NCBI GenBank assembly: GCA_020831635.1
Contig: JAFIGC010000016.1
Span: 1-60,141, forward strand
Direction of reading: 5' to 3'
Length of the DNA stretch: 60,141 bases
Source: Verrucomicrobiota bacterium
GTDB taxonomy: Bacteria > Verrucomicrobiota > Kiritimatiellia > SS1-B-03-39 > UBA6053
The position numbers were made by a program, and so were the translations under genes. Below the pieces are notes generated by a model that was not told where the DNA came from, did not search any database, and was given only the letters and a program-made list of their open reading frames with translations. Positions 1-60,141 of this stretch are shown here, in pieces; the first letter of the stretch is position 1, and every line of letters begins with the position of its first letter.

Positions 1-121
1 CTCCTTGTTTCCAGAAGAGTAATGCACATGGCCCATCCTTACCTTGCCAACCGTTTAGTTCCTCCTTGCATTCCGGGCAAAGTAATAGGGGATCCGGTTG
101 ATAGTGATCGAACATTCCCAT
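1..121 (-). CDS. N-terminal part of a small conserved protein, cut by the window edge
   Basis: Reading leftward from an ATG at 121 (a second ATG lies at 115) an open frame runs 40 codons to the window edge without a stop. It begins MGMFDHYQPDPLLLCPEC and continues with GWQGKDGPCALLFW. That layout, MGMFD start, a CPxC pair, then GWQGKDG, matches in my memory a family of short uncharacterised bacterial proteins. The single CPEC pair could be half of a zinc site. There is no clear ribosome binding site. The C-terminal part is outside the window, so length and function cannot be judged. The gene lies downstream of, and in the same direction as, the left efflux operon, separated by about 390 bp. 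Confidence 0.6.
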   Translation of the reverse strand, partial: MGMFDHYQPDPLLLCPECKEELNGWQGKDGPCALLFWKQG

Positions 122-156
122 GATTTAGCTCATAACAAGTGGTTCAACGGGTCCAT

Positions 157-180
157 TGATCCACCTGAAAAAGTGGATCA
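157..180. promoter_or_regulatory. 8-bp perfect inverted repeat upstream of the edge gene
   Basis: TGATCCAC and GTGGATCA form a perfect 8-bp palindrome around an 8-base A-rich centre, ending about 36 bp upstream of the ATG at 121. On the plus strand TTTT follows, but no plus-strand gene needs a terminator here, so an operator for the leftward gene is the likelier reading. The left arm recurs at 331-347 as a 17-bp near-copy (TTGATCCACCYGAAAAA) without its right arm. A possible leftward promoter (agtcaa at 261-266 read as TTGACT) lies further upstream. Apart from the small ORF at 350-502, nothing else is recognisable between 122 and 515. Confidence 0.35.
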
Positions 181-349
181 TTTTCCGAAAATGGGTTAAA
201 ATTAAGCATTTTTGTTTTATAGCTCATTCGATGATCCGCCTCTACATAATTGTATTGGCAAGTCAAATGTTACGGATATTTGCCGCCTGTAACTTCAGGA
301 CGTTTGCCGAAAATTGATTTGTCGTGTTCGTTGATCCACCCGAAAAAAT

Positions 350-502
350 TCATCTTCGTTTTTTGAAGGCCCGTATTGGGTCTAGTGTCATGTCATGCGT
401 GAAACGTTGTATGTGATTGGTCTGTTTTGGATGCTGGGGATGGGAGGAGGGGTTTGTGCAACCTGGAAGGTTGTGCATGACCCTCATCCTGACATTTGTC
501 AT
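350..502 (-). CDS. Possible 50-aa small ORF at the end of the efflux operon
   Basis: Thirteen bases after the permease stop, a frame opens with ATG at 502 preceded by an AAGGAG ribosome binding site at good spacing, and runs 50 codons. The product is basic, rich in His, Pro and Arg, starts MTNVRMRVMHNLPG, ends FKKRR, and has no membrane segment or known domain. The strong binding site is the main reason to list it. Composition does not look strongly protein-like, and the frame could be chance. If real it would be the last, co-transcribed member of the efflux operon. No function is proposed. Confidence 0.25.
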   Translation of the reverse strand: MTNVRMRVMHNLPGCTNPSSHPQHPKQTNHIQRFTHDMTLDPIRAFKKRR

Positions 503-515
503 GAATGCTTCTCCT

Positions 516-1784
516 TTATTCGTGCCGCAGGGCCACGATTGGGTCCAGGCGGGCCGCCCGTATGGCCGGGTAAATTCCGAAGACAACTCCCACCAGCACA
601 CTGATGCCCAACGAAAGCACAATCGCGTAGACCGGCACCACCGTCGGCATCCCGGCAAAGGTCTCGATGATCTTCGGAATGATCATGCCCATGGCGATCC
701 CGATCAGCCCCCCCGCACTGGAAAGCACGATCGTTTCTATCAGAAATTGCCCGATAATTTGCGAGCGCCTCGCCCCGATGGCGCGGCGAATCCCGATTTC
801 CCGGGTTCGCTCTGTGACCGATGCCAGCATGATGTTCATGATCCCGATGCCGCCGACGAGCAAGCTGATGCCCGCGATGGACCCCAAGACGATGTTGAAG
901 GTCCGTTGGGTCGCCTCGGCCTGACGAAGCAAGGCCAGGGGCACGCTCACGCGATAATCGTTTCGAGGATGAAAACGCGCCAGCATGTGCTCGATCGCCT
1001 CCGCCGTCGCTTCCACGTTTTCCAACTCGTCCACTTCAATCACAAGCTGATGCAACTCCACCATGGACCGCTCCATGGAGCCTTCCCGCCGCCGGACGAC
1101 AACGTCGCCGAAGCGTTCCCGTGCCGTCGTCAGGGGAATGTAGGCGTCTACTTCCTGATCGGGCGTTTGCACGCCTCCGGCCGTCCCCCCGGTTTCGCTG
1201 CGAATGATGCCGACGACTTCATAGCTGTTCGCCCCGACGCGAATGCGATTGCCCAGCACATGCTCGGTGGCGAGAAGTCGGCGGGCGGATCGCTCCGTCA
1301 ACACGCAGACATTCGCCCGTTCGTCCATGTCCCGTTGCTGTAGGCGACGTCCGGCGATTAATTCGCGTTCCACCAAATCGAACCAATCCGGGGTGGTGCC
1401 GACAATGCGCAACTCCATGTTGCGCCCGCCCACCCGGGCTTCGTGGGGGATCAACTTCGCGGGCACGATGCGGCGGACCGTGGGCAGGGTTTCCCGAATG
1501 CGTTGCTCATCGTCGTAGGTAATCCCATAGATGCTCATGCGGACTCGGTCAGTGCTCTGATCCTCCTGGGGCTGGATCGAATGGAGAATGATGTTCTGGC
1601 TGCCGAGTCGGCGAATATGCTCCTGGGCCTCTTCGCTGGCGCCCGTGCCCACGGCCAGCATGGCAATCACACTGCCGACTCCGAACACGACCCCCAGCAT
1701 TGTCAGCAGGGAGCGAAGTTTATGCAGCAAGAGGGTTTTGATGCCCAGTCGGATCAGTCGGGTTGAACGTGCGAAATTTTTCAT
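516..1784 (-). CDS. MacB-type ABC transporter permease (FtsX family)
   Basis: A 422-residue permease with the MacB arrangement: an N-terminal membrane helix (about residues 17-40), a periplasmic MacB-core domain (about 45-270), then three membrane helices in an FtsX domain (about 290-410). The region around GGIGIMNIMLASV followed by TREIGIRRAIGA is diagnostic, and the end LDPIVALRHE is the usual FtsX finish. Here permease and ATPase are separate genes, whereas in classical MacB they are fused. It is the last assured gene of the operon TolC-like protein, adaptor, ATPase, permease, with 10 bp between the ATPase stop and this start. The likely role is powering export through the adaptor and outer-membrane duct. 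The substrate cannot be read from sequence. Confidence 0.93.
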   Translation of the reverse strand: MKNFARSTRLIRLGIKTLLLHKLRSLLTMLGVVFGVGSVIAMLAVGTGASEEAQEHIRRLGSQNIILHSIQPQEDQSTDRVRMSIYGITYDDEQRIRETLPTVRRIVPAKLIPHEARVGGRNMELRIVGTTPDWFDLVERELIAGRRLQQRDMDERANVCVLTERSARRLLATEHVLGNRIRVGANSYEVVGIIRSETGGTAGGVQTPDQEVDAYIPLTTARERFGDVVVRRREGSMERSMVELHQLVIEVDELENVEATAEAIEHMLARFHPRNDYRVSVPLALLRQAEATQRTFNIVLGSIAGISLLVGGIGIMNIMLASVTERTREIGIRRAIGARRSQIIGQFLIETIVLSSAGGLIGIAMGMIIPKIIETFAGMPTVVPVYAIVLSLGISVLVGVVFGIYPAIRAARLDPIVALRHE

Positions 1785-1794
1785 GTGGTTGATT

Positions 1795-2532
1795 TCAGTC
1801 GATGCGATTCACGAGTCCGTCGTGCATGTGCAGGCGATGCTCGGCCCAAGCCGCGATATTGTCTTCGTGGGTGACGATGATGATGGTTTTCCCCTGGCGA
1901 TGCAGTTCGGACAACAGCTCCAGGATGTGATCCCCGGTAGCCGTGTCCAGATTGCCGGTCGGTTCGTCGGCGAGAATCACCTGCGGATCGTTGGCCAGCG
2001 AACGGGCGATGGCCACCCGCTGTTGCTGTCCCCCGGAGAGTTCCGCGGGACGGTGCCCGAGCCGGTCGCCCAATTCCACCCGTTCGGCCAGTTCCGTGGC
2101 CCTGCGCGCGGAATCCTGGGGCTCCCAGCCTTGATAAAACAGCGGCAATTCAATGTTTTCGCGCACCGTCAATTGCGAAATCAGATTAAAACTTTGAAAA
2201 ACGAACCCGAGATATTTGAGGCGAATGCGGCTTAACGCGTCGTCGTCCAGATTGCTGACATCCTCTCCGGCGAGAAAATAGCTGCCGGAAGTCGGGCGGT
2301 CCAGGCATCCGAGGAGATTGAGCATGGTGCTTTTTCCGGATCCCGACGGCCCCATGATCGCCCAAAAGCTTCCCGCCGCGAACTCGATGTCGACCCCGGC
2401 GAGGGCATGGACCTGTTCGGAACCCATCTGGTAAATTTTCCGAATGTCTTGGAGTCGAATGATCGGATCCACGGGTCCCCGTGTCATGGGCGTTTCGTTG
2501 GATTTCGTTTGCGGGGCGTTGTCGGGCATCAT
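1795..2532 (-). CDS. MacB/LolD-type ABC transporter ATP-binding protein
   Basis: A 245-residue ATPase. Walker [10 protein letters not shown] lies at residues 61-69, followed by the Q-loop (VFQSFNLI), signature [12 protein letters not shown], Walker [12 protein letters not shown] and the H-loop VTHE. The frame is open up to 2856, but the extra 108 residues overlap the upstream adaptor gene and look non-coding. I therefore start at the paired ATGs at 2532/2529, 28 bp after the adaptor stop; ATG 2487 is also possible. It energises the permease immediately downstream. The family (MacB, LolD, FtsE-like) uses ATP hydrolysis for mechanotransmission rather than direct transport. Confidence 0.93.
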
Positions 2533-2560
2533 GTGTTCCGGATAGGGGACGCAAAGGGTT

Positions 2561-4135
2561 TTAGGTTCTCGGCCCGGGCCGTCCGCCGCCACCGCCGCCA
2601 CCCCCTCTTCGCGGAGACTCGGTTTCCTCCAAATTCCGGTCGGATAATGGCGGGGCGAGCAGTATTTTTTCACCGACTTCAAGACCTTCGCGGATGTGTA
2701 CGACGACGTTGTTGTCCAATCCGATTTGCACCTCGCGGGCGCGGGGAACCCCGCGGCTGTCGAGGACATAGGCGTAATAACTCCCATTATGGCGAACCAC
2801 CGATTGGATGGGGATATACAGGACGTCTTCGAGTTCCTGAATGATGATTTCCGCACGCGCGCTCATCCCCGTGCGGAGGTTGTCCGCGTCCACATCGATG
2901 AGGGTGCTGTAGACGGTGAGATCCGGGTTCAGCCAAATGCTCTGCGCATCCGGCATGGGGGCGATGCGGCGAACCCGTCCCGCGAAACTTTGCCCGGGGC
3001 GGGCATCGACGGTGATGCGGGCGGGCATTCCCACGTCAATGCGCTCCAAGGCGGACTCGTGCACCTGCACTTCGGCGGTCATTCCCGAGGACGAAGGTAA
3101 ATAAATCAATTCCTGCCGTTCCCGGACCTCTTGTCCGGCCTCCAACGGCTCGCGATTTCCCCGGCGTCCGGGATTGGCGCTGGTTTCATACACGACCATT
3201 CCCGCGGCGGGGGCGACGATCCGGCACAACTCGATTTGCTTTTGAAGGTTCGTCAATTGCTGTTTCTGACGTTGCAGTTCCTGCTCGCGGGCCTTGTAGT
3301 CCGCCTGGGCCTGCACGATGTCCGCGTGGGCATTCATCCGGGTCCGCTCCAATCGCTCCCGGGCGCGCTCCACGTCACTTTCCAACTGTTGCTGTTTGCG
3401 ATCGTGCGCGTAGTTCTCCAAAAGCTGTAGCCGGCCTCTGGCCAAGCGAAGGTTCACCTCCGCCCGTTGGAAGGACAGGCGATCCCGTTCCAGTTCCAAC
3501 GGCGTGATGAATTCATTGGCGGCCAGGGCCTGGGAATCCTCGAATTCCTGCTGTGCGCGAAGCATCTCCTCTTGGGCGATGTCGATATCGGATTGGACCC
3601 GGTCCAATTCCTGGGCGTATTCGCCGTCTTCCCCCATGTATTTTTCCAGATCGAGCTTGGCAAACCGCAACGCCAGTTCCGCCTCGGCAATCTCACTTTG
3701 GGTCCGGCTTTTGGTCACTTCGAGCGATTGCTGGGCACGGATGTAATTTGCTTCCGCGTTCTGTACCGAGATTTCCCGATCAATCAAACGGTCTTCCAAA
3801 TCGCTGGAATCCAATTCCACAAGCAAATCCCCTTTCGCCACTTGCTGTCCCTCTTCAATAATCCAGAGGATCGTGGTGCGGCCTTCCACGCGATTGGAGA
3901 CCACGACTTGATCCCGATTCCGAAGCGCCCCCGATTCCGTGACGCTGATGGTCAGGTTGCCGCGTCGCACTTCACGGGTGAGCCCGCTGTATGCGTTCTC
4001 CCTGGATCCGCCGAACCATGCCATCGCCAATCCCCCGGCCACCAGCGCGATGACCGTGAGTCCACCGATCCAGAGCATGGGACGGAAAACCAGCCCTTTG
4101 CGCGTTTGTTTTTGAGTCTTGTGGGTTGTGTTCAT
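2561..4135 (-). CDS. MacA/HlyD-type periplasmic adaptor subunit
   Basis: A 524-residue adaptor anchored by one N-terminal membrane helix (about residues 19-44). Two half-lipoyl segments flank a long alpha-helical hairpin (about 110-290) rich in Glu, Gln and Arg with heptad character; beta-barrel and membrane-proximal domains follow. The tail is unusual: a run of eight glycines followed by RPGPRT. The protein should bridge the inner-membrane MacB-like pair to the TolC-like lipoprotein encoded 9 bp upstream. The hairpin is long for MacA, suggesting a tall periplasmic channel. Membership in the RND/MacA/HlyD adaptor superfamily is clear; the exact subfamily is not. Confidence 0.92.
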   Translation of the reverse strand: MNTTHKTQKQTRKGLVFRPMLWIGGLTVIALVAGGLAMAWFGGSRENAYSGLTREVRRGNLTISVTESGALRNRDQVVVSNRVEGRTTILWIIEEGQQVAKGDLLVELDSSDLEDRLIDREISVQNAEANYIRAQQSLEVTKSRTQSEIAEAELALRFAKLDLEKYMGEDGEYAQELDRVQSDIDIAQEEMLRAQQEFEDSQALAANEFITPLELERDRLSFQRAEVNLRLARGRLQLLENYAHDRKQQQLESDVERARERLERTRMNAHADIVQAQADYKAREQELQRQKQQLTNLQKQIELCRIVAPAAGMVVYETSANPGRRGNREPLEAGQEVRERQELIYLPSSSGMTAEVQVHESALERIDVGMPARITVDARPGQSFAGRVRRIAPMPDAQSIWLNPDLTVYSTLIDVDADNLRTGMSARAEIIIQELEDVLYIPIQSVVRHNGSYYAYVLDSRGVPRAREVQIGLDNNVVVHIREGLEVGEKILLAPPLSDRNLEETESPRRGGGGGGGGRPGPRT

Positions 4136-4144
4136 GGGATAGAC

Positions 4145-6019
4145 CTATTCAGGGGGTTCATTGTCAAAGTTGTCAGGATTCATTTCGCTCCACAAGCCCC
4201 GTTCGTCAACTTGCAGCAGGCCCAAATCCCGTTGAAAGGTCAGTTCCGAGATTCGATAACGGACCAGCGCGTCCACCACCGCGTTCTGGGCCTGAAGCAG
4301 GGCCTCGTTGGCTTCGAGCACATCCCGGGTTTCCGCGCGCCCCACCGCCTCGAATGCCTGCGCTTGGCGAACGCGCCGCTCGGCGATATTGAGGGCCTGC
4401 GCCTGAATGCGGTATTGTTCGCGCTGCTGAAGCAAGTCGCGCAACGCGTTCCGAACATCCAATTTGACGTTGTCTTCGAGTTCCTGCGCGTCTCTCACCG
4501 CAGATTCCAGTTGCAAAAGACTGCGGCGAAAGGCGATGCGTTCCGATCGGCGCGACCAGGGTGCATCCAGTTCGGCATCCAGCCCATAAAGCCCATCGCC
4601 GGGATTGAAGCGCGCATCCCCTTGGCTTGCGGAGGAAACGCTGCTGCGGCGTTCGCCAATTCGCCCGCTTCCGGTGACATCCAGCCCGGGACGAAGGGCG
4701 TCCGCGGCGATGGCCACACGGCGTTGCGCGTCCTCCACTTCGTCAAAGGCCACCCGCAAATCCAGCCGATTTTCCAAGGCCAATTCGATGGCCCGTTTCT
4801 CGTCAATTTCAAAACGTCCCCGGGGACCCTGCGCCGCTTCTTGCTCCGTGCCGGGTGCCGTTGTCGCAGGGCCGCCCAGCATGGCTTCGGCATCCTCCAT
4901 CAATCGGTCGAACTCCGCTTCTTCCAATTCGATGCGACTGTCCGTGGGCAAGCCCAAGGTCAGTTTGAAATTGTCCAGTTCGCGCTGATAGTTTTCCCGC
5001 GAGGAAATCAAGCGCTCCCGGGCCCGCAGAAGGTCCTGGCGTCCCTGATCCACCTGAATGCCCGTGACCCGTCCTCTTTCGTGCAGCGCTTCGGTGCGTT
5101 CCACCAGAAGTTCCAGCCGCCCGTAACTGGCCTCATTGTTCGCAATCTCGTCCCGGCGTTGCAGGACGGAAAAATATTCACGGGCCACGCGCACCACATA
5201 ACTTCGTTTGAAGCGCTCAAAGCGATAAAGCGAATACAGCACATCCCGTTCCGCTTGGGTGCGGGATTCGGTCACCACATGCCGACCCGCCCCGCGCAAG
5301 AGCGGGACGGTGATCGACCCATCCGCCACAATCCCCAAGGAACTGCCACCGTCTCCGCTCAAAAGGCGGACCAGGTCCAACACCAGCCGCCCGCTCAACG
5401 TCGCGCCCGTTTCCAGGGTTCTTTGAACCCCCAGCTCTCCCGTGCCCCGTACGCCCGTTTCACTCGATTCGCGATTGCTGCTGAAGGCACTTTCCAACGC
5501 GCCCCGATAGCTGTTGTCGAAGCGGAACCGCTCCAAATCCAATTGAAGCGCGGAACTGAAAAGCGCTTCCTTGCGGGATTGATAATCCCGGGCATTGCCG
5601 GCCCCAATTTGGAGGGCGTCCACCAGGCTGATGCGAACCGGTCCCTCCGTTTCTTCATCTTGAGCCGGAAAAAACGCGGTCGGACGGTTCAGCGGCTCCC
5701 CCGTATCCGGCCAGTGTTCCGGGGGTGTCAGCGCGTTTCCTCCCATGGAGGCCGATCCCGTTTGGGACAAGCCCTGATCCAAGAGAAGACGCTGCCGAAA
5801 GGTCTCGCTTGGACGTTCCACGAAAAACGGTTCCGTCCGCCCCAGGCCCGCTTTCTGGGTTTCCTCGATAATCTCCGCCGCCGAACGATCCGCAGCTTCC
5901 CGGTGCGAGGAGGCGCTTTGGCATCCAAGCAACCCCAAGGACCCGAGAATGATGAAAAGCGAACAACGCGGTACCCTCTGGAAAGGTGAAAAACTGAAAT
6001 GGTGAAGGAAATGGTTCAT
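4145..6019 (-). CDS. TolC-family outer-membrane efflux lipoprotein
   Basis: A 624-residue outer-membrane efflux protein. I start at ATG 6019 rather than 6082 because it gives a clean lipoprotein signal: a hydrophobic stretch, lipobox LLGC, and acceptor Cys at residue 33, followed by QSASS. Two OEP repeats with long coiled helices follow (about 170-400 and 420-615), including the typical stretch RLELLVERTEALHERG. It heads the leftward operon and probably forms the duct for that pump. The divergent right-hand system at 6209-10506 has no duct of its own, so this protein may serve both (inference). The intervening 189 bp must carry both promoters. Confidence 0.92.
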   Translation of the reverse strand: MNHFLHHFSFSPFQRVPRCSLFIILGSLGLLGCQSASSHREAADRSAAEIIEETQKAGLGRTEPFFVERPSETFRQRLLLDQGLSQTGSASMGGNALTPPEHWPDTGEPLNRPTAFFPAQDEETEGPVRISLVDALQIGAGNARDYQSRKEALFSSALQLDLERFRFDNSYRGALESAFSSNRESSETGVRGTGELGVQRTLETGATLSGRLVLDLVRLLSGDGGSSLGIVADGSITVPLLRGAGRHVVTESRTQAERDVLYSLYRFERFKRSYVVRVAREYFSVLQRRDEIANNEASYGRLELLVERTEALHERGRVTGIQVDQGRQDLLRARERLISSRENYQRELDNFKLTLGLPTDSRIELEEAEFDRLMEDAEAMLGGPATTAPGTEQEAAQGPRGRFEIDEKRAIELALENRLDLRVAFDEVEDAQRRVAIAADALRPGLDVTGSGRIGERRSSVSSASQGDARFNPGDGLYGLDAELDAPWSRRSERIAFRRSLLQLESAVRDAQELEDNVKLDVRNALRDLLQQREQYRIQAQALNIAERRVRQAQAFEAVGRAETRDVLEANEALLQAQNAVVDALVRYRISELTFQRDLGLLQVDERGLWSEMNPDNFDNEPPE

Positions 6020-6208
6020 GAATGGATAAAAAGGGCGCCAAAAGGAACGGGTGGAATTTCCTCCAAGGTACAGGAATAACAAACAACGAGCAAGGAAGCG
6101 CTTTTATTGCCGGAAATCCGAGAAAAAAGACATGGGCTTTGTCTGTGGTGGTTTCGTTTTTGGGCCTTCCTTGTTGCCTTTGGCGCCCGACTTCACTATC
6201 TTGTCCAC

Positions 6209-6922
6209 ATGTCCACGGATGAATTTGTGTTTCAAGTTCGCGACCTCACCAAAATCTATGAGATGGGCGAGGTGACCATCCACGCCTTGCGCGGTGTGAC
6301 TTTGGAACTGTGTGCGGGTGAACTGGCCGTTTTGCTCGGACCGTCCGGCTGTGGAAAGTCGACCCTGCTCAACATACTCGGGGGACTGGATCGTGCCAGC
6401 GGGGGATCCGTCAAGTACCGGGGCAGGGATCTCGCCACCGCGAAGGAACGGGAGCTTACCCGCTACCGCCGCTTTGAAGTGGGCTTTGTTTTCCAATTTT
6501 ACAACATGATTCCGAGTCTGACCGCGCGGGAAAACATCGCCATCGTCACCGAGATCGCTCCCGATCCCCTTGCTCCGGAGGAGGCCCTGGAGATGGTGGG
6601 GTTGGCGGACCGCATGGACCATTTTCCCTCTCAACTTTCCGGCGGGCAGCAGCAGCGGGTGGCCATTGCCCGCGCCATCGCCAAACGTCCCTCGGTGCTC
6701 CTTTGCGACGAACCGACCGGCGCCTTGGATTCCACGACCAGCGTCCATGTGCTGGAAGTCCTGGAAAAAATCAACCGCGAGTTGGGCACCACCACCGCGC
6801 TGATTACCCACAACCAGTGCATCGGCGAAATGGCCCACCGGGTCATTCGCATGAGCGATGGCAAGGTGGTGGACGAATCCCGCAACGAAACCCGCGTGGC
6901 TCCCCGCGATCTGACCTGGTGA
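6209..6922 (+). CDS. ABC transporter ATP-binding protein (LolD/DevA type)
   Basis: A 237-residue ATPase with Walker [10 protein letters not shown] (residues 44-52), Q-loop VFQFYNMI, signature [15 protein letters not shown], Walker [13 protein letters not shown] and a switch histidine in ALITHN. The longer frame from 6107 would add 34 residues in the divergent promoter region with no family match, so ATG 6209 is chosen. It is followed after 6 bp by its permease and then an adaptor, so the order is ATPase-permease-adaptor, unlike the divergent operon to its left. The first gene of that rightward operon, it would drive the double-FtsX permease. Confidence 0.93.
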
Positions 6923-6928
6923 CGCCCC

Positions 6929-9289
6929 ATGCTTGCCCTGCACCGCAAGTTGATCCGGGATCTCATGGGCGCAAAGGGCCAGACCACCGCCATCGCGGTG
7001 GTGGTGGCCGCCGGGGTGATGACTTTGGTCGTCTTTGTCACCTCGCTGGACGCGCTGACGTTTACCCAGCAACGTTTCTACGAAGAGCACCAATTCGCGG
7101 AGGTGTTCGCGGACCTCACCCGCGCCCCCAAACACCTGGAGGAACGAATCCGGGATCTCCCCGGCGTGGACCGTGTCGAAACCAGGGTGCGCGCCCCGGT
7201 GCGGGTGGAAGTGGAAGGGTTTGCGGATCCGATTCGCGGGGAGATCCTTTCCCTGCCGTCACACCGCGTTCCGTTGGTGAATCGGCTTTATCTCAGGAGC
7301 GGATCGCTGCCCGGACCCGAGGAAAACGCCGTGGCGGTCAACGAAGTTTTTGCCGAGGCGCACGGGTTGGAACCCGGGGACAGTTTCCATGTGGTGATCC
7401 GAGGAAGTCGGGAGCGTCTCCGGATTTCCGGGATCGTCCTTTCCCCGGAATTTGTTTACCAGATCGGTCCCGGCGATTTGATGCCGGATTACAAACGCTA
7501 CGGGGTGTTTTGGATGAATGAGCACACCCTGGCCAACGCGTTTGCCATGGACGGGGCCTTCAACAACGTGGCCCTCACCCTTTCAGGGGAGGTTCCCGAA
7601 GCGGAGGTCATCGACGCGCTCGACCATCTCTTGTCCCGTTATGGTGGGGTGGGGGCGGTGGGAAGGGAAGATCAGACCTCCCACCGCTTTGTGATGGAGG
7701 AACTGAACCAGATCGAAGCGATGACCGCGGTGTTGCCCGCCATTTTCCTCGGCACCGCCGCCTTCCTTCTGCACGTGCTCATGGGCCGCATGGTACGCAC
7801 CCAACGCGAACAGATCGCGGTTTTGAAGGCCTTCGGCTATTCCAACGGGCGCATCGCCATCCATTATGCCCAGTTCACCGGACTGGTGGTGCTGTTGGGC
7901 GCCGGGGCGGGACTTTGGCTGGGCGCGCGCGCCGCCCATGGTCTGGCCGGAATGTACATGGAGTATTTTCGATTTCCCGAGATTGATTTCCGCTTGCGGG
8001 GTGATGTTTTGGCACTCGCCCTCTTGGTTGCGGGCGGCGCCGCTCTCGTGGGGGCGTATTCCGCCGTGAAACAGGCGGCGGCCCTTCCCCCGGCGGAGGC
8101 CATGCGGCCCGCCCCGCCTCCGCGATTTCACAAAACCCTGATCGAACGCTCTTTCATCTGGCCCCGCCTCGCCCAAACCTCGCGCATGATCCTCCGCAAC
8201 CTGTCCCGTCATCCGGTCAAGGCGTGCTTCTCGGTGTGTGCCGTAGGGATCAGTTGCGCCCTGCTTGTCGTGGGAACCTACCAGTTCGGGGCGATCGATC
8301 ACATGATGGATGTCCAATACCGGGTCGTGCTGCGCATGGATGCGCATCTCACCTTCACGGATCCGATCCCGGACCGCGCCTTGGGCGAGTTGCGGCACAA
8401 ACCGGGTGTGCTTCACTTGGAGGGATACCGTTCCGTGCCCGTTCGACTCACCCACGGGACCCGCCGCGAGCAAACCTCCATCCTCGGCATGAAACCGGGG
8501 TCAACCCTCCGCCAACTGGTGACTACCGGAGGCGAGACGGTGGTCCTCCCGCCCGACGGGCTGGTGATGACGGATTATCTGGCGGCCCAACTCGGCATTC
8601 GCCCCGGGGACCTCGTGGAGGTCGAGGTTCTGGAAGGCCGCCGTCAACAGGTTCGCGCGCCCCTGGTTTCGGTGGTGTCCGAACCCATGGGCGTCAATGT
8701 CTACATGGATCGCCACGCCCTCAATCGCCTTTTGCGCGAGGGACCCGCCCTTTCCGGGGTATGGATGATGACGGAACCTGAACGCCTCGAGGACTTGTTC
8801 CGCGAATTGTCCGAAATTCCCGCCTTGGCCGGCATGAGCGACATGCGACAAGCCGAACGCAACGTCCGCGACCACATAGATGGAACCCTGCTTGGCTTCA
8901 TGGGGGTTGTGCTTGCTCTTTCCATGTCCATTGCCTTCGCAGTGGTGTACAACAATGCCCGCATCTCCCTGGCGGAACGCGAGCGCGAACTCGCCACCTT
9001 GCGGGTGCTGGGCTTCACCCGTGGCGAGGTGGCCTGGGTGCTCGTGGGGGAGGTTGGCCTCATCACCGTTCTGGCGATTCCCTTTGGCTGGTTGGTGGGC
9101 ACCGGCCTCGCCCGCTTGCTCAGCGAAGCCATGACCATGGATCTCTACCGCGTCCCCTTTGTGATCACTCCCTGGACCTACGCGTTCTCCGCCGCCGCCA
9201 TTTTTACCGCCTCCTTCCTCTCCCTCTTGCTCATGTTCCGGCGCGTGTGGCGTCTGGACATGGTCTCCGCCTTGAAAAGCGCCGAATAA
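6929..9289 (+). CDS. Double-FtsX ABC transporter permease
   Basis: A 786-residue permease with duplicated architecture. TM1 (about 18-40), an extracytoplasmic domain, and three helices (about 270-400) make the first FtsX unit. Another helix (about 430-450), a second extracytoplasmic domain and three terminal helices (about 655-780) make the second. Motifs include REQIAVLKAFGYSNGRIA in the first unit and ERELATLRVLGFTRGEVAW in the second, both coupling-helix regions of this family, and the protein ends MVSALKSAE. The fused form is usual for lipoprotein- or glycolipid-handling and DevBCA-like systems, unlike the 422-residue single-unit permease at 516. Substrate is unknown. Confidence 0.92.
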   Translation: MLALHRKLIRDLMGAKGQTTAIAVVVAAGVMTLVVFVTSLDALTFTQQRFYEEHQFAEVFADLTRAPKHLEERIRDLPGVDRVETRVRAPVRVEVEGFADPIRGEILSLPSHRVPLVNRLYLRSGSLPGPEENAVAVNEVFAEAHGLEPGDSFHVVIRGSRERLRISGIVLSPEFVYQIGPGDLMPDYKRYGVFWMNEHTLANAFAMDGAFNNVALTLSGEVPEAEVIDALDHLLSRYGGVGAVGREDQTSHRFVMEELNQIEAMTAVLPAIFLGTAAFLLHVLMGRMVRTQREQIAVLKAFGYSNGRIAIHYAQFTGLVVLLGAGAGLWLGARAAHGLAGMYMEYFRFPEIDFRLRGDVLALALLVAGGAALVGAYSAVKQAAALPPAEAMRPAPPPRFHKTLIERSFIWPRLAQTSRMILRNLSRHPVKACFSVCAVGISCALLVVGTYQFGAIDHMMDVQYRVVLRMDAHLTFTDPIPDRALGELRHKPGVLHLEGYRSVPVRLTHGTRREQTSILGMKPGSTLRQLVTTGGETVVLPPDGLVMTDYLAAQLGIRPGDLVEVEVLEGRRQQVRAPLVSVVSEPMGVNVYMDRHALNRLLREGPALSGVWMMTEPERLEDLFRELSEIPALAGMSDMRQAERNVRDHIDGTLLGFMGVVLALSMSIAFAVVYNNARISLAERERELATLRVLGFTRGEVAWVLVGEVGLITVLAIPFGWLVGTGLARLLSEAMTMDLYRVPFVITPWTYAFSAAAIFTASFLSLLLMFRRVWRLDMVSALKSAE

Positions 9290-9318
9290 CCTGTTACCTC
9301 TAAACCATTGATTCCGAC

Positions 9319-10506
9319 ATGAAAACCAAATCCAAACTTATCCTGTTCATTTTGGTTCTCGGGGCGATCTTTCTCATCGTCCTTGGCTTGCGAACCGCGC
9401 CAGTGCCCGTAAGCGTGGCCACAGCGGAGCGCGGGCCTTTTGCCGAGTCCATCGAGGAAGAGGGGCGCACCGTTTTGCGTCATCCTCACATCTTGTATGC
9501 CCCGGTCACTGGATACCTGCGCCGCGTGGAGGCGGAGGAGGGCGACGCGGTACAACCGGACCAAACGCTTTTTGTGGTGGAACGCCCAGCCACCCCGGCC
9601 CTGGATCCGCTCACCCGCGCCCAAGCCCGCGAGGAAGTCTCCGCGGGCGAAGCGGCACTCCGCGCCGCCGAGTCCGCCTTGGCGGCCCGCGCAGCGGAAC
9701 GGGCCTTCGCGGAACGCGAGGTGGAGCGCAACCAACCGCTCCTCCAAAGCGAGGTCATTTCCCCCTCCGATCTCGACCGACTTATCTCACTGCGGGATCA
9801 GGCCCGGGAAACCGAGAACGCGGCCCGCCACCAAGCGGACAGCGTCCGGCACCAGCTTCAACGCGCCCGGGCGGCTTTGGAGACAGCCGCCGGAAGCCGT
9901 GAGCCCGACGGCGACACCTTGCCGGTCGTCTCCCCGGTGCGGGGAGTGGTTTTGGCGCTTCATAGGAGGGACGAGGGACCCGTTTCCGCCGGAACCCCCG
10001 TGCTTGCGGTGGGTTCCCTCGATACCCTGGAGGTGCGGGTCGATCTTCTGTCCATGGACGCCGTGCGCGTGGAGGAGGGAATGGACGTGGTGTTGACCCG
10101 ATGGGGAGGGGAGGGGGCGTTGCGCGGCAAGGTGCGCCGAGTCGAACCCGCGGGTTTCGAGCGCATTTCCGCCCTGGGGGTGGAGGAACAACGCGTGCCG
10201 GTTTGGGTGGCGCTGACCACGCCGCTCAAAGCGCGCGCCCGGCTCGGGACGGATTACCGGGTGGAGGCAGGCTTCATCTTGTGGGAGGAGGATGAAGTTT
10301 TGCAAATCCCCACCAGCGCGGTTTTCCGCCGAAATGGCGCGTCCGCCGTTTACATTGTCGAGGATGATCGAGCCGTTGTCAGGGAAATCCGAACCGGACG
10401 ACGGGACGGGATGCACATCCAGGTTTTGGAAGGATTGCAGGAGGGGGAGCGTGTGATCTCCCACCCTTCCGACCGAGTGGGGGATGGCGTCCGCGTGCAG
10501 TTTTGA
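9319..10506 (+). CDS. HlyD-type periplasmic adaptor of the rightward ABC system
   Basis: A 395-residue adaptor. It has one N-terminal signal anchor (residues 7-25), a lipoyl half-motif (APVTGYLRRVEAEEGDAV), an Ala/Arg/Glu-rich helical hairpin (about 105-195), the second lipoyl half (VVSPVRGVVLAL), then beta-barrel and membrane-proximal domains ending in VQF. The hairpin is shorter than in the adaptor at 2561. The gene follows the permease by 29 bp and ends the operon. It would dock the double-FtsX complex to an outer-membrane duct, possibly the TolC-like protein at 4145-6019. The region downstream contains gene fragments on the opposite strand. Confidence 0.92.
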   Translation: MKTKSKLILFILVLGAIFLIVLGLRTAPVPVSVATAERGPFAESIEEEGRTVLRHPHILYAPVTGYLRRVEAEEGDAVQPDQTLFVVERPATPALDPLTRAQAREEVSAGEAALRAAESALAARAAERAFAEREVERNQPLLQSEVISPSDLDRLISLRDQARETENAARHQADSVRHQLQRARAALETAAGSREPDGDTLPVVSPVRGVVLALHRRDEGPVSAGTPVLAVGSLDTLEVRVDLLSMDAVRVEEGMDVVLTRWGGEGALRGKVRRVEPAGFERISALGVEEQRVPVWVALTTPLKARARLGTDYRVEAGFILWEEDEVLQIPTSAVFRRNGASAVYIVEDDRAVVREIRTGRRDGMHIQVLEGLQEGERVISHPSDRVGDGVRVQF

Positions 10507-10585
10507 GGATTGCAATGTAGACTCCAATGCCGGCAAAAAGCAGACTGCTGAAAAAAAGCCATCGATACCAGAATTTAAAGGTCAT
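10490..10585 (-). pseudogene. Truncated N-terminus of a small membrane protein
   Basis: From ATG 10585 leftward the frame encodes MTFKFWYRWLFFSSLLFAG, then further hydrophobic residues up to about residue 32. This is a convincing N-terminal signal anchor or first membrane helix. Beyond that the frame runs antisense into the 3' end of the adaptor gene and becomes Pro/Arg/Gly-rich, as expected for a shadow. The simplest reading is a real gene whose 3' part was lost when the adaptor operon came to lie here. It follows the SRPBCC remnant in the same direction, so the two may once have been an operon. Identity unknown. Confidence 0.4.
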
Positions 10586-10611
10586 GCTCGAAACCTTTTA
10601 TCAATTTGAAG

Positions 10612-10936
10612 GAATCACCTTCCATGAAGGTGTCCGAGTAGTTTGTTGTCTTCATTTCCGGATTTTCCTTTCAGGTGGTTCCACATCATCTCATCCATCC
10701 ATGGATTCTTTGGTTCGCACCAGTGTGTTTCCGTTTTCCAGTTGCTTGAATTCCCATACATGGATTGCCGATGCGCCCAAGCCCCTGCCGGTCCAACCGA
10801 GCAATCGGTTTTCCGAGACTTTTCCGATTGTAGAGGTAAGCTTGAACCCTCCTCTTCGTTTATCTGCATAACTTCCTTTCATGACCCTTCTTTGCAAATA
10901 TCTCACGGATTCAGGTCTTTGCAAATTGTATCCCAT
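10612..10936 (-). pseudogene. Decayed SRPBCC-family (polyketide cyclase-like) gene
   Basis: The leftward frame at 10691-10936 contains LTSTIGKVSENRLLGWTGR followed by GLGASAIHVWEF and TLVRTKESMDG. This is the pattern of the second half of SRPBCC/START-like ligand-binding proteins (LxWTGxxxGxxAxHxWxF, then VxTxES). The expected N-terminal half is missing: upstream residues are basic and unrelated. The frame stops right after the ES-DG motif, where the family normally continues with GW and a C-terminal helix. A neighbouring frame opens with WMDEMMWNHLKGK, consistent with a frameshift. I read it as a 5'-truncated, frameshifted pseudogene. The rest of the spacer, up to the GH28 start at 11082, shows no gene. 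Confidence 0.5.
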
Positions 10937-11047
10937 GACGCATGGTTGTAAAAACAGGCCCGTTGGTTTGCATGGATCACATCCCCCGCGCCACAGAACG
11001 CGCCGTGGAACTCCAGTCTACGCGGCTTCAACTTTTACGGGCAGTGC

Positions 11048-11073
11048 TTGACTGCCATCATTCCATGTATAAA
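11048..11073 (+). promoter_or_regulatory. Possible promoter of the GH28 operon, nearly leaderless
   Basis: TTGACT at 11048-11053 and TATAAA at 11068-11073 resemble sigma-70 elements, but the 14-bp spacer is short. The -10-like box ends 8 bp before the GH28 ATG at 11082 and no ribosome binding site precedes that ATG, so transcription from here would give an essentially leaderless message. The placement is suggestive only. Confidence 0.25.
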
Positions 11074-11081
11074 AAACCGGA

Positions 11082-12275
11082 ATGACTTTATCCCCCCAAT
11101 CCACACCGTCCGAACTCACCCTGGAACTGCAAGCCCACATCAATCGATTGTCCGAATCGGGTGGCGGACGTTTGGAGGTTCCGCCGGGTTTGTGGGTTTG
11201 CGGCGCCTTGGAGTTGAAATCCGGCGTGGAACTGTATCTGGGGCAGGGGGCGCATTTGCGGGCTTCCGATGATCCCGAGCATTATCTCCCGGTAGGAGGG
11301 AATGATCTGGCGGTTACGGCGAATGACCGCCTCTGCGCCATGCTTTGGGCCCGCGAGGCGGAAAACATCGCCGTATCCGGTCCGGGGATTTTGGACGGGG
11401 GTGGCGACGCGGATTCCTGCCCGGACTGGAAAACCGCGCAGGGAATGTTCCGTCCCGCCGTGGCTTATTTCGAAGACTGCCGGGACATTCGCATCGAGGA
11501 CACCCGCATTGTGAACAGCAAGTGGTGGACCCTGCACCTCCGTCGTTGTCAGGATATCCGCATTCGCAATATCACCATGGACAATACCTGGCCCAACAGC
11601 GATGGCATCGACCCGGACGGATGCCGGGATCTGATTATCAGCGATTCCCGTTTGCGTTGCGGAGACGACTGCATTGTCATCAAAAGCACAAAGGGCGATG
11701 CCAGCGAAAACGCGGTCATTACCAACTGTCTGTTGGAAACCCCCAAAGCCTGCTTCAAGCTGGGGACGGAAAGCTTCGGCGACTTCCGCAATATCCTATT
11801 GAGCAATTGCGTATTGCGCGGGGATGTGGGCTTCGGGCTCTACTTGAAAGACGGCGGATGCATGGAAAACATTCGCGGGATGAACTTGATTTTTGATACC
11901 GCCTCGGAATGGCCGGTTTTGATCGATGCCATGGCCAGGGACTACCAGTCGGGCAAACCCGCCGGCGTGATCCGCAACGTCTGTCTTTCGGATTGCACCC
12001 TCAAAGGTCCCGGACGGGTGTGGATCGAGGGTCCCGAAGACCAGCCGCTGGAAACCATCACCCTTCGCAACCTCGATTGGGACGTGACGGCACCGGTTTC
12101 CCAGCCGCCCGCGACCAAGCCCACCGGGTCCGCCCGCACCCGCATTGATCCCGATAGACCCAAATACGAGGATCAACCCGAACATATCCTGGCCATCCAC
12201 ACTCGTGGACTGCGGGTGGAAAACGTTCATCTTCACGGATGCGATGGCGACCGGCCATTGCTTTATACGTCATGA
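11082..12275 (+). CDS. Glycoside hydrolase family 28 (polygalacturonase-like)
   Basis: A 397-residue right-handed beta-helix enzyme of family GH28. The acid residues of the active site are in place: NSDGIDPDG at residues 172-180 and GDDC at 194-197, followed by LKxGTES-type motif KLGTES at 226-231. Repeated coils of the form NIxxxNCxL are visible throughout. The family hydrolyses pectic galacturonans, releasing galacturonate residues. No signal peptide is evident, which fits the cytoplasmic or periplasmic exo-acting GH28 enzymes that process oligosaccharides. Its TGA overlaps the ATG of the next gene (ATGA at 12272-12275), implying coupled translation with the oxidoreductase. Confidence 0.9.
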   Translation: MTLSPQSTPSELTLELQAHINRLSESGGGRLEVPPGLWVCGALELKSGVELYLGQGAHLRASDDPEHYLPVGGNDLAVTANDRLCAMLWAREAENIAVSGPGILDGGGDADSCPDWKTAQGMFRPAVAYFEDCRDIRIEDTRIVNSKWWTLHLRRCQDIRIRNITMDNTWPNSDGIDPDGCRDLIISDSRLRCGDDCIVIKSTKGDASENAVITNCLLETPKACFKLGTESFGDFRNILLSNCVLRGDVGFGLYLKDGGCMENIRGMNLIFDTASEWPVLIDAMARDYQSGKPAGVIRNVCLSDCTLKGPGRVWIEGPEDQPLETITLRNLDWDVTAPVSQPPATKPTGSARTRIDPDRPKYEDQPEHILAIHTRGLRVENVHLHGCDGDRPLLYTS

Positions 12276-13396
12276 ATACAGGCATCATCGGCGTCAGTGG
12301 GTTTGGGGCCCGGCACTATGACGATCTGCTCCGCGAGGTGGAGCGGGGGAACGCGACCGCGTCCGCCGCCTGCATCATCAATCCGGAGGAAGTCCCTGAA
12401 AAGGTGGCGAAACTTCAATCGCTGGGCTGTCGCATTTACGGGGATGTGAAGTCGTTCTTCGCCGAGGAGAAGGGGCGGTTGGATCTGGTGATGATTCCCA
12501 CCGGGATCGCCACCCATCGCCCGTTCACGGAAATGGCTCTCGCCGCCGGCGCGCACGTCTTCGTGGAAAAACCGGCCGCCGCCACGGTGGCGGATGTCGC
12601 GGCCATGATGGCCGCCGAGGCAAACGCCGACCGTCGCGTGTTTGTCGGGTTTCAACACCGCTACGATCCGTTGACCCGCGAACTGCAACAACGGTTGCTT
12701 TCGGGTGAATTGGGGCGCATCCGGGAAGTGAGGGGACGGGGCGGCTGGCCCAGACCCATTGCTTATTATCAGCGAAATGCTTGGGCGGGCAGACTCCGGC
12801 AGGGGACCGAACCCGTGAATGACGCCCCTTTTCACAATGCCTTCGCCCACGACCTTTTGACCGCACTCTGGTTCGCCTCTCCCGAGGCCGGACGCCCCGC
12901 CGAACCTCTCCAGGTCGAAGCCGAGTTGTACCGGGCGAACGACATCGAGAGCTGTGACACCGCCTTTCTTCATCTGCAAACCGACGGCGTGCCCGTTCAT
13001 TTTGCCTTCAGCCACGTCAGCGAAACCCAAATGGAGCCGATGATTCGCGTCGTCGGTGAAAAAGGCGAGTTGACTTGGACGCATGACGGGGCCTGGCTTC
13101 AGGGTCGGGAGGGTCAAACGCACCACAATTGCCTTCGGCATGAGGCCTTGCGGCCGGTGATCTTCCAAAATATCCGCGACGTGTTGCGGAAAAATCCTGA
13201 AGCGGGCCCGGTTTGTTCGCTTTCCATGGCCCGGGCCCTCACCCGCGCGGCCACCCTGGCCCTCGCGCATCCCATCCACCAAGTGGACCCGCTTCATGTC
13301 CGCCGACTCCCTACGGCTGATCGCGGGGATCGTTGGGTCTGGGACGGACTGGACGCGCGGTTGGCCGGATTTATCGACGAAACCCGCGCGGGATAA
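12272..13396 (+). CDS. Gfo/Idh/MocA-family NAD(P)-dependent oxidoreductase
   Basis: A 374-residue sugar or cyclitol oxidoreductase. The N-terminal Rossmann fold starts with GIIGVSGFGARH (residues 4-15), and the family signature EKPAAATVADV appears near residue 100. The C-terminal alpha/beta dimerisation domain follows (about 125-370). An N-terminal extension from 12239 is possible but overlaps GH28 out of frame, so the ATGA overlap start at 12272 is preferred. Coupling to GH28 suggests it acts on a sugar acid or other product released from pectin (inference). It converges on the SWIM gene, with only 10 bp between the two stop codons. Confidence 0.9.
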   Translation: MNTGIIGVSGFGARHYDDLLREVERGNATASAACIINPEEVPEKVAKLQSLGCRIYGDVKSFFAEEKGRLDLVMIPTGIATHRPFTEMALAAGAHVFVEKPAAATVADVAAMMAAEANADRRVFVGFQHRYDPLTRELQQRLLSGELGRIREVRGRGGWPRPIAYYQRNAWAGRLRQGTEPVNDAPFHNAFAHDLLTALWFASPEAGRPAEPLQVEAELYRANDIESCDTAFLHLQTDGVPVHFAFSHVSETQMEPMIRVVGEKGELTWTHDGAWLQGREGQTHHNCLRHEALRPVIFQNIRDVLRKNPEAGPVCSLSMARALTRAATLALAHPIHQVDPLHVRRLPTADRGDRWVWDGLDARLAGFIDETRAG

Positions 13397-13406
13397 TCGA
13401 AGGCGC

Positions 13407-14288
13407 TTACCAGTCGCCGAGAAAGACGTTCATGCCGTTGTTGGACGCTTTTTTGTAGACGAGTTCGAGGGCGTCGAGGAAGCGTTCTTCTCCGCGCCAC
13501 ATGGGGAAATGGCCGAGGTGTTTGGAGAGGGCCCCGGGGCTGGGGGGAATGCGGGTGTCGGAGAGGTGTTCTTCGTTGATGGTGCCGCCGTTCCAGAAAT
13601 AGACGACCTCATTGGTCATGGGGCGTCCCAATTCCCGGGGGCCGCTGTGTAGCTCCATGTCCAAATAATCGGCTTTGGTTTTCTTGCGGGTAATGCTGGA
13701 GCCGATGTCTTGGATCAGTTTTTCCCGGTCCAAGCCGCGCAGGCGCATGAACAGAAAGGGATCGCGGTCAAATTCTTCCGCCAGCAAATAATAGACGGCG
13801 ATGATGTGACGGCAGAGCCCTTTGGTGGTGCAGGTGCAAGAGGTTTCCAAGTCGGTAATGTCCTTGGGGAATAGGGGCAGGCCCTGATCCTCGAAGGTTT
13901 CTTCGATGGATTCCGGCATTTGACCGGAGAGGAGTTTGGCCGCGAAAATCGCTTGGCTGGACAGGGTTTCCGCCAGTTTGCCCCATTGGTCTTCGGGCGC
14001 GGGTTTGAAGCGGATGTGGACCTTGTGCGGTTGTTCGCGGGAACCTTGCACGGTGGCGCGCACGGTGCCGTTTTCGATTTTGAGGGCGAGCACCTGTCCG
14101 GCCTGGGCGTAGGCACGGCCTCGGGGCAGTTCCGCGCCCATGTAATGGTTTTCCAGCACCGCCATCCAGCGTTTGGTCCACCAGTTCTTGCCGACTTTGC
14201 GGCTTTTGGTTTGGGCGCGAATGCCGCCGTGCGCGGTAAGGGGGCGGTTGCCTCTGTTGTTGTTGCTGTTGCTGTTGGTATCTGACAT
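13407..14288 (-). CDS. SWIM zinc-finger protein, partner of the SNF2 helicase
   Basis: A 293-residue protein with a SWIM zinc finger: CxC at residues 151/153, then CxH at 159/161, in the context TSCTCTTKGLCRHIIAVYY. The N-terminus is low-complexity (Ser, Asn, Arg; coded by a CAACAG-like simple repeat around 14255-14280) and followed by WWTKRWMAVLE, typical of the SNF2-associated SWIM family. It lies 29 bp downstream of the SNF2 gene on the same strand. SWIM fingers bind DNA or protein. In bacteria such proteins repeatedly sit next to HepA/SNF2 ATPases, so a complex acting on nucleic acid or RNA polymerase is plausible but unproven. Confidence 0.9.
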   Translation of the reverse strand: MSDTNSNSNNNRGNRPLTAHGGIRAQTKSRKVGKNWWTKRWMAVLENHYMGAELPRGRAYAQAGQVLALKIENGTVRATVQGSREQPHKVHIRFKPAPEDQWGKLAETLSSQAIFAAKLLSGQMPESIEETFEDQGLPLFPKDITDLETSCTCTTKGLCRHIIAVYYLLAEEFDRDPFLFMRLRGLDREKLIQDIGSSITRKKTKADYLDMELHSGPRELGRPMTNEVVYFWNGGTINEEHLSDTRIPPSPGALSKHLGHFPMWRGEERFLDALELVYKKASNNGMNVFLGDW

Positions 14289-14317
14289 GGTTGAGTGTTC
14301 CCTTTCGGTTCCCGGGT

Positions 14318-17300
14318 TTATTCCCCGATGGCGTCTTTTTGCAGTTGGAACAGGTTTTTAAGGTCTTCGGTGGACAGCTCGGTGAGCCAGGCTTCATCGC
14401 TGCCCACGACGCTGTCGGCGACGTCTTTTTTGTGTTCAAGCATATCGTCGATGCGCTCTTCCAAGGTTCCGGCGCACAGGAATTTGTGGATCTGCACGTT
14501 TTTGGTTTGGCCGATCCGGTACACCCGGTCGGTGGCCTGGTCTTCCACGGCGGGGTTCCACCAGCGGTCGTAGTGGAACACGTGGTTGGCGCGGGTGAGG
14601 TTGAGTCCGGTACCGCCGGCCTTGAGCGAAAGCACGAAGATATGGGGGCCGTTGTCTTCCTCTTGGAAGCGTTCGATCATTTTGTCGCGCGCTTTTTTGC
14701 TGACGCTGCCGTGCAGGAAGATGACTTCCTGTCCGAAGGTGTCCTGCAAATGCTGCTGCACGATCTTGCCCATTTCCACGAACTGGGTGAAAATCAAAGC
14801 GCGTTCGTCCACTTCGATGATTTCCTCCAGCATTTCCGTGAGCCGGGCCAGTTTGCCGCTGCGGTTTTCGAAAGGCTTGCTTTCGGAGAGGTACTGGGCG
14901 GGATGGTTGCAGATTTGCTTGAGTTTGGTGAGGGTGGCCAAGACCAGACCTTTGCGTTGAATGCCTTCGGTGGACTCCAGCGCATTTTCCACGTCCTGAA
15001 CCAAGGCTTGGTAGAGGGAGGCCTGTTCCTTGGTGAGGTTGCAGTAGACTTTCATCTCCATCTTGCCGGGCAGATCCTTGATGATGGTCTTGTCGCTCTT
15101 GAGGCGGCGCAGGATGAAGGGGTTGGTCAGGGTCTTGAGGTTCTGAATGGCCACGGGATCCCGGTTGGCCTGAATGGGAAGAATGTAGTTGCGTTTGAAG
15201 TCCGCCTGCGTTCCCAAAAAGCCGCCATTCAAAAATTCCATGATCGACCAAAGATCGCCCACGTTGTTTTCAATGGGGGTACCGGTGAGGGCAATGCGGT
15301 TGTCGGCCTTGATGGAACGGGCGGAACGCGCTTGCTTGGTCTTGGGGTTTTTGATGTTCTGGGCTTCGTCGAGGATGGCACCGCCCCAATCAATGGTTTT
15401 CAGAATCTCAATGTCCCGATGCAACAGGGCGTAGCTGCTGATAATGATGGCGTATTTTTCGGCATCCTTCTTAAAAGCCGCGCCTTTGTTGCGGTTCACG
15501 CCGTGGTGGACGAGAACGGGCAGTTCGGGGGTGAACTTTTTGGTTTCTTTGTACCAGTTCCCGGTGAGGGACGTGGGGCAGATGATCAAATACGGCTTTT
15601 GGTGCCCTTCTTCCCATTCGTGTTGAATGAGGGTCAAGGCCTGAATGGTTTTCCCCAAGCCCATGTCGTCGGCCAAACAGGCGCCGAGGCCCCATTTTTT
15701 CAGGAACGCGAGCCAAGAGTAGCCCCGCAACTGGTAAGGACGAAGTTCGCCGGTGAAGCCGGAAGGGACGGGGAGTTCTTCGAAGGTGGTGGAACCCTGC
15801 AACTGGGCCAGGAAGTCATGCACCCAGCCGCTGGCCTCCACGCCGTCGAATTGAAAATCGTCATTCGATTTGGTGGCGCCGAGCGCCATTTGCACGATGT
15901 CGCGCAGGGGGGCTTTGGCCTGATGATCCTCGTCGGTGATTTTGAGGGCGCGTTCGACCTCTTTTTCGCCGAGTTGGATCCAGTGTCCGCGCATTTGCAC
16001 GAGCGGGACCTTGGATTTGGCCAGTTCCTCGAGTTCCTGTCGGCTGATTTTTTCGCCGCCGAGGGTGATTTCCCAGTCGAATTCGAGGATCTGGTCGAGG
16101 CGAAAAGTTTGTTTTTTGCCTTCTTTTCCGGTGGGGGCGGAGATGTTGGCGACATCACCGGCCAAGACGGCCCGGGCGCCGAGGCGATGGCTGCTGCCGT
16201 GGGTGGTCCACCATTCGGGGGTGAGGGCGCCGAACCCGGCCTGTTCCAAGGCCAGTTGGCGTTGGGTCAGAAATTCGTAGGCACCTTCGGTGTCCAAGGG
16301 ATATCCCACGGGGGCGTCCTGCCGCAGACTGTTTTCGATGCGGGGGCAGATGGTGCTGGCGATGCCGAGGGAGGAGAGCAGGAATTCCTTGGCGTCAAAA
16401 TAGTCCGTGTTCAGCACTTTCGCTTCTTCGGGGCTGGGCTTCCAGACGTGCTCGGCGGGGACCAGGAGATCGGGGTCGCTGAGGGATTGCAGGTGGAAAT
16501 GGACGAACCATTCCGGATTCTCCTTGTTTTTCGCGTCTTTTTCCGTGGGTTCCTCCAAGCGGAGGCACAGGCGGAAGGGCGTGGCCGTGGAGAGGGAAAT
16601 GGGTTTGCGCCAATTGCGCACCTGACGATACAGTTCCTCCAAATCCTCGGGGGCGTCCGGCAGAATCGGTTCTTCGGTGACCAAGGCGTTGAGCCAGTGG
16701 TCGTGCATGCTGTCAAATTCGGTGCCGGGATCGCTGAGAAAGCTTTTCGGCCAACTGGATTGCTGTTGGGTGAAAATCGAATACCGGGCCAGATAATCGA
16801 CAATTTGCATGACAAACTCTTTCACCATGGTGCCGGGATAGAGCTTGGGGAGGGCGTCTTCGCCTTTCATCGGTTGCATGCATCCGCAGGAGTGGGGCAT
16901 GCCGTCGATCAATTCGGTGAGATAATCAAGGTCGCTGCCGAGGAAAATCGGTTCCCAGATGGCTTCCATCTCGCCGGCTTTGGTGCGTTCCAAGCCGGGG
17001 AGGTATTCCTGACGGGCCACCAAAGCGCCGGCAAAGCGCATGACTTTGGTCCAGAAGGCGAGGTCGGCGCCGCCCATGACCCCGGAACCGATCAGTTCCT
17101 TGTCCACGAAGGCGGCCAAAAAGCCGATGGTGCTTTCCAGGGTGAGCGTGAGCGTGGTCACCCGCCAAGGCTGTGGGGACACGTCCCGGTGGGCCACGGG
17201 GTTTTTGCTCAGCAGGGGGCTGGATGCAATGGCGGTTTTACCGGAAGTGGGGAGCCATACGGTGCGCATTTCCCCTTCCTGGCGGCGGATGGACCGATCA

Positions 17301-17470
17301 AAGAGGGTGTCCGCAAGGATTTCCTTGAGGGTGTCCTCCCCGGCGTCATAGGGGAAAAGGGGGACCCGTTTGCCACTGCCGGCCATGGCAGTGCCTTCCA
17401 AGTCGTCCACTGGCTTTTCACCCCAGAAATGTAGTTGATGGTCCGCGTAAGTCGCGTGAAGAATAATCAT
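14318..17470 (-). CDS. SNF2-family DEAD/DEAH-box ATPase (HepA/RapA-like)
   Basis: A 1050-residue protein. The N-terminal 560 residues carry no sure domain but resemble the extended front part of bacterial SNF2 proteins. The C-terminal half has the two RecA lobes: motif I DDMGLGKT near residue 605, motif II DEAQ near 702, motif III ALTGTPIEN, motif V LSLKAGGTGLNLTRA and motif VI QATDRVYRIGQ near 982. The 1050-residue length is normal for this group. It is the first gene of a two-gene leftward unit with the SWIM protein. SNF2 ATPases translocate on double-stranded DNA to move bound proteins; a specific cellular target cannot be inferred. Confidence 0.94.
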   Translation of the reverse strand: MIILHATYADHQLHFWGEKPVDDLEGTAMAGSGKRVPLFPYDAGEDTLKEILADTLFDRSIRRQEGEMRTVWLPTSGKTAIASSPLLSKNPVAHRDVSPQPWRVTTLTLTLESTIGFLAAFVDKELIGSGVMGGADLAFWTKVMRFAGALVARQEYLPGLERTKAGEMEAIWEPIFLGSDLDYLTELIDGMPHSCGCMQPMKGEDALPKLYPGTMVKEFVMQIVDYLARYSIFTQQQSSWPKSFLSDPGTEFDSMHDHWLNALVTEEPILPDAPEDLEELYRQVRNWRKPISLSTATPFRLCLRLEEPTEKDAKNKENPEWFVHFHLQSLSDPDLLVPAEHVWKPSPEEAKVLNTDYFDAKEFLLSSLGIASTICPRIENSLRQDAPVGYPLDTEGAYEFLTQRQLALEQAGFGALTPEWWTTHGSSHRLGARAVLAGDVANISAPTGKEGKKQTFRLDQILEFDWEITLGGEKISRQELEELAKSKVPLVQMRGHWIQLGEKEVERALKITDEDHQAKAPLRDIVQMALGATKSNDDFQFDGVEASGWVHDFLAQLQGSTTFEELPVPSGFTGELRPYQLRGYSWLAFLKKWGLGACLADDMGLGKTIQALTLIQHEWEEGHQKPYLIICPTSLTGNWYKETKKFTPELPVLVHHGVNRNKGAAFKKDAEKYAIIISSYALLHRDIEILKTIDWGGAILDEAQNIKNPKTKQARSARSIKADNRIALTGTPIENNVGDLWSIMEFLNGGFLGTQADFKRNYILPIQANRDPVAIQNLKTLTNPFILRRLKSDKTIIKDLPGKMEMKVYCNLTKEQASLYQALVQDVENALESTEGIQRKGLVLATLTKLKQICNHPAQYLSESKPFENRSGKLARLTEMLEEIIEVDERALIFTQFVEMGKIVQQHLQDTFGQEVIFLHGSVSKKARDKMIERFQEEDNGPHIFVLSLKAGGTGLNLTRANHVFHYDRWWNPAVEDQATDRVYRIGQTKNVQIHKFLCAGTLEERIDDMLEHKKDVADSVVGSDEAWLTELSTEDLKNLFQLQKDAIGE

Positions 17471-17582
17471 GCCTCGTCTCGAAATCTTGTTAGAAATTGA
17501 TAATCGTCCATATAAACGGAGAAGTAAGCATCCTAACAGAAAATCTCCTTGATTACGATGTAATTTCTGACATTTTTTTGCC

Positions 17583-17611
17583 TTGCCGCCTGTAATTCAT
17601 GGGACTATACC
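17583..17611 (+). promoter_or_regulatory. Candidate sigma-70 promoter for the MBL hydrolase gene
   Basis: TTGCCG (17583-17588) and TATACC (17606-17611) are separated by exactly 17 bp and lie about 45 bp upstream of the ATG at 17656. The 185-bp spacer between the divergent SNF2 and MBL genes otherwise shows no gene. The leftward SNF2 promoter should lie in the AT-rich part near 17480-17580. Confidence 0.4.
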
Positions 17612-17655
17612 ATACTTTCGCCGCCTGAACCGAACTTCCAACGGAACTTTATGTC

Positions 17656-18477
17656 ATGTCCCACTCCCCGTCTCCTTCCGTGAAAATTTTGGAAATTCAC
17701 CCCTTCGCCTCCTCGAATTCCGTCCCCTGGCTGCTGGAATGTTTGCCCCTGCTGGAGGACAATTTCGGCTGGTTGCTGACCTCGCCGGGCGGCAAAACCC
17801 TGGTGGTGGACGCGCCGGAGGCAGGGCCGTTGTTGGAGGCGGCCTCCCGATCCGGGCGAACCCTCTCTGAATTGTGGATCACCCATGGGCACCGGGACCA
17901 CACCGCGGGCATTGCGGGACTGGTCCGGTCCACCGGATGCAAAGTGCGCGCCCACCCCGAACTGGAAATCCCGGGGGCGGATCCGCTACCGGACGAGGGG
18001 ACGGTTTCGTTTGATGGAGAAGCGTTTACAATCATGAACACTTCCGGCCACTCGTCTTTGGACCTGAGTTTTCACGCCCCCGGATTGGGCCTCTGTTTCT
18101 GTGGGGACACCCTGTTTACGGGCGGGTGCGGACGGCTTTTCACGGGCGAACCGGAGCGCATGTGGGCCTCTCTCCTGCGTTTGCGGGCCTTGCCGGATGA
18201 CACCCTTTTGTGTTGTGGTCACGATTATGCCGGGGACAATTTCACGTTCGCGACCCGGACCTTTCCCGAAGTTCAAATTTTCCGGGACCGTTTGGAGGAG
18301 GTGGAAAACGCCCGCCGGAAAGGGGACTTTCTGATGCCGACCACCGTGGGCATGGAAACCCGTTCCAACCCCATGCTCATGGCGGACCACGTTCGCCTGG
18401 CCGAAGCGCTGAACCTGGGCGGAAAACCCGCGGCGGAAGTCTTTGCCAAAATCAGGGAAATGCGAAATCGGCTTTGA
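17656..18477 (+). CDS. MBL-fold hydrolase of the glyoxalase II type
   Basis: A 273-residue metallo-beta-lactamase-fold hydrolase. The metal ligands are visible: THGHRDH (residues 76-82), the His in NTSGHSSLDL, Asp in CGDTLFTGGCGRLF and His in CCGHDYAGDN. The C-terminal segment (about 210-273) with TRSNPMLMAD resembles the substrate-binding HAGH tail of hydroxyacylglutathione hydrolases. Glyoxalase II cleaves S-lactoylglutathione, but related MBL enzymes act on other thioesters. Because glutathione use in this organism is unknown I give no gene symbol. It is followed 32 bp later by the beta-helix gene and may be co-transcribed with it and glmM. Confidence 0.85.
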   Translation: MSHSPSPSVKILEIHPFASSNSVPWLLECLPLLEDNFGWLLTSPGGKTLVVDAPEAGPLLEAASRSGRTLSELWITHGHRDHTAGIAGLVRSTGCKVRAHPELEIPGADPLPDEGTVSFDGEAFTIMNTSGHSSLDLSFHAPGLGLCFCGDTLFTGGCGRLFTGEPERMWASLLRLRALPDDTLLCCGHDYAGDNFTFATRTFPEVQIFRDRLEEVENARRKGDFLMPTTVGMETRSNPMLMADHVRLAEALNLGGKPAAEVFAKIREMRNRL

Positions 18478-18509
18478 CCTTTGCCCTGCTTTGCGTCAGT
18501 ATACGCGCC

Positions 18510-19730
18510 ATGGACATCCCCCCTCCTTACGAATTCCCGCATATTCCACATCACGCACAGCTCTTGGACCGTGGCGTGGTCATTCCGCATCCCGCTTCCG
18601 TGTTTATCGACTCGGATGTCGATCAGGAGCGAATTGCCCCCGGGGTGGTGCTGCATCCCGGCACGCGCCTGTCGGGTGAAACCCTGTCCATTGGACCCGG
18701 TTGCGTGATTGGCGGGGAAACCCCGGCCACGGTGGTGGATTGCCAACTGGGCCACGATGTGGCCCTGAAAGGCGGGTTTTATCAAGGGTCGGTGTTTCTG
18801 GACGAAAGCGGTTGCGGGTCCTCCGCCCACGTGCGTCCGGGTTGCCTTCTGGAAGAAGAAGCCTCCATCGCCCACGCGGTCGGACTGAAACAAACCATTT
18901 TGCTTCCCTTCGTGACCCTGGGGAGTCTGATCAATTTTTGTGACGTGTTGATGGCGGGGGGCACCAGCCGCAAGGACCATGGCGAGGTGGGGTCCTCTTT
19001 CATTCATTTCAATTTCACGCCGCATGGCGACAAGGCCACGCCGACGTTGATCGGAGACGTGCCCCGGGGCGTGCTTTTGGATCAGCCCCCAGTGTTTCTG
19101 GGCGGGCAGGGGGGCATTGTCGGTCCCGTGTCCGTCGAATTCGGGGTGGTGCAGGCCGCCGGATCGATTTGCCGGGAGGACATGGATTGTCCGGGGCATC
19201 TTTACCGTTTTGCCGGGGCGGGGCAAACGAGCGCGCAACCCTACGCCAAAGGTCGGGTGCGGGACGCGGAACGGCGTTTGCAGGCCAATTTGCGGTACAT
19301 CGGCAACTTGTTCGCCTTGCGCTTGTGGTACCAGACGTTTCGCAAACCGCTGATGTCCGCGGATCCGTATCGGGAGCGGTGCCGGGTGGCTGCGGTTGAA
19401 GTTCTGCGAGAGGCCGCCGAGGAGCGGGTGCGTCAACTCGACAAGTGGGTCAAGAAACTGGACGAGGCGCATGGCGAGGCGGGCGGAGATGCGGGGGAGG
19501 CCTTGGAAGTGGCCCGCCGCTGGCCTTTGATGCATGAAGCCCTGCGTCTCGAATTGGAGGCGGAAAGCGCGGCGCCCGCCCTGGCGAAGATTGCCGAAAC
19601 CCATGCCGAACATGCCGAAAGCGTGCCCTTGGCCGTGAAGGGCCTGAACGCGGAAGAGCGTAAAACCATTTTTTCAAGATTAAACACCGAAGTGCAACGG
19701 GCCCTGTCCATCGCGGACCGCGCCCAATAA
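18510..19730 (+). CDS. GlmU-like left-handed beta-helix protein (UDP-GlcNAc pyrophosphorylase family)
   Basis: A 406-residue protein starting MDIPPPYEFP at ATG 18510; the longer frame into the preceding gene is rejected. Residues about 40-250 show hexapeptide-type turns (GVVLHPGTRLSGE, VGLKQTILLPFVTLG) of a left-handed beta helix, as in the C-terminal half of GlmU. The LAAGxGTRM nucleotidyltransferase motif of GlmU is absent. The last 140 residues are helical and charged. Homologues in Verrucomicrobia and Chlamydia are, as I recall, named UDP-N-acetylglucosamine pyrophosphorylase. Its position 14 bp before glmM supports a role in UDP-GlcNAc synthesis, but the uridylyltransferase step would need another domain, so the exact reaction is uncertain. 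Confidence 0.72.
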   Translation: MDIPPPYEFPHIPHHAQLLDRGVVIPHPASVFIDSDVDQERIAPGVVLHPGTRLSGETLSIGPGCVIGGETPATVVDCQLGHDVALKGGFYQGSVFLDESGCGSSAHVRPGCLLEEEASIAHAVGLKQTILLPFVTLGSLINFCDVLMAGGTSRKDHGEVGSSFIHFNFTPHGDKATPTLIGDVPRGVLLDQPPVFLGGQGGIVGPVSVEFGVVQAAGSICREDMDCPGHLYRFAGAGQTSAQPYAKGRVRDAERRLQANLRYIGNLFALRLWYQTFRKPLMSADPYRERCRVAAVEVLREAAEERVRQLDKWVKKLDEAHGEAGGDAGEALEVARRWPLMHEALRLELEAESAAPALAKIAETHAEHAESVPLAVKGLNAEERKTIFSRLNTEVQRALSIADRAQ

Positions 19731-19744
19731 AGAGGAATTTTTTT

Positions 19745-21109
19745 ATGGCTAGAATGTTTGGAACCGATGGCGTTCGCGGCGTCGCGAACGTGGGACAAAT
19801 GACCGCGGAAAACGTGCTCGATATCGGGCGCGCCACCGCGTATGTTTGCAAACGCAACCACTGCAAGGGTCGCCGCAGGCGGATTGTGATCGGCAAGGAT
19901 ACCCGCGTGAGCGGGTACATGCTGGAAAGCGCCCTGTCCGCGGGCATATGCTCCATGGGCGTGGACGTGTATTTGTTGGGGCCCATTCCCACCCCGGGCA
20001 TTGCCTTCACCACCCTGAGCATGCGCGCCGACGCCGGGCTGGTGCTTTCCGCCTCCCACAACCCCTTCGAAGACAACGGTATCAAGATTTTTTCCCACGA
20101 CGGCTTCAAGTTGCCCGATGCCGTGGAAGATGAAATTGAAGACATCATTACTTCCGGACGCATCAAAAACGTGCGCCCGGTTTCCGATGAAGTGGGGCGG
20201 GCCAAACGCATTGACGACGCCATTGGCCGCTACATCGTTTTCTGCAAAAAAACCTTTCCCAACGATTTGAGCCTGGAAGGATTGCGGATTGTATTGGATT
20301 GTGCCAACGGCGCCACCTACAAGATCGCCCCGATTATTTTCGACGAATTGGGGGCCGAGGTCGTGCCCATCCACAATTTGCCCAACGGGCTGAACATCAA
20401 TGACAATTGCGGTTCGCAGCACACCGAGGATTTGTCCCGGAAAGTGTTGGAAACCCGCGCCGATTTGGGGTTGGCCTTTGACGGGGATGGCGACCGGGTC
20501 ATCGCCGTGGACGAAAAGGGCGAAGAACTCACCGGCGACCATTTGATCGCCATTCTCGCCCGTTTCATGAAAGCCCACGGAACCCTGCCCAACAACAAGG
20601 TCGTGACCACGGTGATGAGCAATTTCGGCTTTGTAAAGTGTATGCGGGAGTTGGAAGTGGATCTGGAAATGACCAACGTCGGCGACCGGTACGTCCTGCA
20701 ACGGCTGCTGGAGAGTGACGGCGTTTTGGGCGGAGAACCCAGCGGGCACATCATTTGCCGTGACCACCACACCACCGGGGACGGGATCATCGCGGCCCTG
20801 CAATTGCTTCGGGTGATGCAAACCGAAAAGAAAAAGCTCTCCGAACTCGCCGGCATCATGGAAATGTTCCCCCAAAAACTCATCAACGTGTCCGTCAACG
20901 ACAAACCGCCCTTGGATGAGGTGAAATCCATTCAAACCGCCATTTTGGAAGCCGAAGCGGCGTTAAACGGAGACGGTAGGGTATTGGTCCGCTACAGCGG
21001 CACCCAGTCCATGTGCCGGGTGATGGTGGAAGCCTCCACCGCCGCGCTGACCGAATCCATTGCCAATCGTCTCGCGAAAACCGTCGGCGCCGCCTTGGGA
21101 GGACATTAA
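19745..21109 (+). CDS. glmM: Phosphoglucosamine mutase
   Basis: A 454-residue enzyme that converts glucosamine-6-phosphate to glucosamine-1-phosphate for peptidoglycan and lipopolysaccharide precursors. It starts MFGTDGVRGVAN-like, has the phosphoserine loop SASHNP with active Ser104, the metal loop DGDGDR near residue 245, the sugar loop GEPSGH near 335 and the phosphate-binding motif RYSGTQ near 418. Gln stands where GlmM usually has Glu after RYSGT, a small deviation. An AGAGGA ribosome binding site precedes the ATG. The gene is preceded closely by the GlmU-like protein and followed without gap by the W/FPL-repeat gene. Confidence 0.95.
   Translation: MARMFGTDGVRGVANVGQMTAENVLDIGRATAYVCKRNHCKGRRRRIVIGKDTRVSGYMLESALSAGICSMGVDVYLLGPIPTPGIAFTTLSMRADAGLVLSASHNPFEDNGIKIFSHDGFKLPDAVEDEIEDIITSGRIKNVRPVSDEVGRAKRIDDAIGRYIVFCKKTFPNDLSLEGLRIVLDCANGATYKIAPIIFDELGAEVVPIHNLPNGLNINDNCGSQHTEDLSRKVLETRADLGLAFDGDGDRVIAVDEKGEELTGDHLIAILARFMKAHGTLPNNKVVTTVMSNFGFVKCMRELEVDLEMTNVGDRYVLQRLLESDGVLGGEPSGHIICRDHHTTGDGIIAALQLLRVMQTEKKKLSELAGIMEMFPQKLINVSVNDKPPLDEVKSIQTAILEAEAALNGDGRVLVRYSGTQSMCRVMVEASTAALTESIANRLAKTVGAALGGH
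21097..21103 (+). promoter_or_regulatory. Ribosome binding site that supports a TTG start
   Basis: GGGAGGA sits inside the last codons of glmM, 7 bases before a TTG at 21111. The spacing is ideal for TTG 21111 and too long for the ATGs at 21138 and 21141, so the TTG is taken as the start of the next gene. Confidence 0.5.
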
Positions 21110-21110
21110 A

Positions 21111-22571
21111 TTGCATTTCCCGGGCTTGAAATCCCTTATGATGCTTTTGCCGGCGATCATGATCGCTTTGGCCGCCCTTCCGGTCTCCGGGGCCGATCCG
21201 GCGCCGACGGTGGTGCAAAGCGATTGGGGGCCTTTTTATGCCCGATGGACGGATGTGCATGACAACACCCGCACCCGGGCGCTGGGACCGGTCTACGAAA
21301 AAATCGAAACCCCGGAAAATTGGCAGTTTCAGGCCGTGCGACCCTTTCATTCCCTGTGGGATCACGAGGGCGACCGGGTGGAGCGTCGCGAAGTGCTTTG
21401 GCCGGTGGCCAAGGCCTCGCGTCGCGGAGATGCCCGCAGTTGGCGGTTTTTGCTGACCTTTGGGATGAATTGGGATGTCAACGATCCCGAATCCCGCCAT
21501 CGCCTTTGGGTGCTGCCATTTTATTTTCATGGCCGCGATACGAAAGGCGAAGACTATCGGGCCGTTTTTCCCCTGGGCGGTACCCTCCATGAGTTTTTCC
21601 TCTGGGACGAAATTCGGTTCGTGCTCTTTCCCCTCTACGTCGAAAGTCGCAAGAACCAAATGGAAGCCCAAACCGTGTTGTGGCCGCTGTTGTCCCGCAC
21701 CGAAGGCCCCGGCATCCGACGCGCCCGCTTTTTTCCCTTTTATGGATACAACGAACGAGAGGGCCTGGGGCGCAAAACCTTTGTCATGTGGCCGATATGG
21801 AACCAGGTGGAATACACCATGCCGCAAAATCAGGGGAAAGGGTGGATTCTGTTCCCCATAACCGGTCATTTGAAGCTGCGGGACCAAGAAAGTTGGTGGA
21901 TTTTGCCGCCTCTGTTCCGCTATCATATTGGCGAGGAAAAAAACCGTTTGTTGGGTCCATGGCCTTTCGTGCAGATCAGCGAAGGCGCCACGGACAAATT
22001 TTACCTGTGGCCCCTCTACGGAACCAAAACCATTGGGACGGTCCAACGCGATTTTTATCTCTGGCCCCTCATTTGGAACGAGCGAACCGAAGGACCCGAC
22101 ACCGTGAAACGTCGCTTCACCTTGGTGCCATTCGTGCAAAATTTTCACGAAACCCATGCCGAAACCGAGGAAACCGAAAGCCGTTATACCAAGTTGTGGC
22201 CCTTCGGCTCCCATTTGTATCATGCCGAGGGTCCGGTTCGCCGCACCGTCTTTCCCGATTTGAACCTGTTCCGGGGCGGACCCGTCGAACGCAATTACGC
22301 CCCCTTTTGGCATCTGTTTGTGCGCGAACAGGTCGGAGAGAAAATCGACACCGAAATCCTATGGGGCATGTATCGCTCCATCAAGCGGGGCGAGGAAACC
22401 CGTCATCGCAGCCTGTTTCCCTTGGTTTCCTGGGGACGGGAGCCCGAGGGACGTTCTTTCAGCTTGCTGAAAGGCCTGTTCGGGTATGAACGCGTGGAGT
22501 CAAAAAAATCGTGGCGTTTCCTGTACCTTTTCCGATTTGGAGATAAAGAGGCAACACAAAATGAAGATTGA
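21111..22571 (+). CDS. Secreted aromatic (W/F)P(L/F/I) repeat protein, first gene of the Mla group
   Basis: A 486-residue exported protein of unknown function. The signal peptide runs from the TTG start through LLPAIMIALAALPVSGA. The mature part contains about 16 short aromatic-proline strands (VLWPV, VLPFY, VFPLG, LFPLY, VLWPL, FFPFY, VMWPI, ILFPI, ILPPL, PWPFV, YLWPLY, YLWPLI, LVPFV, LWPFG, VFPDL, LFPLV), spaced some 15-40 residues apart with charged or amphipathic stretches between. This suggests a repetitive beta structure, possibly an outer-membrane barrel. Nine bases separate it from the MlaE-like permease, so it probably belongs to the lipid-transport operon. I recognise no named family. 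Confidence 0.8.
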   Translation: MHFPGLKSLMMLLPAIMIALAALPVSGADPAPTVVQSDWGPFYARWTDVHDNTRTRALGPVYEKIETPENWQFQAVRPFHSLWDHEGDRVERREVLWPVAKASRRGDARSWRFLLTFGMNWDVNDPESRHRLWVLPFYFHGRDTKGEDYRAVFPLGGTLHEFFLWDEIRFVLFPLYVESRKNQMEAQTVLWPLLSRTEGPGIRRARFFPFYGYNEREGLGRKTFVMWPIWNQVEYTMPQNQGKGWILFPITGHLKLRDQESWWILPPLFRYHIGEEKNRLLGPWPFVQISEGATDKFYLWPLYGTKTIGTVQRDFYLWPLIWNERTEGPDTVKRRFTLVPFVQNFHETHAETEETESRYTKLWPFGSHLYHAEGPVRRTVFPDLNLFRGGPVERNYAPFWHLFVREQVGEKIDTEILWGMYRSIKRGEETRHRSLFPLVSWGREPEGRSFSLLKGLFGYERVESKKSWRFLYLFRFGDKEATQNED

Positions 22572-22580
22572 GACAGGCGC

Positions 22581-23393
22581 ATGATTACCCGAGAACCTTA
22601 TTACTGCCCCGAGTGCACCTCCATGTTTGCCCGATGGGGGTACAAAGGCCTGTCTTTTTGCCAGCAGGTGGGACAGGCCCTGTTGGTGGCGCTTCGGGCC
22701 ATCGTCTACATCCCCCTGATGTTCAGCAAGCGGAACCGGCACGAGGTTTGGTATCAGTTGTTTTTCACTGGCATCAAAAGCCTGCCCGTCATCAGCGTGG
22801 TGGCGCTTTTCACCGGCATGATTTTTGCAGTGCAAACCGGGATTGAGCTGGCCCGCTTCGGTCAGGAGGTGCAAGTGGGCGGTGCCGTGACCGTAGTGAT
22901 GCTTCGGGAAATGGGACCCTTTATGACCGGCTTGATTATCGCCGCCTCGGTGGGGTCCAGTATCTCCGCCCAACTGGGGACCATGACCGTCAGCGAAGAA
23001 ATCGCGGCCTTGGAAATCATGTCCATCGACCCGATCCGCTTTCTGGTCATGCCCAGGATGATCGCCCTCTTGGTGATGATGCCGCTGCTCACGCTCTACA
23101 CGGATTTGCTGGCCGTGGCCGGCGGCGCCATCATCGGGGTCACGCAATTGGGCGTGGAGGTTCAAGCATACCTCGACAACGCCGTGCTCTACGCCGAACT
23201 CAAGGACCTATACACCGGACTTTTCAAAGCCCTCTGCTTTGGGTTCATCATCTGCGCGGTGGCCTGCCATGAAGGCTTTACCACCACCGGCGGCGCCGTG
23301 GGCGTCGGGAAAGCCACCCGGAGTACCGTGGTGATTTCCTTCCTCGTCATTCTCGTGACCGGATTCATCCTCACCAAAATGTTTTACAATTGA
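22581..23393 (+). CDS. mlaE: MlaE-family ABC permease of a phospholipid transport system
   Basis: A 270-residue inner-membrane permease of the MlaE/YrbE family, with five to six hydrophobic segments and the characteristic run GAVTVVMLREMGPFMTGLI then AASVGSSISAQLGTM and EALEIM-like EIAALEIMSIDP. It pairs with the ATPase 7 bp downstream and the MCE protein. In Escherichia coli the MlaFEDB complex keeps phospholipids out of the outer leaflet by retrograde or anterograde transport. The first 24 residues are odd for the family: YYCPECTSMFARWGYKG contains a CPEC pair, and a third Cys follows. This may be a genuine extension, as no better start lies downstream before the first helix. Confidence 0.9.
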   Translation: MITREPYYCPECTSMFARWGYKGLSFCQQVGQALLVALRAIVYIPLMFSKRNRHEVWYQLFFTGIKSLPVISVVALFTGMIFAVQTGIELARFGQEVQVGGAVTVVMLREMGPFMTGLIIAASVGSSISAQLGTMTVSEEIAALEIMSIDPIRFLVMPRMIALLVMMPLLTLYTDLLAVAGGAIIGVTQLGVEVQAYLDNAVLYAELKDLYTGLFKALCFGFIICAVACHEGFTTTGGAVGVGKATRSTVVISFLVILVTGFILTKMFYN

Positions 23394-23400
23394 GGCCCTC

Positions 23401-24171
23401 ATGATCAAATTTGAAAACGTGATCAAAGAGTTTGGAAAAGTGCCCGTATTGCGGGGCTTCAATTTGCACATCCGCAAAGGCGAAACCATTTCCCTGGTGG
23501 GCACCTCCGGGGCTGGAAAAAGCGTCACCCTCAAGCATATGGTCCGACTTCTGACCCCGACCACGGGCGATGTCCTCATTGACGGCACCCGCATCAATGA
23601 CCTCAACGGCGAGGAACTCGGCAAAATCCGATCCCGCTTCGGGTACCTGTTCCAGAGCGCGGCCCTTTTGCAGTGGCTGACCGTGTACGAAAACGTGGCC
23701 TTGCCCTTGCGGGAAAACACCCGCATGAGCGAAAAGGAAATTCACAAAAAGGTGGACGCGGTGTTGCAAAAAGTCGGGCTCGAAGACGCTGCGGAAAAAT
23801 TGCCCGCCAGCATTTCCGGCGGCATGCAAAAACGCGCGGGCTTGGCCCGGGCCGTGGTCACCGAACCCGACATCCTCCTCTACGACGAACCCACGTCCGG
23901 CCTCGATCCCGTGACCTCCCGCACCATCGACGAACTGATCCACAAGCTGCAGAAAGATCTGGGGGTCACCAGCGTGGTCGTGACGCACGACATGATCAGC
24001 GCCCTCACCATCTCCGACCGCATCGCCATGTTGCATCAGGGCGAAGTCGTCGAGGTGACTCCGCCCAATGAATTTTTGCATTCGAAGAACGAAATCGTCC
24101 GCGGATTTCTTGACTCCCAGTGCATTCACACCGAATTTTTCGAAGATTTTCCAGAAAGGATTCTCAAATGA
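23401..24171 (+). CDS. mlaF: MlaF-family ABC ATPase
   Basis: A 256-residue ATPase: Walker A GTSGAGKS (residues 34-41), Q-loop LFQSAAL, the family-specific signature ISGGMQKRAGLARA, Walker B ILLYDEPTSGLDPVT and switch region VVVTHDM. GGMQKR instead of GGQQQR is the hallmark of MlaF/Mkl-type ATPases. The C-terminal tail after residue 240 is acidic and aromatic (EFFEDFPER), reminiscent of the domain-swapped MlaF tail. The stop overlaps the mlaD start as ATGA at 24168-24171, so the two are translationally coupled. Confidence 0.94.
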   Translation: MIKFENVIKEFGKVPVLRGFNLHIRKGETISLVGTSGAGKSVTLKHMVRLLTPTTGDVLIDGTRINDLNGEELGKIRSRFGYLFQSAALLQWLTVYENVALPLRENTRMSEKEIHKKVDAVLQKVGLEDAAEKLPASISGGMQKRAGLARAVVTEPDILLYDEPTSGLDPVTSRTIDELIHKLQKDLGVTSVVVTHDMISALTISDRIAMLHQGEVVEVTPPNEFLHSKNEIVRGFLDSQCIHTEFFEDFPERILK

Positions 24172-25220
24172 GTACCAAACAACGCCGTTCCGATGTCACC
24201 ACCGAAATCGTGGTGGGCGCTTTCATGTTCGTCATTCTTGTCGTCTTGCTGACCATTTCCGTGGTCATCAGCCAAAACAAACTGTTCGAACGAACCTACT
24301 TTTTAAATGTCAGATTTCCAGACGTGGGGGGGCTGAAAACCGGTGAGCCCGTATTTTTGCGCGGGGTCCGGGTGGGGAATGTCAACGAAATCAGTGTACC
24401 GCCAAGTGGGCGGGGCGTGGATGTGGGTCTGCGGCTGACCATGGAGGTGGAATTGCACGAGGATTACCGCTTCATCATCGAACCTTCTTCCATGCTGGGC
24501 GGGATGCGGTTGGTAATTGAAGAAGGTTCCGAAAGCATGCCGGTGTTGACTGGTGACGACTTGGAAAAACTCAAGGGAACGCCCGTGGTTCATTTCTTGG
24601 ACGAAGCCACGGAAACCGTGCTGTTGGTGCGCAAAGCCTTGGAAGAGGACGGAATTTTGGAAGATATCAAAGTGTTTACCACCAACATCAGGGACATCAC
24701 CACGAAAATCAACACCGGAGAAGGCTCTCTCGCCAAACTTGTGAATGACGATGCGCTCTACGGGCAGGCGACGGAATTGGTTGACAATCTGCGCAAGGCT
24801 TCCAAGGACATTGGCGGCATCACCGCCCGATTGGCCGAAGGAAAGGGCTTGGTGGGCAAGCTGTTGTCTGAGGACGAAACCCTCTACAACGATTTCGCCG
24901 CCACCATGGCCAATCTCAACGCCGCCACCGAGGATGCCCGCAAAATGCTGGCCCGAATTGAAGCCGGCGAGGGGACCGTGGGCAAATTGCTCAGCGCGGA
25001 TGCGGAGGTTTATGACGATCTCCGGGACACCGTCGCCGCCCTCAAGGAGTTCACCGGAACCCTGAATGAACAGGAGGGAACCCTGAAGCTGCTGATGACC
25101 GAAGACGTGCTCTATCGCAAAATCGTGTCTCTCGTCGACGAAGCCCGCGCCACCATTGACGATTTCCGGGAAACCTCGCCCATTACCACGTTCAGCTCCA
25201 TTTTCTTCGGCGCTTTTTAA
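24168..25220 (+). CDS. mlaD: MCE-domain protein, MlaD family
   Basis: A 350-residue periplasmic lipid-binding protein with one N-terminal membrane helix (about 15-37) and an MCE domain (about 42-125) with the typical VRFPDVGGLKTGEPVFLRGV. The C-terminal 200 residues are much longer than in E. coli MlaD (183 aa in total) and contain a repeated motif GxGxxxKLLxxDxxxYxD (four copies, about residues 175-330), the helical pattern of long MCE proteins that can form a tunnel or needle across the periplasm. Start at 24168 uses the ATGA overlap with mlaF; the earlier ATG at 24120 lies within that gene. Confidence 0.92.
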   Translation: MSTKQRRSDVTTEIVVGAFMFVILVVLLTISVVISQNKLFERTYFLNVRFPDVGGLKTGEPVFLRGVRVGNVNEISVPPSGRGVDVGLRLTMEVELHEDYRFIIEPSSMLGGMRLVIEEGSESMPVLTGDDLEKLKGTPVVHFLDEATETVLLVRKALEEDGILEDIKVFTTNIRDITTKINTGEGSLAKLVNDDALYGQATELVDNLRKASKDIGGITARLAEGKGLVGKLLSEDETLYNDFAATMANLNAATEDARKMLARIEAGEGTVGKLLSADAEVYDDLRDTVAALKEFTGTLNEQEGTLKLLMTEDVLYRKIVSLVDEARATIDDFRETSPITTFSSIFFGAF

Positions 25221-25234
25221 GAACCTGATCCTTC

Positions 25235-26083
25235 ATGACCCCGTGGCGAACATTTCCACTTCTGCTCCTCTTCGCATTTGGCGGAGGGTCATTTGCGGAC
25301 GACAAGAATGGACGGTTGGATTTAGCCCTCCGCCAAGGCTTTGAAGAGGAATTCACCCAAAACGATCAGGCGCACGCCTATCGGGAAACCGTTTACACGC
25401 TGAATGCATCTTCGAAGGATCCTCTTGGATACCGTCACCAATATCGGGTTTTCGATCTGCCCGATCGCGACGACGTTTCTCCGGCCACCAACGGACATTT
25501 GCACGCCACCGGACCGGTGTTCCGATTCTCCGCGGGAACCGCCGAAGTGACCCTGCATCCCTTGATGGCCGTTTCCTCCAATGTGCTTCGGGAGACCCGT
25601 GACTTTGAATTTCGCGATTTGCAACCCCATGGCAAAGCCGCTTGGCAGGCCCCGGCTCTCGCAGATGGCCAATGGCGATGGGGGTTGCAGTCGGACAGCC
25701 GTTGGGGGCGTATGCTGGCCTATCCCCATGTTTCGTGGGAAAGCGCCGGGGAGGGCCCGCTACAACTTTCGCTCGGTTTGCCTGACAGCGCCCTCGTCTG
25801 GACCCCGGCCCGGGCATGGACGGTCTCCATGGATGTGGGGCCCGACGGCGGCGAATGGCGGGTACGCGACGCCGAATTCGAACGCACTTCGACCTTCCGG
25901 GAACGTCGTTGGCGTTGGGCGGGAAGCGTTACCCGCACGTTCGGCCCCCATGCCTCCCTCAGCGGCGGCGTCGAATACGCCTTTGAGCGCCGCTGGGAAT
26001 ATACCCTTGAAAACGGAGAAACCCAACAAATTTCCCCGCCCAACGCCCCCATGCTGTTCGCGGCGGTCCAGGTGGGGTTTTGA
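25235..26083 (+). CDS. Secreted protein of unknown function, last gene of the Mla group
   Basis: A 282-residue protein with a signal peptide (FPLLLLFAFGGGSFA, cleavage near residue 21) and a mature part of alternating polar and hydrophobic stretches rich in Trp and Arg. It ends with the aromatic residue of MLFAAVQVGF. A C-terminal Phe and amphipathic strands in the last 120 residues are typical of outer-membrane beta-barrels, so it may be the outer-membrane end of this Mla-like system, in place of the MlaA lipoprotein, which is not present. It follows mlaD by 14 bp. No named family is recognised. Confidence 0.75.
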   Translation: MTPWRTFPLLLLFAFGGGSFADDKNGRLDLALRQGFEEEFTQNDQAHAYRETVYTLNASSKDPLGYRHQYRVFDLPDRDDVSPATNGHLHATGPVFRFSAGTAEVTLHPLMAVSSNVLRETRDFEFRDLQPHGKAAWQAPALADGQWRWGLQSDSRWGRMLAYPHVSWESAGEGPLQLSLGLPDSALVWTPARAWTVSMDVGPDGGEWRVRDAEFERTSTFRERRWRWAGSVTRTFGPHASLSGGVEYAFERRWEYTLENGETQQISPPNAPMLFAAVQVGF

Positions 26084-26117
26084 AGAAGGCCCGCTGGCAC
26101 ATTTTTTCCTTTGGGAG

Positions 26118-26155
26118 AGGGGAATTTCAGAACCTCATTCCCCTTTCCTTTTTCC
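26118..26155 (+). terminator. Hairpin with T-rich tail after the Mla group
   Basis: AGGGGAAT (26118-26125) pairs with ATTCCCCT (26137-26144) around an 11-base loop, followed by TTCCTTTTT. It lies 35 bp past the stop at 26083 and before coaD, a reasonable place for a rho-independent terminator, although the loop is long and the T-run interrupted. Confidence 0.5.
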
Positions 26156-26232
26156 CCATCAGCCCGCCACCATTTTGCATGGATGATCGGTTGAAGCTTT
26201 CCTTTCGCCCATAATTCTGCTATCAATTTTCC

Positions 26233-26757
26233 ATGCGTTGCGCGATTTATCCCGGTACCTTTGATCCCATCACCCTTGGTCACATTGACATGGTGAAACG
26301 GGCCGCCCCGATTTGTGACAAGCTGATTGTGGGCGTGGCCCGCAGCACCCCGAAAAACGTGTGGTTCAGCATCGAGGAGCGGGTGGAACTGGTGCGAGAG
26401 GCCTTTCAGGGGCTGGAAGGCGTGGAGGTGCGGACCTTTGAGGGGCTGCTGGTGGATTTCGCCAAAGCCTGCGGCGCCGGGTTTATCGTGCGCGGGGTAC
26501 GCGCCTTTTCCGATTTCGAATACGAATTGCAAATGGCGCTCATCAATCGGAAGTTGGCGCCGGACGTGGAAACGCTTTTTTTGATGCCCGCCGAAGAGTT
26601 TAGCTACGTCAGTTCCTCCCGGGTACGTGAAATCGCGGCCCTGAACGGGGATGTGCGTCGTTACGTCACCCCCGGGACCTATCAGGCCCTGCTCGACAAA
26701 ATTCAGGCCCGGCAGGAAACCCGGGATACCCCGCGCAGATCCGCAGCCGGCGGTTGA
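26233..26757 (+). CDS. coaD: Phosphopantetheine adenylyltransferase
   Basis: A 174-residue enzyme that adenylates 4'-phosphopantetheine to dephospho-CoA, the penultimate step of coenzyme A synthesis. The nucleotidyltransferase motif YPGTFDPITLGHID opens the protein, and the second signature YVSSSRVREIAALNGDV (about 130-146) corresponds to the conserved ISSSxVKE region. The last 20 residues (RQETRDTPRRSA) are a basic tail. It opens the fatty-acid gene block, a sensible location because acyl carrier protein needs the phosphopantetheine group. A weak promoter-like TTGAAG/TAATTC pair lies upstream at 26191-26217. Confidence 0.95.
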   Translation: MRCAIYPGTFDPITLGHIDMVKRAAPICDKLIVGVARSTPKNVWFSIEERVELVREAFQGLEGVEVRTFEGLLVDFAKACGAGFIVRGVRAFSDFEYELQMALINRKLAPDVETLFLMPAEEFSYVSSSRVREIAALNGDVRRYVTPGTYQALLDKIQARQETRDTPRRSAAGG

Positions 26758-26790
26758 CTTTTTCTGTAAACTTGCGAAAGTGGATGGATC

Positions 26791-27252
26791 ATGAACAGCC
26801 AATTACATTTGCATCTGGAATCCATGGAGCACGGCTCGGTTCTTCTCGAAGGCCGTTTGCCGGGCACCTTGTTGGATTTGGGCGACGACCCCACCGTACG
26901 CAATGTCGGTGATATCTCGTACAAGCTGACCGCGGAGCGAAAATCCCATGAAATCCTGGTTCGGGGAACCGTGGAGGCCCCCATGGAACTGGAATGTTCA
27001 AGAAGTGGGCTTTTTTTCTCGACAATCGTCCAAGAATCGGCTTTTTTACGCGACTACTCAAACTCGGACCTGAAAGGGCACATCAATCTGACCGAAGATA
27101 TTCGGGAGGCGGTGATCATCAACATTCCCGCCTATCCAGTCAGCCCCGAAGCCCGATCAAAAGATTTTGTTCTCCCGGGGATCTCCACCGATGAAGATCC
27201 CGATCCGGCGCCCTCCGCATGGTCGGCATTGGATGACTTGAATTTACCGTAA
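26791..27252 (+). CDS. DUF177/YceD-family protein
   Basis: A 153-residue member of the DUF177 (YceD) family, which in most bacteria sits directly upstream of rpmF, as here. The core LVRGTVEAPMELECSRSGLFF corresponds to the conserved stretch where homologues read CxRCL; here the second Cys is replaced by Ser. A later PxSPEARSKDF segment and an acidic C-terminus match the family. YceD has been linked to 23S rRNA and L32 accumulation in bacteria and plants. Co-transcription with rpmF is likely, with a gap of 44 bp. Confidence 0.88.
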   Translation: MNSQLHLHLESMEHGSVLLEGRLPGTLLDLGDDPTVRNVGDISYKLTAERKSHEILVRGTVEAPMELECSRSGLFFSTIVQESAFLRDYSNSDLKGHINLTEDIREAVIINIPAYPVSPEARSKDFVLPGISTDEDPDPAPSAWSALDDLNLP

Positions 27253-27296
27253 CCCTGAAAACATTTTCACCAACATTTTAACCCAAAGAGGTCATC

Positions 27297-27482
27297 ATGG
27301 CTGTTCCAAAGAGAAAAACTTCAAAAATGAAAAAGCGCCTTCGCCGCGCTTCCCATAGTCGTCCCCTCCCCAAAGTGGGGGTGTGTTCCGCCTGTGGCGA
27401 TCCTTCCCTGCCTCATCGCGTCTGCTCTTCCTGTGGTCAATACAATGGTCGCCAGGTGCTCACGGTTTCCGTGGACGACTGA
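27297..27482 (+). CDS. rpmF: Ribosomal protein bL32
   Basis: A 61-residue ribosomal protein beginning MAVPKRKTSKMKKRLRRASH. It has two zinc-type pairs: C30xxC33 and C43xxC46, so this is the zinc-binding (C+) form of L32. It belongs to the large subunit near the peptide exit region. A GAGGTC-type ribosome binding site lies just ahead of the ATG. The arrangement DUF177-rpmF-plsX-fabH-fabD-fabG-acpP is the classic conserved bacterial order. Confidence 0.97.
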   Translation: MAVPKRKTSKMKKRLRRASHSRPLPKVGVCSACGDPSLPHRVCSSCGQYNGRQVLTVSVDD

Positions 27483-27512
27483 TCACCTTCCCGCGAACCA
27501 CTACCGTTTCAA

Positions 27513-28529
27513 ATGCGCATAGCTGTTGATGCCATGGGGGGAGATCATGCCCCCGGGGAAATTGTGGCCGGTTGTGTGGACGCAGTGCGTCAATTTCCCT
27601 CGGTCACCCGCCTGATTTTGGTGGGGGATCAAGACCTGATTCGCCAGGAATTGGACAAACACGGCGACACGCCCGATAAAATCGAGATCCGTCACGCCAG
27701 TGAAGTGGTCGAGATGGGCGAATCCCCGGCCATGGCCTTGCGCCGTAAAAAGGACTCGTCCATTGGCCGGGCCATTGAGCTGGTGAAAAACGGCGAAGCC
27801 GACGCGGTGTTTTCCGCCGGCAACACCGGGGCCGCCGTCGCCGGCGCCACCTTGAAGCTGCGGACCCTCAAAGGCGTGGACCGTCCCGCCATTGCCACCG
27901 TTTTGCCCACCCAAAAACATCCCTTTGTGTTGCTGGACTCCGGGGCGAACACCGACTGCACCGCGCAGATGCTTTGCCAGTTCGCGGTCATGGGCGATGT
28001 GTACGCCCGGGAAATTCTCGGGGTGCCCAGCCCAAAGGTCGGCCTGCTCAGCATTGGCGAGGAGGATGCCAAGGGCAACGACCTCACCAAGCAGACCTTC
28101 CGCATTTTGCAGGCCTCGCATTTGAATTTTACCGGCAACGTGGAAAGTCACGATATTTTCGAGGGCAAGGTCGACGTGGCCATTTGCGATGGTTTCGTGG
28201 GCAACGTGGTCCTGAAAACCGGCGAGGCCGTGGCCCGGGCCATGCGCAAATGGTTTCGGGATGAATTCACCGCGACCCTGCCGCGCAAACTGGGCGCGGC
28301 CATGCTCAAGCCCGCTTTCAACGCCATCAAGGCGAAATCCGACCCCGAAACTTCCGGAGGTGCCCCGTTGTTGGGCGCCAACGGCCTTGTGTTCATCGGC
28401 CATGGTTCTTCCTCCCGGCACGCGGTGTTCAATGCGATCAAAACGATACGGGACTCGTTCCAACACGACATCAACCATCACATTATCGACGACGTGGCGC
28501 GACTGGTCGAGGCCCGCAAAGCGATTTGA
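27513..28529 (+). CDS. plsX: Phosphate acyltransferase PlsX
   Basis: A 338-residue enzyme that makes acyl-phosphate from acyl-ACP for phospholipid synthesis. The opening MRIAVDAMGGDHAP is diagnostic. Further conserved parts include VFSAGNTGA, the LLDSGANTDC region, CDGFVGNVVLKTGE and GAPLLGANG near the end. It acts at the membrane with PlsY, which is not encoded in this window. The start lies 30 bp after rpmF and the gene is followed 9 bp later by fabH. Confidence 0.97.
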   Translation: MRIAVDAMGGDHAPGEIVAGCVDAVRQFPSVTRLILVGDQDLIRQELDKHGDTPDKIEIRHASEVVEMGESPAMALRRKKDSSIGRAIELVKNGEADAVFSAGNTGAAVAGATLKLRTLKGVDRPAIATVLPTQKHPFVLLDSGANTDCTAQMLCQFAVMGDVYAREILGVPSPKVGLLSIGEEDAKGNDLTKQTFRILQASHLNFTGNVESHDIFEGKVDVAICDGFVGNVVLKTGEAVARAMRKWFRDEFTATLPRKLGAAMLKPAFNAIKAKSDPETSGGAPLLGANGLVFIGHGSSSRHAVFNAIKTIRDSFQHDINHHIIDDVARLVEARKAI

Positions 28530-28538
28530 GAGAGATTC

Positions 28539-29534
28539 ATGCCCATTCATATTCTCGGAACCGGCTCTTACACACCTGAAAAAGTGCTCACCAATCAAGA
28601 ATTGGAAAAAATGGTGGAAACCAACGACGAGTGGATCACCACTCGCACAGGTATCCGCCAGCGGCACATTGCCGCCGAGCATGAAGCCACGTCCGATCTG
28701 GCCACCCACGCCGCGCGCATTGCCCTGGAATCCGCCGGAATGGGCGCTGAGGACGTCGATATCATTTTCGTGGCCACCTGCACCCCCGACATGGCGTTTC
28801 CGAGTACCGCCACCCTGGTTCAAGAAAAAATAGGCGCCAAAAACGCCTTCGCCATGGATTTGAGCGCGGCATGCACGGGGTTTGTGTACGGTTTGGAAGT
28901 CGCTCGCAATATGCTGGAAAGCGGACGCTACAAAACCGCCTTGGTGATTGGCGCCGAAAAGATGTCGTCCATCGTCAACTGGGAAGACCGGGGCACCTGT
29001 ATTTTGTTCGGGGACGGTGCGGGCGCCGTCGTCATTTCCTCCCAAGCCGAAGGGCAGGGGGGCCTCGGTCCTTGCAATTTGGGTTCGGACGGCGCCTTGA
29101 GTGAATTGCTGATGGTGCCCGCAGGCGGCAGCCGTCGCCCGGTGGACGCCCAGGTGCTCATCGAGCGCAGCAATACCATTTGCATGGCGGGTCAGGAAGT
29201 GTTCAAGCATGCGGTGAACAACATGACCCAAACCGCAAAACATCTGCTCTCGGAAGCGGGCTGGGACCCGTCGGAACTGAATTTGGTGATTCCGCATCAG
29301 GCCAACAAACGAATTTTGGAAGCCATCCGCATTCGGGTGGGCGTTCCCAAAGACAATGTGTTCGTAAATGTAGACAAATATGGCAACACCTCCGCCGCCT
29401 CCATTGGCATCGCCTTGGATGAAGCGGTGCGAACCGGCCGACTTCACCCTGGCGACAAGGTGATGTTACTCGCCTTCGGGGCCGGTTTCACCTGGGGCGG
29501 CATGTTGCTGGAATGGAGAACCCCCCCATCATGA
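28539..29534 (+). CDS. fabH: Beta-ketoacyl-ACP synthase III
   Basis: A 331-residue condensing enzyme that starts fatty-acid synthesis from acetyl-CoA and malonyl-ACP. The triad is complete: Cys112 in DLSAACTGF, His near residue 250 in VIPHQANKRI and Asn near 280 in YGNTSAAS. The N-terminal TNDEWITTRTGIRQRHIA is typical of FabH. The C-terminal end overlaps fabD as ATGA (29531-29534), so both proteins should be made in step. Confidence 0.97.
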   Translation: MPIHILGTGSYTPEKVLTNQELEKMVETNDEWITTRTGIRQRHIAAEHEATSDLATHAARIALESAGMGAEDVDIIFVATCTPDMAFPSTATLVQEKIGAKNAFAMDLSAACTGFVYGLEVARNMLESGRYKTALVIGAEKMSSIVNWEDRGTCILFGDGAGAVVISSQAEGQGGLGPCNLGSDGALSELLMVPAGGSRRPVDAQVLIERSNTICMAGQEVFKHAVNNMTQTAKHLLSEAGWDPSELNLVIPHQANKRILEAIRIRVGVPKDNVFVNVDKYGNTSAASIGIALDEAVRTGRLHPGDKVMLLAFGAGFTWGGMLLEWRTPPS

Positions 29535-30451
29535 AAAAAACCGCCGTCATTTTTCCCGGACAAGGGGCCCAAGCCGTTGGCATGGGCAAGGCCCTTGTCG
29601 ATGCCTACCCCGAAGCCCTCGATTGGTTCGCCCGGGCCTCGGAAACGCTTGGCTTTGATTTGGCCAAGGTTTGTTTCGAAGGTCCCGCCGAAGAACTCAC
29701 CCGTTCCGACCGCGCCCAGCCCGCGATTTTCGTGCACAGCGTGGTCGCCTATGAATTGCTCAAGGCCAAGACCGGGCTGACCCCGGTGGCGGGCGGTGGA
29801 CTCAGTTCCGGGGAGTGGGCGGCCCTGTATGCGGCCGGAGTGGTCAGCTTTGAAGACGCCATCCGCATACTTCGCGTGCGCGGAGAGGCCATGCAGGCCG
29901 CCTGCGAAGCCGAAAAAAGCGGCATGGTGAGCATCATTGGTCTGGATGACGAAAAAATCGCCGCCATATGCGAGGAACTGGACATTCAAGTGGCCAACTA
30001 CAATTCGCCCGGCCAAACCGTGGTCAGCGGCAAGGCCGAAAGCGTGGCCCGGGTACCGGAGAAAGCCAAAGCCGCCGGCGCCAAATTGGCGGTTTCCCTG
30101 CCGGTTGCCGGCGCTTTCCATTCCCGGATCATGGCCCCCGCCGAGAAAATCTTCGCCGATTTCCTCAATGAAATCGAGTTTTCCGAGCCCAAGTTCCCCG
30201 TCATGTCCAACGTCACCGGCGGGGTGCATGAAAACGCCGCATCCATTCGCGCCGACATGCCCCGACAAATCACCGGATCGGTGCGATGGGTGGAAAATGT
30301 GGTGCTCATGGCCGGTCTCGGCGTGGAGCAAGTGGTCGAATGCGGACCCGGAAAGGTGTTAACCGGACTTGTGAAACGCATTGACAAGTCATTTGATCTG
30401 CATAACGTATCAGACAATGCAACCTTGGAGCAGGCCATCGCCTCTCTGTAA
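29531..30451 (+). CDS. fabD: Malonyl-CoA:ACP transacylase
   Basis: A 306-residue transacylase that loads malonyl groups onto ACP. It opens with [15 protein letters not shown]; the nucleophile Ser92 sits in GLSSGEW, where most FabD proteins have GHSLGEY, so the residue before the serine is Leu instead of His. The catalytic His of GAFHSRIM (near residue 197) and the final NATLEQA-type end are normal. The start at 29531 is chosen over 29513 because of the ATGA overlap with fabH and because the motif FPGQGAQ begins at residue 8 of the shorter form. Confidence 0.95.
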
Positions 30452-30480
30452 TTTACACACGAAAACGAAAGAAAGAATCT

Positions 30481-31227
30481 ATGGCCCTTTTGGAAGGAAA
30501 AGTCGCAGTTGTCACCGGAGCCGCCCGCGGCATTGGTCAATCCATCGCCCTCCGCCTCGCGGAAGAAGGCGCGGATCTGGCTCTCTGTGATGTACAGGCC
30601 GAATGGCTGACGGAAACCAAGGAAAAGGTCGAGGCCCTCGGGCGTCGCGCCGAAGCCTATGGGGTGGACGTGAGCAAAGGGGACCAAGTGCAGGCCGGCG
30701 TGGCCGCCATGGCCAAGGATTTCGGTCATATCGACATCGTGGTGAACAACGCCGGCATTACCCGGGACGGTCTTTTGATTCGCATGAGCGAAGAAGACTG
30801 GGACTTGGTGATGAACATCAACCTCAAAGGCACGTTTTTGATGACCAAGGCCGCGGCCAAGGTCATGATGAAGCAGCGTTCCGGCGTTTTCGTGAACATT
30901 TCCTCCGTGATCGGCCTTATGGGCAATCCCGGACAGGCCAACTACGGCGCGTCCAAAGCCGCCGTGAGCAACCTCACCAAAACCGCCGCCAAAGAATTGG
31001 CCGCCCGCGGCATTCGCGCCAACGCCATTGCCCCCGGTTTCATCAAAACCAAAATGACCGACGCCCTTTCCGAGGACGTCCGCAATCAAATGCTTGCCGT
31101 GATCCCCATGAAGGATTTCGGCACGCCCGAGGACGTGGCCAACGTGGTCCTGTTCCTCGCCAGCGATCTTTCCCGGTATGTGACCGGACAGACACTTTCC
31201 GTATGCGGGGGCATGGTTACGGCCTGA
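30481..31227 (+). CDS. fabG: 3-oxoacyl-ACP reductase
   Basis: A 248-residue short-chain dehydrogenase with the cofactor motif TGAARGIG (residues 12-19), NNAG (89-92), catalytic Ser near 141-142, and Tyr155xxxLys159 in NYGASKAA. It performs the first reduction of the elongation cycle with NADPH. Ending [11 protein letters not shown] is standard for FabG. The gene lies between fabD and acpP, 53 bp before the ACP start. Confidence 0.97.
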
Positions 31228-31280
31228 CCCCTTTTTTCAAACCAACACACCATGATCCAACCCCATTAGGAGTAATTACC

Positions 31281-31517
31281 ATGGCCCTTGAAGACAAAGT
31301 CAAAGACATTATTGTTGAACAGCTCGGCGTTGACGCCGATCAAATTAAACCCGAAGCGTCCTTCATTGAAGACCTCGGTGCCGATTCCCTCGACACCGTG
31401 GAACTCGTGATGGCCTTCGAAGAAGAATTCGGCGCTGAAATCCCCGACGAAGACGCTGAAAAGCTCACCACCGTCGGCGGTGTGGTCGAGTACCTGAAGA
31501 GCAAGGGCATCGAGTAA
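31281..31517 (+). CDS. acpP: Acyl carrier protein
   Basis: A 78-residue acidic carrier protein, [20 protein letters not shown], with phosphopantetheine attachment Ser36 in [18 protein letters not shown] ribosome binding site stands 9 bases before the ATG. It carries growing acyl chains for the products of fabH, fabD and fabG just upstream. A strong terminator follows the stop by 23 bp. Confidence 0.97.
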
Positions 31518-31540
31518 TTTCGATCTCGCTTTTTCTTGAA

Positions 31541-31565
31541 AAACCCCGCTTTGCGGGGTTTTTTT
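31541..31565 (+). terminator. Rho-independent terminator after acpP
   Basis: AAAACCCCGC, a TTT loop and GCGGGGTTTT form a GC-rich hairpin that runs directly into a T tract. It ends the coaD-to-acpP gene block and separates it from hisS. Confidence 0.92.
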
Positions 31566-31601
31566 GTTTCAACCCCCTGAATAACCTCCGAATATCCAAT
31601 T

Positions 31602-32849
31602 ATGTCCGCTATCCCCCAACCCCTGCAAGGCATGTCCGACATCATTTCCCCGGAAGTGGAAGTCTGGCAAACCCTCGAAACCCGTGCCCGCGAAGTCCTG
31701 GCCCGTTTTGACTTCCGGGAGGTCCGCACGCCCATCGTCGAAATGGCTTCCGTGTATCTCCATTCTTTGGGGGACACCAGCGATATCGTGCAAAAGCAAA
31801 TGTACGCCTTTGAAACCCGTGGCGGCAAGCAGGTTTGCCTGCGCCCCGAAGGTACGGCCGGGGTGATGCGGCATTTGGCGGGACGCGGACAGGAGGCCCA
31901 GGACGCGCGGGTCTATTACATGGGGCCCATGTTCCGCGCCGAACGTCCCCAGGCCGGACGCCGCCGCCAATTCCACCAGTTGGGCGTCGAATGCATGGGA
32001 CCTCCCACACCGGAACAGGATGCGGAAGTGATCGCCCTTCAGGCCGCGCTTTTCGAAGCCTGGGAACTCGGTCCCGTGAGCTTTCAACTCAACACTCGCG
32101 GCAGCCCCGAGGATTTCCCCCGGATTCTCGAAGGACTACGCGGTGAATTGGAAGCCCGCAAATCCGATCTCTGCGAAGATTGTCAGCGCCGCATGGACAG
32201 CAACGTCTTGCGGGTCTTGGACTGCAAGGTCCCCGGCTGCAAGGAAATCGTCCAAGAACTTTCCCCCATCACCACTTGGATGGATCCGGCCTCGCTGGAA
32301 TATTTCGACCGGGTACGCAAAACCCTCGATCTCCTGAAAGTGCCCTATGAAGTGAATCCTTTGCTGGTGCGCGGTCTCGATTATTATCAGCACAGCATCT
32401 GGGAGGTCACCTCCACCGCACTGGGCGCACAGGACGCGCTTTCCGGGGGCGGACGCTACCGCATGGCCATGGGAAAGGCCGAATTGGAAGGCGTGGGCTT
32501 TGGCATTGGTATGGAGCGCGTGCTGCTGGCCCTTTCCGAAGCCCAACAAGCCAAATTTTCCGTGGACGCAAAACCTTTGGTGATGCTCGTGGCCCAAAAC
32601 GACGCCGCCCGCGAAGCCAATCTCTCCCTCGCCGCCGACCTGCGCCGGGCCGGACTCCGGGTGCGCATGGATCTCACCGGCAAAAGCATGAAAGCGCAAA
32701 TGAAAGCCGCCGGACGCCAAAACGCCGCCACCGTCCTCATTCGCGGCGAAGCCGAACTCACGGCGGGAACCGTGCAATGGCGAGATATGAGCAACAGTGA
32801 ACAACAGGAAGTGACTCTCGAAAAGGTCGTCGGACTTCTGGTAAAATAG
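31602..32849 (+). CDS. hisS: Histidine-tRNA ligase
   Basis: A 415-residue class II aminoacyl-tRNA synthetase. Motif 1 lies in the REVRTPIVE region, motif 2 is GPMFRAERPQAGRRRQFHQ (about 107-125), and the histidine-specific motif LVRGLDYYQHSIWEV is near residue 255. An insertion with CEDCQRRMDSNVLRVLDC and a later Cys resembles a zinc-ribbon-like feature common in bacterial HisRS. Motif 3 GFGIGMERVL and the anticodon-binding domain at the C-terminus complete the enzyme. It charges tRNA-His. No tRNA gene is near. Confidence 0.96.
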   Translation: MSAIPQPLQGMSDIISPEVEVWQTLETRAREVLARFDFREVRTPIVEMASVYLHSLGDTSDIVQKQMYAFETRGGKQVCLRPEGTAGVMRHLAGRGQEAQDARVYYMGPMFRAERPQAGRRRQFHQLGVECMGPPTPEQDAEVIALQAALFEAWELGPVSFQLNTRGSPEDFPRILEGLRGELEARKSDLCEDCQRRMDSNVLRVLDCKVPGCKEIVQELSPITTWMDPASLEYFDRVRKTLDLLKVPYEVNPLLVRGLDYYQHSIWEVTSTALGAQDALSGGGRYRMAMGKAELEGVGFGIGMERVLLALSEAQQAKFSVDAKPLVMLVAQNDAAREANLSLAADLRRAGLRVRMDLTGKSMKAQMKAAGRQNAATVLIRGEAELTAGTVQWRDMSNSEQQEVTLEKVVGLLVK

Positions 32850-32933
32850 ACCGATTGGGCATAGGAAAAGGAACCACGCATTCCTGAGCCCGCGGAGCGT
32901 ATTTTGGAGGCGCTCATCCACCTCTCCAAGCTT

Positions 32934-33404
32934 CTAATCCAACAACACCCAAAGCTTTTTGCGGCTTTCGGGATCGAGGGCTTCGGGGTCTTCCACGGTG
33001 TAGAGATCTCCGCAAATGTCGCGGATGAGGACGCTGCCGTCGCCAAATCGGCGGGGCCATTCGTCGAGTTCGGTTTGAAAGCCGCGGGGGCCTTGCCGGG
33101 TTTCCACTTCCCAGCAACGCAGTTCGATTTCTTTGCGGCATACGAGGATGCGGGTAATGACAAAGGTGTGGTCGCTTTCCTCGAGTTCGGATTCGAGCAA
33201 GGTTCTGGTCGCCTCGGGCAACGCGACGGGGTCGGGAATCAGGGCCGCTTCTTCGCCTTCTTCATCCCGCAGGGAAATCCATTTGCGGGGATGGGTCCAG
33301 GGAAAACAGCGGCTGACGCGCACAGTTAAACGTTTGTCTCCCTGAATCAGGATCAGTTTCCCGTTGGTGGCGCGTTCGAGTTGAAGGGGAGGGGGACTGC
33401 TCAT
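32934..33404 (-). CDS. DUF1854-family protein coupled to an ABC exporter
   Basis: A 156-residue protein of the DUF1854 family: the central CFPWTHPRKWISLRDEEGEE and the later ITRILVCRKEIELRCWEVET, RFGDGSVLIRDICGDLY are the conserved blocks. No signal or membrane segment is present, so it is probably cytoplasmic. It overlaps the upstream ABC transporter as ATGA (33401-33404). The family is known to be linked to this transporter type, and in Proteobacteria, as I recall, to cyanophycin genes; none of those are in this window. Molecular function is unknown. Confidence 0.85.
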   Translation of the reverse strand: MSSPPPLQLERATNGKLILIQGDKRLTVRVSRCFPWTHPRKWISLRDEEGEEAALIPDPVALPEATRTLLESELEESDHTFVITRILVCRKEIELRCWEVETRQGPRGFQTELDEWPRRFGDGSVLIRDICGDLYTVEDPEALDPESRKKLWVLLD

Positions 33405-35647
33405 ACCGCGAATTTCTGGTGGAGTTCCTGTTGCATGTCGTAAAGTCCTTTGAACACCCCGTCGGGCAGGTTCAGGAGTTCGTCGTGGGTGCCGGTCTCG
33501 GCGATGCGCCCGTCTTTGAGCACGATCAGCCTGTTGGCGCGGCGCAGGGTGGAAAGGCGGTGGGCGATGGCGATGACGGTGCGGCCTTCCACAAGGCGGT
33601 CGAGGGCGTCTTGGATTTTCCGCTCGGTTTCGGTGTCCACGTTGGAGGTGGCTTCATCGAGAATGAGGATGCGGGGATTGTGGAGGATGGCCCGGGCAAT
33701 GGAAATGCGCTGCCGTTCGCCGCCGGACAGGGTCTGGCCGCGTTCGCCGACCATGGTTTCGTATCCCTGCTCGAAACCGCAAATGAATTCGTGGGCATGC
33801 GCGGCCCGGGCGGCTTCGATGATGGCGCCCGGGTCCGGGTTTTCGAGACCGTAGCTGATGTTTTCCATGATGCTGCCGTGAAACAGAAACGGGTCCTGCA
33901 GCACCATGCCCACCTGGCGCCGATAGCTGCCGATGTCCAGATCCTTCAAATCCACGCCGTCGATCAGCGCCCGGCCCAGGGTGGGGTCGTAAAAGCGGGC
34001 GAGGAGATTGATGACGGTGCTCTTGCCGGCGCCGGAAGGTCCGACGAGTCCGATCATTTCCCCGGGCTGGACATGGAAGGAAATGTCCCGAAGAACTTGG
34101 CGAACCCCGTCGTAGGTAAAGCCCACGTTTTCAAAGACGATCTCCCCGCGCAGGGGGGCAAGGACCACCGGATTGGCCACGTCCTGGATTTGCGGTTCGG
34201 TGTCCAGCACCTCGAAAATCCGGTGGGCGGAACTCACGGCCCGGTTCATCATCCGGGTCATTTGCCCGATGGTTTCCAGCGGTTGCATGAACATGCCCGC
34301 ATAGAGCAGGAAGGTCACGAAAGTGCCCATGGTGAGGGGAGGGGACTGTTCGCCGGTCAGGCGGGGCAGGGCGAACACATAGACGGACAGGGTAATGGCC
34401 TGAAAAGAGAAGGTGAGCAGAGGCCAGAAATGCGTCCACACTTTGTGAATTTCCGTGAAGGTGTCCAGGCAGTCGTCGTTTTGCTTGCCAAAGCGGCGCA
34501 CTTCCCGCTCTTCCTGGTGAAAGGCTTTGACCACGCGGATGCCGGGGATGGTGCCGGAGAGCACCGAGGTGAGGTCCGACCATTTGCGCCAGGCCTTGAG
34601 AAAAATGGTCTGCATGCCCCGGCTGTGACGGTAAAACGCAAAGAGAATGAAAGGAACCGGAACCGTCAACAGAAGCCCCAGCCGCCAATCGAGGGTCAGC
34701 AACACCGTCCCCAGCCCGATCAGCATCAGCACCGAAAGGGCCACTTCGATGACCCCGAAGGCGATGAAATCCCAGAGACGGTCGGTGTCCGAGGAGCATC
34801 TGGAGATAATCGACCCGGTTTGCTTGCGGGTGAAAAAGCGGAGGCTGAGGGTTTGCAGGTGACCATACACGTGTTGTCGAATGTCGTGGGCCACCCGTTC
34901 GCCCATGAAGGCCATGCGGCGCAGGCGGATCCACAGAAAGAAAGCCCGCAAGAGAAACGCGCCGCCCAAGAGTCCGACATAGAGCCAAAGACGGTCCGCG
35001 CCCAGGGCACCCGCTTCGATGCCATCGATGAGCAGGCCCGAGACCCGCGGGGGCACCAGGGAAAGCGCGGTCATGCAAACCGCCGCGAATCCCCCGATCC
35101 ACAAATCCGCTTTATAGGGCTTGAGGTAGCCCATCAGGCGCCAAATCACCGCCATTTGACTGCCCCGCACCGCCGCCTGGGCATTGCGAATGGGTTCGGC
35201 CACGCTTTCGGCGTAGACGGTGTCCGCATCCGTGTCCAGCGTGGAGGGGTCCTTGGACTCCAGCATGATTTTGATGTTTTCCATGCAGCGCTGTTGCCTG
35301 CGACTGAAACTCAGTTCCGCCAGCGGAGCGGCTTCCGGGTCCGTTCCCATGATTTTCCAGCGGGAGCAGGACAGGCCGCCGCCGGTTTCGATGCCGGAGA
35401 TTTGTTCGCGGGGAATGCGGATCCAGCTTTGCTTGCCCGGTTCGCTCGCGGTCAGCGCCAGTTCGTTGGGACCGAGAATGACCCATTGTTCCTGCAAATT
35501 TCCCCGTGCGTCCAGATCCGCAAGCGCATACAGCATGATCGGCTGACCCTGCCAGAGGCGTTCGGTTTCCGCGCGCAGGTCATCGGGCAGCGCGACGGGT
35601 TGTCCGGTGTAACTTTGGATGAGACGTTGGTTCAGGGAGGAGGCCAT
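33401..35647 (-). CDS. ABC exporter with N-terminal PH-like domain
   Basis: A 748-residue half-transporter with fused membrane and ATPase domains. Before them is an extra N-terminal part (about 1-165) with a run of beta strands (EQWVILGPNELALTA, SWIRIPREQISGIET) resembling a bacterial PH domain. Membrane domain about 175-480. The ATPase domain has Walker A GPSGAGKST near residue 533, signature LSGGERQRISIARA and DEATSNVDTETE, and the switch His in AIAHRLS. MsbA-like exporters move lipids or peptides. The front domain and coupling to DUF1854 set this one apart. Substrate unknown. Confidence 0.9.
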   Translation of the reverse strand: MASSLNQRLIQSYTGQPVALPDDLRAETERLWQGQPIMLYALADLDARGNLQEQWVILGPNELALTASEPGKQSWIRIPREQISGIETGGGLSCSRWKIMGTDPEAAPLAELSFSRRQQRCMENIKIMLESKDPSTLDTDADTVYAESVAEPIRNAQAAVRGSQMAVIWRLMGYLKPYKADLWIGGFAAVCMTALSLVPPRVSGLLIDGIEAGALGADRLWLYVGLLGGAFLLRAFFLWIRLRRMAFMGERVAHDIRQHVYGHLQTLSLRFFTRKQTGSIISRCSSDTDRLWDFIAFGVIEVALSVLMLIGLGTVLLTLDWRLGLLLTVPVPFILFAFYRHSRGMQTIFLKAWRKWSDLTSVLSGTIPGIRVVKAFHQEEREVRRFGKQNDDCLDTFTEIHKVWTHFWPLLTFSFQAITLSVYVFALPRLTGEQSPPLTMGTFVTFLLYAGMFMQPLETIGQMTRMMNRAVSSAHRIFEVLDTEPQIQDVANPVVLAPLRGEIVFENVGFTYDGVRQVLRDISFHVQPGEMIGLVGPSGAGKSTVINLLARFYDPTLGRALIDGVDLKDLDIGSYRRQVGMVLQDPFLFHGSIMENISYGLENPDPGAIIEAARAAHAHEFICGFEQGYETMVGERGQTLSGGERQRISIARAILHNPRILILDEATSNVDTETERKIQDALDRLVEGRTVIAIAHRLSTLRRANRLIVLKDGRIAETGTHDELLNLPDGVFKGLYDMQQELHQKFAV

Positions 35648-35727
35648 AAGATTCGGGAGGGAATGTAAACCTTCCCCTTATCATCCCGATCATGGAAAAA
35701 GAAAGCGGAAAGGGAAATGAAAGTGAA

Positions 35728-35913
35728 GTTCGGAGTCCCGCGTTTAGGGCCTGTCGATTTATTGAAACGAAAGGTTTTTTTAACCGCTAATCGACGCTAA
35801 TCTGCGCTAATATTAACAAAATATGTATTTTATTAGCGTAAGATAAGCGAAGATAAGCGGTTTCCTTATGAATTTTTGAATCAATCGACAGGCCTAAACG
35901 CGGGACTCCGAAC
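35728..35913. repeat. 186-bp long-hairpin element with terminal inverted repeats
   Basis: The left arm (35728-35759, beginning GTTCGGAGTCCCGCG) is repeated in inverted form at 35883-35913, with one extra G in the left arm. Inside, a second inverted pair with an 11-bp rhythm of CGCTAATC-like units (35781-35812 against 35830-35863) continues the fold, so nearly the whole element forms one hairpin. It carries no ORF. It lies between divergent genes, so it is not a terminator. It resembles a small non-autonomous mobile repeat. No clear target duplication is visible. Confidence 0.75.
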
Positions 35914-36090
35914 ATTTCAGAAACCGCTGGGAACGCTTAAAAACCATTTCCTTCTTATGTTATTGGTTATGGTTGGGTTATTTTGACGTAAGTTTGATAA
36001 AATTACGTGCGTTCGTCTTGAAAACATCTCTAAAAACCGTTAAAAAAATAACGATTAGCGTATCTTGTGAAAATAATGTCATTTTTTGTG

Positions 36091-36118
36091 TTGACCCTTT
36101 GGCTTTTGTCATGATATT
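36091..36118 (+). promoter_or_regulatory. Candidate promoter of ilvB
   Basis: TTGACC at 36091-36096 and GATATT at 36113-36118, spaced 16 bp, lie 42 bp before the ilvB ATG, with a TTAGGAGA ribosome binding site following. The surrounding 35930-36159 stretch is AT-rich and lacks a gene; I see no leader peptide with a run of branched-chain codons. Confidence 0.55.
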
Positions 36119-36159
36119 GGGTCTCAATTGATTTTTTCACCCTTAGGAGAAGACGCGTT

Positions 36160-37887
36160 ATGATTGCAGAAGCCAGAGACGGAGCCCAGACCCTGCTGAA
36201 ATGTTTGGAAGCGGGCGGAATTGAGTACATGTTCGGATACTCCGGCGGTGCGGCCTTGCCGATTTTCGATGCCTTGGAGACGGCCGGCACCAAAATCAAG
36301 TTTGTGTTGGCCCGCCATGAGCAGGGCGCCACCCACATGGCCGACGGCTATGCACGGGCCACGGGCAAACCGGCGGCGGTGTTGGTGACCAGCGGTCCGG
36401 GCGCGGGAAATACGATTACCGGGATTATGACCGCCCACATGGATTCGATTCCCATGATCGTCATCACGGGTCAGCAGGTCACCTGGATGCTGGGCAAGGA
36501 CGCCTTCCAGGAAGCGGACATTTTCGGCATCACCATGCCGGTGGTCAAACACAGTTATTTGGTCAAAGACACCGATGACATTCCCCGCATTGCCAAGGAG
36601 GCGATTCACATTGCCACCAGCGGCCGTCCCGGACCGGTGTTGATCGACATGCCCAAGAACATCAGTCAAGGCCCTTGCAATGCGCCCTTGGACATGCCCA
36701 TGGATTTGCCGGGATATCATCCCGAAATCGCGAATGTTTTCAATCAAGAAGACGTGATCGCAATCGCCGATGCCTTGAACCGTTCCCAGCGTCCGTTGAT
36801 CTTGGCCGGTCACGGCGCCATGTTGGCGCATGCGGGTCCAGAATTGAAATTCTTGGCGGAAACCTGTCAGATTCCGGTGACCTCGACCCTGTTGGGGAAG
36901 GGGATTTTTCCCGAGAGTCACGAATTGTCCCTGGGCATGCTGGGCATGCACGGCACCGCCTACGCCAACAAAGCCGTTTGCGAAGCCGACCTCATCATGT
37001 CCATCGGCTCCCGTTTTGACGACCGTATCATTGGCCAGGCCGACAAATTCGGTCGCAATGCCACCATCGTGCACATTGACATCGATCCTTCCGAGATCGG
37101 CAAGATGATCCGTCCCGATTTGCAGGCCATTGGCGATGCCAAGGTGATTCTCGCGGAATTGAACAAGCATGTGACCCGCCTGCAAACGCAAAGTTGGTTG
37201 GCGACCCTGAATGGTTACAAAAAGCGTTTTCCGCTGGGCTACAAAAAGCAGGGCGGTCTCAAAATGCAGCACGTTTTGGATGTCCTCGACACCCTCACGA
37301 AAAGCAAGGCGGTGATCACCACCGACGTGGGCCAGCATCAAATGTGGGCCGCGCAATTCTGCAAAACCGAAGCGCCCTGGGACTGGATTTCATCCGGCGG
37401 CGCCGGCACCATGGGCTTCGGATTTCCCGCAGCCATTGGGGCCCAGTTCGGACGCCCCGGCGAACCCGTGATTGCGGTCGTGGGGGATGGCGGATTCCAA
37501 ATGACCCTTTTCGAATTGTCCACCGCCGTGATTCACAAACTGCCCTTGAAGATTTTGGTCCTCAACAACCATTACTTAGGCATGGTGCGTCAATGGCAGG
37601 AATTGTTCTTCGACAACCGCAAATCCGGCGTGGATTTGGAAGGCAATCCGGATTTCGTGAAAGTGGCGGAAGCCTACGGCGCCAAGGGATTCCAGATCAA
37701 ACGTCCCGCCGACATCGAGAAAATCCTCACCCGGGCCTTGGAATACAACGAAGGGCCCTGCCTCATCAACTGCGAGGTGTTGCAGGAAGACAACGTCTTC
37801 CCGATGATTCCCGCCGGGGCCGCCCTCGAGGACATGATCATCGAGAAACCCAAATATCGCATGGAAAAGCCGATCGGCTCCACCTGA
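36160..37887 (+). CDS. ilvB: Acetolactate synthase large subunit
   Basis: A 575-residue thiamine diphosphate enzyme for the first common step of branched-chain amino-acid synthesis. The catalytic Glu lies in RHEQGATHMADGYARATGKP (residues about 47-66), and the cofactor motif GDGGFQMTLFEL to LVLNNHYLGMVRQWQ is near 445-478. FAD-contact regions such as LGMLGMHGTAYANKAVCE are conserved in biosynthetic ALS. The ribosome binding site TAGGAGA stands before ATG 36160. The small subunit follows after 51 bp. Confidence 0.96.
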   Translation: MIAEARDGAQTLLKCLEAGGIEYMFGYSGGAALPIFDALETAGTKIKFVLARHEQGATHMADGYARATGKPAAVLVTSGPGAGNTITGIMTAHMDSIPMIVITGQQVTWMLGKDAFQEADIFGITMPVVKHSYLVKDTDDIPRIAKEAIHIATSGRPGPVLIDMPKNISQGPCNAPLDMPMDLPGYHPEIANVFNQEDVIAIADALNRSQRPLILAGHGAMLAHAGPELKFLAETCQIPVTSTLLGKGIFPESHELSLGMLGMHGTAYANKAVCEADLIMSIGSRFDDRIIGQADKFGRNATIVHIDIDPSEIGKMIRPDLQAIGDAKVILAELNKHVTRLQTQSWLATLNGYKKRFPLGYKKQGGLKMQHVLDVLDTLTKSKAVITTDVGQHQMWAAQFCKTEAPWDWISSGGAGTMGFGFPAAIGAQFGRPGEPVIAVVGDGGFQMTLFELSTAVIHKLPLKILVLNNHYLGMVRQWQELFFDNRKSGVDLEGNPDFVKVAEAYGAKGFQIKRPADIEKILTRALEYNEGPCLINCEVLQEDNVFPMIPAGAALEDMIIEKPKYRMEKPIGST

Positions 37888-37938
37888 TCCCGATATCGTA
37901 TCCTCCGTACAACCCGACATTTTAAAAAGAGAACCGTT

Positions 37939-38490
37939 ATGAAGAACCGTACCATTGTCACCACCGACACCCCCGTTCCCATGGAAATCAAGCCCCCCGA
38001 GCAGCCGCTGCACACCTTGAGTGTGTTGGTGAACAACCAGCCCGGGGTCCTGGCCCGCATCGCCCAAGTGTTCGCCCGCCGGGGATTCAACATCGAATCC
38101 TTGGTGGTCAGCCCCGCGAATGACGGGCGTTTTTCCCGCATGACCATCGGGGCGCGCGGCGACGCCGAAAACCTGGATCAAATCAAAGCCCAATGTGGCA
38201 AGCTCATCGACGTGATCCATTGCTCCGATCACACCGAAGACGACGTGGTTTCCAAGGAATTGGCCTTGGTCAAGGTGGCCGTGGGCCCCGACCGCCGTGC
38301 CGAAGCCCTGCAAATCGGCGAGCATTTCGGTTGCAAAACCCTCGACCTCACCCCCGACAGCCTTATCCTCATGGTCACAGGCGACACCGGCAAGCTGGAC
38401 GCCATGATCAGCATGATGCAGGACTTCGGCCTCATCGAACTGGTCCGCACCGGCAAAGTGGTCATGACCCGTGGTGAGGGGTTGACCTGA
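37939..38490 (+). CDS. ilvN: Acetolactate synthase small subunit
   Basis: A 183-residue regulatory subunit with an N-terminal ACT domain: HTLSVLVNNQPGVLARIAQ then FARRGFNIESL (about residues 24-54), which binds valine in homologues and gives feedback control. The C-terminal ALS_ss domain (about 100-180) contains LALVKVAVGPDRRAEA and ends VMTRGEGLT. Together with IlvB it forms the holoenzyme. Downstream lies a 785-bp repeat-filled spacer. Confidence 0.95.
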   Translation: MKNRTIVTTDTPVPMEIKPPEQPLHTLSVLVNNQPGVLARIAQVFARRGFNIESLVVSPANDGRFSRMTIGARGDAENLDQIKAQCGKLIDVIHCSDHTEDDVVSKELALVKVAVGPDRRAEALQIGEHFGCKTLDLTPDSLILMVTGDTGKLDAMISMMQDFGLIELVRTGKVVMTRGEGLT

Positions 38491-38494
38491 GGAA

Positions 38495-38597
38495 CCGTAG
38501 ACCGGCAGGTCCCTTGCCTATAACCCTGCCGTTCGCGACAAGGGACTGTCGCGCTACAGTCCGTAGATCGGCAGTCCCTTGCCGATAACCCTGCCGT
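38495..38597. repeat. Duplicated REP-like palindromic unit
   Basis: Two copies of a 37-38-bp unit beginning CCGTAG and ending CCCTGCCGT (38495-38532 and 38561-38597) differ by a few bases and one indel. Each contains a GTCCCTTG core framed by short inverted arms (GGCA/TGCC). Between them, 38534-38553 forms a perfect 7-bp hairpin CGCGACA/TGTCGCG whose 6-base loop AGGGAC is the complement of the core. Starting 4 bp after the ilvN stop, they could also act in termination or message stability. Confidence 0.7.
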
Positions 38598-38610
38598 CCG
38601 GTTGTGGAGA

Positions 38611-38910
38611 GAACCACTGAGGACACTGATTCACACGGATCAGGTTTGGGAAAGTACTGAAAACATTGATTCACACGGATTTCCACTGATCTTGGGTTCC
38701 GGCTTTTGGTTTTGGAAAAGAACCACGGATGCACACGGATCTTTGGGGCTTGGGGTTTTGAAGGATTAGGATTAGGATTAGGATTAGGATTAAGATTAGG
38801 AGTAGGATTACGCGTAGGATACGGAAAGCTTGATTTACATTCGAATTTTACGCCTTCCCACACCCGAACCACAAGCCGCGATCAGTGGAAATCAGTGTAC
38901 TCAGTGGTTT
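38611..38910. repeat. 300-bp inverted element with CACTGAT/CACGGAT periodic arms
   Basis: The left end, AACCACTGAGGACACTGATT at 38612-38631, is matched in inverted form by AATCAGTGTACTCAGTGGTT near 38889-38909. Between lie further units with 10-12-bp rhythm (CACACGGATT, CCACTGATC, CCACGGATGCACACGGAT around 38631-38740), then a hexamer tandem array. No gene is visible on either strand. It looks like an accumulation of repeat elements. Confidence 0.65.
38763..38820. repeat. Hexanucleotide tandem repeat (GGATTA)n
   Basis: Five perfect GGATTA units followed by about four and a half degenerate ones (AGATTA, GGAGTA, GGATTA, CGCGTA, GGAT). This simple repeat is telomere-like in composition but internal. 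Slippage could make its length variable between strains. Confidence 0.9.
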
Positions 38911-38945
38911 CTTCCCCGAATCCCATGCCACAAGCAAGGTCCATG

Positions 38946-38978
38946 TTCCATATATGAAACATATTTCATATATGAAAC
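38946..38978. repeat. Doubled AT palindrome TTCATATATGAA
   Basis: A CATATATGAAAC unit occurs twice, 18 bp apart; the second copy contains the perfect 12-bp palindrome TTCATATATGAA, and both halves together form a larger near-palindrome. It may be an operator or another repeat remnant; no gene is close enough to decide. Confidence 0.5.
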
Positions 38979-39091
38979 CTAAACCTAATCGTAACATCCG
39001 TTCCAATCCTCCGTATTTTTTGAACAGGAGGACGCGGAGAGCGCAGAGAGGGAAACGGAATCGCAATCTACCCAATCCCTTTACGAATTCC

Positions 39092-39170
39092 TTCCGTGCC
39101 TTGGTGCTTCTGTGAGAACCAATGCCCAACAACGAGTATTCTCACGGAGGCACAAAGGCACGGGGTTTTT
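39092..39170. repeat. Inverted repeat with 25-bp arms and T tail
   Basis: The arm at 39094-39118 (CCGTGCCTTGGTGCTTCTGT onward) pairs with 39139-39163 with three mismatches around a 20-base centre, and TTTTT follows at 39166-39170. The arms again show the GCACxxxGGCAC-type period. It could terminate rightward transcription from the ilv genes, but its likeness to neighbouring repeats suggests a mobile or expanded repeat. It ends about 110 bp before the PEP-CTERM gene. Confidence 0.65.
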
Positions 39171-39275
39171 GCCCACGGATTCAGATGAAAGCGCAGAATT
39201 CACGGATTTTGGTGATTTGTGAAATTAGTACGGATAATCCCTTGCGATATGGGGGATCATGTTTATGATGTATTT

Positions 39276-42200
39276 ATGATCGCTTTCAACCAGATATCCG
39301 CCTGGTGGGGGAAATCCCTCCCCAGGCACTTCATTTTTGCCGCCCTTACTTTGACCTTTGGGTTTTGTATTCCTTCTACTCTACATGCAAACGAACGAAA
39401 CTGGTCAGGGGCTATAGATGAATTCTGGGACACGACACAAGAGGGTCCTTTTGGTACAATGTCTAATTGGACTCCTTTCGAATTGCCCGACGAAAACACC
39501 CATGTCAGATTTATTTCAGTCAACCGTCCCACCGTAAACTTGAATGGAGATCGGACCGTTGACGAAGCGACTTTCGATACCAGCGCAGCTTTCACCGTGA
39601 CCAATTCGACCCTGACTTTGGGTTCGGGACGAATCACCACCACGGACGCGGGAGGCACGCACACCCTTGCAAGCAATTTGGCCCTCCAGAGTTCCGGACA
39701 ATGGAACATTGGCAGTAGTCACTTGAGAATCACCGGTTCCGTGATGAACACCTCCAACCATACGATCACTCGGGTGGGGGAAGGCACGCTGACGCTGGAA
39801 GGGAACAGTCAACTGGGTCAGTTGCACTTGCTCAACGGGCACACCGAAATCAAGGGGGCCTCGGTGATGTTCCCTCATGCCGCCACTTCGGAAGCCCTCA
39901 GGGTGGGGAGCGGTTTCCGGACCAACGCCCCAACCCTGGATGTTACGGATGGTGCCGTCGTGGATCTCTCCCAAACTTCGCAAGAGCTTAGAATTTCCGG
40001 AGATACTGGAACCAGGGTCACGTTTTCGGGTGAGGGTACCTCCGGTGTTGTTCAAAGTGATCTTATTGTTGGGGACAGTTCCAGCGAAGGCCTGCTGGTC
40101 ATTGAAAACGGGGCCAATGTTTCTTCGTTTCGGTCTAGAATCGGAAATCGACAAGATGCATTCGGGCGCTTGGAGATCCGTTCCGGTGGAACCATGACCA
40201 CGGAAATTGGCCCTTGGGTGGGCGCGTTCAGCAATGCCCGGGGGGAGATTTTGGTGACGGGCGCCGGATCGCGATTGGAAGCGGGCGCGACGTTGGTCCT
40301 GGGCAGTCTCGATTCTCCGGATTCGGGTGGCGACGTATGGGTGGAAGACGGCGGTGCCATCGAGTTGGGGTCGGATTTGCTGTTTCGCACCGACAACCAC
40401 ACCGTGACCGTGGATGGTGGCACGCTCACGGCCGGCGGGGTTTATACCACTGGCACGCCGGGATCGACATTGCGCCTCAGTGATCCCGCCGGGGGACCCG
40501 CTTTGACGGTTGGGGGCAGCAACACCGACCGCACGTTTGCGGGCACCATCGAGGATGCCGACGGAGGTCCAGGGAGTATTCGAAAGGTCGGCACGGGCAC
40601 TTGGACGCTGACGGGGACCAACACCTATTCCGGCGGCACGGAAGTGACGGGTGGCGGCGCGATCGCCATTGAATCCGATGCGAGTCTGGGAGCCTCCTCG
40701 GGCACGCTTTCCCTGGACAATGCTTCCTTGGTTTTGCTGGGGAATGTTTCCGGCACCCGCGAACTACAGATCGGTGGCGGTGGGGGGACCGTCGAGGCGA
40801 GCGGTGGCACCGGCCATTTTTCCGGCCCGCTTTCCGGATCTGGCGAGCTGTCTCTTATCGGTCCACACCCCATTACCCTGGCGGGCAACAACGCCGGGTT
40901 TACCGGTACAATCAATGTCAGTGACGGCACCCTTCGCACGGAGGGCGGGAATGTGTTCGCCCCCGGAATTCCTGTGCACCTCTCTGCCGGCGCGAATTTG
41001 CAAGTGATGGATGACGAAACCGGCGCTTCTTTGTCGGGAAACGGAACGGTTCTCCTCCACGCGAGCCTCGCCTTGGCCGACAATTCGGGCCCCCCGGCCT
41101 TTTCCGGGTTTTTCTCGGGTGCGGGCGATCTGAATGTTGACGCGGGCAGCGGACGTTTCGCACTCGCCGGCGCGGCGGCCCATACCGGGGCCACGCACAT
41201 ACAATCCGGGGAACTTCACCTCCAGGGCGGTAGCATTTCCAATGCCTCCGGCATTCATCTCTCCACCGGCACCGCACTCACGGGTTCCGGCACCGCCACC
41301 GCGTCCTTTTCAGGTGATGCCGGGTCCAATATTGACGCCCAAGGGTTTCTCGTATTGGGCCATGCCTCCGCCGCCAACGGATTCGCGCACCAAGGCGACT
41401 TGTCCGTCGGTTCCCACACCGTGCAAGTTTTGAGTGCGGGCGCGGCTGTCCTGAGCGGAGAAACCACCTTGTCCGGCGGCCTGTTGCGGGCCGAAAATGG
41501 AATGGATCTGGGTGCGACCGGTTCGGTCACCGGGCATGGCATCCTCAGCGGCTCCGTTTCCGGGGACACCGGGTCTTCGATTGAGGCCACGGGGAACATG
41601 ACCTTGGGAAACCCGGATGATTCGAACGGCTTTGCCTTTTCCGGGGACCTGTCCATCTCCAACGGAACTCTGGTGTTGCTGAACGACGGACAGGCTGAAT
41701 TGACCGGCGACACGGTATTGGACAACGGGGAGTTGAATGCTGGGCAGGGGCTTCGTTTGTCCTCCGACGCATCGCTCACGGCACTCACCCCCTCCACGAT
41801 TCGCGGGGATATGACCAACGATGGCACCGTGCACGTCTCTTCGGGCAGTACCCTGGTGTTTAACGACAACGTGGACGGCTCCGGCAATTACACCGGCACG
41901 GGCAACGTGCAGTTCAATCAAACGTTCAGTCCCGGCAACAGTCCCGGAGATATCTCCTTTGAGGGAGACATGACCCTGCAAGACACCGCCACGCTCCTTA
42001 TGGAACTCGGCGGACACGAACCCGGCGCCGAATTTGATTTCCTGCAAATCGGCGGCACCGCAAACTTGGGCGGACTCTTGCAAATCGCCCTCCTCGACAA
42101 TTTTTCGCCCTCGATTGGCGACGAATTCCTCGTGGCCACCTGGTCGAATTTCACCGGCCAATTTTCGAACAGCCAACCCCTTCAAGTCGAAGAACACGAG

Positions 42201-42326
42201 TTCGAGGTTCAGCTTTCCGATGAGGGCATGACCTTGGTGGCCATTCCCGAACCCGCCACATGGGCCTTGGTCGCCATCACCTTTCTATGCGTCGGTGGCC
42301 TTTCATGTCTGAAACGGAAAAAATAG
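39276..42326 (+). CDS. Giant secreted beta-repeat protein with PEP-CTERM anchor
   Basis: A protein of about 1016 residues from ATG 39276; GTG 39219 and ATG 39249 are alternatives, and none has a good ribosome binding site. A signal peptide (HFIFAALTLTFGFCIPS then LHA) precedes a long passenger of autotransporter-associated beta-strand repeats, e.g. KVGTGTWTLTGTNTYSGGT. Other turns are rich in Gly, Ser, Thr and Asn, typical of a beta-helix. The C-terminus is a PEP-CTERM signal: IPEPATWALVAI, a hydrophobic helix and KRKK. Exosortase should cleave and anchor it at the cell surface, where it may be an exopolysaccharide-associated or adhesive protein. No autotransporter barrel is present. Confidence 0.88.
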   Translation: MIAFNQISAWWGKSLPRHFIFAALTLTFGFCIPSTLHANERNWSGAIDEFWDTTQEGPFGTMSNWTPFELPDENTHVRFISVNRPTVNLNGDRTVDEATFDTSAAFTVTNSTLTLGSGRITTTDAGGTHTLASNLALQSSGQWNIGSSHLRITGSVMNTSNHTITRVGEGTLTLEGNSQLGQLHLLNGHTEIKGASVMFPHAATSEALRVGSGFRTNAPTLDVTDGAVVDLSQTSQELRISGDTGTRVTFSGEGTSGVVQSDLIVGDSSSEGLLVIENGANVSSFRSRIGNRQDAFGRLEIRSGGTMTTEIGPWVGAFSNARGEILVTGAGSRLEAGATLVLGSLDSPDSGGDVWVEDGGAIELGSDLLFRTDNHTVTVDGGTLTAGGVYTTGTPGSTLRLSDPAGGPALTVGGSNTDRTFAGTIEDADGGPGSIRKVGTGTWTLTGTNTYSGGTEVTGGGAIAIESDASLGASSGTLSLDNASLVLLGNVSGTRELQIGGGGGTVEASGGTGHFSGPLSGSGELSLIGPHPITLAGNNAGFTGTINVSDGTLRTEGGNVFAPGIPVHLSAGANLQVMDDETGASLSGNGTVLLHASLALADNSGPPAFSGFFSGAGDLNVDAGSGRFALAGAAAHTGATHIQSGELHLQGGSISNASGIHLSTGTALTGSGTATASFSGDAGSNIDAQGFLVLGHASAANGFAHQGDLSVGSHTVQVLSAGAAVLSGETTLSGGLLRAENGMDLGATGSVTGHGILSGSVSGDTGSSIEATGNMTLGNPDDSNGFAFSGDLSISNGTLVLLNDGQAELTGDTVLDNGELNAGQGLRLSSDASLTALTPSTIRGDMTNDGTVHVSSGSTLVFNDNVDGSGNYTGTGNVQFNQTFSPGNSPGDISFEGDMTLQDTATLLMELGGHEPGAEFDFLQIGGTANLGGLLQIALLDNFSPSIGDEFLVATWSNFTGQFSNSQPLQVEEHEFEVQLSDEGMTLVAIPEPATWALVAITFLCVGGLSCLKRKK

Positions 42327-42492
42327 CCTCCCGTGCGCGAAGAATGGGCACGCACCTCAATCAACCGTTGAAAACCTCGCCTTGATTTCTCCCGAGAAGC
42401 GGGAGGGATCGTGATGATTCAGACATCGGGGCGGCGATTCCCGCAGGCGTGCTCATTTCTTTTGAACTCCGTTCCGATTTCGGTTATGAAGC

Positions 42493-43392
42493 ATGGTCAT
42501 GCCTTGGACGATTTTCGCTTTTTACAAATTTCTCGATCTCCCGCAGTTTGAACGACTGCGGGATCCTCTGCTTGCGTTTTGCGAGGAGGAGGACATTTGC
42601 GGGAGCGTGTTGTTGGCTTCCGAGGGGATCAATGGCACCGTGGCCGGCAGGGAGGACGCCATTGCGCGTTTTCGAGGGTATTTGGAGGCGGACTTGGGAA
42701 TGGGGCCGATTGACGGGAAATTCGCCACCTCCGAAAAAAAGCCCTTCCGAAGAACCAAGGTGAAGCTCAAATCCGAGATCGTGCATCTCGGGCGCCCCGA
42801 CCTCAATCCCGCCGCCGCGCCAATGGGCACCTACGTGGAACCCGTGGACTGGAACCGACTGATTGCCGATCCCGAGGTGCGGGTCATTGACACGCGCAAC
42901 GATTTCGAATTTCAGGTGGGCACCTTTTCCAGGGCCGAAAACCCGCACACGGAAAAATTCAGCGACTTTCCCGATTATGTCAACAAGGCGCTGGATCCGG
43001 CGAAAGACCGGAAAGTGGCCATGTTTTGTACCGGCGGCATCCGCTGTGAGAAGGCAACCGCTTTGCTCAAAGAAAAAGGGTTTGCGGAAGTGTACCACCT
43101 CAAGGGCGGCATTCTCAAATATTTCGAGGACGTGCCCGAGGCGGACAGTCTATGGCGGGGGGAGTGCTTTGTCTTCGATGACCGGGTGACCGTGGACCAG
43201 ACCCTGGCGCCGGGGCGGACCGAGTGTTGCCGCGGCTGTTGGAATCCCATCCGCCCCGAAGACAAGTTGGATCCCCGCTACGAGGAGGGCGTGACCTGTC
43301 CCGCGTGTGCCGACAAGAAAAGTCCCGAGCGCATTGCCGCCGCCCGAGAGCGAGAGCGGCAACGCAAGTTACAGATCGCCCGGCAAAAGTAG
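42493..43392 (+). CDS. trhO: tRNA uridine(34) hydroxylase (rhodanese family)
   Basis: A 299-residue protein of the TrhO (YceA) family, which makes 5-hydroxyuridine at the wobble position of tRNA using oxygen. The N-terminal acylphosphatase-like part includes GSVLLASEGINGTVAG; the rhodanese domain has active Cys near residue 178 in MFCTGGIRCEKA; a C-terminal zinc-type region ECCRGCWNPI with a second CPAC pair follows. The tail is basic and helical. Length is close to the family norm. The gene stands alone and converges on proA. Confidence 0.92.
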   Translation: MVMPWTIFAFYKFLDLPQFERLRDPLLAFCEEEDICGSVLLASEGINGTVAGREDAIARFRGYLEADLGMGPIDGKFATSEKKPFRRTKVKLKSEIVHLGRPDLNPAAAPMGTYVEPVDWNRLIADPEVRVIDTRNDFEFQVGTFSRAENPHTEKFSDFPDYVNKALDPAKDRKVAMFCTGGIRCEKATALLKEKGFAEVYHLKGGILKYFEDVPEADSLWRGECFVFDDRVTVDQTLAPGRTECCRGCWNPIRPEDKLDPRYEEGVTCPACADKKSPERIAAARERERQRKLQIARQK

Positions 43393-43420
43393 AATGGGGG
43401 TTCCTGCAACCCTCATCCCT

Positions 43421-43468
43421 CAACCAACAACCAGCAACCAGCAACCAAAAACCAGCAACCAACAACCC
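43421..43468. repeat. Seven-unit heptamer tandem repeat (CAACCAR)n
   Basis: Units CAACCAA, CAACCAG, CAACCAG, CAACCAA, AAACCAG, CAACCAA and CAACCC follow directly one on another in the 76-bp gap between the converging trhO and proA stops, ending exactly at the proA stop codon. No hairpin terminator is visible in the gap. Confidence 0.9.
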
Positions 43469-44722
43469 CTATCTCACCTGTCCCGTCCCGAGGACGTGAT
43501 ATTTGTAAGTGGTCAGTTCTTCCAGCCCCATGGGGCCGCGGGCGTGGAGTTTGTCGGTGCTGATGCCGATTTCGGCGCCGAGTCCGAAGGCGTTTCCGTC
43601 GGTGAAGCGGGTGCTGGCATTCACATACACGGTGGAACTGTCCACTTCCTGCAGGAATTTCTTTTGCGCTGTCTCGGTTTCGCTGAGAATGGCGTCGGAA
43701 TGTCGGGAGCCGTAGGTGTTGATGTGGGTGGTGGCCTCGTCCACGGAATCGACCACTTTGACCGAGAGGATCAGATCGAGATATTCCTCGCCCCAATCGG
43801 CTTCGGTCGCGGGTTCGGCTTCGGGAATGTGTCGGCGCGTGGTCTCACAGCCGCGAATGACCACGTTTTTGGCGATGAGGCGGTTGGCCATCATCGGCAG
43901 GAATTCCTCGGCAACGTTCTTGTGCACCAGTACGGTTTCCACTGAATTGCACACCCCCGGGCGCTGGGTTTTGGCGTTGTCGATGATTTCCACCGCCTTG
44001 GCCAAATCGGCGCTTTTGTCCACGAAAATATGGCAAACGCCTTTGTAATGCTTGATCACCGGCACGGTGGCCTGTTCGGACACGGCCCGGATCAGGCTTT
44101 CGCCGCCCCGGGGGATGACCAGATCGACCATGCCGTCGAGTTGCACCAAATCCTTGACCGCGGCCCGGTTGGTGGTTTGCACCAACTGCACCGCGTTTTT
44201 GGGCAGGCCTTTCTTCTCGCCCCCCTCCTGGATGGCCAGGGCCAGGGCCCGGTTGCTGTGCACCGCCTCCTTGCCGCCTCGCAAAATGGTGGCGTTGCTG
44301 GATTTGAAACAGAGCACCGCCGCGTCCACGGTCACGTTGGGACGGGATTCGTAAATGATGGCAATCACGCCAATGGGCACCCGCACTTTGCGGATCTCCA
44401 AACCGTTCGGGCGCACCCAGGAACTCAGCACGTCCCCCACGGGGTCTTTGAGGGCGATCACGTCGTGAATGCCTTTGACCATGCCGTCGAAACGCTCGTC
44501 GGTGAGGGAAAGACGGTCCAGCATGGCTTTGCTCAAGCCTTCGCGGGCCCCTTCCTCCAAATCCTTGCGGTTGGCGGTTTGGATCTCGATTTTGCGGGCC
44601 TCCAATTCATCGGCCATGCCTTCGAGAATGCTGTTTTTTTTGCGGCTGGAAAGGAGCGCCAATTCGCGCGAAGCTTTGACCGCGCGTTCGCCCATTTCCA
44701 AGATGTCTTTGTTTTTAATCAT
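43469..44722 (-). CDS. proA: Glutamate-5-semialdehyde dehydrogenase
   Basis: A 417-residue enzyme that reduces gamma-glutamyl phosphate to the semialdehyde in proline synthesis. The catalytic Cys is in QRPGVCNSVETVLVH; other conserved blocks are PIGVIAIIYESRPNVT, RGGKEAVHSN and LVIPRGGESLI. The frame is open to 45172, but that extension lies antisense-like inside proB, so ATG 44722 (MIKNKDILEMGERA) is used. The 25-bp gap to proB contains three near-copies of a CCGGTTC unit. It is the last gene of the leftward cluster. Confidence 0.96.
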   Translation of the reverse strand: MIKNKDILEMGERAVKASRELALLSSRKKNSILEGMADELEARKIEIQTANRKDLEEGAREGLSKAMLDRLSLTDERFDGMVKGIHDVIALKDPVGDVLSSWVRPNGLEIRKVRVPIGVIAIIYESRPNVTVDAAVLCFKSSNATILRGGKEAVHSNRALALAIQEGGEKKGLPKNAVQLVQTTNRAAVKDLVQLDGMVDLVIPRGGESLIRAVSEQATVPVIKHYKGVCHIFVDKSADLAKAVEIIDNAKTQRPGVCNSVETVLVHKNVAEEFLPMMANRLIAKNVVIRGCETTRRHIPEAEPATEADWGEEYLDLILSVKVVDSVDEATTHINTYGSRHSDAILSETETAQKKFLQEVDSSTVYVNASTRFTDGNAFGLGAEIGISTDKLHARGPMGLEELTTYKYHVLGTGQVR

Positions 44723-44747
44723 GTGTCTGCCTCCGGTTCGTTCCGGT

Positions 44748-45896
44748 TCATTCCGGTTCAAGGAGAATGGCCATATTGTCCCGATGAATGACTTCTGTCG
44801 AGACTGCGGGACCAAGAATTTCAGTGATGGCACTGGAAGATTTGCCCTGTATTTTTCGTAAGTCGTTGTCGTCGAACTCACAAAGGCCCGCCGCCAAGGT
44901 TTCGCCGCTTTCGTCCAAAACATGCACCAATGTGCCGGTGGGGAAGCTTCCCCGCACCTCCAGCACCCCGGCGGGCAGCAAACTGCGTCCTTTTTCGACC
45001 AACGCCCCGCGGGCTCCGGCGTCCACCACCACCACGCCCACGGGACGGTGGAAGAAGGCGATCCAGTGTTTACGCTTGCCGCGAATGCGTTCTTCGTCTC
45101 CTGCGGGACCCAGCAAGGTGCCCGTGTCTTCCCCGCGCATGACCCGCAACAGGGTGTCGGATTTGCGGCCATCGCAAATCACGGCGGGAATCCCGGCGCG
45201 ATAGGCCATGCGGGCCGCCTCCAACTTGGTGCCCATGCCGCCCGTGGACAGGGCGGACCCTTTGCCAAACACCAAATCCAGTTCCGTTTGGGTGATTTTG
45301 GAGAGAAACGGGACCCGTTTGCTGCGTCCTTCCCCGGACGGGGCCCGAAGTCCATTCACACTGGTGCAAAGCAACAAAGCGTCCGCATCCACCAGAACCG
45401 TGACCAGTGCCGCCAGAAAGTCGTTGTCCCCCAAGCGAATTTCGTCCACCGACACCACGTCGTTTTCATTGACGATGGGCACCACGCCATGGTGTAACAG
45501 GCCCATGAGGGTGTTGCGGGCGTTCAGATGGCGGGTACGTTGCTTGAGATCGTCGTGGTTCAGCAAAATCTGTCCCACGGCAATGCCCTTTTTCGCGAAA
45601 CGCTCCCCGTACATCGACATCAGGCGGGTTTGCCCCACCGCCGCCGCCATTTGCAGTTCCGCCAGACCCGTGGGGCGGGTCTTGAATTTCAACGGATCCA
45701 GCCCCGCCCCCACGGCGCCGGAAGAGACAATGACCACCTCGCGTCCCTCCGCGTGCAGGGCCGAAACCTGATCCACGATGGCTTGGATCCGGGCCGGATT
45801 CGGACGCCCCCGCGAATCCACCAGGACCCGGGTGCCGAATTTCACCACCACCCGTCGGGCGGTTTTCAGGCGTTCGCGATGAAGAAAAGCGGTCAT
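44748..45896 (-). CDS. proB: Glutamate 5-kinase
   Basis: A 382-residue kinase with N-terminal amino-acid kinase fold (VVVKFGTRVLVD, VIVSSGAVGAG, PIVNENDVVS, STGGMGTKLEAA) and a C-terminal PUA domain (about 285-375). It phosphorylates glutamate for proline synthesis and in homologues is inhibited by proline. It passes its unstable product to ProA, encoded next. It follows ffh by 26 bp. Confidence 0.96.
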   Translation of the reverse strand: MTAFLHRERLKTARRVVVKFGTRVLVDSRGRPNPARIQAIVDQVSALHAEGREVVIVSSGAVGAGLDPLKFKTRPTGLAELQMAAAVGQTRLMSMYGERFAKKGIAVGQILLNHDDLKQRTRHLNARNTLMGLLHHGVVPIVNENDVVSVDEIRLGDNDFLAALVTVLVDADALLLCTSVNGLRAPSGEGRSKRVPFLSKITQTELDLVFGKGSALSTGGMGTKLEAARMAYRAGIPAVICDGRKSDTLLRVMRGEDTGTLLGPAGDEERIRGKRKHWIAFFHRPVGVVVVDAGARGALVEKGRSLLPAGVLEVRGSFPTGTLVHVLDESGETLAAGLCEFDDNDLRKIQGKSSSAITEILGPAVSTEVIHRDNMAILLEPE

Positions 45897-45922
45897 GTGC
45901 GTGTTTGGGGTTCCGTTGAAGC

Positions 45923-47275
45923 TTAGCGCATGCTCCGGGCCATGTGGCGGGCGGCTTTCCCGCCCATGCCGCCCTTGAAGGCCTTGAGTTTCTTGGTCAT
46001 CTTCTGGGTCTGTTTGAACTGCTTGAGCAGATCATTGACATCCTTCACCCGGGTGCCGCTGCCCGCGGCAATGCGCTGCCGGCGTTTGGAATTGATGAGT
46101 TGGGGACGCTGGCGTTCCCGCGGGGTCATGCTCAGGATAATCGCTTCGAAGCGTTTGCTTTGGGTCTGCCCTTGTTCGGCGGCCTTGGCTTTTTGCTCGG
46201 CACTGACATTGGGCATGCCGGGCATCATGTCCATGATTTGGGTCATGGAGCCCAGTTTTTTCATTTGCTGGAGCTGTTTCAGGAAATCCTCGAGGTCCAT
46301 CTTGCCACTGAACATGCGCTTTTCCATGCGCGCCATTTCATCTTCGTCCACCATCGTCTGGGCTTTTTCCACCAAAGAGATCACATCGCCCATGCCCAGA
46401 ATGCGGTTGGCCATGCGGTCGGGATAGAAGGGCTGCAAGTCTTCCTGTTTTTCCCCGGTGCCGATCATGAGAATGGGGCATCCGGTGACCGAACGGACCG
46501 AAAGCGCGGCACCGCCGCGGGCGTCGCCATCCAGTTTGGTGAGAATCAGGCCCGTGAGCCCGCAGCGTTCGTTGAAGGTCTCGGCCACGCTCACGGATTC
46601 CTGACCCATGGCCGCGTCGATTACCAGCACCTTGTTTTTGGCGCCGGTCATTGAAGTCAGATCGGCTACTTCCCGCACCAACTCGTCATCAATCTGCAAA
46701 CGGCCCCCGGTATCGTAAATCACCACGTCATATCCGTGCAACACGGCATGGTTTTTGGCCCGCACCCCCAACGCCTGCACGGTTTCGCCCGGATTCGGCC
46801 CCAGCATATCCACTCCCGCCTGCTCCGCCAGCACCCGCAACTGTTCCACCGCCGCCGGACGACGGATATCGCAACCCACCGCCAGCACCTTTTTGCCCTC
46901 CTCCTTGAAGCGGCGGGACAACTTGCCCGTGGTCGTGGTTTTGCCCACCCCGTGCAAACCCAGCATCACGATCGCCATCGGATGGGTGGAACGGTCGAAA
47001 TCCACCTTTTTTTCGCCCAGCAGGGCCTCCATCTCGTCGTGAACGCGCTTGATGAACTGCTGACCGGGCGAAACGCTGTTGAGCACGTCCTCGCCCATGA
47101 CCTGTTCGCGCACCTTGGCCACGAAATCCTTGACCACCTGGAAATGCACGTCGGCTTCCAGCAGGGCCATGCGCACTTCGCGGAGGGCGTCCTTGACGTT
47201 CTCCTCGGACAGCTTTCCTTGTCCGCGGAGATTTTTAAAAGTTTTTTGAAGGGATTGGGTTAATTGATCAAACAT
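45923..47275 (-). CDS. ffh: Signal recognition particle protein Ffh
   Basis: A 450-residue SRP54 GTPase. N domain (1-90), G domain with P-loop LHGVGKTTTTGKL, DIRRPAAVEQL, G4 region TKLDGDARGGAALS, then the methionine-rich M domain with RRQRIAAGSGT. It binds 4.5S RNA and signal peptides and delivers ribosomes to FtsY. Two deviations occur: the P-loop has His where Gln is usual (GLHG), and the switch motif reads DTGGRL instead of DTAGRL. ATG 47275 is chosen; the upstream 40 residues overlap prmC. The start overlaps the prmC end by 8 bp. Confidence 0.96.
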   Translation of the reverse strand: MFDQLTQSLQKTFKNLRGQGKLSEENVKDALREVRMALLEADVHFQVVKDFVAKVREQVMGEDVLNSVSPGQQFIKRVHDEMEALLGEKKVDFDRSTHPMAIVMLGLHGVGKTTTTGKLSRRFKEEGKKVLAVGCDIRRPAAVEQLRVLAEQAGVDMLGPNPGETVQALGVRAKNHAVLHGYDVVIYDTGGRLQIDDELVREVADLTSMTGAKNKVLVIDAAMGQESVSVAETFNERCGLTGLILTKLDGDARGGAALSVRSVTGCPILMIGTGEKQEDLQPFYPDRMANRILGMGDVISLVEKAQTMVDEDEMARMEKRMFSGKMDLEDFLKQLQQMKKLGSMTQIMDMMPGMPNVSAEQKAKAAEQGQTQSKRFEAIILSMTPRERQRPQLINSKRRQRIAAGSGTRVKDVNDLLKQFKQTQKMTKKLKAFKGGMGGKAARHMARSMR

Positions 47276-48080
47276 GGGCTCTTTCCAAAATCCAAAATCG
47301 GGGTCGTCCGGCCAGATCCGACCGGTTTTCGAGCCGCCATCCGAAACGTTCGGCGGCGGACGCATATACATGCCCTTGAGATTCGCCGGTTTCAAGCACG
47401 ATCTTTCCTTGGTTTTTCAATACCCGCCGCGCCTCGTCCAGCAAACGAACCACCAAATCGGTGCCATCCGTCCCCGAAAACAAGGCCAAGGCGGGCTCGA
47501 AATCGCGAACTTCGCGGTGGAGATCCTCCCGCTCGGACTCGCCAATGTACGGCAGATTGGCCACAAGTACATCCAAAGAACGATCCGCCTCCGCGTCCAG
47601 CAGGTCCCCGGAATGAAAACCCACCTCCACCCCCAGACGCAACGCATTTTCCCGGGCCACCGCCAAAGCCGCCTCCGAAACATCCACCCCCGACACCACG
47701 CATTTCGGACAGGCCCGTTTCAGGGCAATGGCGATACAGCCGCTGCCCGTGCCCACATCCAGCACCTTTTTGCCCGCCGAAACCGCCACCTCCAAAGCCA
47801 ACTGCACCAACTGCTCGGTTTCGGGACGCGGGATCAGCACCTCCGGGGTCACATAAACTTCAAAATCCCAAAAAGGCGCCTTTCCGCAGACATATTGAAC
47901 CGGCTCGCCCAACTTCAACCGCGCCGCCGCCGCCTCGAAAGCCGCCAATTCGACAGGGGAGGGGACGGAATGCAAAGGCAACATCGTCAACGACACCCCC
48001 AAATAATCCGAAAGCCACCAGCGGAGTTTTTCCGCGGGCACTTCGGGGTGTTGGTCAAAAAGGGTTTTCCAGGTTGGCAT
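47268..48080 (-). CDS. prmC: Release factor glutamine methyltransferase
   Basis: A 270-residue SAM-dependent methyltransferase that modifies the Gln of the GGQ motif in release factors. SAM motif VLDVGTGSGCIAIAL (about 107-121) and the substrate motif NLPYIGE, where the family usually has NPPYI, are visible; PRPETEQLV precedes the SAM site as usual. The N-terminal helical domain is present. It lies within the leftward cluster and overlaps ffh by 8 bp. Confidence 0.94.
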   Translation of the reverse strand: MPTWKTLFDQHPEVPAEKLRWWLSDYLGVSLTMLPLHSVPSPVELAAFEAAAARLKLGEPVQYVCGKAPFWDFEVYVTPEVLIPRPETEQLVQLALEVAVSAGKKVLDVGTGSGCIAIALKRACPKCVVSGVDVSEAALAVARENALRLGVEVGFHSGDLLDAEADRSLDVLVANLPYIGESEREDLHREVRDFEPALALFSGTDGTDLVVRLLDEARRVLKNQGKIVLETGESQGHVYASAAERFGWRLENRSDLAGRPRFWILERAHV

Positions 48081-48123
48081 GGGTGTGTCGTATAGAGAGG
48101 ATGGGGTGTTTCAGTGATGGTGG

Positions 48124-48216
48124 TCATGACTTGTTGCGCGCCAGGTGACGCTCCACGTCGTCGGGCGAATGAAACAAGTCCACGACGCCGTGGAGGTCGG
48201 TTTTCGCATGGTTCAT
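48124..48216 (-). CDS. Possible 30-codon ORF coupled to the HEAT-nuclease gene
   Basis: The stop of the HEAT-nuclease gene overlaps an ATG (ATGA at 48213-48216) that opens a frame of 30 codons, MNHAKTDLHGVVDLFHSPDD then VERHLARNKS, ending 43 bp before prmC. Its codons are GC-rich at the third position, like the neighbours. It has no hydrophobic segment. The coupling geometry is that of real operon genes. It could be a small protein, a degraded remnant of a longer one, or chance. No family recognised. Confidence 0.35.
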   Translation of the reverse strand: MNHAKTDLHGVVDLFHSPDDVERHLARNKS

Positions 48217-49079
48217 TTCAGGCGGTCCAATTTGCCGAGAAGGGTCTCCCGGAGTTGGGGTTTGTCGGCGGGGTAGAGGGAGATCAGTTTTTTGCCTTCC
48301 TGCTGGTAGAGCTTTTGCTTTTTCAGCATGCCGATTTTGTAGTCGGCGGTATCCATGCCCCAGTATTCGATGTAGACGTCGTATTCGGGCAGATAGAAGT
48401 CGGGGCGGATGGCATATCCATCTAGAATGCGGAAACGTTCGTCGTAGCGGTAGCGGATGTTTTCGTTGCTCAGGAGTTCGGCGATTTTGCGTTCGCCGTC
48501 GGATTGCACCAAGGTGCCGTCTTTGGCGCGGATGGTTTTCTGGAGTTCGACTTTGGTTTCGAAATTGCGGCGGTCAAGGTAGACTTCGTCGAAGCAGGGA
48601 TCGCAGAACGGGCGCTGGAAGGCCCGCATGGAGCGGGCGTATTCGTCGGGTTCGAGGCGGGCACCGCAGCGTCGGCAGTGGTGCACGGCTTGTTCGTCGC
48701 GAATGCGGAGGGCTTCGCGGATGGTTTTGCCGGCGCGGAGGACGCTGCGCTTGACGTAGTCTTTCTCGTGGGGATTTTTGTAGAGATCGCGGAGGTCTTG
48801 GATGGCGGGTTCGGCATGTGCGCCGAAAGCGGAGAGGGCCTTGGCGGTGTATTGGCGGACTTGCGGGTGGGTGTCTTGGAGGAGGGGGATGAGGGTTTCC
48901 ACGGTTTCTTTTGTGGGGACGATGCCCGCGAGCTTGCCCAGCGCGGACGCGGCGAGGCGGCGCACGCGGGGGGATTCGGACTGCGTGAGTTGGGTCAGTT
49001 CGGCGAAGGCATCCGGGCTTGCGCTTTCGCCGAGGGCGGTGGCGCGGGCGCAGAGTTTGCGTTCGTTTTGGGTGTTCAT
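48213..49079 (-). CDS. HEAT-repeat, zinc-ribbon and PD-(D/E)XK nuclease-like protein
   Basis: A 288-residue protein with three parts. Residues about 10-125 are two to three HEAT repeats (SPRVRRLAASALGKLAGI, HPQVRQYTAKALSAFGA). Residues 134-163 hold a treble-clef-like zinc motif CRRC to CDPC. Residues about 190-285 resemble PD-(D/E)XK nucleases of the kind fused to superfamily 1 helicases: GERKIAELL (Glu), YAIRPDFYLPEY (Asp), DVYIEYWGMD (Glu) and a later KKQKLYQQEGKKLISLY helix-strand. The family function is unknown to me; a DNA- or RNA-processing role is an inference. It lies 38 bp after carB. Confidence 0.75.
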   Translation of the reverse strand: MNTQNERKLCARATALGESASPDAFAELTQLTQSESPRVRRLAASALGKLAGIVPTKETVETLIPLLQDTHPQVRQYTAKALSAFGAHAEPAIQDLRDLYKNPHEKDYVKRSVLRAGKTIREALRIRDEQAVHHCRRCGARLEPDEYARSMRAFQRPFCDPCFDEVYLDRRNFETKVELQKTIRAKDGTLVQSDGERKIAELLSNENIRYRYDERFRILDGYAIRPDFYLPEYDVYIEYWGMDTADYKIGMLKKQKLYQQEGKKLISLYPADKPQLRETLLGKLDRLK

Positions 49080-49117
49080 GCCTTGTTACGCGCTCGGCGA
49101 ACGCTCCACGGCGTCAA

Positions 49118-52100
49118 TCACCGAAACTTGTTGCCGCTGGGGGCGGCGAGGAAGTATTCCTGTAGGGCGGTGACGACCCAGCCGCGCTTGTTGATGTAGT
49201 CGATGGCGGCGATGGTGGGCAAAGCGCCCCATTTGGTGGTGATGATGGGGATGCCGCGAAGGATGGCTTCGGAACGGATTTTGACTTCGTCCTTGCGGGA
49301 GATGGCGCTGCTGGGGGTGTTGATGATGAGCTGCACCTTGCCGTCGGCCATGTAATCCTGGATGTTGGGGGACTGTCCTTCGGCGAGCTTGAACAGACGT
49401 TCGGCGGGCACGCCTTTTTCTTCGAGCACCTGGGCGGTGCCTTCGGTGGCGATGATGCTGAAGCCGATGTCGTGTAGGGTCTTGCCGAGATCGGTCATCC
49501 AGTCTTTGGACTCATCGTTGGCACTGAGGAACACGGTGCCTTCGGTGGGCAACGCCTGTCCGGCGGCAATCTGGGCTTTCCAGAAGGCGGCTTCGAAGAC
49601 GTAGTCCATGCCCATGACTTCGCCGGTGGATTTCATTTCCGGACTGAGTATGGGGTCCACCCCGGCAAATCGGTTGAAGGGGAAGACGGCTTCTTTGACG
49701 GCGTACCAGTGATAATTCGGGGTTCCGAGGGTCGGAAGGTCGAGTTCGCGGAGGGTCCGACCGACGGAAACCTGAGCCGCGAGCTTGGCCAGCGGAATGC
49801 CGGTGGATTTGCTGAGGTAGGGGACGGTGCGGGAGGCGCGGGGGTTGATTTCGATGATGTAAATCTCTCCCTTGTGCACGGCAATCTGGACGTTGAGCAG
49901 CCCCTTGACTTTAAGGGCCAGGGCGATTTTGCCGCAGGAGTCTTTGATGCGGTCGACGATGATCGGCGAGAGCGAATAGGGCGGGGTGCAGCAGGCACTG
50001 TCCCCGGAGTGAATGCCGGCGGCTTCGACGTGCTCCATGACCCCGCCGACATACACGTCCTCGCTGTCGCAGAGCACGTCCACATCGGCTTCGATGGCGT
50101 TGTCGAGGAAACGGTCGAGCAACACGGGCATGCCGGGTCCGGCTTTGAAGGCTTCTTTGACGTAGGGGATGATGTCGGCTTCTTCCCAGGCGATCATCAT
50201 GGCGCGTCCGCCGAGCACGTAGGAGGGACGGATCATGATGGGCAGTCCGATTTTCTTGGCGACTTCGACGGCCTGCTCCACGGTTTTGGCGGTGGCGCTC
50301 TGGGGCTGTTTGAGTCCGAGCTGATCGAGCAGGACCCGGCAACGTTCGCGGTCCTCGGCCTGGTCGATGCTATCGGAGGGGGTGCCGAGCACGGGGACGC
50401 CGGCGGCGGCGAGGGGCACGGAGAGGTTGAGCGGGGTTTGACCGCCCATCTGCACGACCACGCCTTCGGGCTTTTCTTTTTCGTAGATGTTCATGACATC
50501 TTCGAAGGTGAGGGGCTCGAAGTAGAGTTTGTCGGAGGTGTCGTAATCGGTGGAGACGGTTTCGGGGTTGCTGTTGACCATGATGGTCTCGTAGCCCATA
50601 TCGCGCAGGGCCATGACGGTGTGCACGCAGCAGTAGTCGAACTCAATGCCCTGGCCGATGCGGTTGGGTCCGCTGCCGAGAATCATGATCTTGGGCTTGG
50701 TGCTGGGACGGGATTCGTCGGTCTCGCCATAGCTGGAGTAGAAATAGGGGGTGTAGGCTTCGAATTCACCCGCGCAGGTGTCCACCAGGCGGTAGTTGGG
50801 AATGATGCCGAAGGATTTGCGCAGTTCCCGGATTTCGGTGTGGGTTTTGCCGCGCAGGGCCGCGATTTGGGCGTCGGAAAAGCCGTCGTCCTTGGCCTCT
50901 TTCATGAGGTCGGCGTCGAGTTCGGGGGCGTCTTGTATGCGTTTTTCCAGTTCGCAGATCTGGCGCATCATGTCGAGGAACCAAGGGTCGATGTGGGTGC
51001 GTTTGTAGAGTTCCTCGTCGGTCATCCCGTTTTTCATTTCCGTCTTGATGCGGAAAATCCGGTCGGGAGAGGTGGTGGCGAACAGGCCTTCGAGGGGGCG
51101 GTCGGCGACGATTTCCTCGCATTTGAGGTCAAATCCGTCGATGCCCCGCTCCAAACCGCGGAGGGCTTTCTGGAAGGCCTCCTTCATATTGCGTCCGATG
51201 GCCATGGTTTCGCCGACGGATTTCATGCTCACGCCAAGGCGGGCGGGGGTGGAAGTGAATTTTTCGAAGGCGAAGCGGGGGATTTTCACCACGCAGTAGT
51301 CGAGGGTGGGCTCGAAACAGGCGGGGGTTTCGCGGGTGATGTCGTTGGGCAATTCGTCCAGGGTGTAGCCGACCGCGAGTTTGGCCGCGATTTTTGCGAT
51401 GGGGAAGCCGGTGGCCTTGGAGGCGAGGGCGGAACTGCGGGAGACCCGGGGGTTCATTTCAATGACGGTGATGCGTCCGGTTTTGGGATCGACGGCAAAC
51501 TGCACGTTGGAGCCGCCGGTTTCCACGCCGATGGTGCGCATGACCCGGATGGAGGCGTCGCGCATGGCCTGGTATTCGCGGTCGGTCAGGGTCTGGGCGG
51601 GGGCCACGGTGATGCTGTCCCCGGTGTGAATGCCCATGTGATCGAGGTTTTCGATGGCGCAGATGATGACCACGTTGTCCTTGTGGTCGCGCATGACCTC
51701 CATCTCGTATTCTTTCCAGCCGTAGACCGATTCCTCGATGAGCACGGTGGTGTTGAGGCTGGCCTTGAGTCCGGCGGTGGCGACTTCGCGCAGTTCCTCC
51801 GGGTTGTCCGCCGTGCCCCCGCCGGTGCCGCCGAGGGTGAAACTGGGGCGGACGATGACCGGATAGCCGATTTTGTCGGCCGCGGCCATGGCTTCCGCCA
51901 GCGTGTGCACCTGAATGGAGATCAGGGTTTCCACGTTGGCTTCCTTCATGGCCTCTTTGAATGCGTCCCGGTCTTCGGCGCGGTGGATGACCTCGGCGTT
52001 GGCGCCGATCATTTCCACGCCGTATTTTTCCAGAATGCCCATGTTGGCCACGGTGAGGGCGGTATTGAGGGCGGTTTGGCCGCCCAATGTGGGCAAAAGC

Positions 52101-52354
52101 GCGTCGGGACGTTCCTTGGCGATGATTTTTTCCACCGCCTCGGGCGTGATGGGCTCGATGTAGGTGCGGTCCGCGATCTCCGGATCGGTCATGATGGTGG
52201 CCGGATTGCTGTTGATGAGCACGATCTCGTAGCCTTCCTCGCGGAGCGCCTTGCAGGCTTGGGTGCCGGAATAGTCGAATTCGCAGGCTTGGCCGATGAC
52301 AATCGGGCCGGAGCCGATGAGCATGATTTTTTTGATGTCGGTGCGTTTGGGCAT
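49118..52354 (-). CDS. carB: Carbamoyl-phosphate synthase large subunit
   Basis: A 1078-residue enzyme with two homologous ATP-grasp halves, [20 protein letters not shown] opening the first and [20 protein letters not shown] the second, and a C-terminal MGS-like allosteric domain. It makes carbamoyl phosphate for pyrimidines and arginine; the glutaminase subunit CarA is not in the window. ATG 52354 ([10 protein letters not shown]) is chosen over the in-frame ATG at 52378. It heads the leftward cluster running to proA. Confidence 0.97.
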
Positions 52355-52568
52355 TCGGTGGGGTCCTTCGAAAAGCAATTGGGGGAAATTCGGGTGAAAT
52401 CGGGGCCCCTTCCTTTTTCAGATTCGACCGCGTCTTGCAAGTCTCTTTCTTTTCAAGTAGGGGTTCATTTTAAGTGAAACGTGCTTGCCTTCCTCGGCAG
52501 GATGTAGAACATTGGAGAATCCCCGTCCACGGAGACCGGATGGGACGTAAATGCAATTTGGAGATTTC

Positions 52569-54317
52569 ATGGCAAAAAAACAATACGAATCACGCGTGCA
52601 GAATCTGGTATACACCCTTGAGGTGGGCGTTGGGGCCAAGGTCCTCAAGACGCTCTTGTACATCATGTTCATGCTCTTGCTCTCCGTCCTCTTCGTTGCC
52701 ACGCAATATTCGGGCTTCAATCAGATGCGCTCGATGGATCAGGCGCAATTGGCCCGGCGCTTCGCGGAACGGGGCCGACTGAACACCGGCTACGTGCGCC
52801 CGGCTTCCATTTGGCTGCTGGCGCAAAACGACAAACTGATCGTGCCCACGGAAGCCGGACCCCGGGTGCGCATCCAGGATCACCCCGATTTGGTCAACGC
52901 CCCCTTGTATCCGATGGTGCTGGGCACGGCCTTCCGCATTTTCCGCACCGATTTTTCCCCGGCCACCGGGCAAAAATTCTCCCCGGAGCAGTGGGTGGTC
53001 ATTCCCGTGAATCTTTTGTTCTGCTTTCTCGGGGCCTTGTTTCTGTATCTGACCGGGAAAATGCTCTTTGACGCGCGCACCTCGCTGACGGCGGCGACGG
53101 TGTATTTTCTCAGTGCGCCCGTTTGGGGCAATGCCGTGGCCGGCGGGGAATTGCCCCTGGCGCTGTTTCTCGCGATTTTCGGCTTCTGGTGTCTGGTCCT
53201 GTCCCTGCGCATCGCGCGGGATGGCGGAGACGAACCCCGCCCCAACGGATGGCGCTTCTGGCTGTCCGCCCTGGGAGGGGCCGCCGTCATGGGCCTGCTT
53301 TTCCTCACCCGCTACGCCGCATTTGCGGCCTTCCCCGGGTTTTTGTTGGTGCTTTGGGCCGGGCTGGGACGGCGCGGATGGTTGCCCACCCTGGGCGCGC
53401 TTCTCGTCTTCCTCGCAGTGGTTTCGCCGTGGCTGACCCGGAACATGCAGGTGTCCGGCACCCTGTTCGGGCTCGCTCCCTATACGGTGATTCAGGATGG
53501 CAATGACACGTTTTTGCGTTCCATGGACACCAACATCGCCGACTTGGAACTCAGACGGCAACTCCAGGCCCGTTTTCTCCGGGTCGTGCCGCGCGCACTC
53601 AACATCGGGGATCTGAGCCTCGGGGCGGGATTGTCCATCTGCCTCTTTATCAGCACCTTTTTCTATAGATTCCAGCGCCCCGTCACCCGGGTCTTGCGCT
53701 GGGGACTGTTGTTTTCCTTCGCCCTGCTCGTGGCCACCGCCGGCATTTTTGGCGAAGACCTCCTCAAAGTGGGGCATATCTTCCTGCCCTTGGTGCTGCT
53801 GTTCGGCGCCGCCTTTTTCTACATTCTGCTGGATCGGCTCCAGATTGGCGTGAGAATCGTGTCCATGGCGGTGGTGACGATGTTTATCGGGGTGCAGGCC
53901 CTGCCCATGTTGTTCACCATCATGCCCCCGCGTCCCTGGAGCTACCCTCCCTACTTGGCCCGCGACATCGCCTGGGTGTCCACCCCCTTTGCCGAAAACG
54001 AACTGATCGTCACCGACATGCCCTGGGCCACGGCCTGGTACGGCGGCACCACCAGCCTCTATTTGCCCGTGAACGTGGACCAGTTTTTCGAGGTTCACGA
54101 CAACCTGCATCCGGTGAACGCCCTGTATTTCACCACGCTGACCCGCGACAAGCGGTATCACAGTGATCTGGTCCGCGGCGCATATGCCACTTGGCGGCCC
54201 ATTCTCGATTTGGCCAACATGCCCAGGGGCTTCCCGTTGACCTTTGGGTTCCCGTTGCGGCAGGGCGAGCAGGTCGTTTTGGCCGACCGCAACCGCTGGA
54301 TTGAAGAGGGAAACTGA
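52569..54317 (+). CDS. GT-C type membrane glycosyltransferase-like protein
   Basis: A 582-residue protein with about eleven membrane helices, the first at about residues 30-52, followed by a large loop. An acidic start (SMDQAQLARRFAERG) with a later VRPAS and HPDLVNAPLYP fits the GT39/ArnT-PMT group, in which an acidic pair binds metal or the lipid-phosphate sugar. The C-terminal soluble end has VTDMPWATAWYGG. A GGAG at 52562-52565 precedes ATG 52569, so this start is preferred to 52551. It would glycosylate lipids or proteins on the outer face of the inner membrane. The donor is unknown. Confidence 0.78.
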   Translation: MAKKQYESRVQNLVYTLEVGVGAKVLKTLLYIMFMLLLSVLFVATQYSGFNQMRSMDQAQLARRFAERGRLNTGYVRPASIWLLAQNDKLIVPTEAGPRVRIQDHPDLVNAPLYPMVLGTAFRIFRTDFSPATGQKFSPEQWVVIPVNLLFCFLGALFLYLTGKMLFDARTSLTAATVYFLSAPVWGNAVAGGELPLALFLAIFGFWCLVLSLRIARDGGDEPRPNGWRFWLSALGGAAVMGLLFLTRYAAFAAFPGFLLVLWAGLGRRGWLPTLGALLVFLAVVSPWLTRNMQVSGTLFGLAPYTVIQDGNDTFLRSMDTNIADLELRRQLQARFLRVVPRALNIGDLSLGAGLSICLFISTFFYRFQRPVTRVLRWGLLFSFALLVATAGIFGEDLLKVGHIFLPLVLLFGAAFFYILLDRLQIGVRIVSMAVVTMFIGVQALPMLFTIMPPRPWSYPPYLARDIAWVSTPFAENELIVTDMPWATAWYGGTTSLYLPVNVDQFFEVHDNLHPVNALYFTTLTRDKRYHSDLVRGAYATWRPILDLANMPRGFPLTFGFPLRQGEQVVLADRNRWIEEGN

Positions 54318-54321
54318 CCGC

Positions 54322-54951
54322 ATGACCCGCGCGGAACGGGCCCGGATCGTGGGCGAACGCTTGGAGGAACTATACCCGGAAACGCCGATTCCCTTGGATC
54401 ACCGCGATGCCTACACCCTCTTGGTGGCGGTTTTGCTCTCCGCACAATGCACCGATGTGCGCGTGAACCAAGTGACCCCGGCCCTGTTTGATCTCGCGGA
54501 CAATCCCCGGGATATGATGAACGTGCCCGTGGAACGCATCCGCGAAATCATCCGACCCTGCGGACTGTCCCCCCGCAAATCCTCCGCCATTTCAGAGTTG
54601 TCCCGCATTTTGGTCGAAGAACACGGCGGAGAAGTTCCCGCCGACATGGAGGCCCTGGAGCGATTGCCCGGGGTGGGGCACAAAACCGCCTCCGTGGTCA
54701 TGGCCCAAGCCTTTGGCGTGCCCGCCTTTCCCGTGGACACCCATATTCACCGCCTCGCCAAACGCTGGCGGCTCAGCTCCGGCAAAAACGTGGTGCAAAC
54801 CGAAAAAGACCTGAAAAAACTCTTTCCGCGCGATCGATGGAACCGTCTGCATTTGCAAATCATCTTCTACGGACGCGAACACTGCACCGCCCGCGGCTGT
54901 GACGGACGATCCTGTCCGCTCTGCCGGGAGTTGAATCTGAAAATTTCATAG
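54322..54951 (+). CDS. nth: Endonuclease III
   Basis: A 209-residue DNA glycosylase/AP lyase of base-excision repair. The helix-hairpin-helix LPGVGHKTASVVM contains the catalytic Lys (about residue 118) and VDTHIHRLAKR the catalytic Asp (about 136). The region before, LLVAVLLSAQCTDVRVNQV, is typical. The C-terminal cysteine cluster is spaced C-x4-C-x4-C-x2-C (CTARGCDGRSCPLC) and not the C-x6-C-x2-C-x5-C of E. coli, so iron-sulphur binding is uncertain. It follows the membrane protein by 4 bp, suggesting co-transcription. Confidence 0.94.
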   Translation: MTRAERARIVGERLEELYPETPIPLDHRDAYTLLVAVLLSAQCTDVRVNQVTPALFDLADNPRDMMNVPVERIREIIRPCGLSPRKSSAISELSRILVEEHGGEVPADMEALERLPGVGHKTASVVMAQAFGVPAFPVDTHIHRLAKRWRLSSGKNVVQTEKDLKKLFPRDRWNRLHLQIIFYGREHCTARGCDGRSCPLCRELNLKIS

Positions 54952-55029
54952 CTCCCCTCAGTTTTTTCTTGCGTGGTTGCGTATTTTTGTCATGATTCCA
55001 ACTCATTTTCACCCCCGGAGTAGTTTCTC

Positions 55030-56889
55030 ATGTTTCGAAAAGCACTGTTTTCTTTTACTTTCGGCCTGTCCGCGTTCCTGTGCACGGTCAATGCGCAGCA
55101 ACTGACGCTCTGGACCCCCGATCACTGGGAGGTCTTGAGCGACGAAAGTCGTCCCGGCGTTGAATCCCCCAATCTGTTGATGGTGGGCGGACGCAACGGC
55201 AACGCCTCCGCGCAATTGGCCGCGCGGGGCAGCGGCATGTTGACTGATCCCGTGGTCGAGGTCTCTCCGTTGCAACACGAAGGAGGCGCGACCATGCCCG
55301 CGCATTTCGTCACCGTACGCTACGGTTCCCAACATCACCGGGACGCGATTGGCGAAAGAGACCCCAAGCGCGAAGGAGAATACTTCCATTTGTCCACCAA
55401 GCCGCTCAAAGAAACGCGCACGCTGGTGGCCCGGTTGACGGCCACGATTCCGCCCAACGCGCCTCCCGGAACGTATCGCGGACAGGTCACGGTTCGCGCC
55501 CGGGGCGTGCCCGCGCAAACCCTGCCCCTCACCTTGCTGGTAGGCAAAGGGGTTTTGCCCGCTCCCGATCACTACGTGTCCCACGTGAATTTCCTGCACT
55601 CCCCCGACTCCGTGGCCTTGCGGTATGGCGTGTCCATGTGGTCGAACGAACACTGGGAAAAACTCGCCGAATCCTACAAGGTGCTCCGCGCCTTGGGTCA
55701 AAGCGTGTTGTGGGTGCCCGTGACCCTTCATGCCGAAACCTCCGGCGGCAACCGGTCGGGTCCCAATCATTTTGGAAGCATTGAAGGCGTGATCCGTTTC
55801 CGGGAAGAAGGCGGAAACATCGTGCCCGACTTTTCCGTATTCGAGCAAATGCTCTTGCGTTGGCGCGATCAGGTCGTCAAACCCCAGTTCGTCATCCTCT
55901 ATGTGTGGGACAGAAGTTTCGCGGACATGGAGAGGGACCATGCCAATGACTTGAAAGCCGTGGTCACCGGAGTGGATGCCCGCGGTCAAACCCGTGAGCT
56001 TTTGGTCCCATATCCCGGCGATTCCGCCGGCGAAGCCATGTGGGGCGAAGTGATCGCGGGGACCAAACGCCGGGTAGAGCATCTCGGATGGGACCCCGCC
56101 TCCGTCCTCATCGGCATGGCCCACGACCGCAAACCCGAGGCCCGCGTCGTGGAATTCTTCAACAAAGTCGCCCCTGGCATCCAGTGGAACGTCATTTCCC
56201 ACATGCGGGGCTACAATGTGCGCGACGGCAAAATGATGATTGGGGACATGGACGTGGCCTACCACGAATTTCCCTGGAATCCGCAGCATCCCGAAAACCT
56301 GGGCAATGGCTTGCTCGGCGGCTGGAACTACGACTTTCCCGTGGCCACTATCTCCCGCTTTCATACCCGGGGCAATGAAAACGGACTTTCCCATCGCTGG
56401 TTGCTCGAAGGCACCGTGGGCAATCACGGCACCCGCAACCGGGTTCGGCAAATGGGGCCCACCCGCTTCAAGGTCGAATATTGGGGCGCTCCCAGACCCA
56501 ATGGCGGCACCGGCGCGCTTTTGAACATGGGCGGATGGGTGAACCTCATGCGCAACCACACCAATCTCGGCACCGCCGGGCCCAACGGCTTGGAGCCCTC
56601 CGTGTATCTGCAAAACAACATCGAATCCGTCCAGGACGTCGAAGCCCGCATTGCCATCGAGCAAATGTTGTCCGACGACGAGATGCGCGGCAAATTGTCC
56701 GACGAACTCGTGGCCCGCGCCCGGGAAGTGCTCAACGAACGCTCCCGTTTCATTCACCGCAACCGCACCTCGGACCCCACTTGGATGGGGATGGACGACT
56801 TCCATCCCCTCCGTCACAGCCTGAAACTTTACGACACCCTCGGGGACATGCAGCAAGCCGCCCAAAACATGCCCCGCCTCGAACGATAA
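55030..56889 (+). CDS. Large secreted protein, distantly like DUF4091/GH123 proteins
   Basis: A 619-residue exported protein with a signal peptide (FSFTFGLSAFLCTVNA, cleavage near residue 23). Residues about 70-175 look like a beta-sandwich (VARLTATIPPNAPPGTYRGQV), and residues about 185-560 like a TIM-barrel: VLWVPVTLH, FVILYVWDRSF, VLIGMAHDRKP, IQWNVISHM, YHEFPWN. This order resembles DUF4091/GH123-type glycosidases, but their DE catalytic pair is not evident, so the assignment is tentative. It lies alone between nth and the phased palindrome array. A CCCGGAG ribosome binding site precedes the ATG. Confidence 0.78.
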   Translation: MFRKALFSFTFGLSAFLCTVNAQQLTLWTPDHWEVLSDESRPGVESPNLLMVGGRNGNASAQLAARGSGMLTDPVVEVSPLQHEGGATMPAHFVTVRYGSQHHRDAIGERDPKREGEYFHLSTKPLKETRTLVARLTATIPPNAPPGTYRGQVTVRARGVPAQTLPLTLLVGKGVLPAPDHYVSHVNFLHSPDSVALRYGVSMWSNEHWEKLAESYKVLRALGQSVLWVPVTLHAETSGGNRSGPNHFGSIEGVIRFREEGGNIVPDFSVFEQMLLRWRDQVVKPQFVILYVWDRSFADMERDHANDLKAVVTGVDARGQTRELLVPYPGDSAGEAMWGEVIAGTKRRVEHLGWDPASVLIGMAHDRKPEARVVEFFNKVAPGIQWNVISHMRGYNVRDGKMMIGDMDVAYHEFPWNPQHPENLGNGLLGGWNYDFPVATISRFHTRGNENGLSHRWLLEGTVGNHGTRNRVRQMGPTRFKVEYWGAPRPNGGTGALLNMGGWVNLMRNHTNLGTAGPNGLEPSVYLQNNIESVQDVEARIAIEQMLSDDEMRGKLSDELVARAREVLNERSRFIHRNRTSDPTWMGMDDFHPLRHSLKLYDTLGDMQQAAQNMPRLER

Positions 56890-56924
56890 CCCCCAAACCC
56901 GCCCCCGCGGGAAAACCGAAAGCG

Positions 56925-57032
56925 TTCCGACCGTCGGAAAGCTTCTCAAAATCCTTTCCGACCATCGGAAGATTTGTTACACTTTTTTCCGACGCTCGGA
57001 AGCCCTTTCAAAACATCTTCCGACCGTCGGAA
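56925..57032. promoter_or_regulatory. Four 15-bp palindromes at exact 31-bp spacing
   Basis: TTCCGANNNTCGGAA occurs at 56925, 56956, 56987 and 57018, each start exactly 31 bp from the last. The six-base arms are identical in all four copies; only the three central bases vary (CCG, CCA, CGC, CCG). The three 16-bp spacers are unrelated in sequence. The last copy ends 23 bp before the ATG at 57056. Thirty-one base pairs are close to three DNA turns, so four dimers would line up on one face. It is most simply an operator array. In RNA each copy could form a 6-bp hairpin with a 3-base loop. Confidence 0.8.
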
Positions 57033-57055
57033 ATCCAAACACCCGGTAAAAACAT

Positions 57056-58822
57056 ATGAAAAAAATCAGCTTTCTCTTCCATGCCATGCTTTGGGTCGCC
57101 GTTTCCAGCGCCCACGCCTACATCAATCCCGATTACACGCCCGTGAATTTGTTTCGCGACGCGGAGACGGTGTTGGTGTTGGCCGAATTGAAGATCATTG
57201 AAGAGGACGGGACCCCGATGTTGCGGGGCACCGTGGCCAAGGCCATCAAGGGAGAAGGCGAGGGGACGCGGATGTTTTCGGGTGCGGCCTTGGAGGAGTT
57301 TGCCTGGCGCGAGGTCGTGGGGTTTGTGGAACGCTACGCCGGCAATGGGGCGATGTTGGTTTCCGGTGATTTTTCCGGCGGCAACGTGGATTCCTCGGAA
57401 GAGGATCCCGCCTTTTTCCTGCATCTCGGCAACAATTGGTATGCCTTGGACGCCTTGGAAGACGACGGCAGCTACGAATTGGGCGAGCCGGATGCGGACA
57501 TGCTGGCGATTTGGAATGGCGCCACCCACATGCTGGCCCGTGTGGCGGCGTATGTGTTGTCCGTGGAAAATCCGGTGGTCCCGGCGGAAGGGGAAACCGA
57601 GTGGGGCGAGGCGGAGGTTCAGGGAGAAATCGAAGGGGACGTTCATGGCATTTCGGTGGTGGATCCCGGCGACACCGGCAAGCCGGCGGCTTGGATTCAC
57701 GCGGCGGAAGGGGACCAATGGTTTGAAAACGGCACATTGAGCGCCATGGGCTTTTCCTCTCAGTTCGGGGTCGGCATGGGCGCGTCTCTGATCGCTTATA
57801 CCGGGGAAGGGATCGTGCGGGTGGACGTGTCCCGCGTGTCTGATGAAAATCCCGAAACAAGTTTCGAGGACCCGCTGGCCTTGGACCTCGAACTCGAGGG
57901 CGGCCCGGTGGGCTTGCACGGCATGGTCCGCAATGGAACCCCCGCCCTGTTGGTGGCCGGCAAACGGCAGGTGCTTTGGTTTTCGGACGCGCCGGAGCGG
58001 CATGTCCTGGATCACGAATTCGAGGAAGACGCGCCCGGCGCCATCGCTTCCGCGCTGGCGGATTTCACTGGCAATGGGATTGCGGATTTCGTTTGGATCT
58101 TTCCGGAACATGCCCTGTTGTTCGCCGGCAATCCCGAGGGCGGTTTTGAAGCCGCCAAACGGGTGGCCACCTATCAGAACATGGGAGAAGGCGCCATTCG
58201 GGTGCGGACCGGGGATTTGGACGGGGACGGTCGGCTTGATCTCGTGATCGCGGGCAATAACGGCACCCGCATGTTGGTCAACCACGGGGAGACCTTTCAG
58301 GATATTTTCGCGCTTTCCGGGGAAATCTCCTACATTGCCGGACCCGGCGTGCGCGACATTTTGTTTGCGGACTTCACGCATCACGGTCGCATGGATTTGG
58401 TGTTCGTGTACGACAATCGCGGGGCGCTCTTTTTCTTCAACCGCGGGTTTGCCTCCTATGGATTTGCCATCGACATGGACCTGATGGAAGCCTGGCCGGA
58501 CAGTGCCGACGGTTCCGTGGCCGGCGCGTCCGGAAATTTCAGGGGCGAAGGCGTGCAGGATCTCTTGTTGCTGAGTACGGGCGGGGAATTGGTGTTGATT
58601 CCCGGCGGAGAGGCCGAACATGACGGTCTGGGCGCGCATCTGCCCGCTGGGGCCGCGAATGCGCCCGCGACGATTTTCCGAAACACGGCCGAGCCCAACC
58701 GATCCGCCCAGTCCGTGACCCCCGGCGGCGCGCCCGCTTCTTTTGGCGGTGCGGATGTGAAAGCCGATGACATCAAATCGCCGCAGGGCGGAAAGACCTT
58801 TCCGCTTTCGGGCAACGAATAG
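57056..58822 (+). CDS. Secreted FG-GAP/VCBS repeat protein
   Basis: A 588-residue exported protein. The signal peptide (FLFHAMLWVAVSSAHA) precedes an N-terminal domain (about 21-185), with YINPDYTPVNLFRDAETV, that I cannot name. From about 190 to 540 come several FG-GAP-like blades, the clearest being TGDLDGDGRLDLVIAG, ADFTGNGIADFVW and ADFTHHGRMDLVFV. The Asp-rich loops bind calcium in related beta-propellers. The last 50 residues are Pro, Gly and Ala rich. Such proteins are surface or extracellular and may take part in adhesion or polysaccharide binding. The phased palindrome array lies directly upstream, so this is the gene most likely to be regulated by it. Confidence 0.82.
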   Translation: MKKISFLFHAMLWVAVSSAHAYINPDYTPVNLFRDAETVLVLAELKIIEEDGTPMLRGTVAKAIKGEGEGTRMFSGAALEEFAWREVVGFVERYAGNGAMLVSGDFSGGNVDSSEEDPAFFLHLGNNWYALDALEDDGSYELGEPDADMLAIWNGATHMLARVAAYVLSVENPVVPAEGETEWGEAEVQGEIEGDVHGISVVDPGDTGKPAAWIHAAEGDQWFENGTLSAMGFSSQFGVGMGASLIAYTGEGIVRVDVSRVSDENPETSFEDPLALDLELEGGPVGLHGMVRNGTPALLVAGKRQVLWFSDAPERHVLDHEFEEDAPGAIASALADFTGNGIADFVWIFPEHALLFAGNPEGGFEAAKRVATYQNMGEGAIRVRTGDLDGDGRLDLVIAGNNGTRMLVNHGETFQDIFALSGEISYIAGPGVRDILFADFTHHGRMDLVFVYDNRGALFFFNRGFASYGFAIDMDLMEAWPDSADGSVAGASGNFRGEGVQDLLLLSTGGELVLIPGGEAEHDGLGAHLPAGAANAPATIFRNTAEPNRSAQSVTPGGAPASFGGADVKADDIKSPQGGKTFPLSGNE

Positions 58823-58840
58823 ACGATATACCACTCATTT

Positions 58841-58873
58841 TAACCACGGATGCGCACGGATGGACACGGATAT
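58841..58873. repeat. CACGGAT-type periodic repeat
   Basis: AACCACGGATGCGCACGGAT is followed by GGACACGGATATT: three CACGGAT cores at 10-11-bp spacing. The same core appears at 38634-38740 and in related form at 39141-39200. It lies in the short gap between two converging genes. Confidence 0.7.
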
Positions 58874-58970
58874 TTTCATTTCAAGATGAGGTTTCTTCCA
58901 ATGGTTTTGGTCATCAATGGAAGTATTTTGCATAAGTTGCCATTGCAATTAATGCCATGAACCCAAGGTT

Positions 58971-59426
58971 TTAAATATGCTTCAGGATTTCGGCGCGTTT
59001 ATCGGCGTATTCGGCTTCCGAAATCAGTTCGTTTTTGCGGAGTTCTTCCAAAGTTTTCATTCGTGTTGCCACGTCACCTTCCGGTGGGGTGCCCCGAAGA
59101 TCATTGGCGATGTTTCGGATCGTTGGGCGCATGCCTTCGCCGACATATTGCAGGGTGTCTTTGGCGACCGGGGCGGATTCGCCCGCGACGTAGCCGGAGA
59201 TGGTCCTTAAAAATCCCGCTTGTAGGCACATCACGCCAAAGGCCACCAACGGGAGTCCGACAAACAGACACCAGAATTTTGTGGGCATGCGGCTTCCGCC
59301 GAATGCCGTGAAAAAATCGATCAGCCCAATGGCGGCAAAAACCCCGCCGATCGGCAGCAGGACGAAGCCTATGGCGCGAAGCGTGTTTCTGAATTTTTCG
59401 TTGCGTTCTTCGTATGGGGGTTTCAT
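58971..59426 (-). CDS. Small membrane protein with C-terminal SHOCT domain
   Basis: A 151-residue protein beginning MKPPYEERNEKFRNTLRAIG. Two membrane helices (about 19-42 and 54-76) are followed by a linker and a SHOCT-type end: LEELRKNELISEAEYADKRA plus EILKHI. SHOCT tails occur on many membrane and secreted bacterial proteins and may mediate oligomerisation. The frame is open to 59699, but the extra part is Arg/Pro/His-rich and overlaps the next gene, so ATG 59426 is used. Function unknown. Confidence 0.82.
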   Translation of the reverse strand: MKPPYEERNEKFRNTLRAIGFVLLPIGGVFAAIGLIDFFTAFGGSRMPTKFWCLFVGLPLVAFGVMCLQAGFLRTISGYVAGESAPVAKDTLQYVGEGMRPTIRNIANDLRGTPPEGDVATRMKTLEELRKNELISEAEYADKRAEILKHI

Positions 59427-59473
59427 AGGTCTACAAAAACAAAGCCGAAGGATTCCGGCAAGAATAATATTAT

Positions 59474-60141
59474 CTAAAGATGAACCCAATAATAGACGGT
59501 GTCGGGGAGGAGTTTGAAGCGGTCGGCGTTGAAGCTTTGTTCGCGTGGATAGCCGTTTAGATCCAGGGGCGTGACTTTTAACGGGGGCGCGTCGGGTCGG
59601 ACAATCCGGATTTCTCCTTGGGGAATGCGAATGGTCCATGGATCGTGTCCGATGTCGGTGATCCGATGGCGGAGATTGTCGGTGCCTTGGCTTTGCCATC
59701 CGGTGGGGCGTTCCTCGGTCATGATTTGCAAGAGCATGTTGTGGGAATGTTCAAGAGGCCGGTCGTCAAGGCTGACGAGGATGACGTGTCCAATTTCCAG
59801 GGGTGAGTCGATGGACAAGACGCCCAGTCTGGTGGGGCCGGCGGCTTGAAGGTTTCCGCCGAGGGCTTTGACTTTGGGGGCGTTGATTTTGAGAATGCCG
59901 TTGCCATAATCGTGTTCGATTTGACGGTTGGAGGCGCGGAGAATTTTGTTGTCTTCATCCAGATAGGGCCGCAGGTCATGCAGTTGGCTTTCGGGGGCTT
60001 CGCCGTCGTGGATGTGTACTTCGGTTTTGCCGAGCAAATGGATGCGGGGGTCGATTTGGGTGTGCGGGGGCAGGGAGGCTTTGCCTTCGACTTCGGGCAA
60101 ACCAAGCACGTCGCGGTTCGCGAGATAGGCATCGCACACGT
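59474..60141 (-). CDS. C-terminal part of a probable polysaccharide-related exported protein
   Basis: About 222 codons of a gene that continues beyond the right edge; the GTG at 60139 need not be its start. The visible part contains ILRASNRQIEHDYGNGILK then INAPKVKALGG, resembling the segment near the C-terminus of large cellulase-like proteins of Planctomycetes and Verrucomicrobia that reads SDTGxLxWD...VNTPRTQ. After that it is a beta-sandwich with VILVSLDDRPLEHSHNMLLQ and ends YYWVHL. A carbohydrate-related role is possible but rests on weak resemblance. It ends 47 bp upstream of the SHOCT gene, in the same direction. Confidence 0.65.
   Translation of the reverse strand, partial: VCDAYLANRDVLGLPEVEGKASLPPHTQIDPRIHLLGKTEVHIHDGEAPESQLHDLRPYLDEDNKILRASNRQIEHDYGNGILKINAPKVKALGGNLQAAGPTRLGVLSIDSPLEIGHVILVSLDDRPLEHSHNMLLQIMTEERPTGWQSQGTDNLRHRITDIGHDPWTIRIPQGEIRIVRPDAPPLKVTPLDLNGYPREQSFNADRFKLLPDTVYYWVHL

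Follow-up and report, generated by a model that had tools for sequence, protein, structure and literature searches.

A HEAT-repeat protein with a predicted PD-(D/E)XK nuclease core, encoded by a gene that changes its genomic place, often resides in type I cas operons and may spread like a homing endonuclease gene

A gene, here called HN, was analyzed in a stretch of 60,141 nucleotides from a Verrucomicrobiota bacterium (contig JAFIGC010000016.1; this whole stretch is referred to as the window). In our estimation, chances are about even that HN is a mobile single gene working like a free-standing homing endonuclease gene. Two hallmarks of such genes, namely the existence of occupied as well as empty sites and an inheritance decoupled from that of the neighboring genes, are observed. 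In addition, HN is linked to cas genes beyond chance.

Gene HN and its predicted product

The features of the window dealt with below are the following.

47268..48080, minus strand, prmC, downstream neighbor of HN, outside the element
48128..48162, minus strand, second AB unit, downstream of HN and in the same orientation (covariance model, 9.6e-7 genome-wide)
48173..48196, minus strand, A'B' segment, complementary to both parts of the AB unit that comes next (pseudoknot or palindrome conceivable)
48213..49079, minus strand, HN, coding for a HEAT - CxxC/CxxC - PD-(D/E)XK protein (288 aa, ATG start)
48219..48512, minus strand, putative PD-(D/E)XK core of HN, residues 190-287, with E196, D227, E238 and K254 (conservation, predicted fold, PHROGs)
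48594..48677, minus strand, four-Cys site of HN, C135-x2-C138 ... C159-x2-C162 (invariant in 83 homologues)
48690..49073, minus strand, HEAT-repeat half of HN, residues 3-130 (Pfam HEAT_2 3e-17; helical solenoid in the AlphaFold model)
49080..49115, minus strand, AB unit, 35 nt, abutting the HN start codon on one side and separated from the carB stop by 2 nt on the other (nhmmer and covariance model, 2.3e-6 genome-wide)
49118..52378, minus strand, carB, upstream neighbor of HN, outside the element

HN lies between carB and prmC, with all three genes on one strand, and the open reading frame and its domains agree with the initial sequence-only reading, in which HEAT repeats, a zinc-type cysteine site and a PD-(D/E)XK domain had been described for a single small protein in this setting. 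From Pfam, the HEAT_2 and HEAT models (the latter at 2e-10) match above their cut-offs, while none of the Pfam nuclease models does. Across 83 full-length homologues, no variation is seen at C135, C138, C159, C162, E196, E238, K254 and K263, while 82 retain D227, so the spaced acidic and lysine residues previously ascribed to a nuclease are indeed conserved; what does not hold is a regular E-x-K arrangement, as the third motif reads E238-Y-W240 with tryptophan in place of the usual lysine of (D/E)xK. Judged from the sequence, the four cysteines are presumably zinc-binding, and K254 or K263 would have to substitute for the classical motif lysine.

An AlphaFold2 model built on an alignment of 75 sequences (mean pLDDT 87.4) places a helix at residues 194-205, strands at 217-219, 228-230 and 235-239, a further helix at 245-261 and a strand at 264-268. 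As comparison of the full-length model with the PDB only returned HEAT and alphaRep proteins, the C-terminal 160 residues were also folded separately (pLDDT 85.0). In both models, helices and strands of the core succeed each other as alpha-beta-beta-beta-alpha-beta, the pattern of the PD-(D/E)XK fold, in line with the nuclease core that had been postulated. A Foldseek search of the PDB with residues 129-288 gave the catalytic domain of the homing endonuclease I-Bth0305I as top match (probability 1.00, E 0.013, TM 0.60 relative to the target), with Bax1 and NGO0050 coming next among the nucleases and with nothing below E 0.001. Moreover, the C-terminal part matches PHROGs families labeled as Holliday junction resolvase (6e-9), HNH (4e-8) and homing endonuclease (1e-6). 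The nuclease part is also 28-36% identical to that of plasmid-encoded UvrD-type helicases, corroborating the supposed kinship with helicase-linked nucleases, and one of these matches begins at HN residue 137, so that the Cys region is covered, too. In contrast to these enzymes, HN has no helicase and carries HEAT repeats instead. The recruitment of HN via protein contacts that had been suggested may be a possibility. By its predicted fold, HN is a conserved nuclease-type protein of the PD-(D/E)XK superfamily.

A patchily distributed family

The domain combination had been considered new. However, PADLOC-DB already holds a model of the same architecture, PDLC01150 (HEAT_CxxC_PDDEXK), which covers positions 1-287 of the 288 residues (3e-148). 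The PADLOC record does not give a function, and a literature search on the function of HEAT_CxxC_PDDEXK, its mobility, a leader unit and behavior in a cas slot did not find any of these in the papers covered. Relatives sharing 54-93% identity with HN occur in Kiritimatiellota, Verrucomicrobiota, Lentisphaerota, Thermodesulfobacteriota, Chlamydiota and Myxococcota. Carriage of HN by phages or plasmids was considered and rejected, as phage matches were not found and matches from plasmids and IMG/VR are confined to the nuclease domain.

Within a set of 97 genomes of class relatives, which includes the window genome, HN is present in 35 (E below 1e-60) or, at a looser cut-off, in 44. Decayed copies in the form of fragments or frameshifted genes are found in further genomes as well as at loci L037 and L056. 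The location next to carB and prmC had suggested a core function in this lineage, and HN might accordingly be a core DNA-repair nuclease, a reading to which the nuclease-domain relatives on UvrD helicases and the copies located by polA, recJ and uvrA would also lend themselves. Considering the patchy presence, the multiple and decayed copies and the location of the sister species' copies within cas operons, this is very improbable. The carB/prmC setting is exceptional and no sign of a core function, since the copies of the sister species lie between cas7 and cas4 and only 35 of the 97 genomes possess HN.

Association with type I cas operons

In a collection of species genomes, HN is accompanied by cas genes at 48 of 80 loci. 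According to NCBIfam and Pfam assignments, the operons are of subtypes I-C (Cas8c, Cas7, Cas5c), I-E (Cse1, Cse2, Cas7e, Cas1e) and I-G (Csb2, Cas3g, Cas4g/Cas1g), and the slot separating cas7 from cas4 in type I-C operons is the position most frequently taken among the 80 loci. Positions outside of cas loci are scattered (after polA, by recJ, uvrA, trpA and others). In the 97 genomes, 11 of 40 HN genes have cas1 or cas8c at a distance of no more than 10 kb (p about 3e-10, assuming a chance rate of 2%, which is a generous estimate of our own). At the level of whole genomes, cas1 is found in 22 of the 35 genomes with HN versus 34 of the 62 without (Fisher p=0.52), leaving 13 HN genomes devoid of cas1, and co-occurrence with cas8c does not exceed chance either (Fisher p=0.48).

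Co-evolution was likewise not found. Across 22 type I-C loci with HN in the cas7-cas4 slot, pairwise identities of HN do not correlate with those of cas7, cas8, cas5, cas4 and cas1 (rho between -0.10 and 0.05), while those of cas5, cas7 and cas8 intercorrelate at 0.73-0.82. At loci L021 and L023, for example, HN is 88% identical, compared with 63% for cas7, 37% for cas8 and 50% for cas4. Given this lack of correlation with the surrounding cas genes, HN enters unrelated operons independently.

In type I-C operons of relatives, the cas7-cas4 junction acts as a hotspot where small guest genes are lodged singly. In 17 slots without HN (including L125 and L209), mostly another small gene is present and only a few junctions are tight or empty. 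The guests, assigned to families by eye (L125, L209, L219-L235), comprise S23/IVP-like four-helix-bundle, Bro-N, ORF6N, DUF4160/DUF2442 and Fic-like genes as well as a likely toxin-antitoxin (TA) pair. In operons lacking HN, the identities of cas8 and cas7 correlate with that of cas4 at 0.62 and 0.61, respectively, compared to 0.04 and 0.18 in operons with HN; this decoupling of effector genes from cas4 is only suggestive, as the two operon samples differ in taxonomic breadth, and cas1 is weakly coupled in both. A parallel is seen in phage nuclease genes located at borders of genetic exchange (PMC10448857).

The enrichment in cas operons also fits selection for a role in CRISPR. HN could then be an accessory nuclease that assists type I systems, such as by joining Cas4-Cas1-Cas2 in spacer acquisition or by degrading targets, with its wandering reflecting ordinary horizontal shuffling and copies outside of cas loci acting in trans. 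Such a role would be in line with the 48 loci in operons of three subtypes, the proximity to cas1 or cas8c, the presence of the family in PADLOC and the retained catalytic residues, and type I accessory genes likewise often lie inside cas operons. Unlike these, however, many HN copies occur without CRISPR and HN is not co-inherited with the cas genes tested; moreover, it has neither a fixed partner nor a fixed position, does not co-occur with cas1 and shares its slot with the diverse other guests. An accessory role explains why cas operons are over-represented, yet leaves the missing co-occurrence and co-inheritance unaccounted for; it is the chief alternative and regarded as possible, albeit rather unlikely. 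It can also be partly true alongside a homing-like lifestyle, in the sense of a mobile gene retained where it is useful.

Evidence for mobility

In three sister species of the genus (G001-G003), HN is 87-93% identical to the window copy and lies between cas7 and cas4 of a type I-C operon. The window genome possesses a type I-C operon as well (contig C219), whose cas7-cas4 slot is occupied by a DUF2442-like gene and does not contain HN. With the sisters' copies in the cas slot, the window copy between carB and prmC and the genome's own I-C slot free of HN, the gene must have changed its place within the genus. A simple empty site at the carB-prmC junction was not obtained, since other genes come after carB in G001 and G003 and another gene stands ahead of prmC in G002. 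In none of the sister species that were looked at are carB and prmC adjacent, and synteny breaks on both sides of HN. Given this lack of conservation, insertion and rearrangement are indistinguishable at this spot, and the window copy possibly originates from a rearrangement, the carB-prmC junction being a synteny breakpoint itself. A presumed remnant of the cas4 5' end past the second AB unit (48081-48127) was dismissed, because 658 of 2000 and 185 of 2000 shuffled sequences matched equally well.

A site found both empty and occupied is the trpA-manC junction. In G086, a single nucleotide separates the trpA stop from the manC start, and in G114, G115 and G027 trpA is followed by leader and HN, the latter being broken by a frameshift in G027. 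In G114 and G115, a stretch with a ribosome-binding site and then manC follow after HN, and right-flank homology to the empty site begins about 10-13 nt upstream of the manC start. In a similar way, the cas7-cas4 slot holds HN in some operons and lacks it in others. In a tree of 75 HN members, the genomic context switches 27 times. The sister genes at L025 and L030, both from one genome, are located in a I-E and a I-C operon, respectively, and have about 105-120 nt upstream of HN in common and nothing downstream.

HN occupies operon junctions cleanly, leaving the neighboring genes unbroken. At L097, a 128-bp stretch from the 5' end of cas4 is duplicated with one copy on each side of HN, and at L099 this applies to 85 bp that extend into the beginning of cas3. 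Neither a terminal repeat common to all HN clades nor a target duplication of a fixed kind was detected, and HN is not associated with a self-splicing intron. In other clades, inverted rather than direct repeats surround HN (L070 with arms of about 40 nt, L094, L079, L041 and L019), suggesting that the ends of the element evolve fast or differ in kind.

A structured leader unit beside HN

In one large branch of the family, a 35-nt unit with the consensus GACGCnGTGGA-[5-bp stem]-loop-[stem]-nAACAAGTC, termed AB, precedes the HN start codon at a distance of 0-28 nt and is often repeated past the stop codon. About 26 of the 80 loci, hence only part of the family, have an AB unit within 28 nt upstream, and all clear matches are in sense orientation relative to HN. 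The stem covaries (90.8% paired versus 75.0% in shuffled data, 22 double-change cells, 0 of 500 shuffles as good), while slid controls all gave far lower values. With a covariance model, 22 matches were found in 18 of the 97 genomes, 16 of them flanking HN, including copies not belonging to the seed set (G058, G027, G071). The 6-Mb window genome contains just the two matches listed above. A dispersed REP-like repeat was therefore rejected, given one or two matches per genome that mostly flank HN. An integron attC site, considered because of the arrangement of the arms, is not supported, since the unit ends are not complementary RYYYAAC/GTTRRRY, and a known RNA family was discarded after comparison with Rfam, which gave nothing of note.

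At 14 loci, an upstream segment A'B' is complementary to A and B (87% paired, 27 double-change cells, many G-U), and A'B' plus AB could possibly form an H-type pseudoknot; evidence for the latter is weaker than for the stem, as the loci were partly picked for A'-A complementarity. A nearly identical A'B' module lies downstream of HN in the window and upstream in the sister species G003. At L075, six AB units are present in a locus of 6.5 kb (1639-2837 and 5809-5985) and none elsewhere in the genome; two of them are in tandem, 82 nt apart, and two lie 3 kb from HN. AB-type units without HN were found in G028 (L213, C155:4004), G029 (L115, C188:2136) and G053 (L209, C292:5840-5877), the one in G053 preceding an S23/IVP-like four-helix-bundle gene in the cas7-cas4 slot. 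In another clade, a candidate hairpin lies past the HN stop codon, with sequences too uneven for alignment.

As with HN, short hairpin units are linked to a single gene family in REP/RAYT, HEARO/IscB and ToxIN. Unlike in REP/RAYT, the HN units are not dispersed by the hundreds and stay beside the gene, and the predicted enzyme fold differs from those of HEARO/IscB, ToxIN and RAYT. HN and its leader might nonetheless constitute a protein with a partner RNA, either a toxin with a structured antitoxin RNA similar to ToxIN or an RNA-associated nuclease similar to IscB or TnpB. The covarying, sense-oriented hairpin that is specific to HN, often accompanied by A'B' with its potential for an H-type pseudoknot, would suit such an arrangement, as would a helix 1 permitting G-U pairs. 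Some HN genes, however, have no recognizable unit, complementarity was itself part of the basis for choosing the A'-A helix, an Rfam match is missing and HN is not known to share a fold with ToxN, IscB or TnpB, making a partner RNA of this kind improbable. Decidedly improbable, too, is a new nucleoprotein system in which the leader RNA binds the nuclease and either guides it to operon junctions or keeps it inactive, and in which insertions at cas7-cas4 drive swapping of the effector and adaptation modules in type I CRISPR systems.

Possible mode of spread

Returning to HN as a homing-like gene, we infer a spread driven by its nuclease and a role of the leader along the following lines. The nuclease would cut DNA at or close to a junction that is still empty, with the HEAT repeats and the Cys site possibly recognizing the target or a partner, and repair of the break would then copy HN together with the leader into the cut junction. 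The leader hairpin or pseudoknot may act as RNA, either controlling translation of HN or serving as the bound RNA partner. At cas7-cas4, HN would mark the border where effector and adaptation modules are exchanged, and the window copy would be one that is now situated between carB and prmC.

Free-standing homing endonuclease genes resemble HN in moving as single genes between genes and in their position at borders of exchange (PMC3943268; PMC10448857). EDxHD homing endonucleases have active sites like those of restriction enzymes and contact DNA via multiple domains, and the extended phage-type enzymes may contain zinc fingers (PMC3943268). To this group belongs I-Bth0305I, to which the predicted nuclease fold of HN is matched, and phage homing-endonuclease families of PHROGs point in the same direction. 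In contrast to EDxHD enzymes, HN has HEAT repeats in place of NUMOD-type DNA-binding modules, resides in bacterial operons, is preceded by a structured leader, bears E-Y-W as motif 3 and is only presumed to cut.

Implications

If HN indeed behaves like a homing gene, a supposed defense or CRISPR protein would be better read as the product of a self-spreading nuclease gene that lands in cas operons, which would call for caution when deducing CRISPR functions only from gene neighborhood. The leader with its covarying hairpin would represent a structured element, linked to a nuclease gene, that is missing from current listings, and HN would become a candidate agent behind the module exchange (effector and adaptation) observed where cas7 meets cas4.
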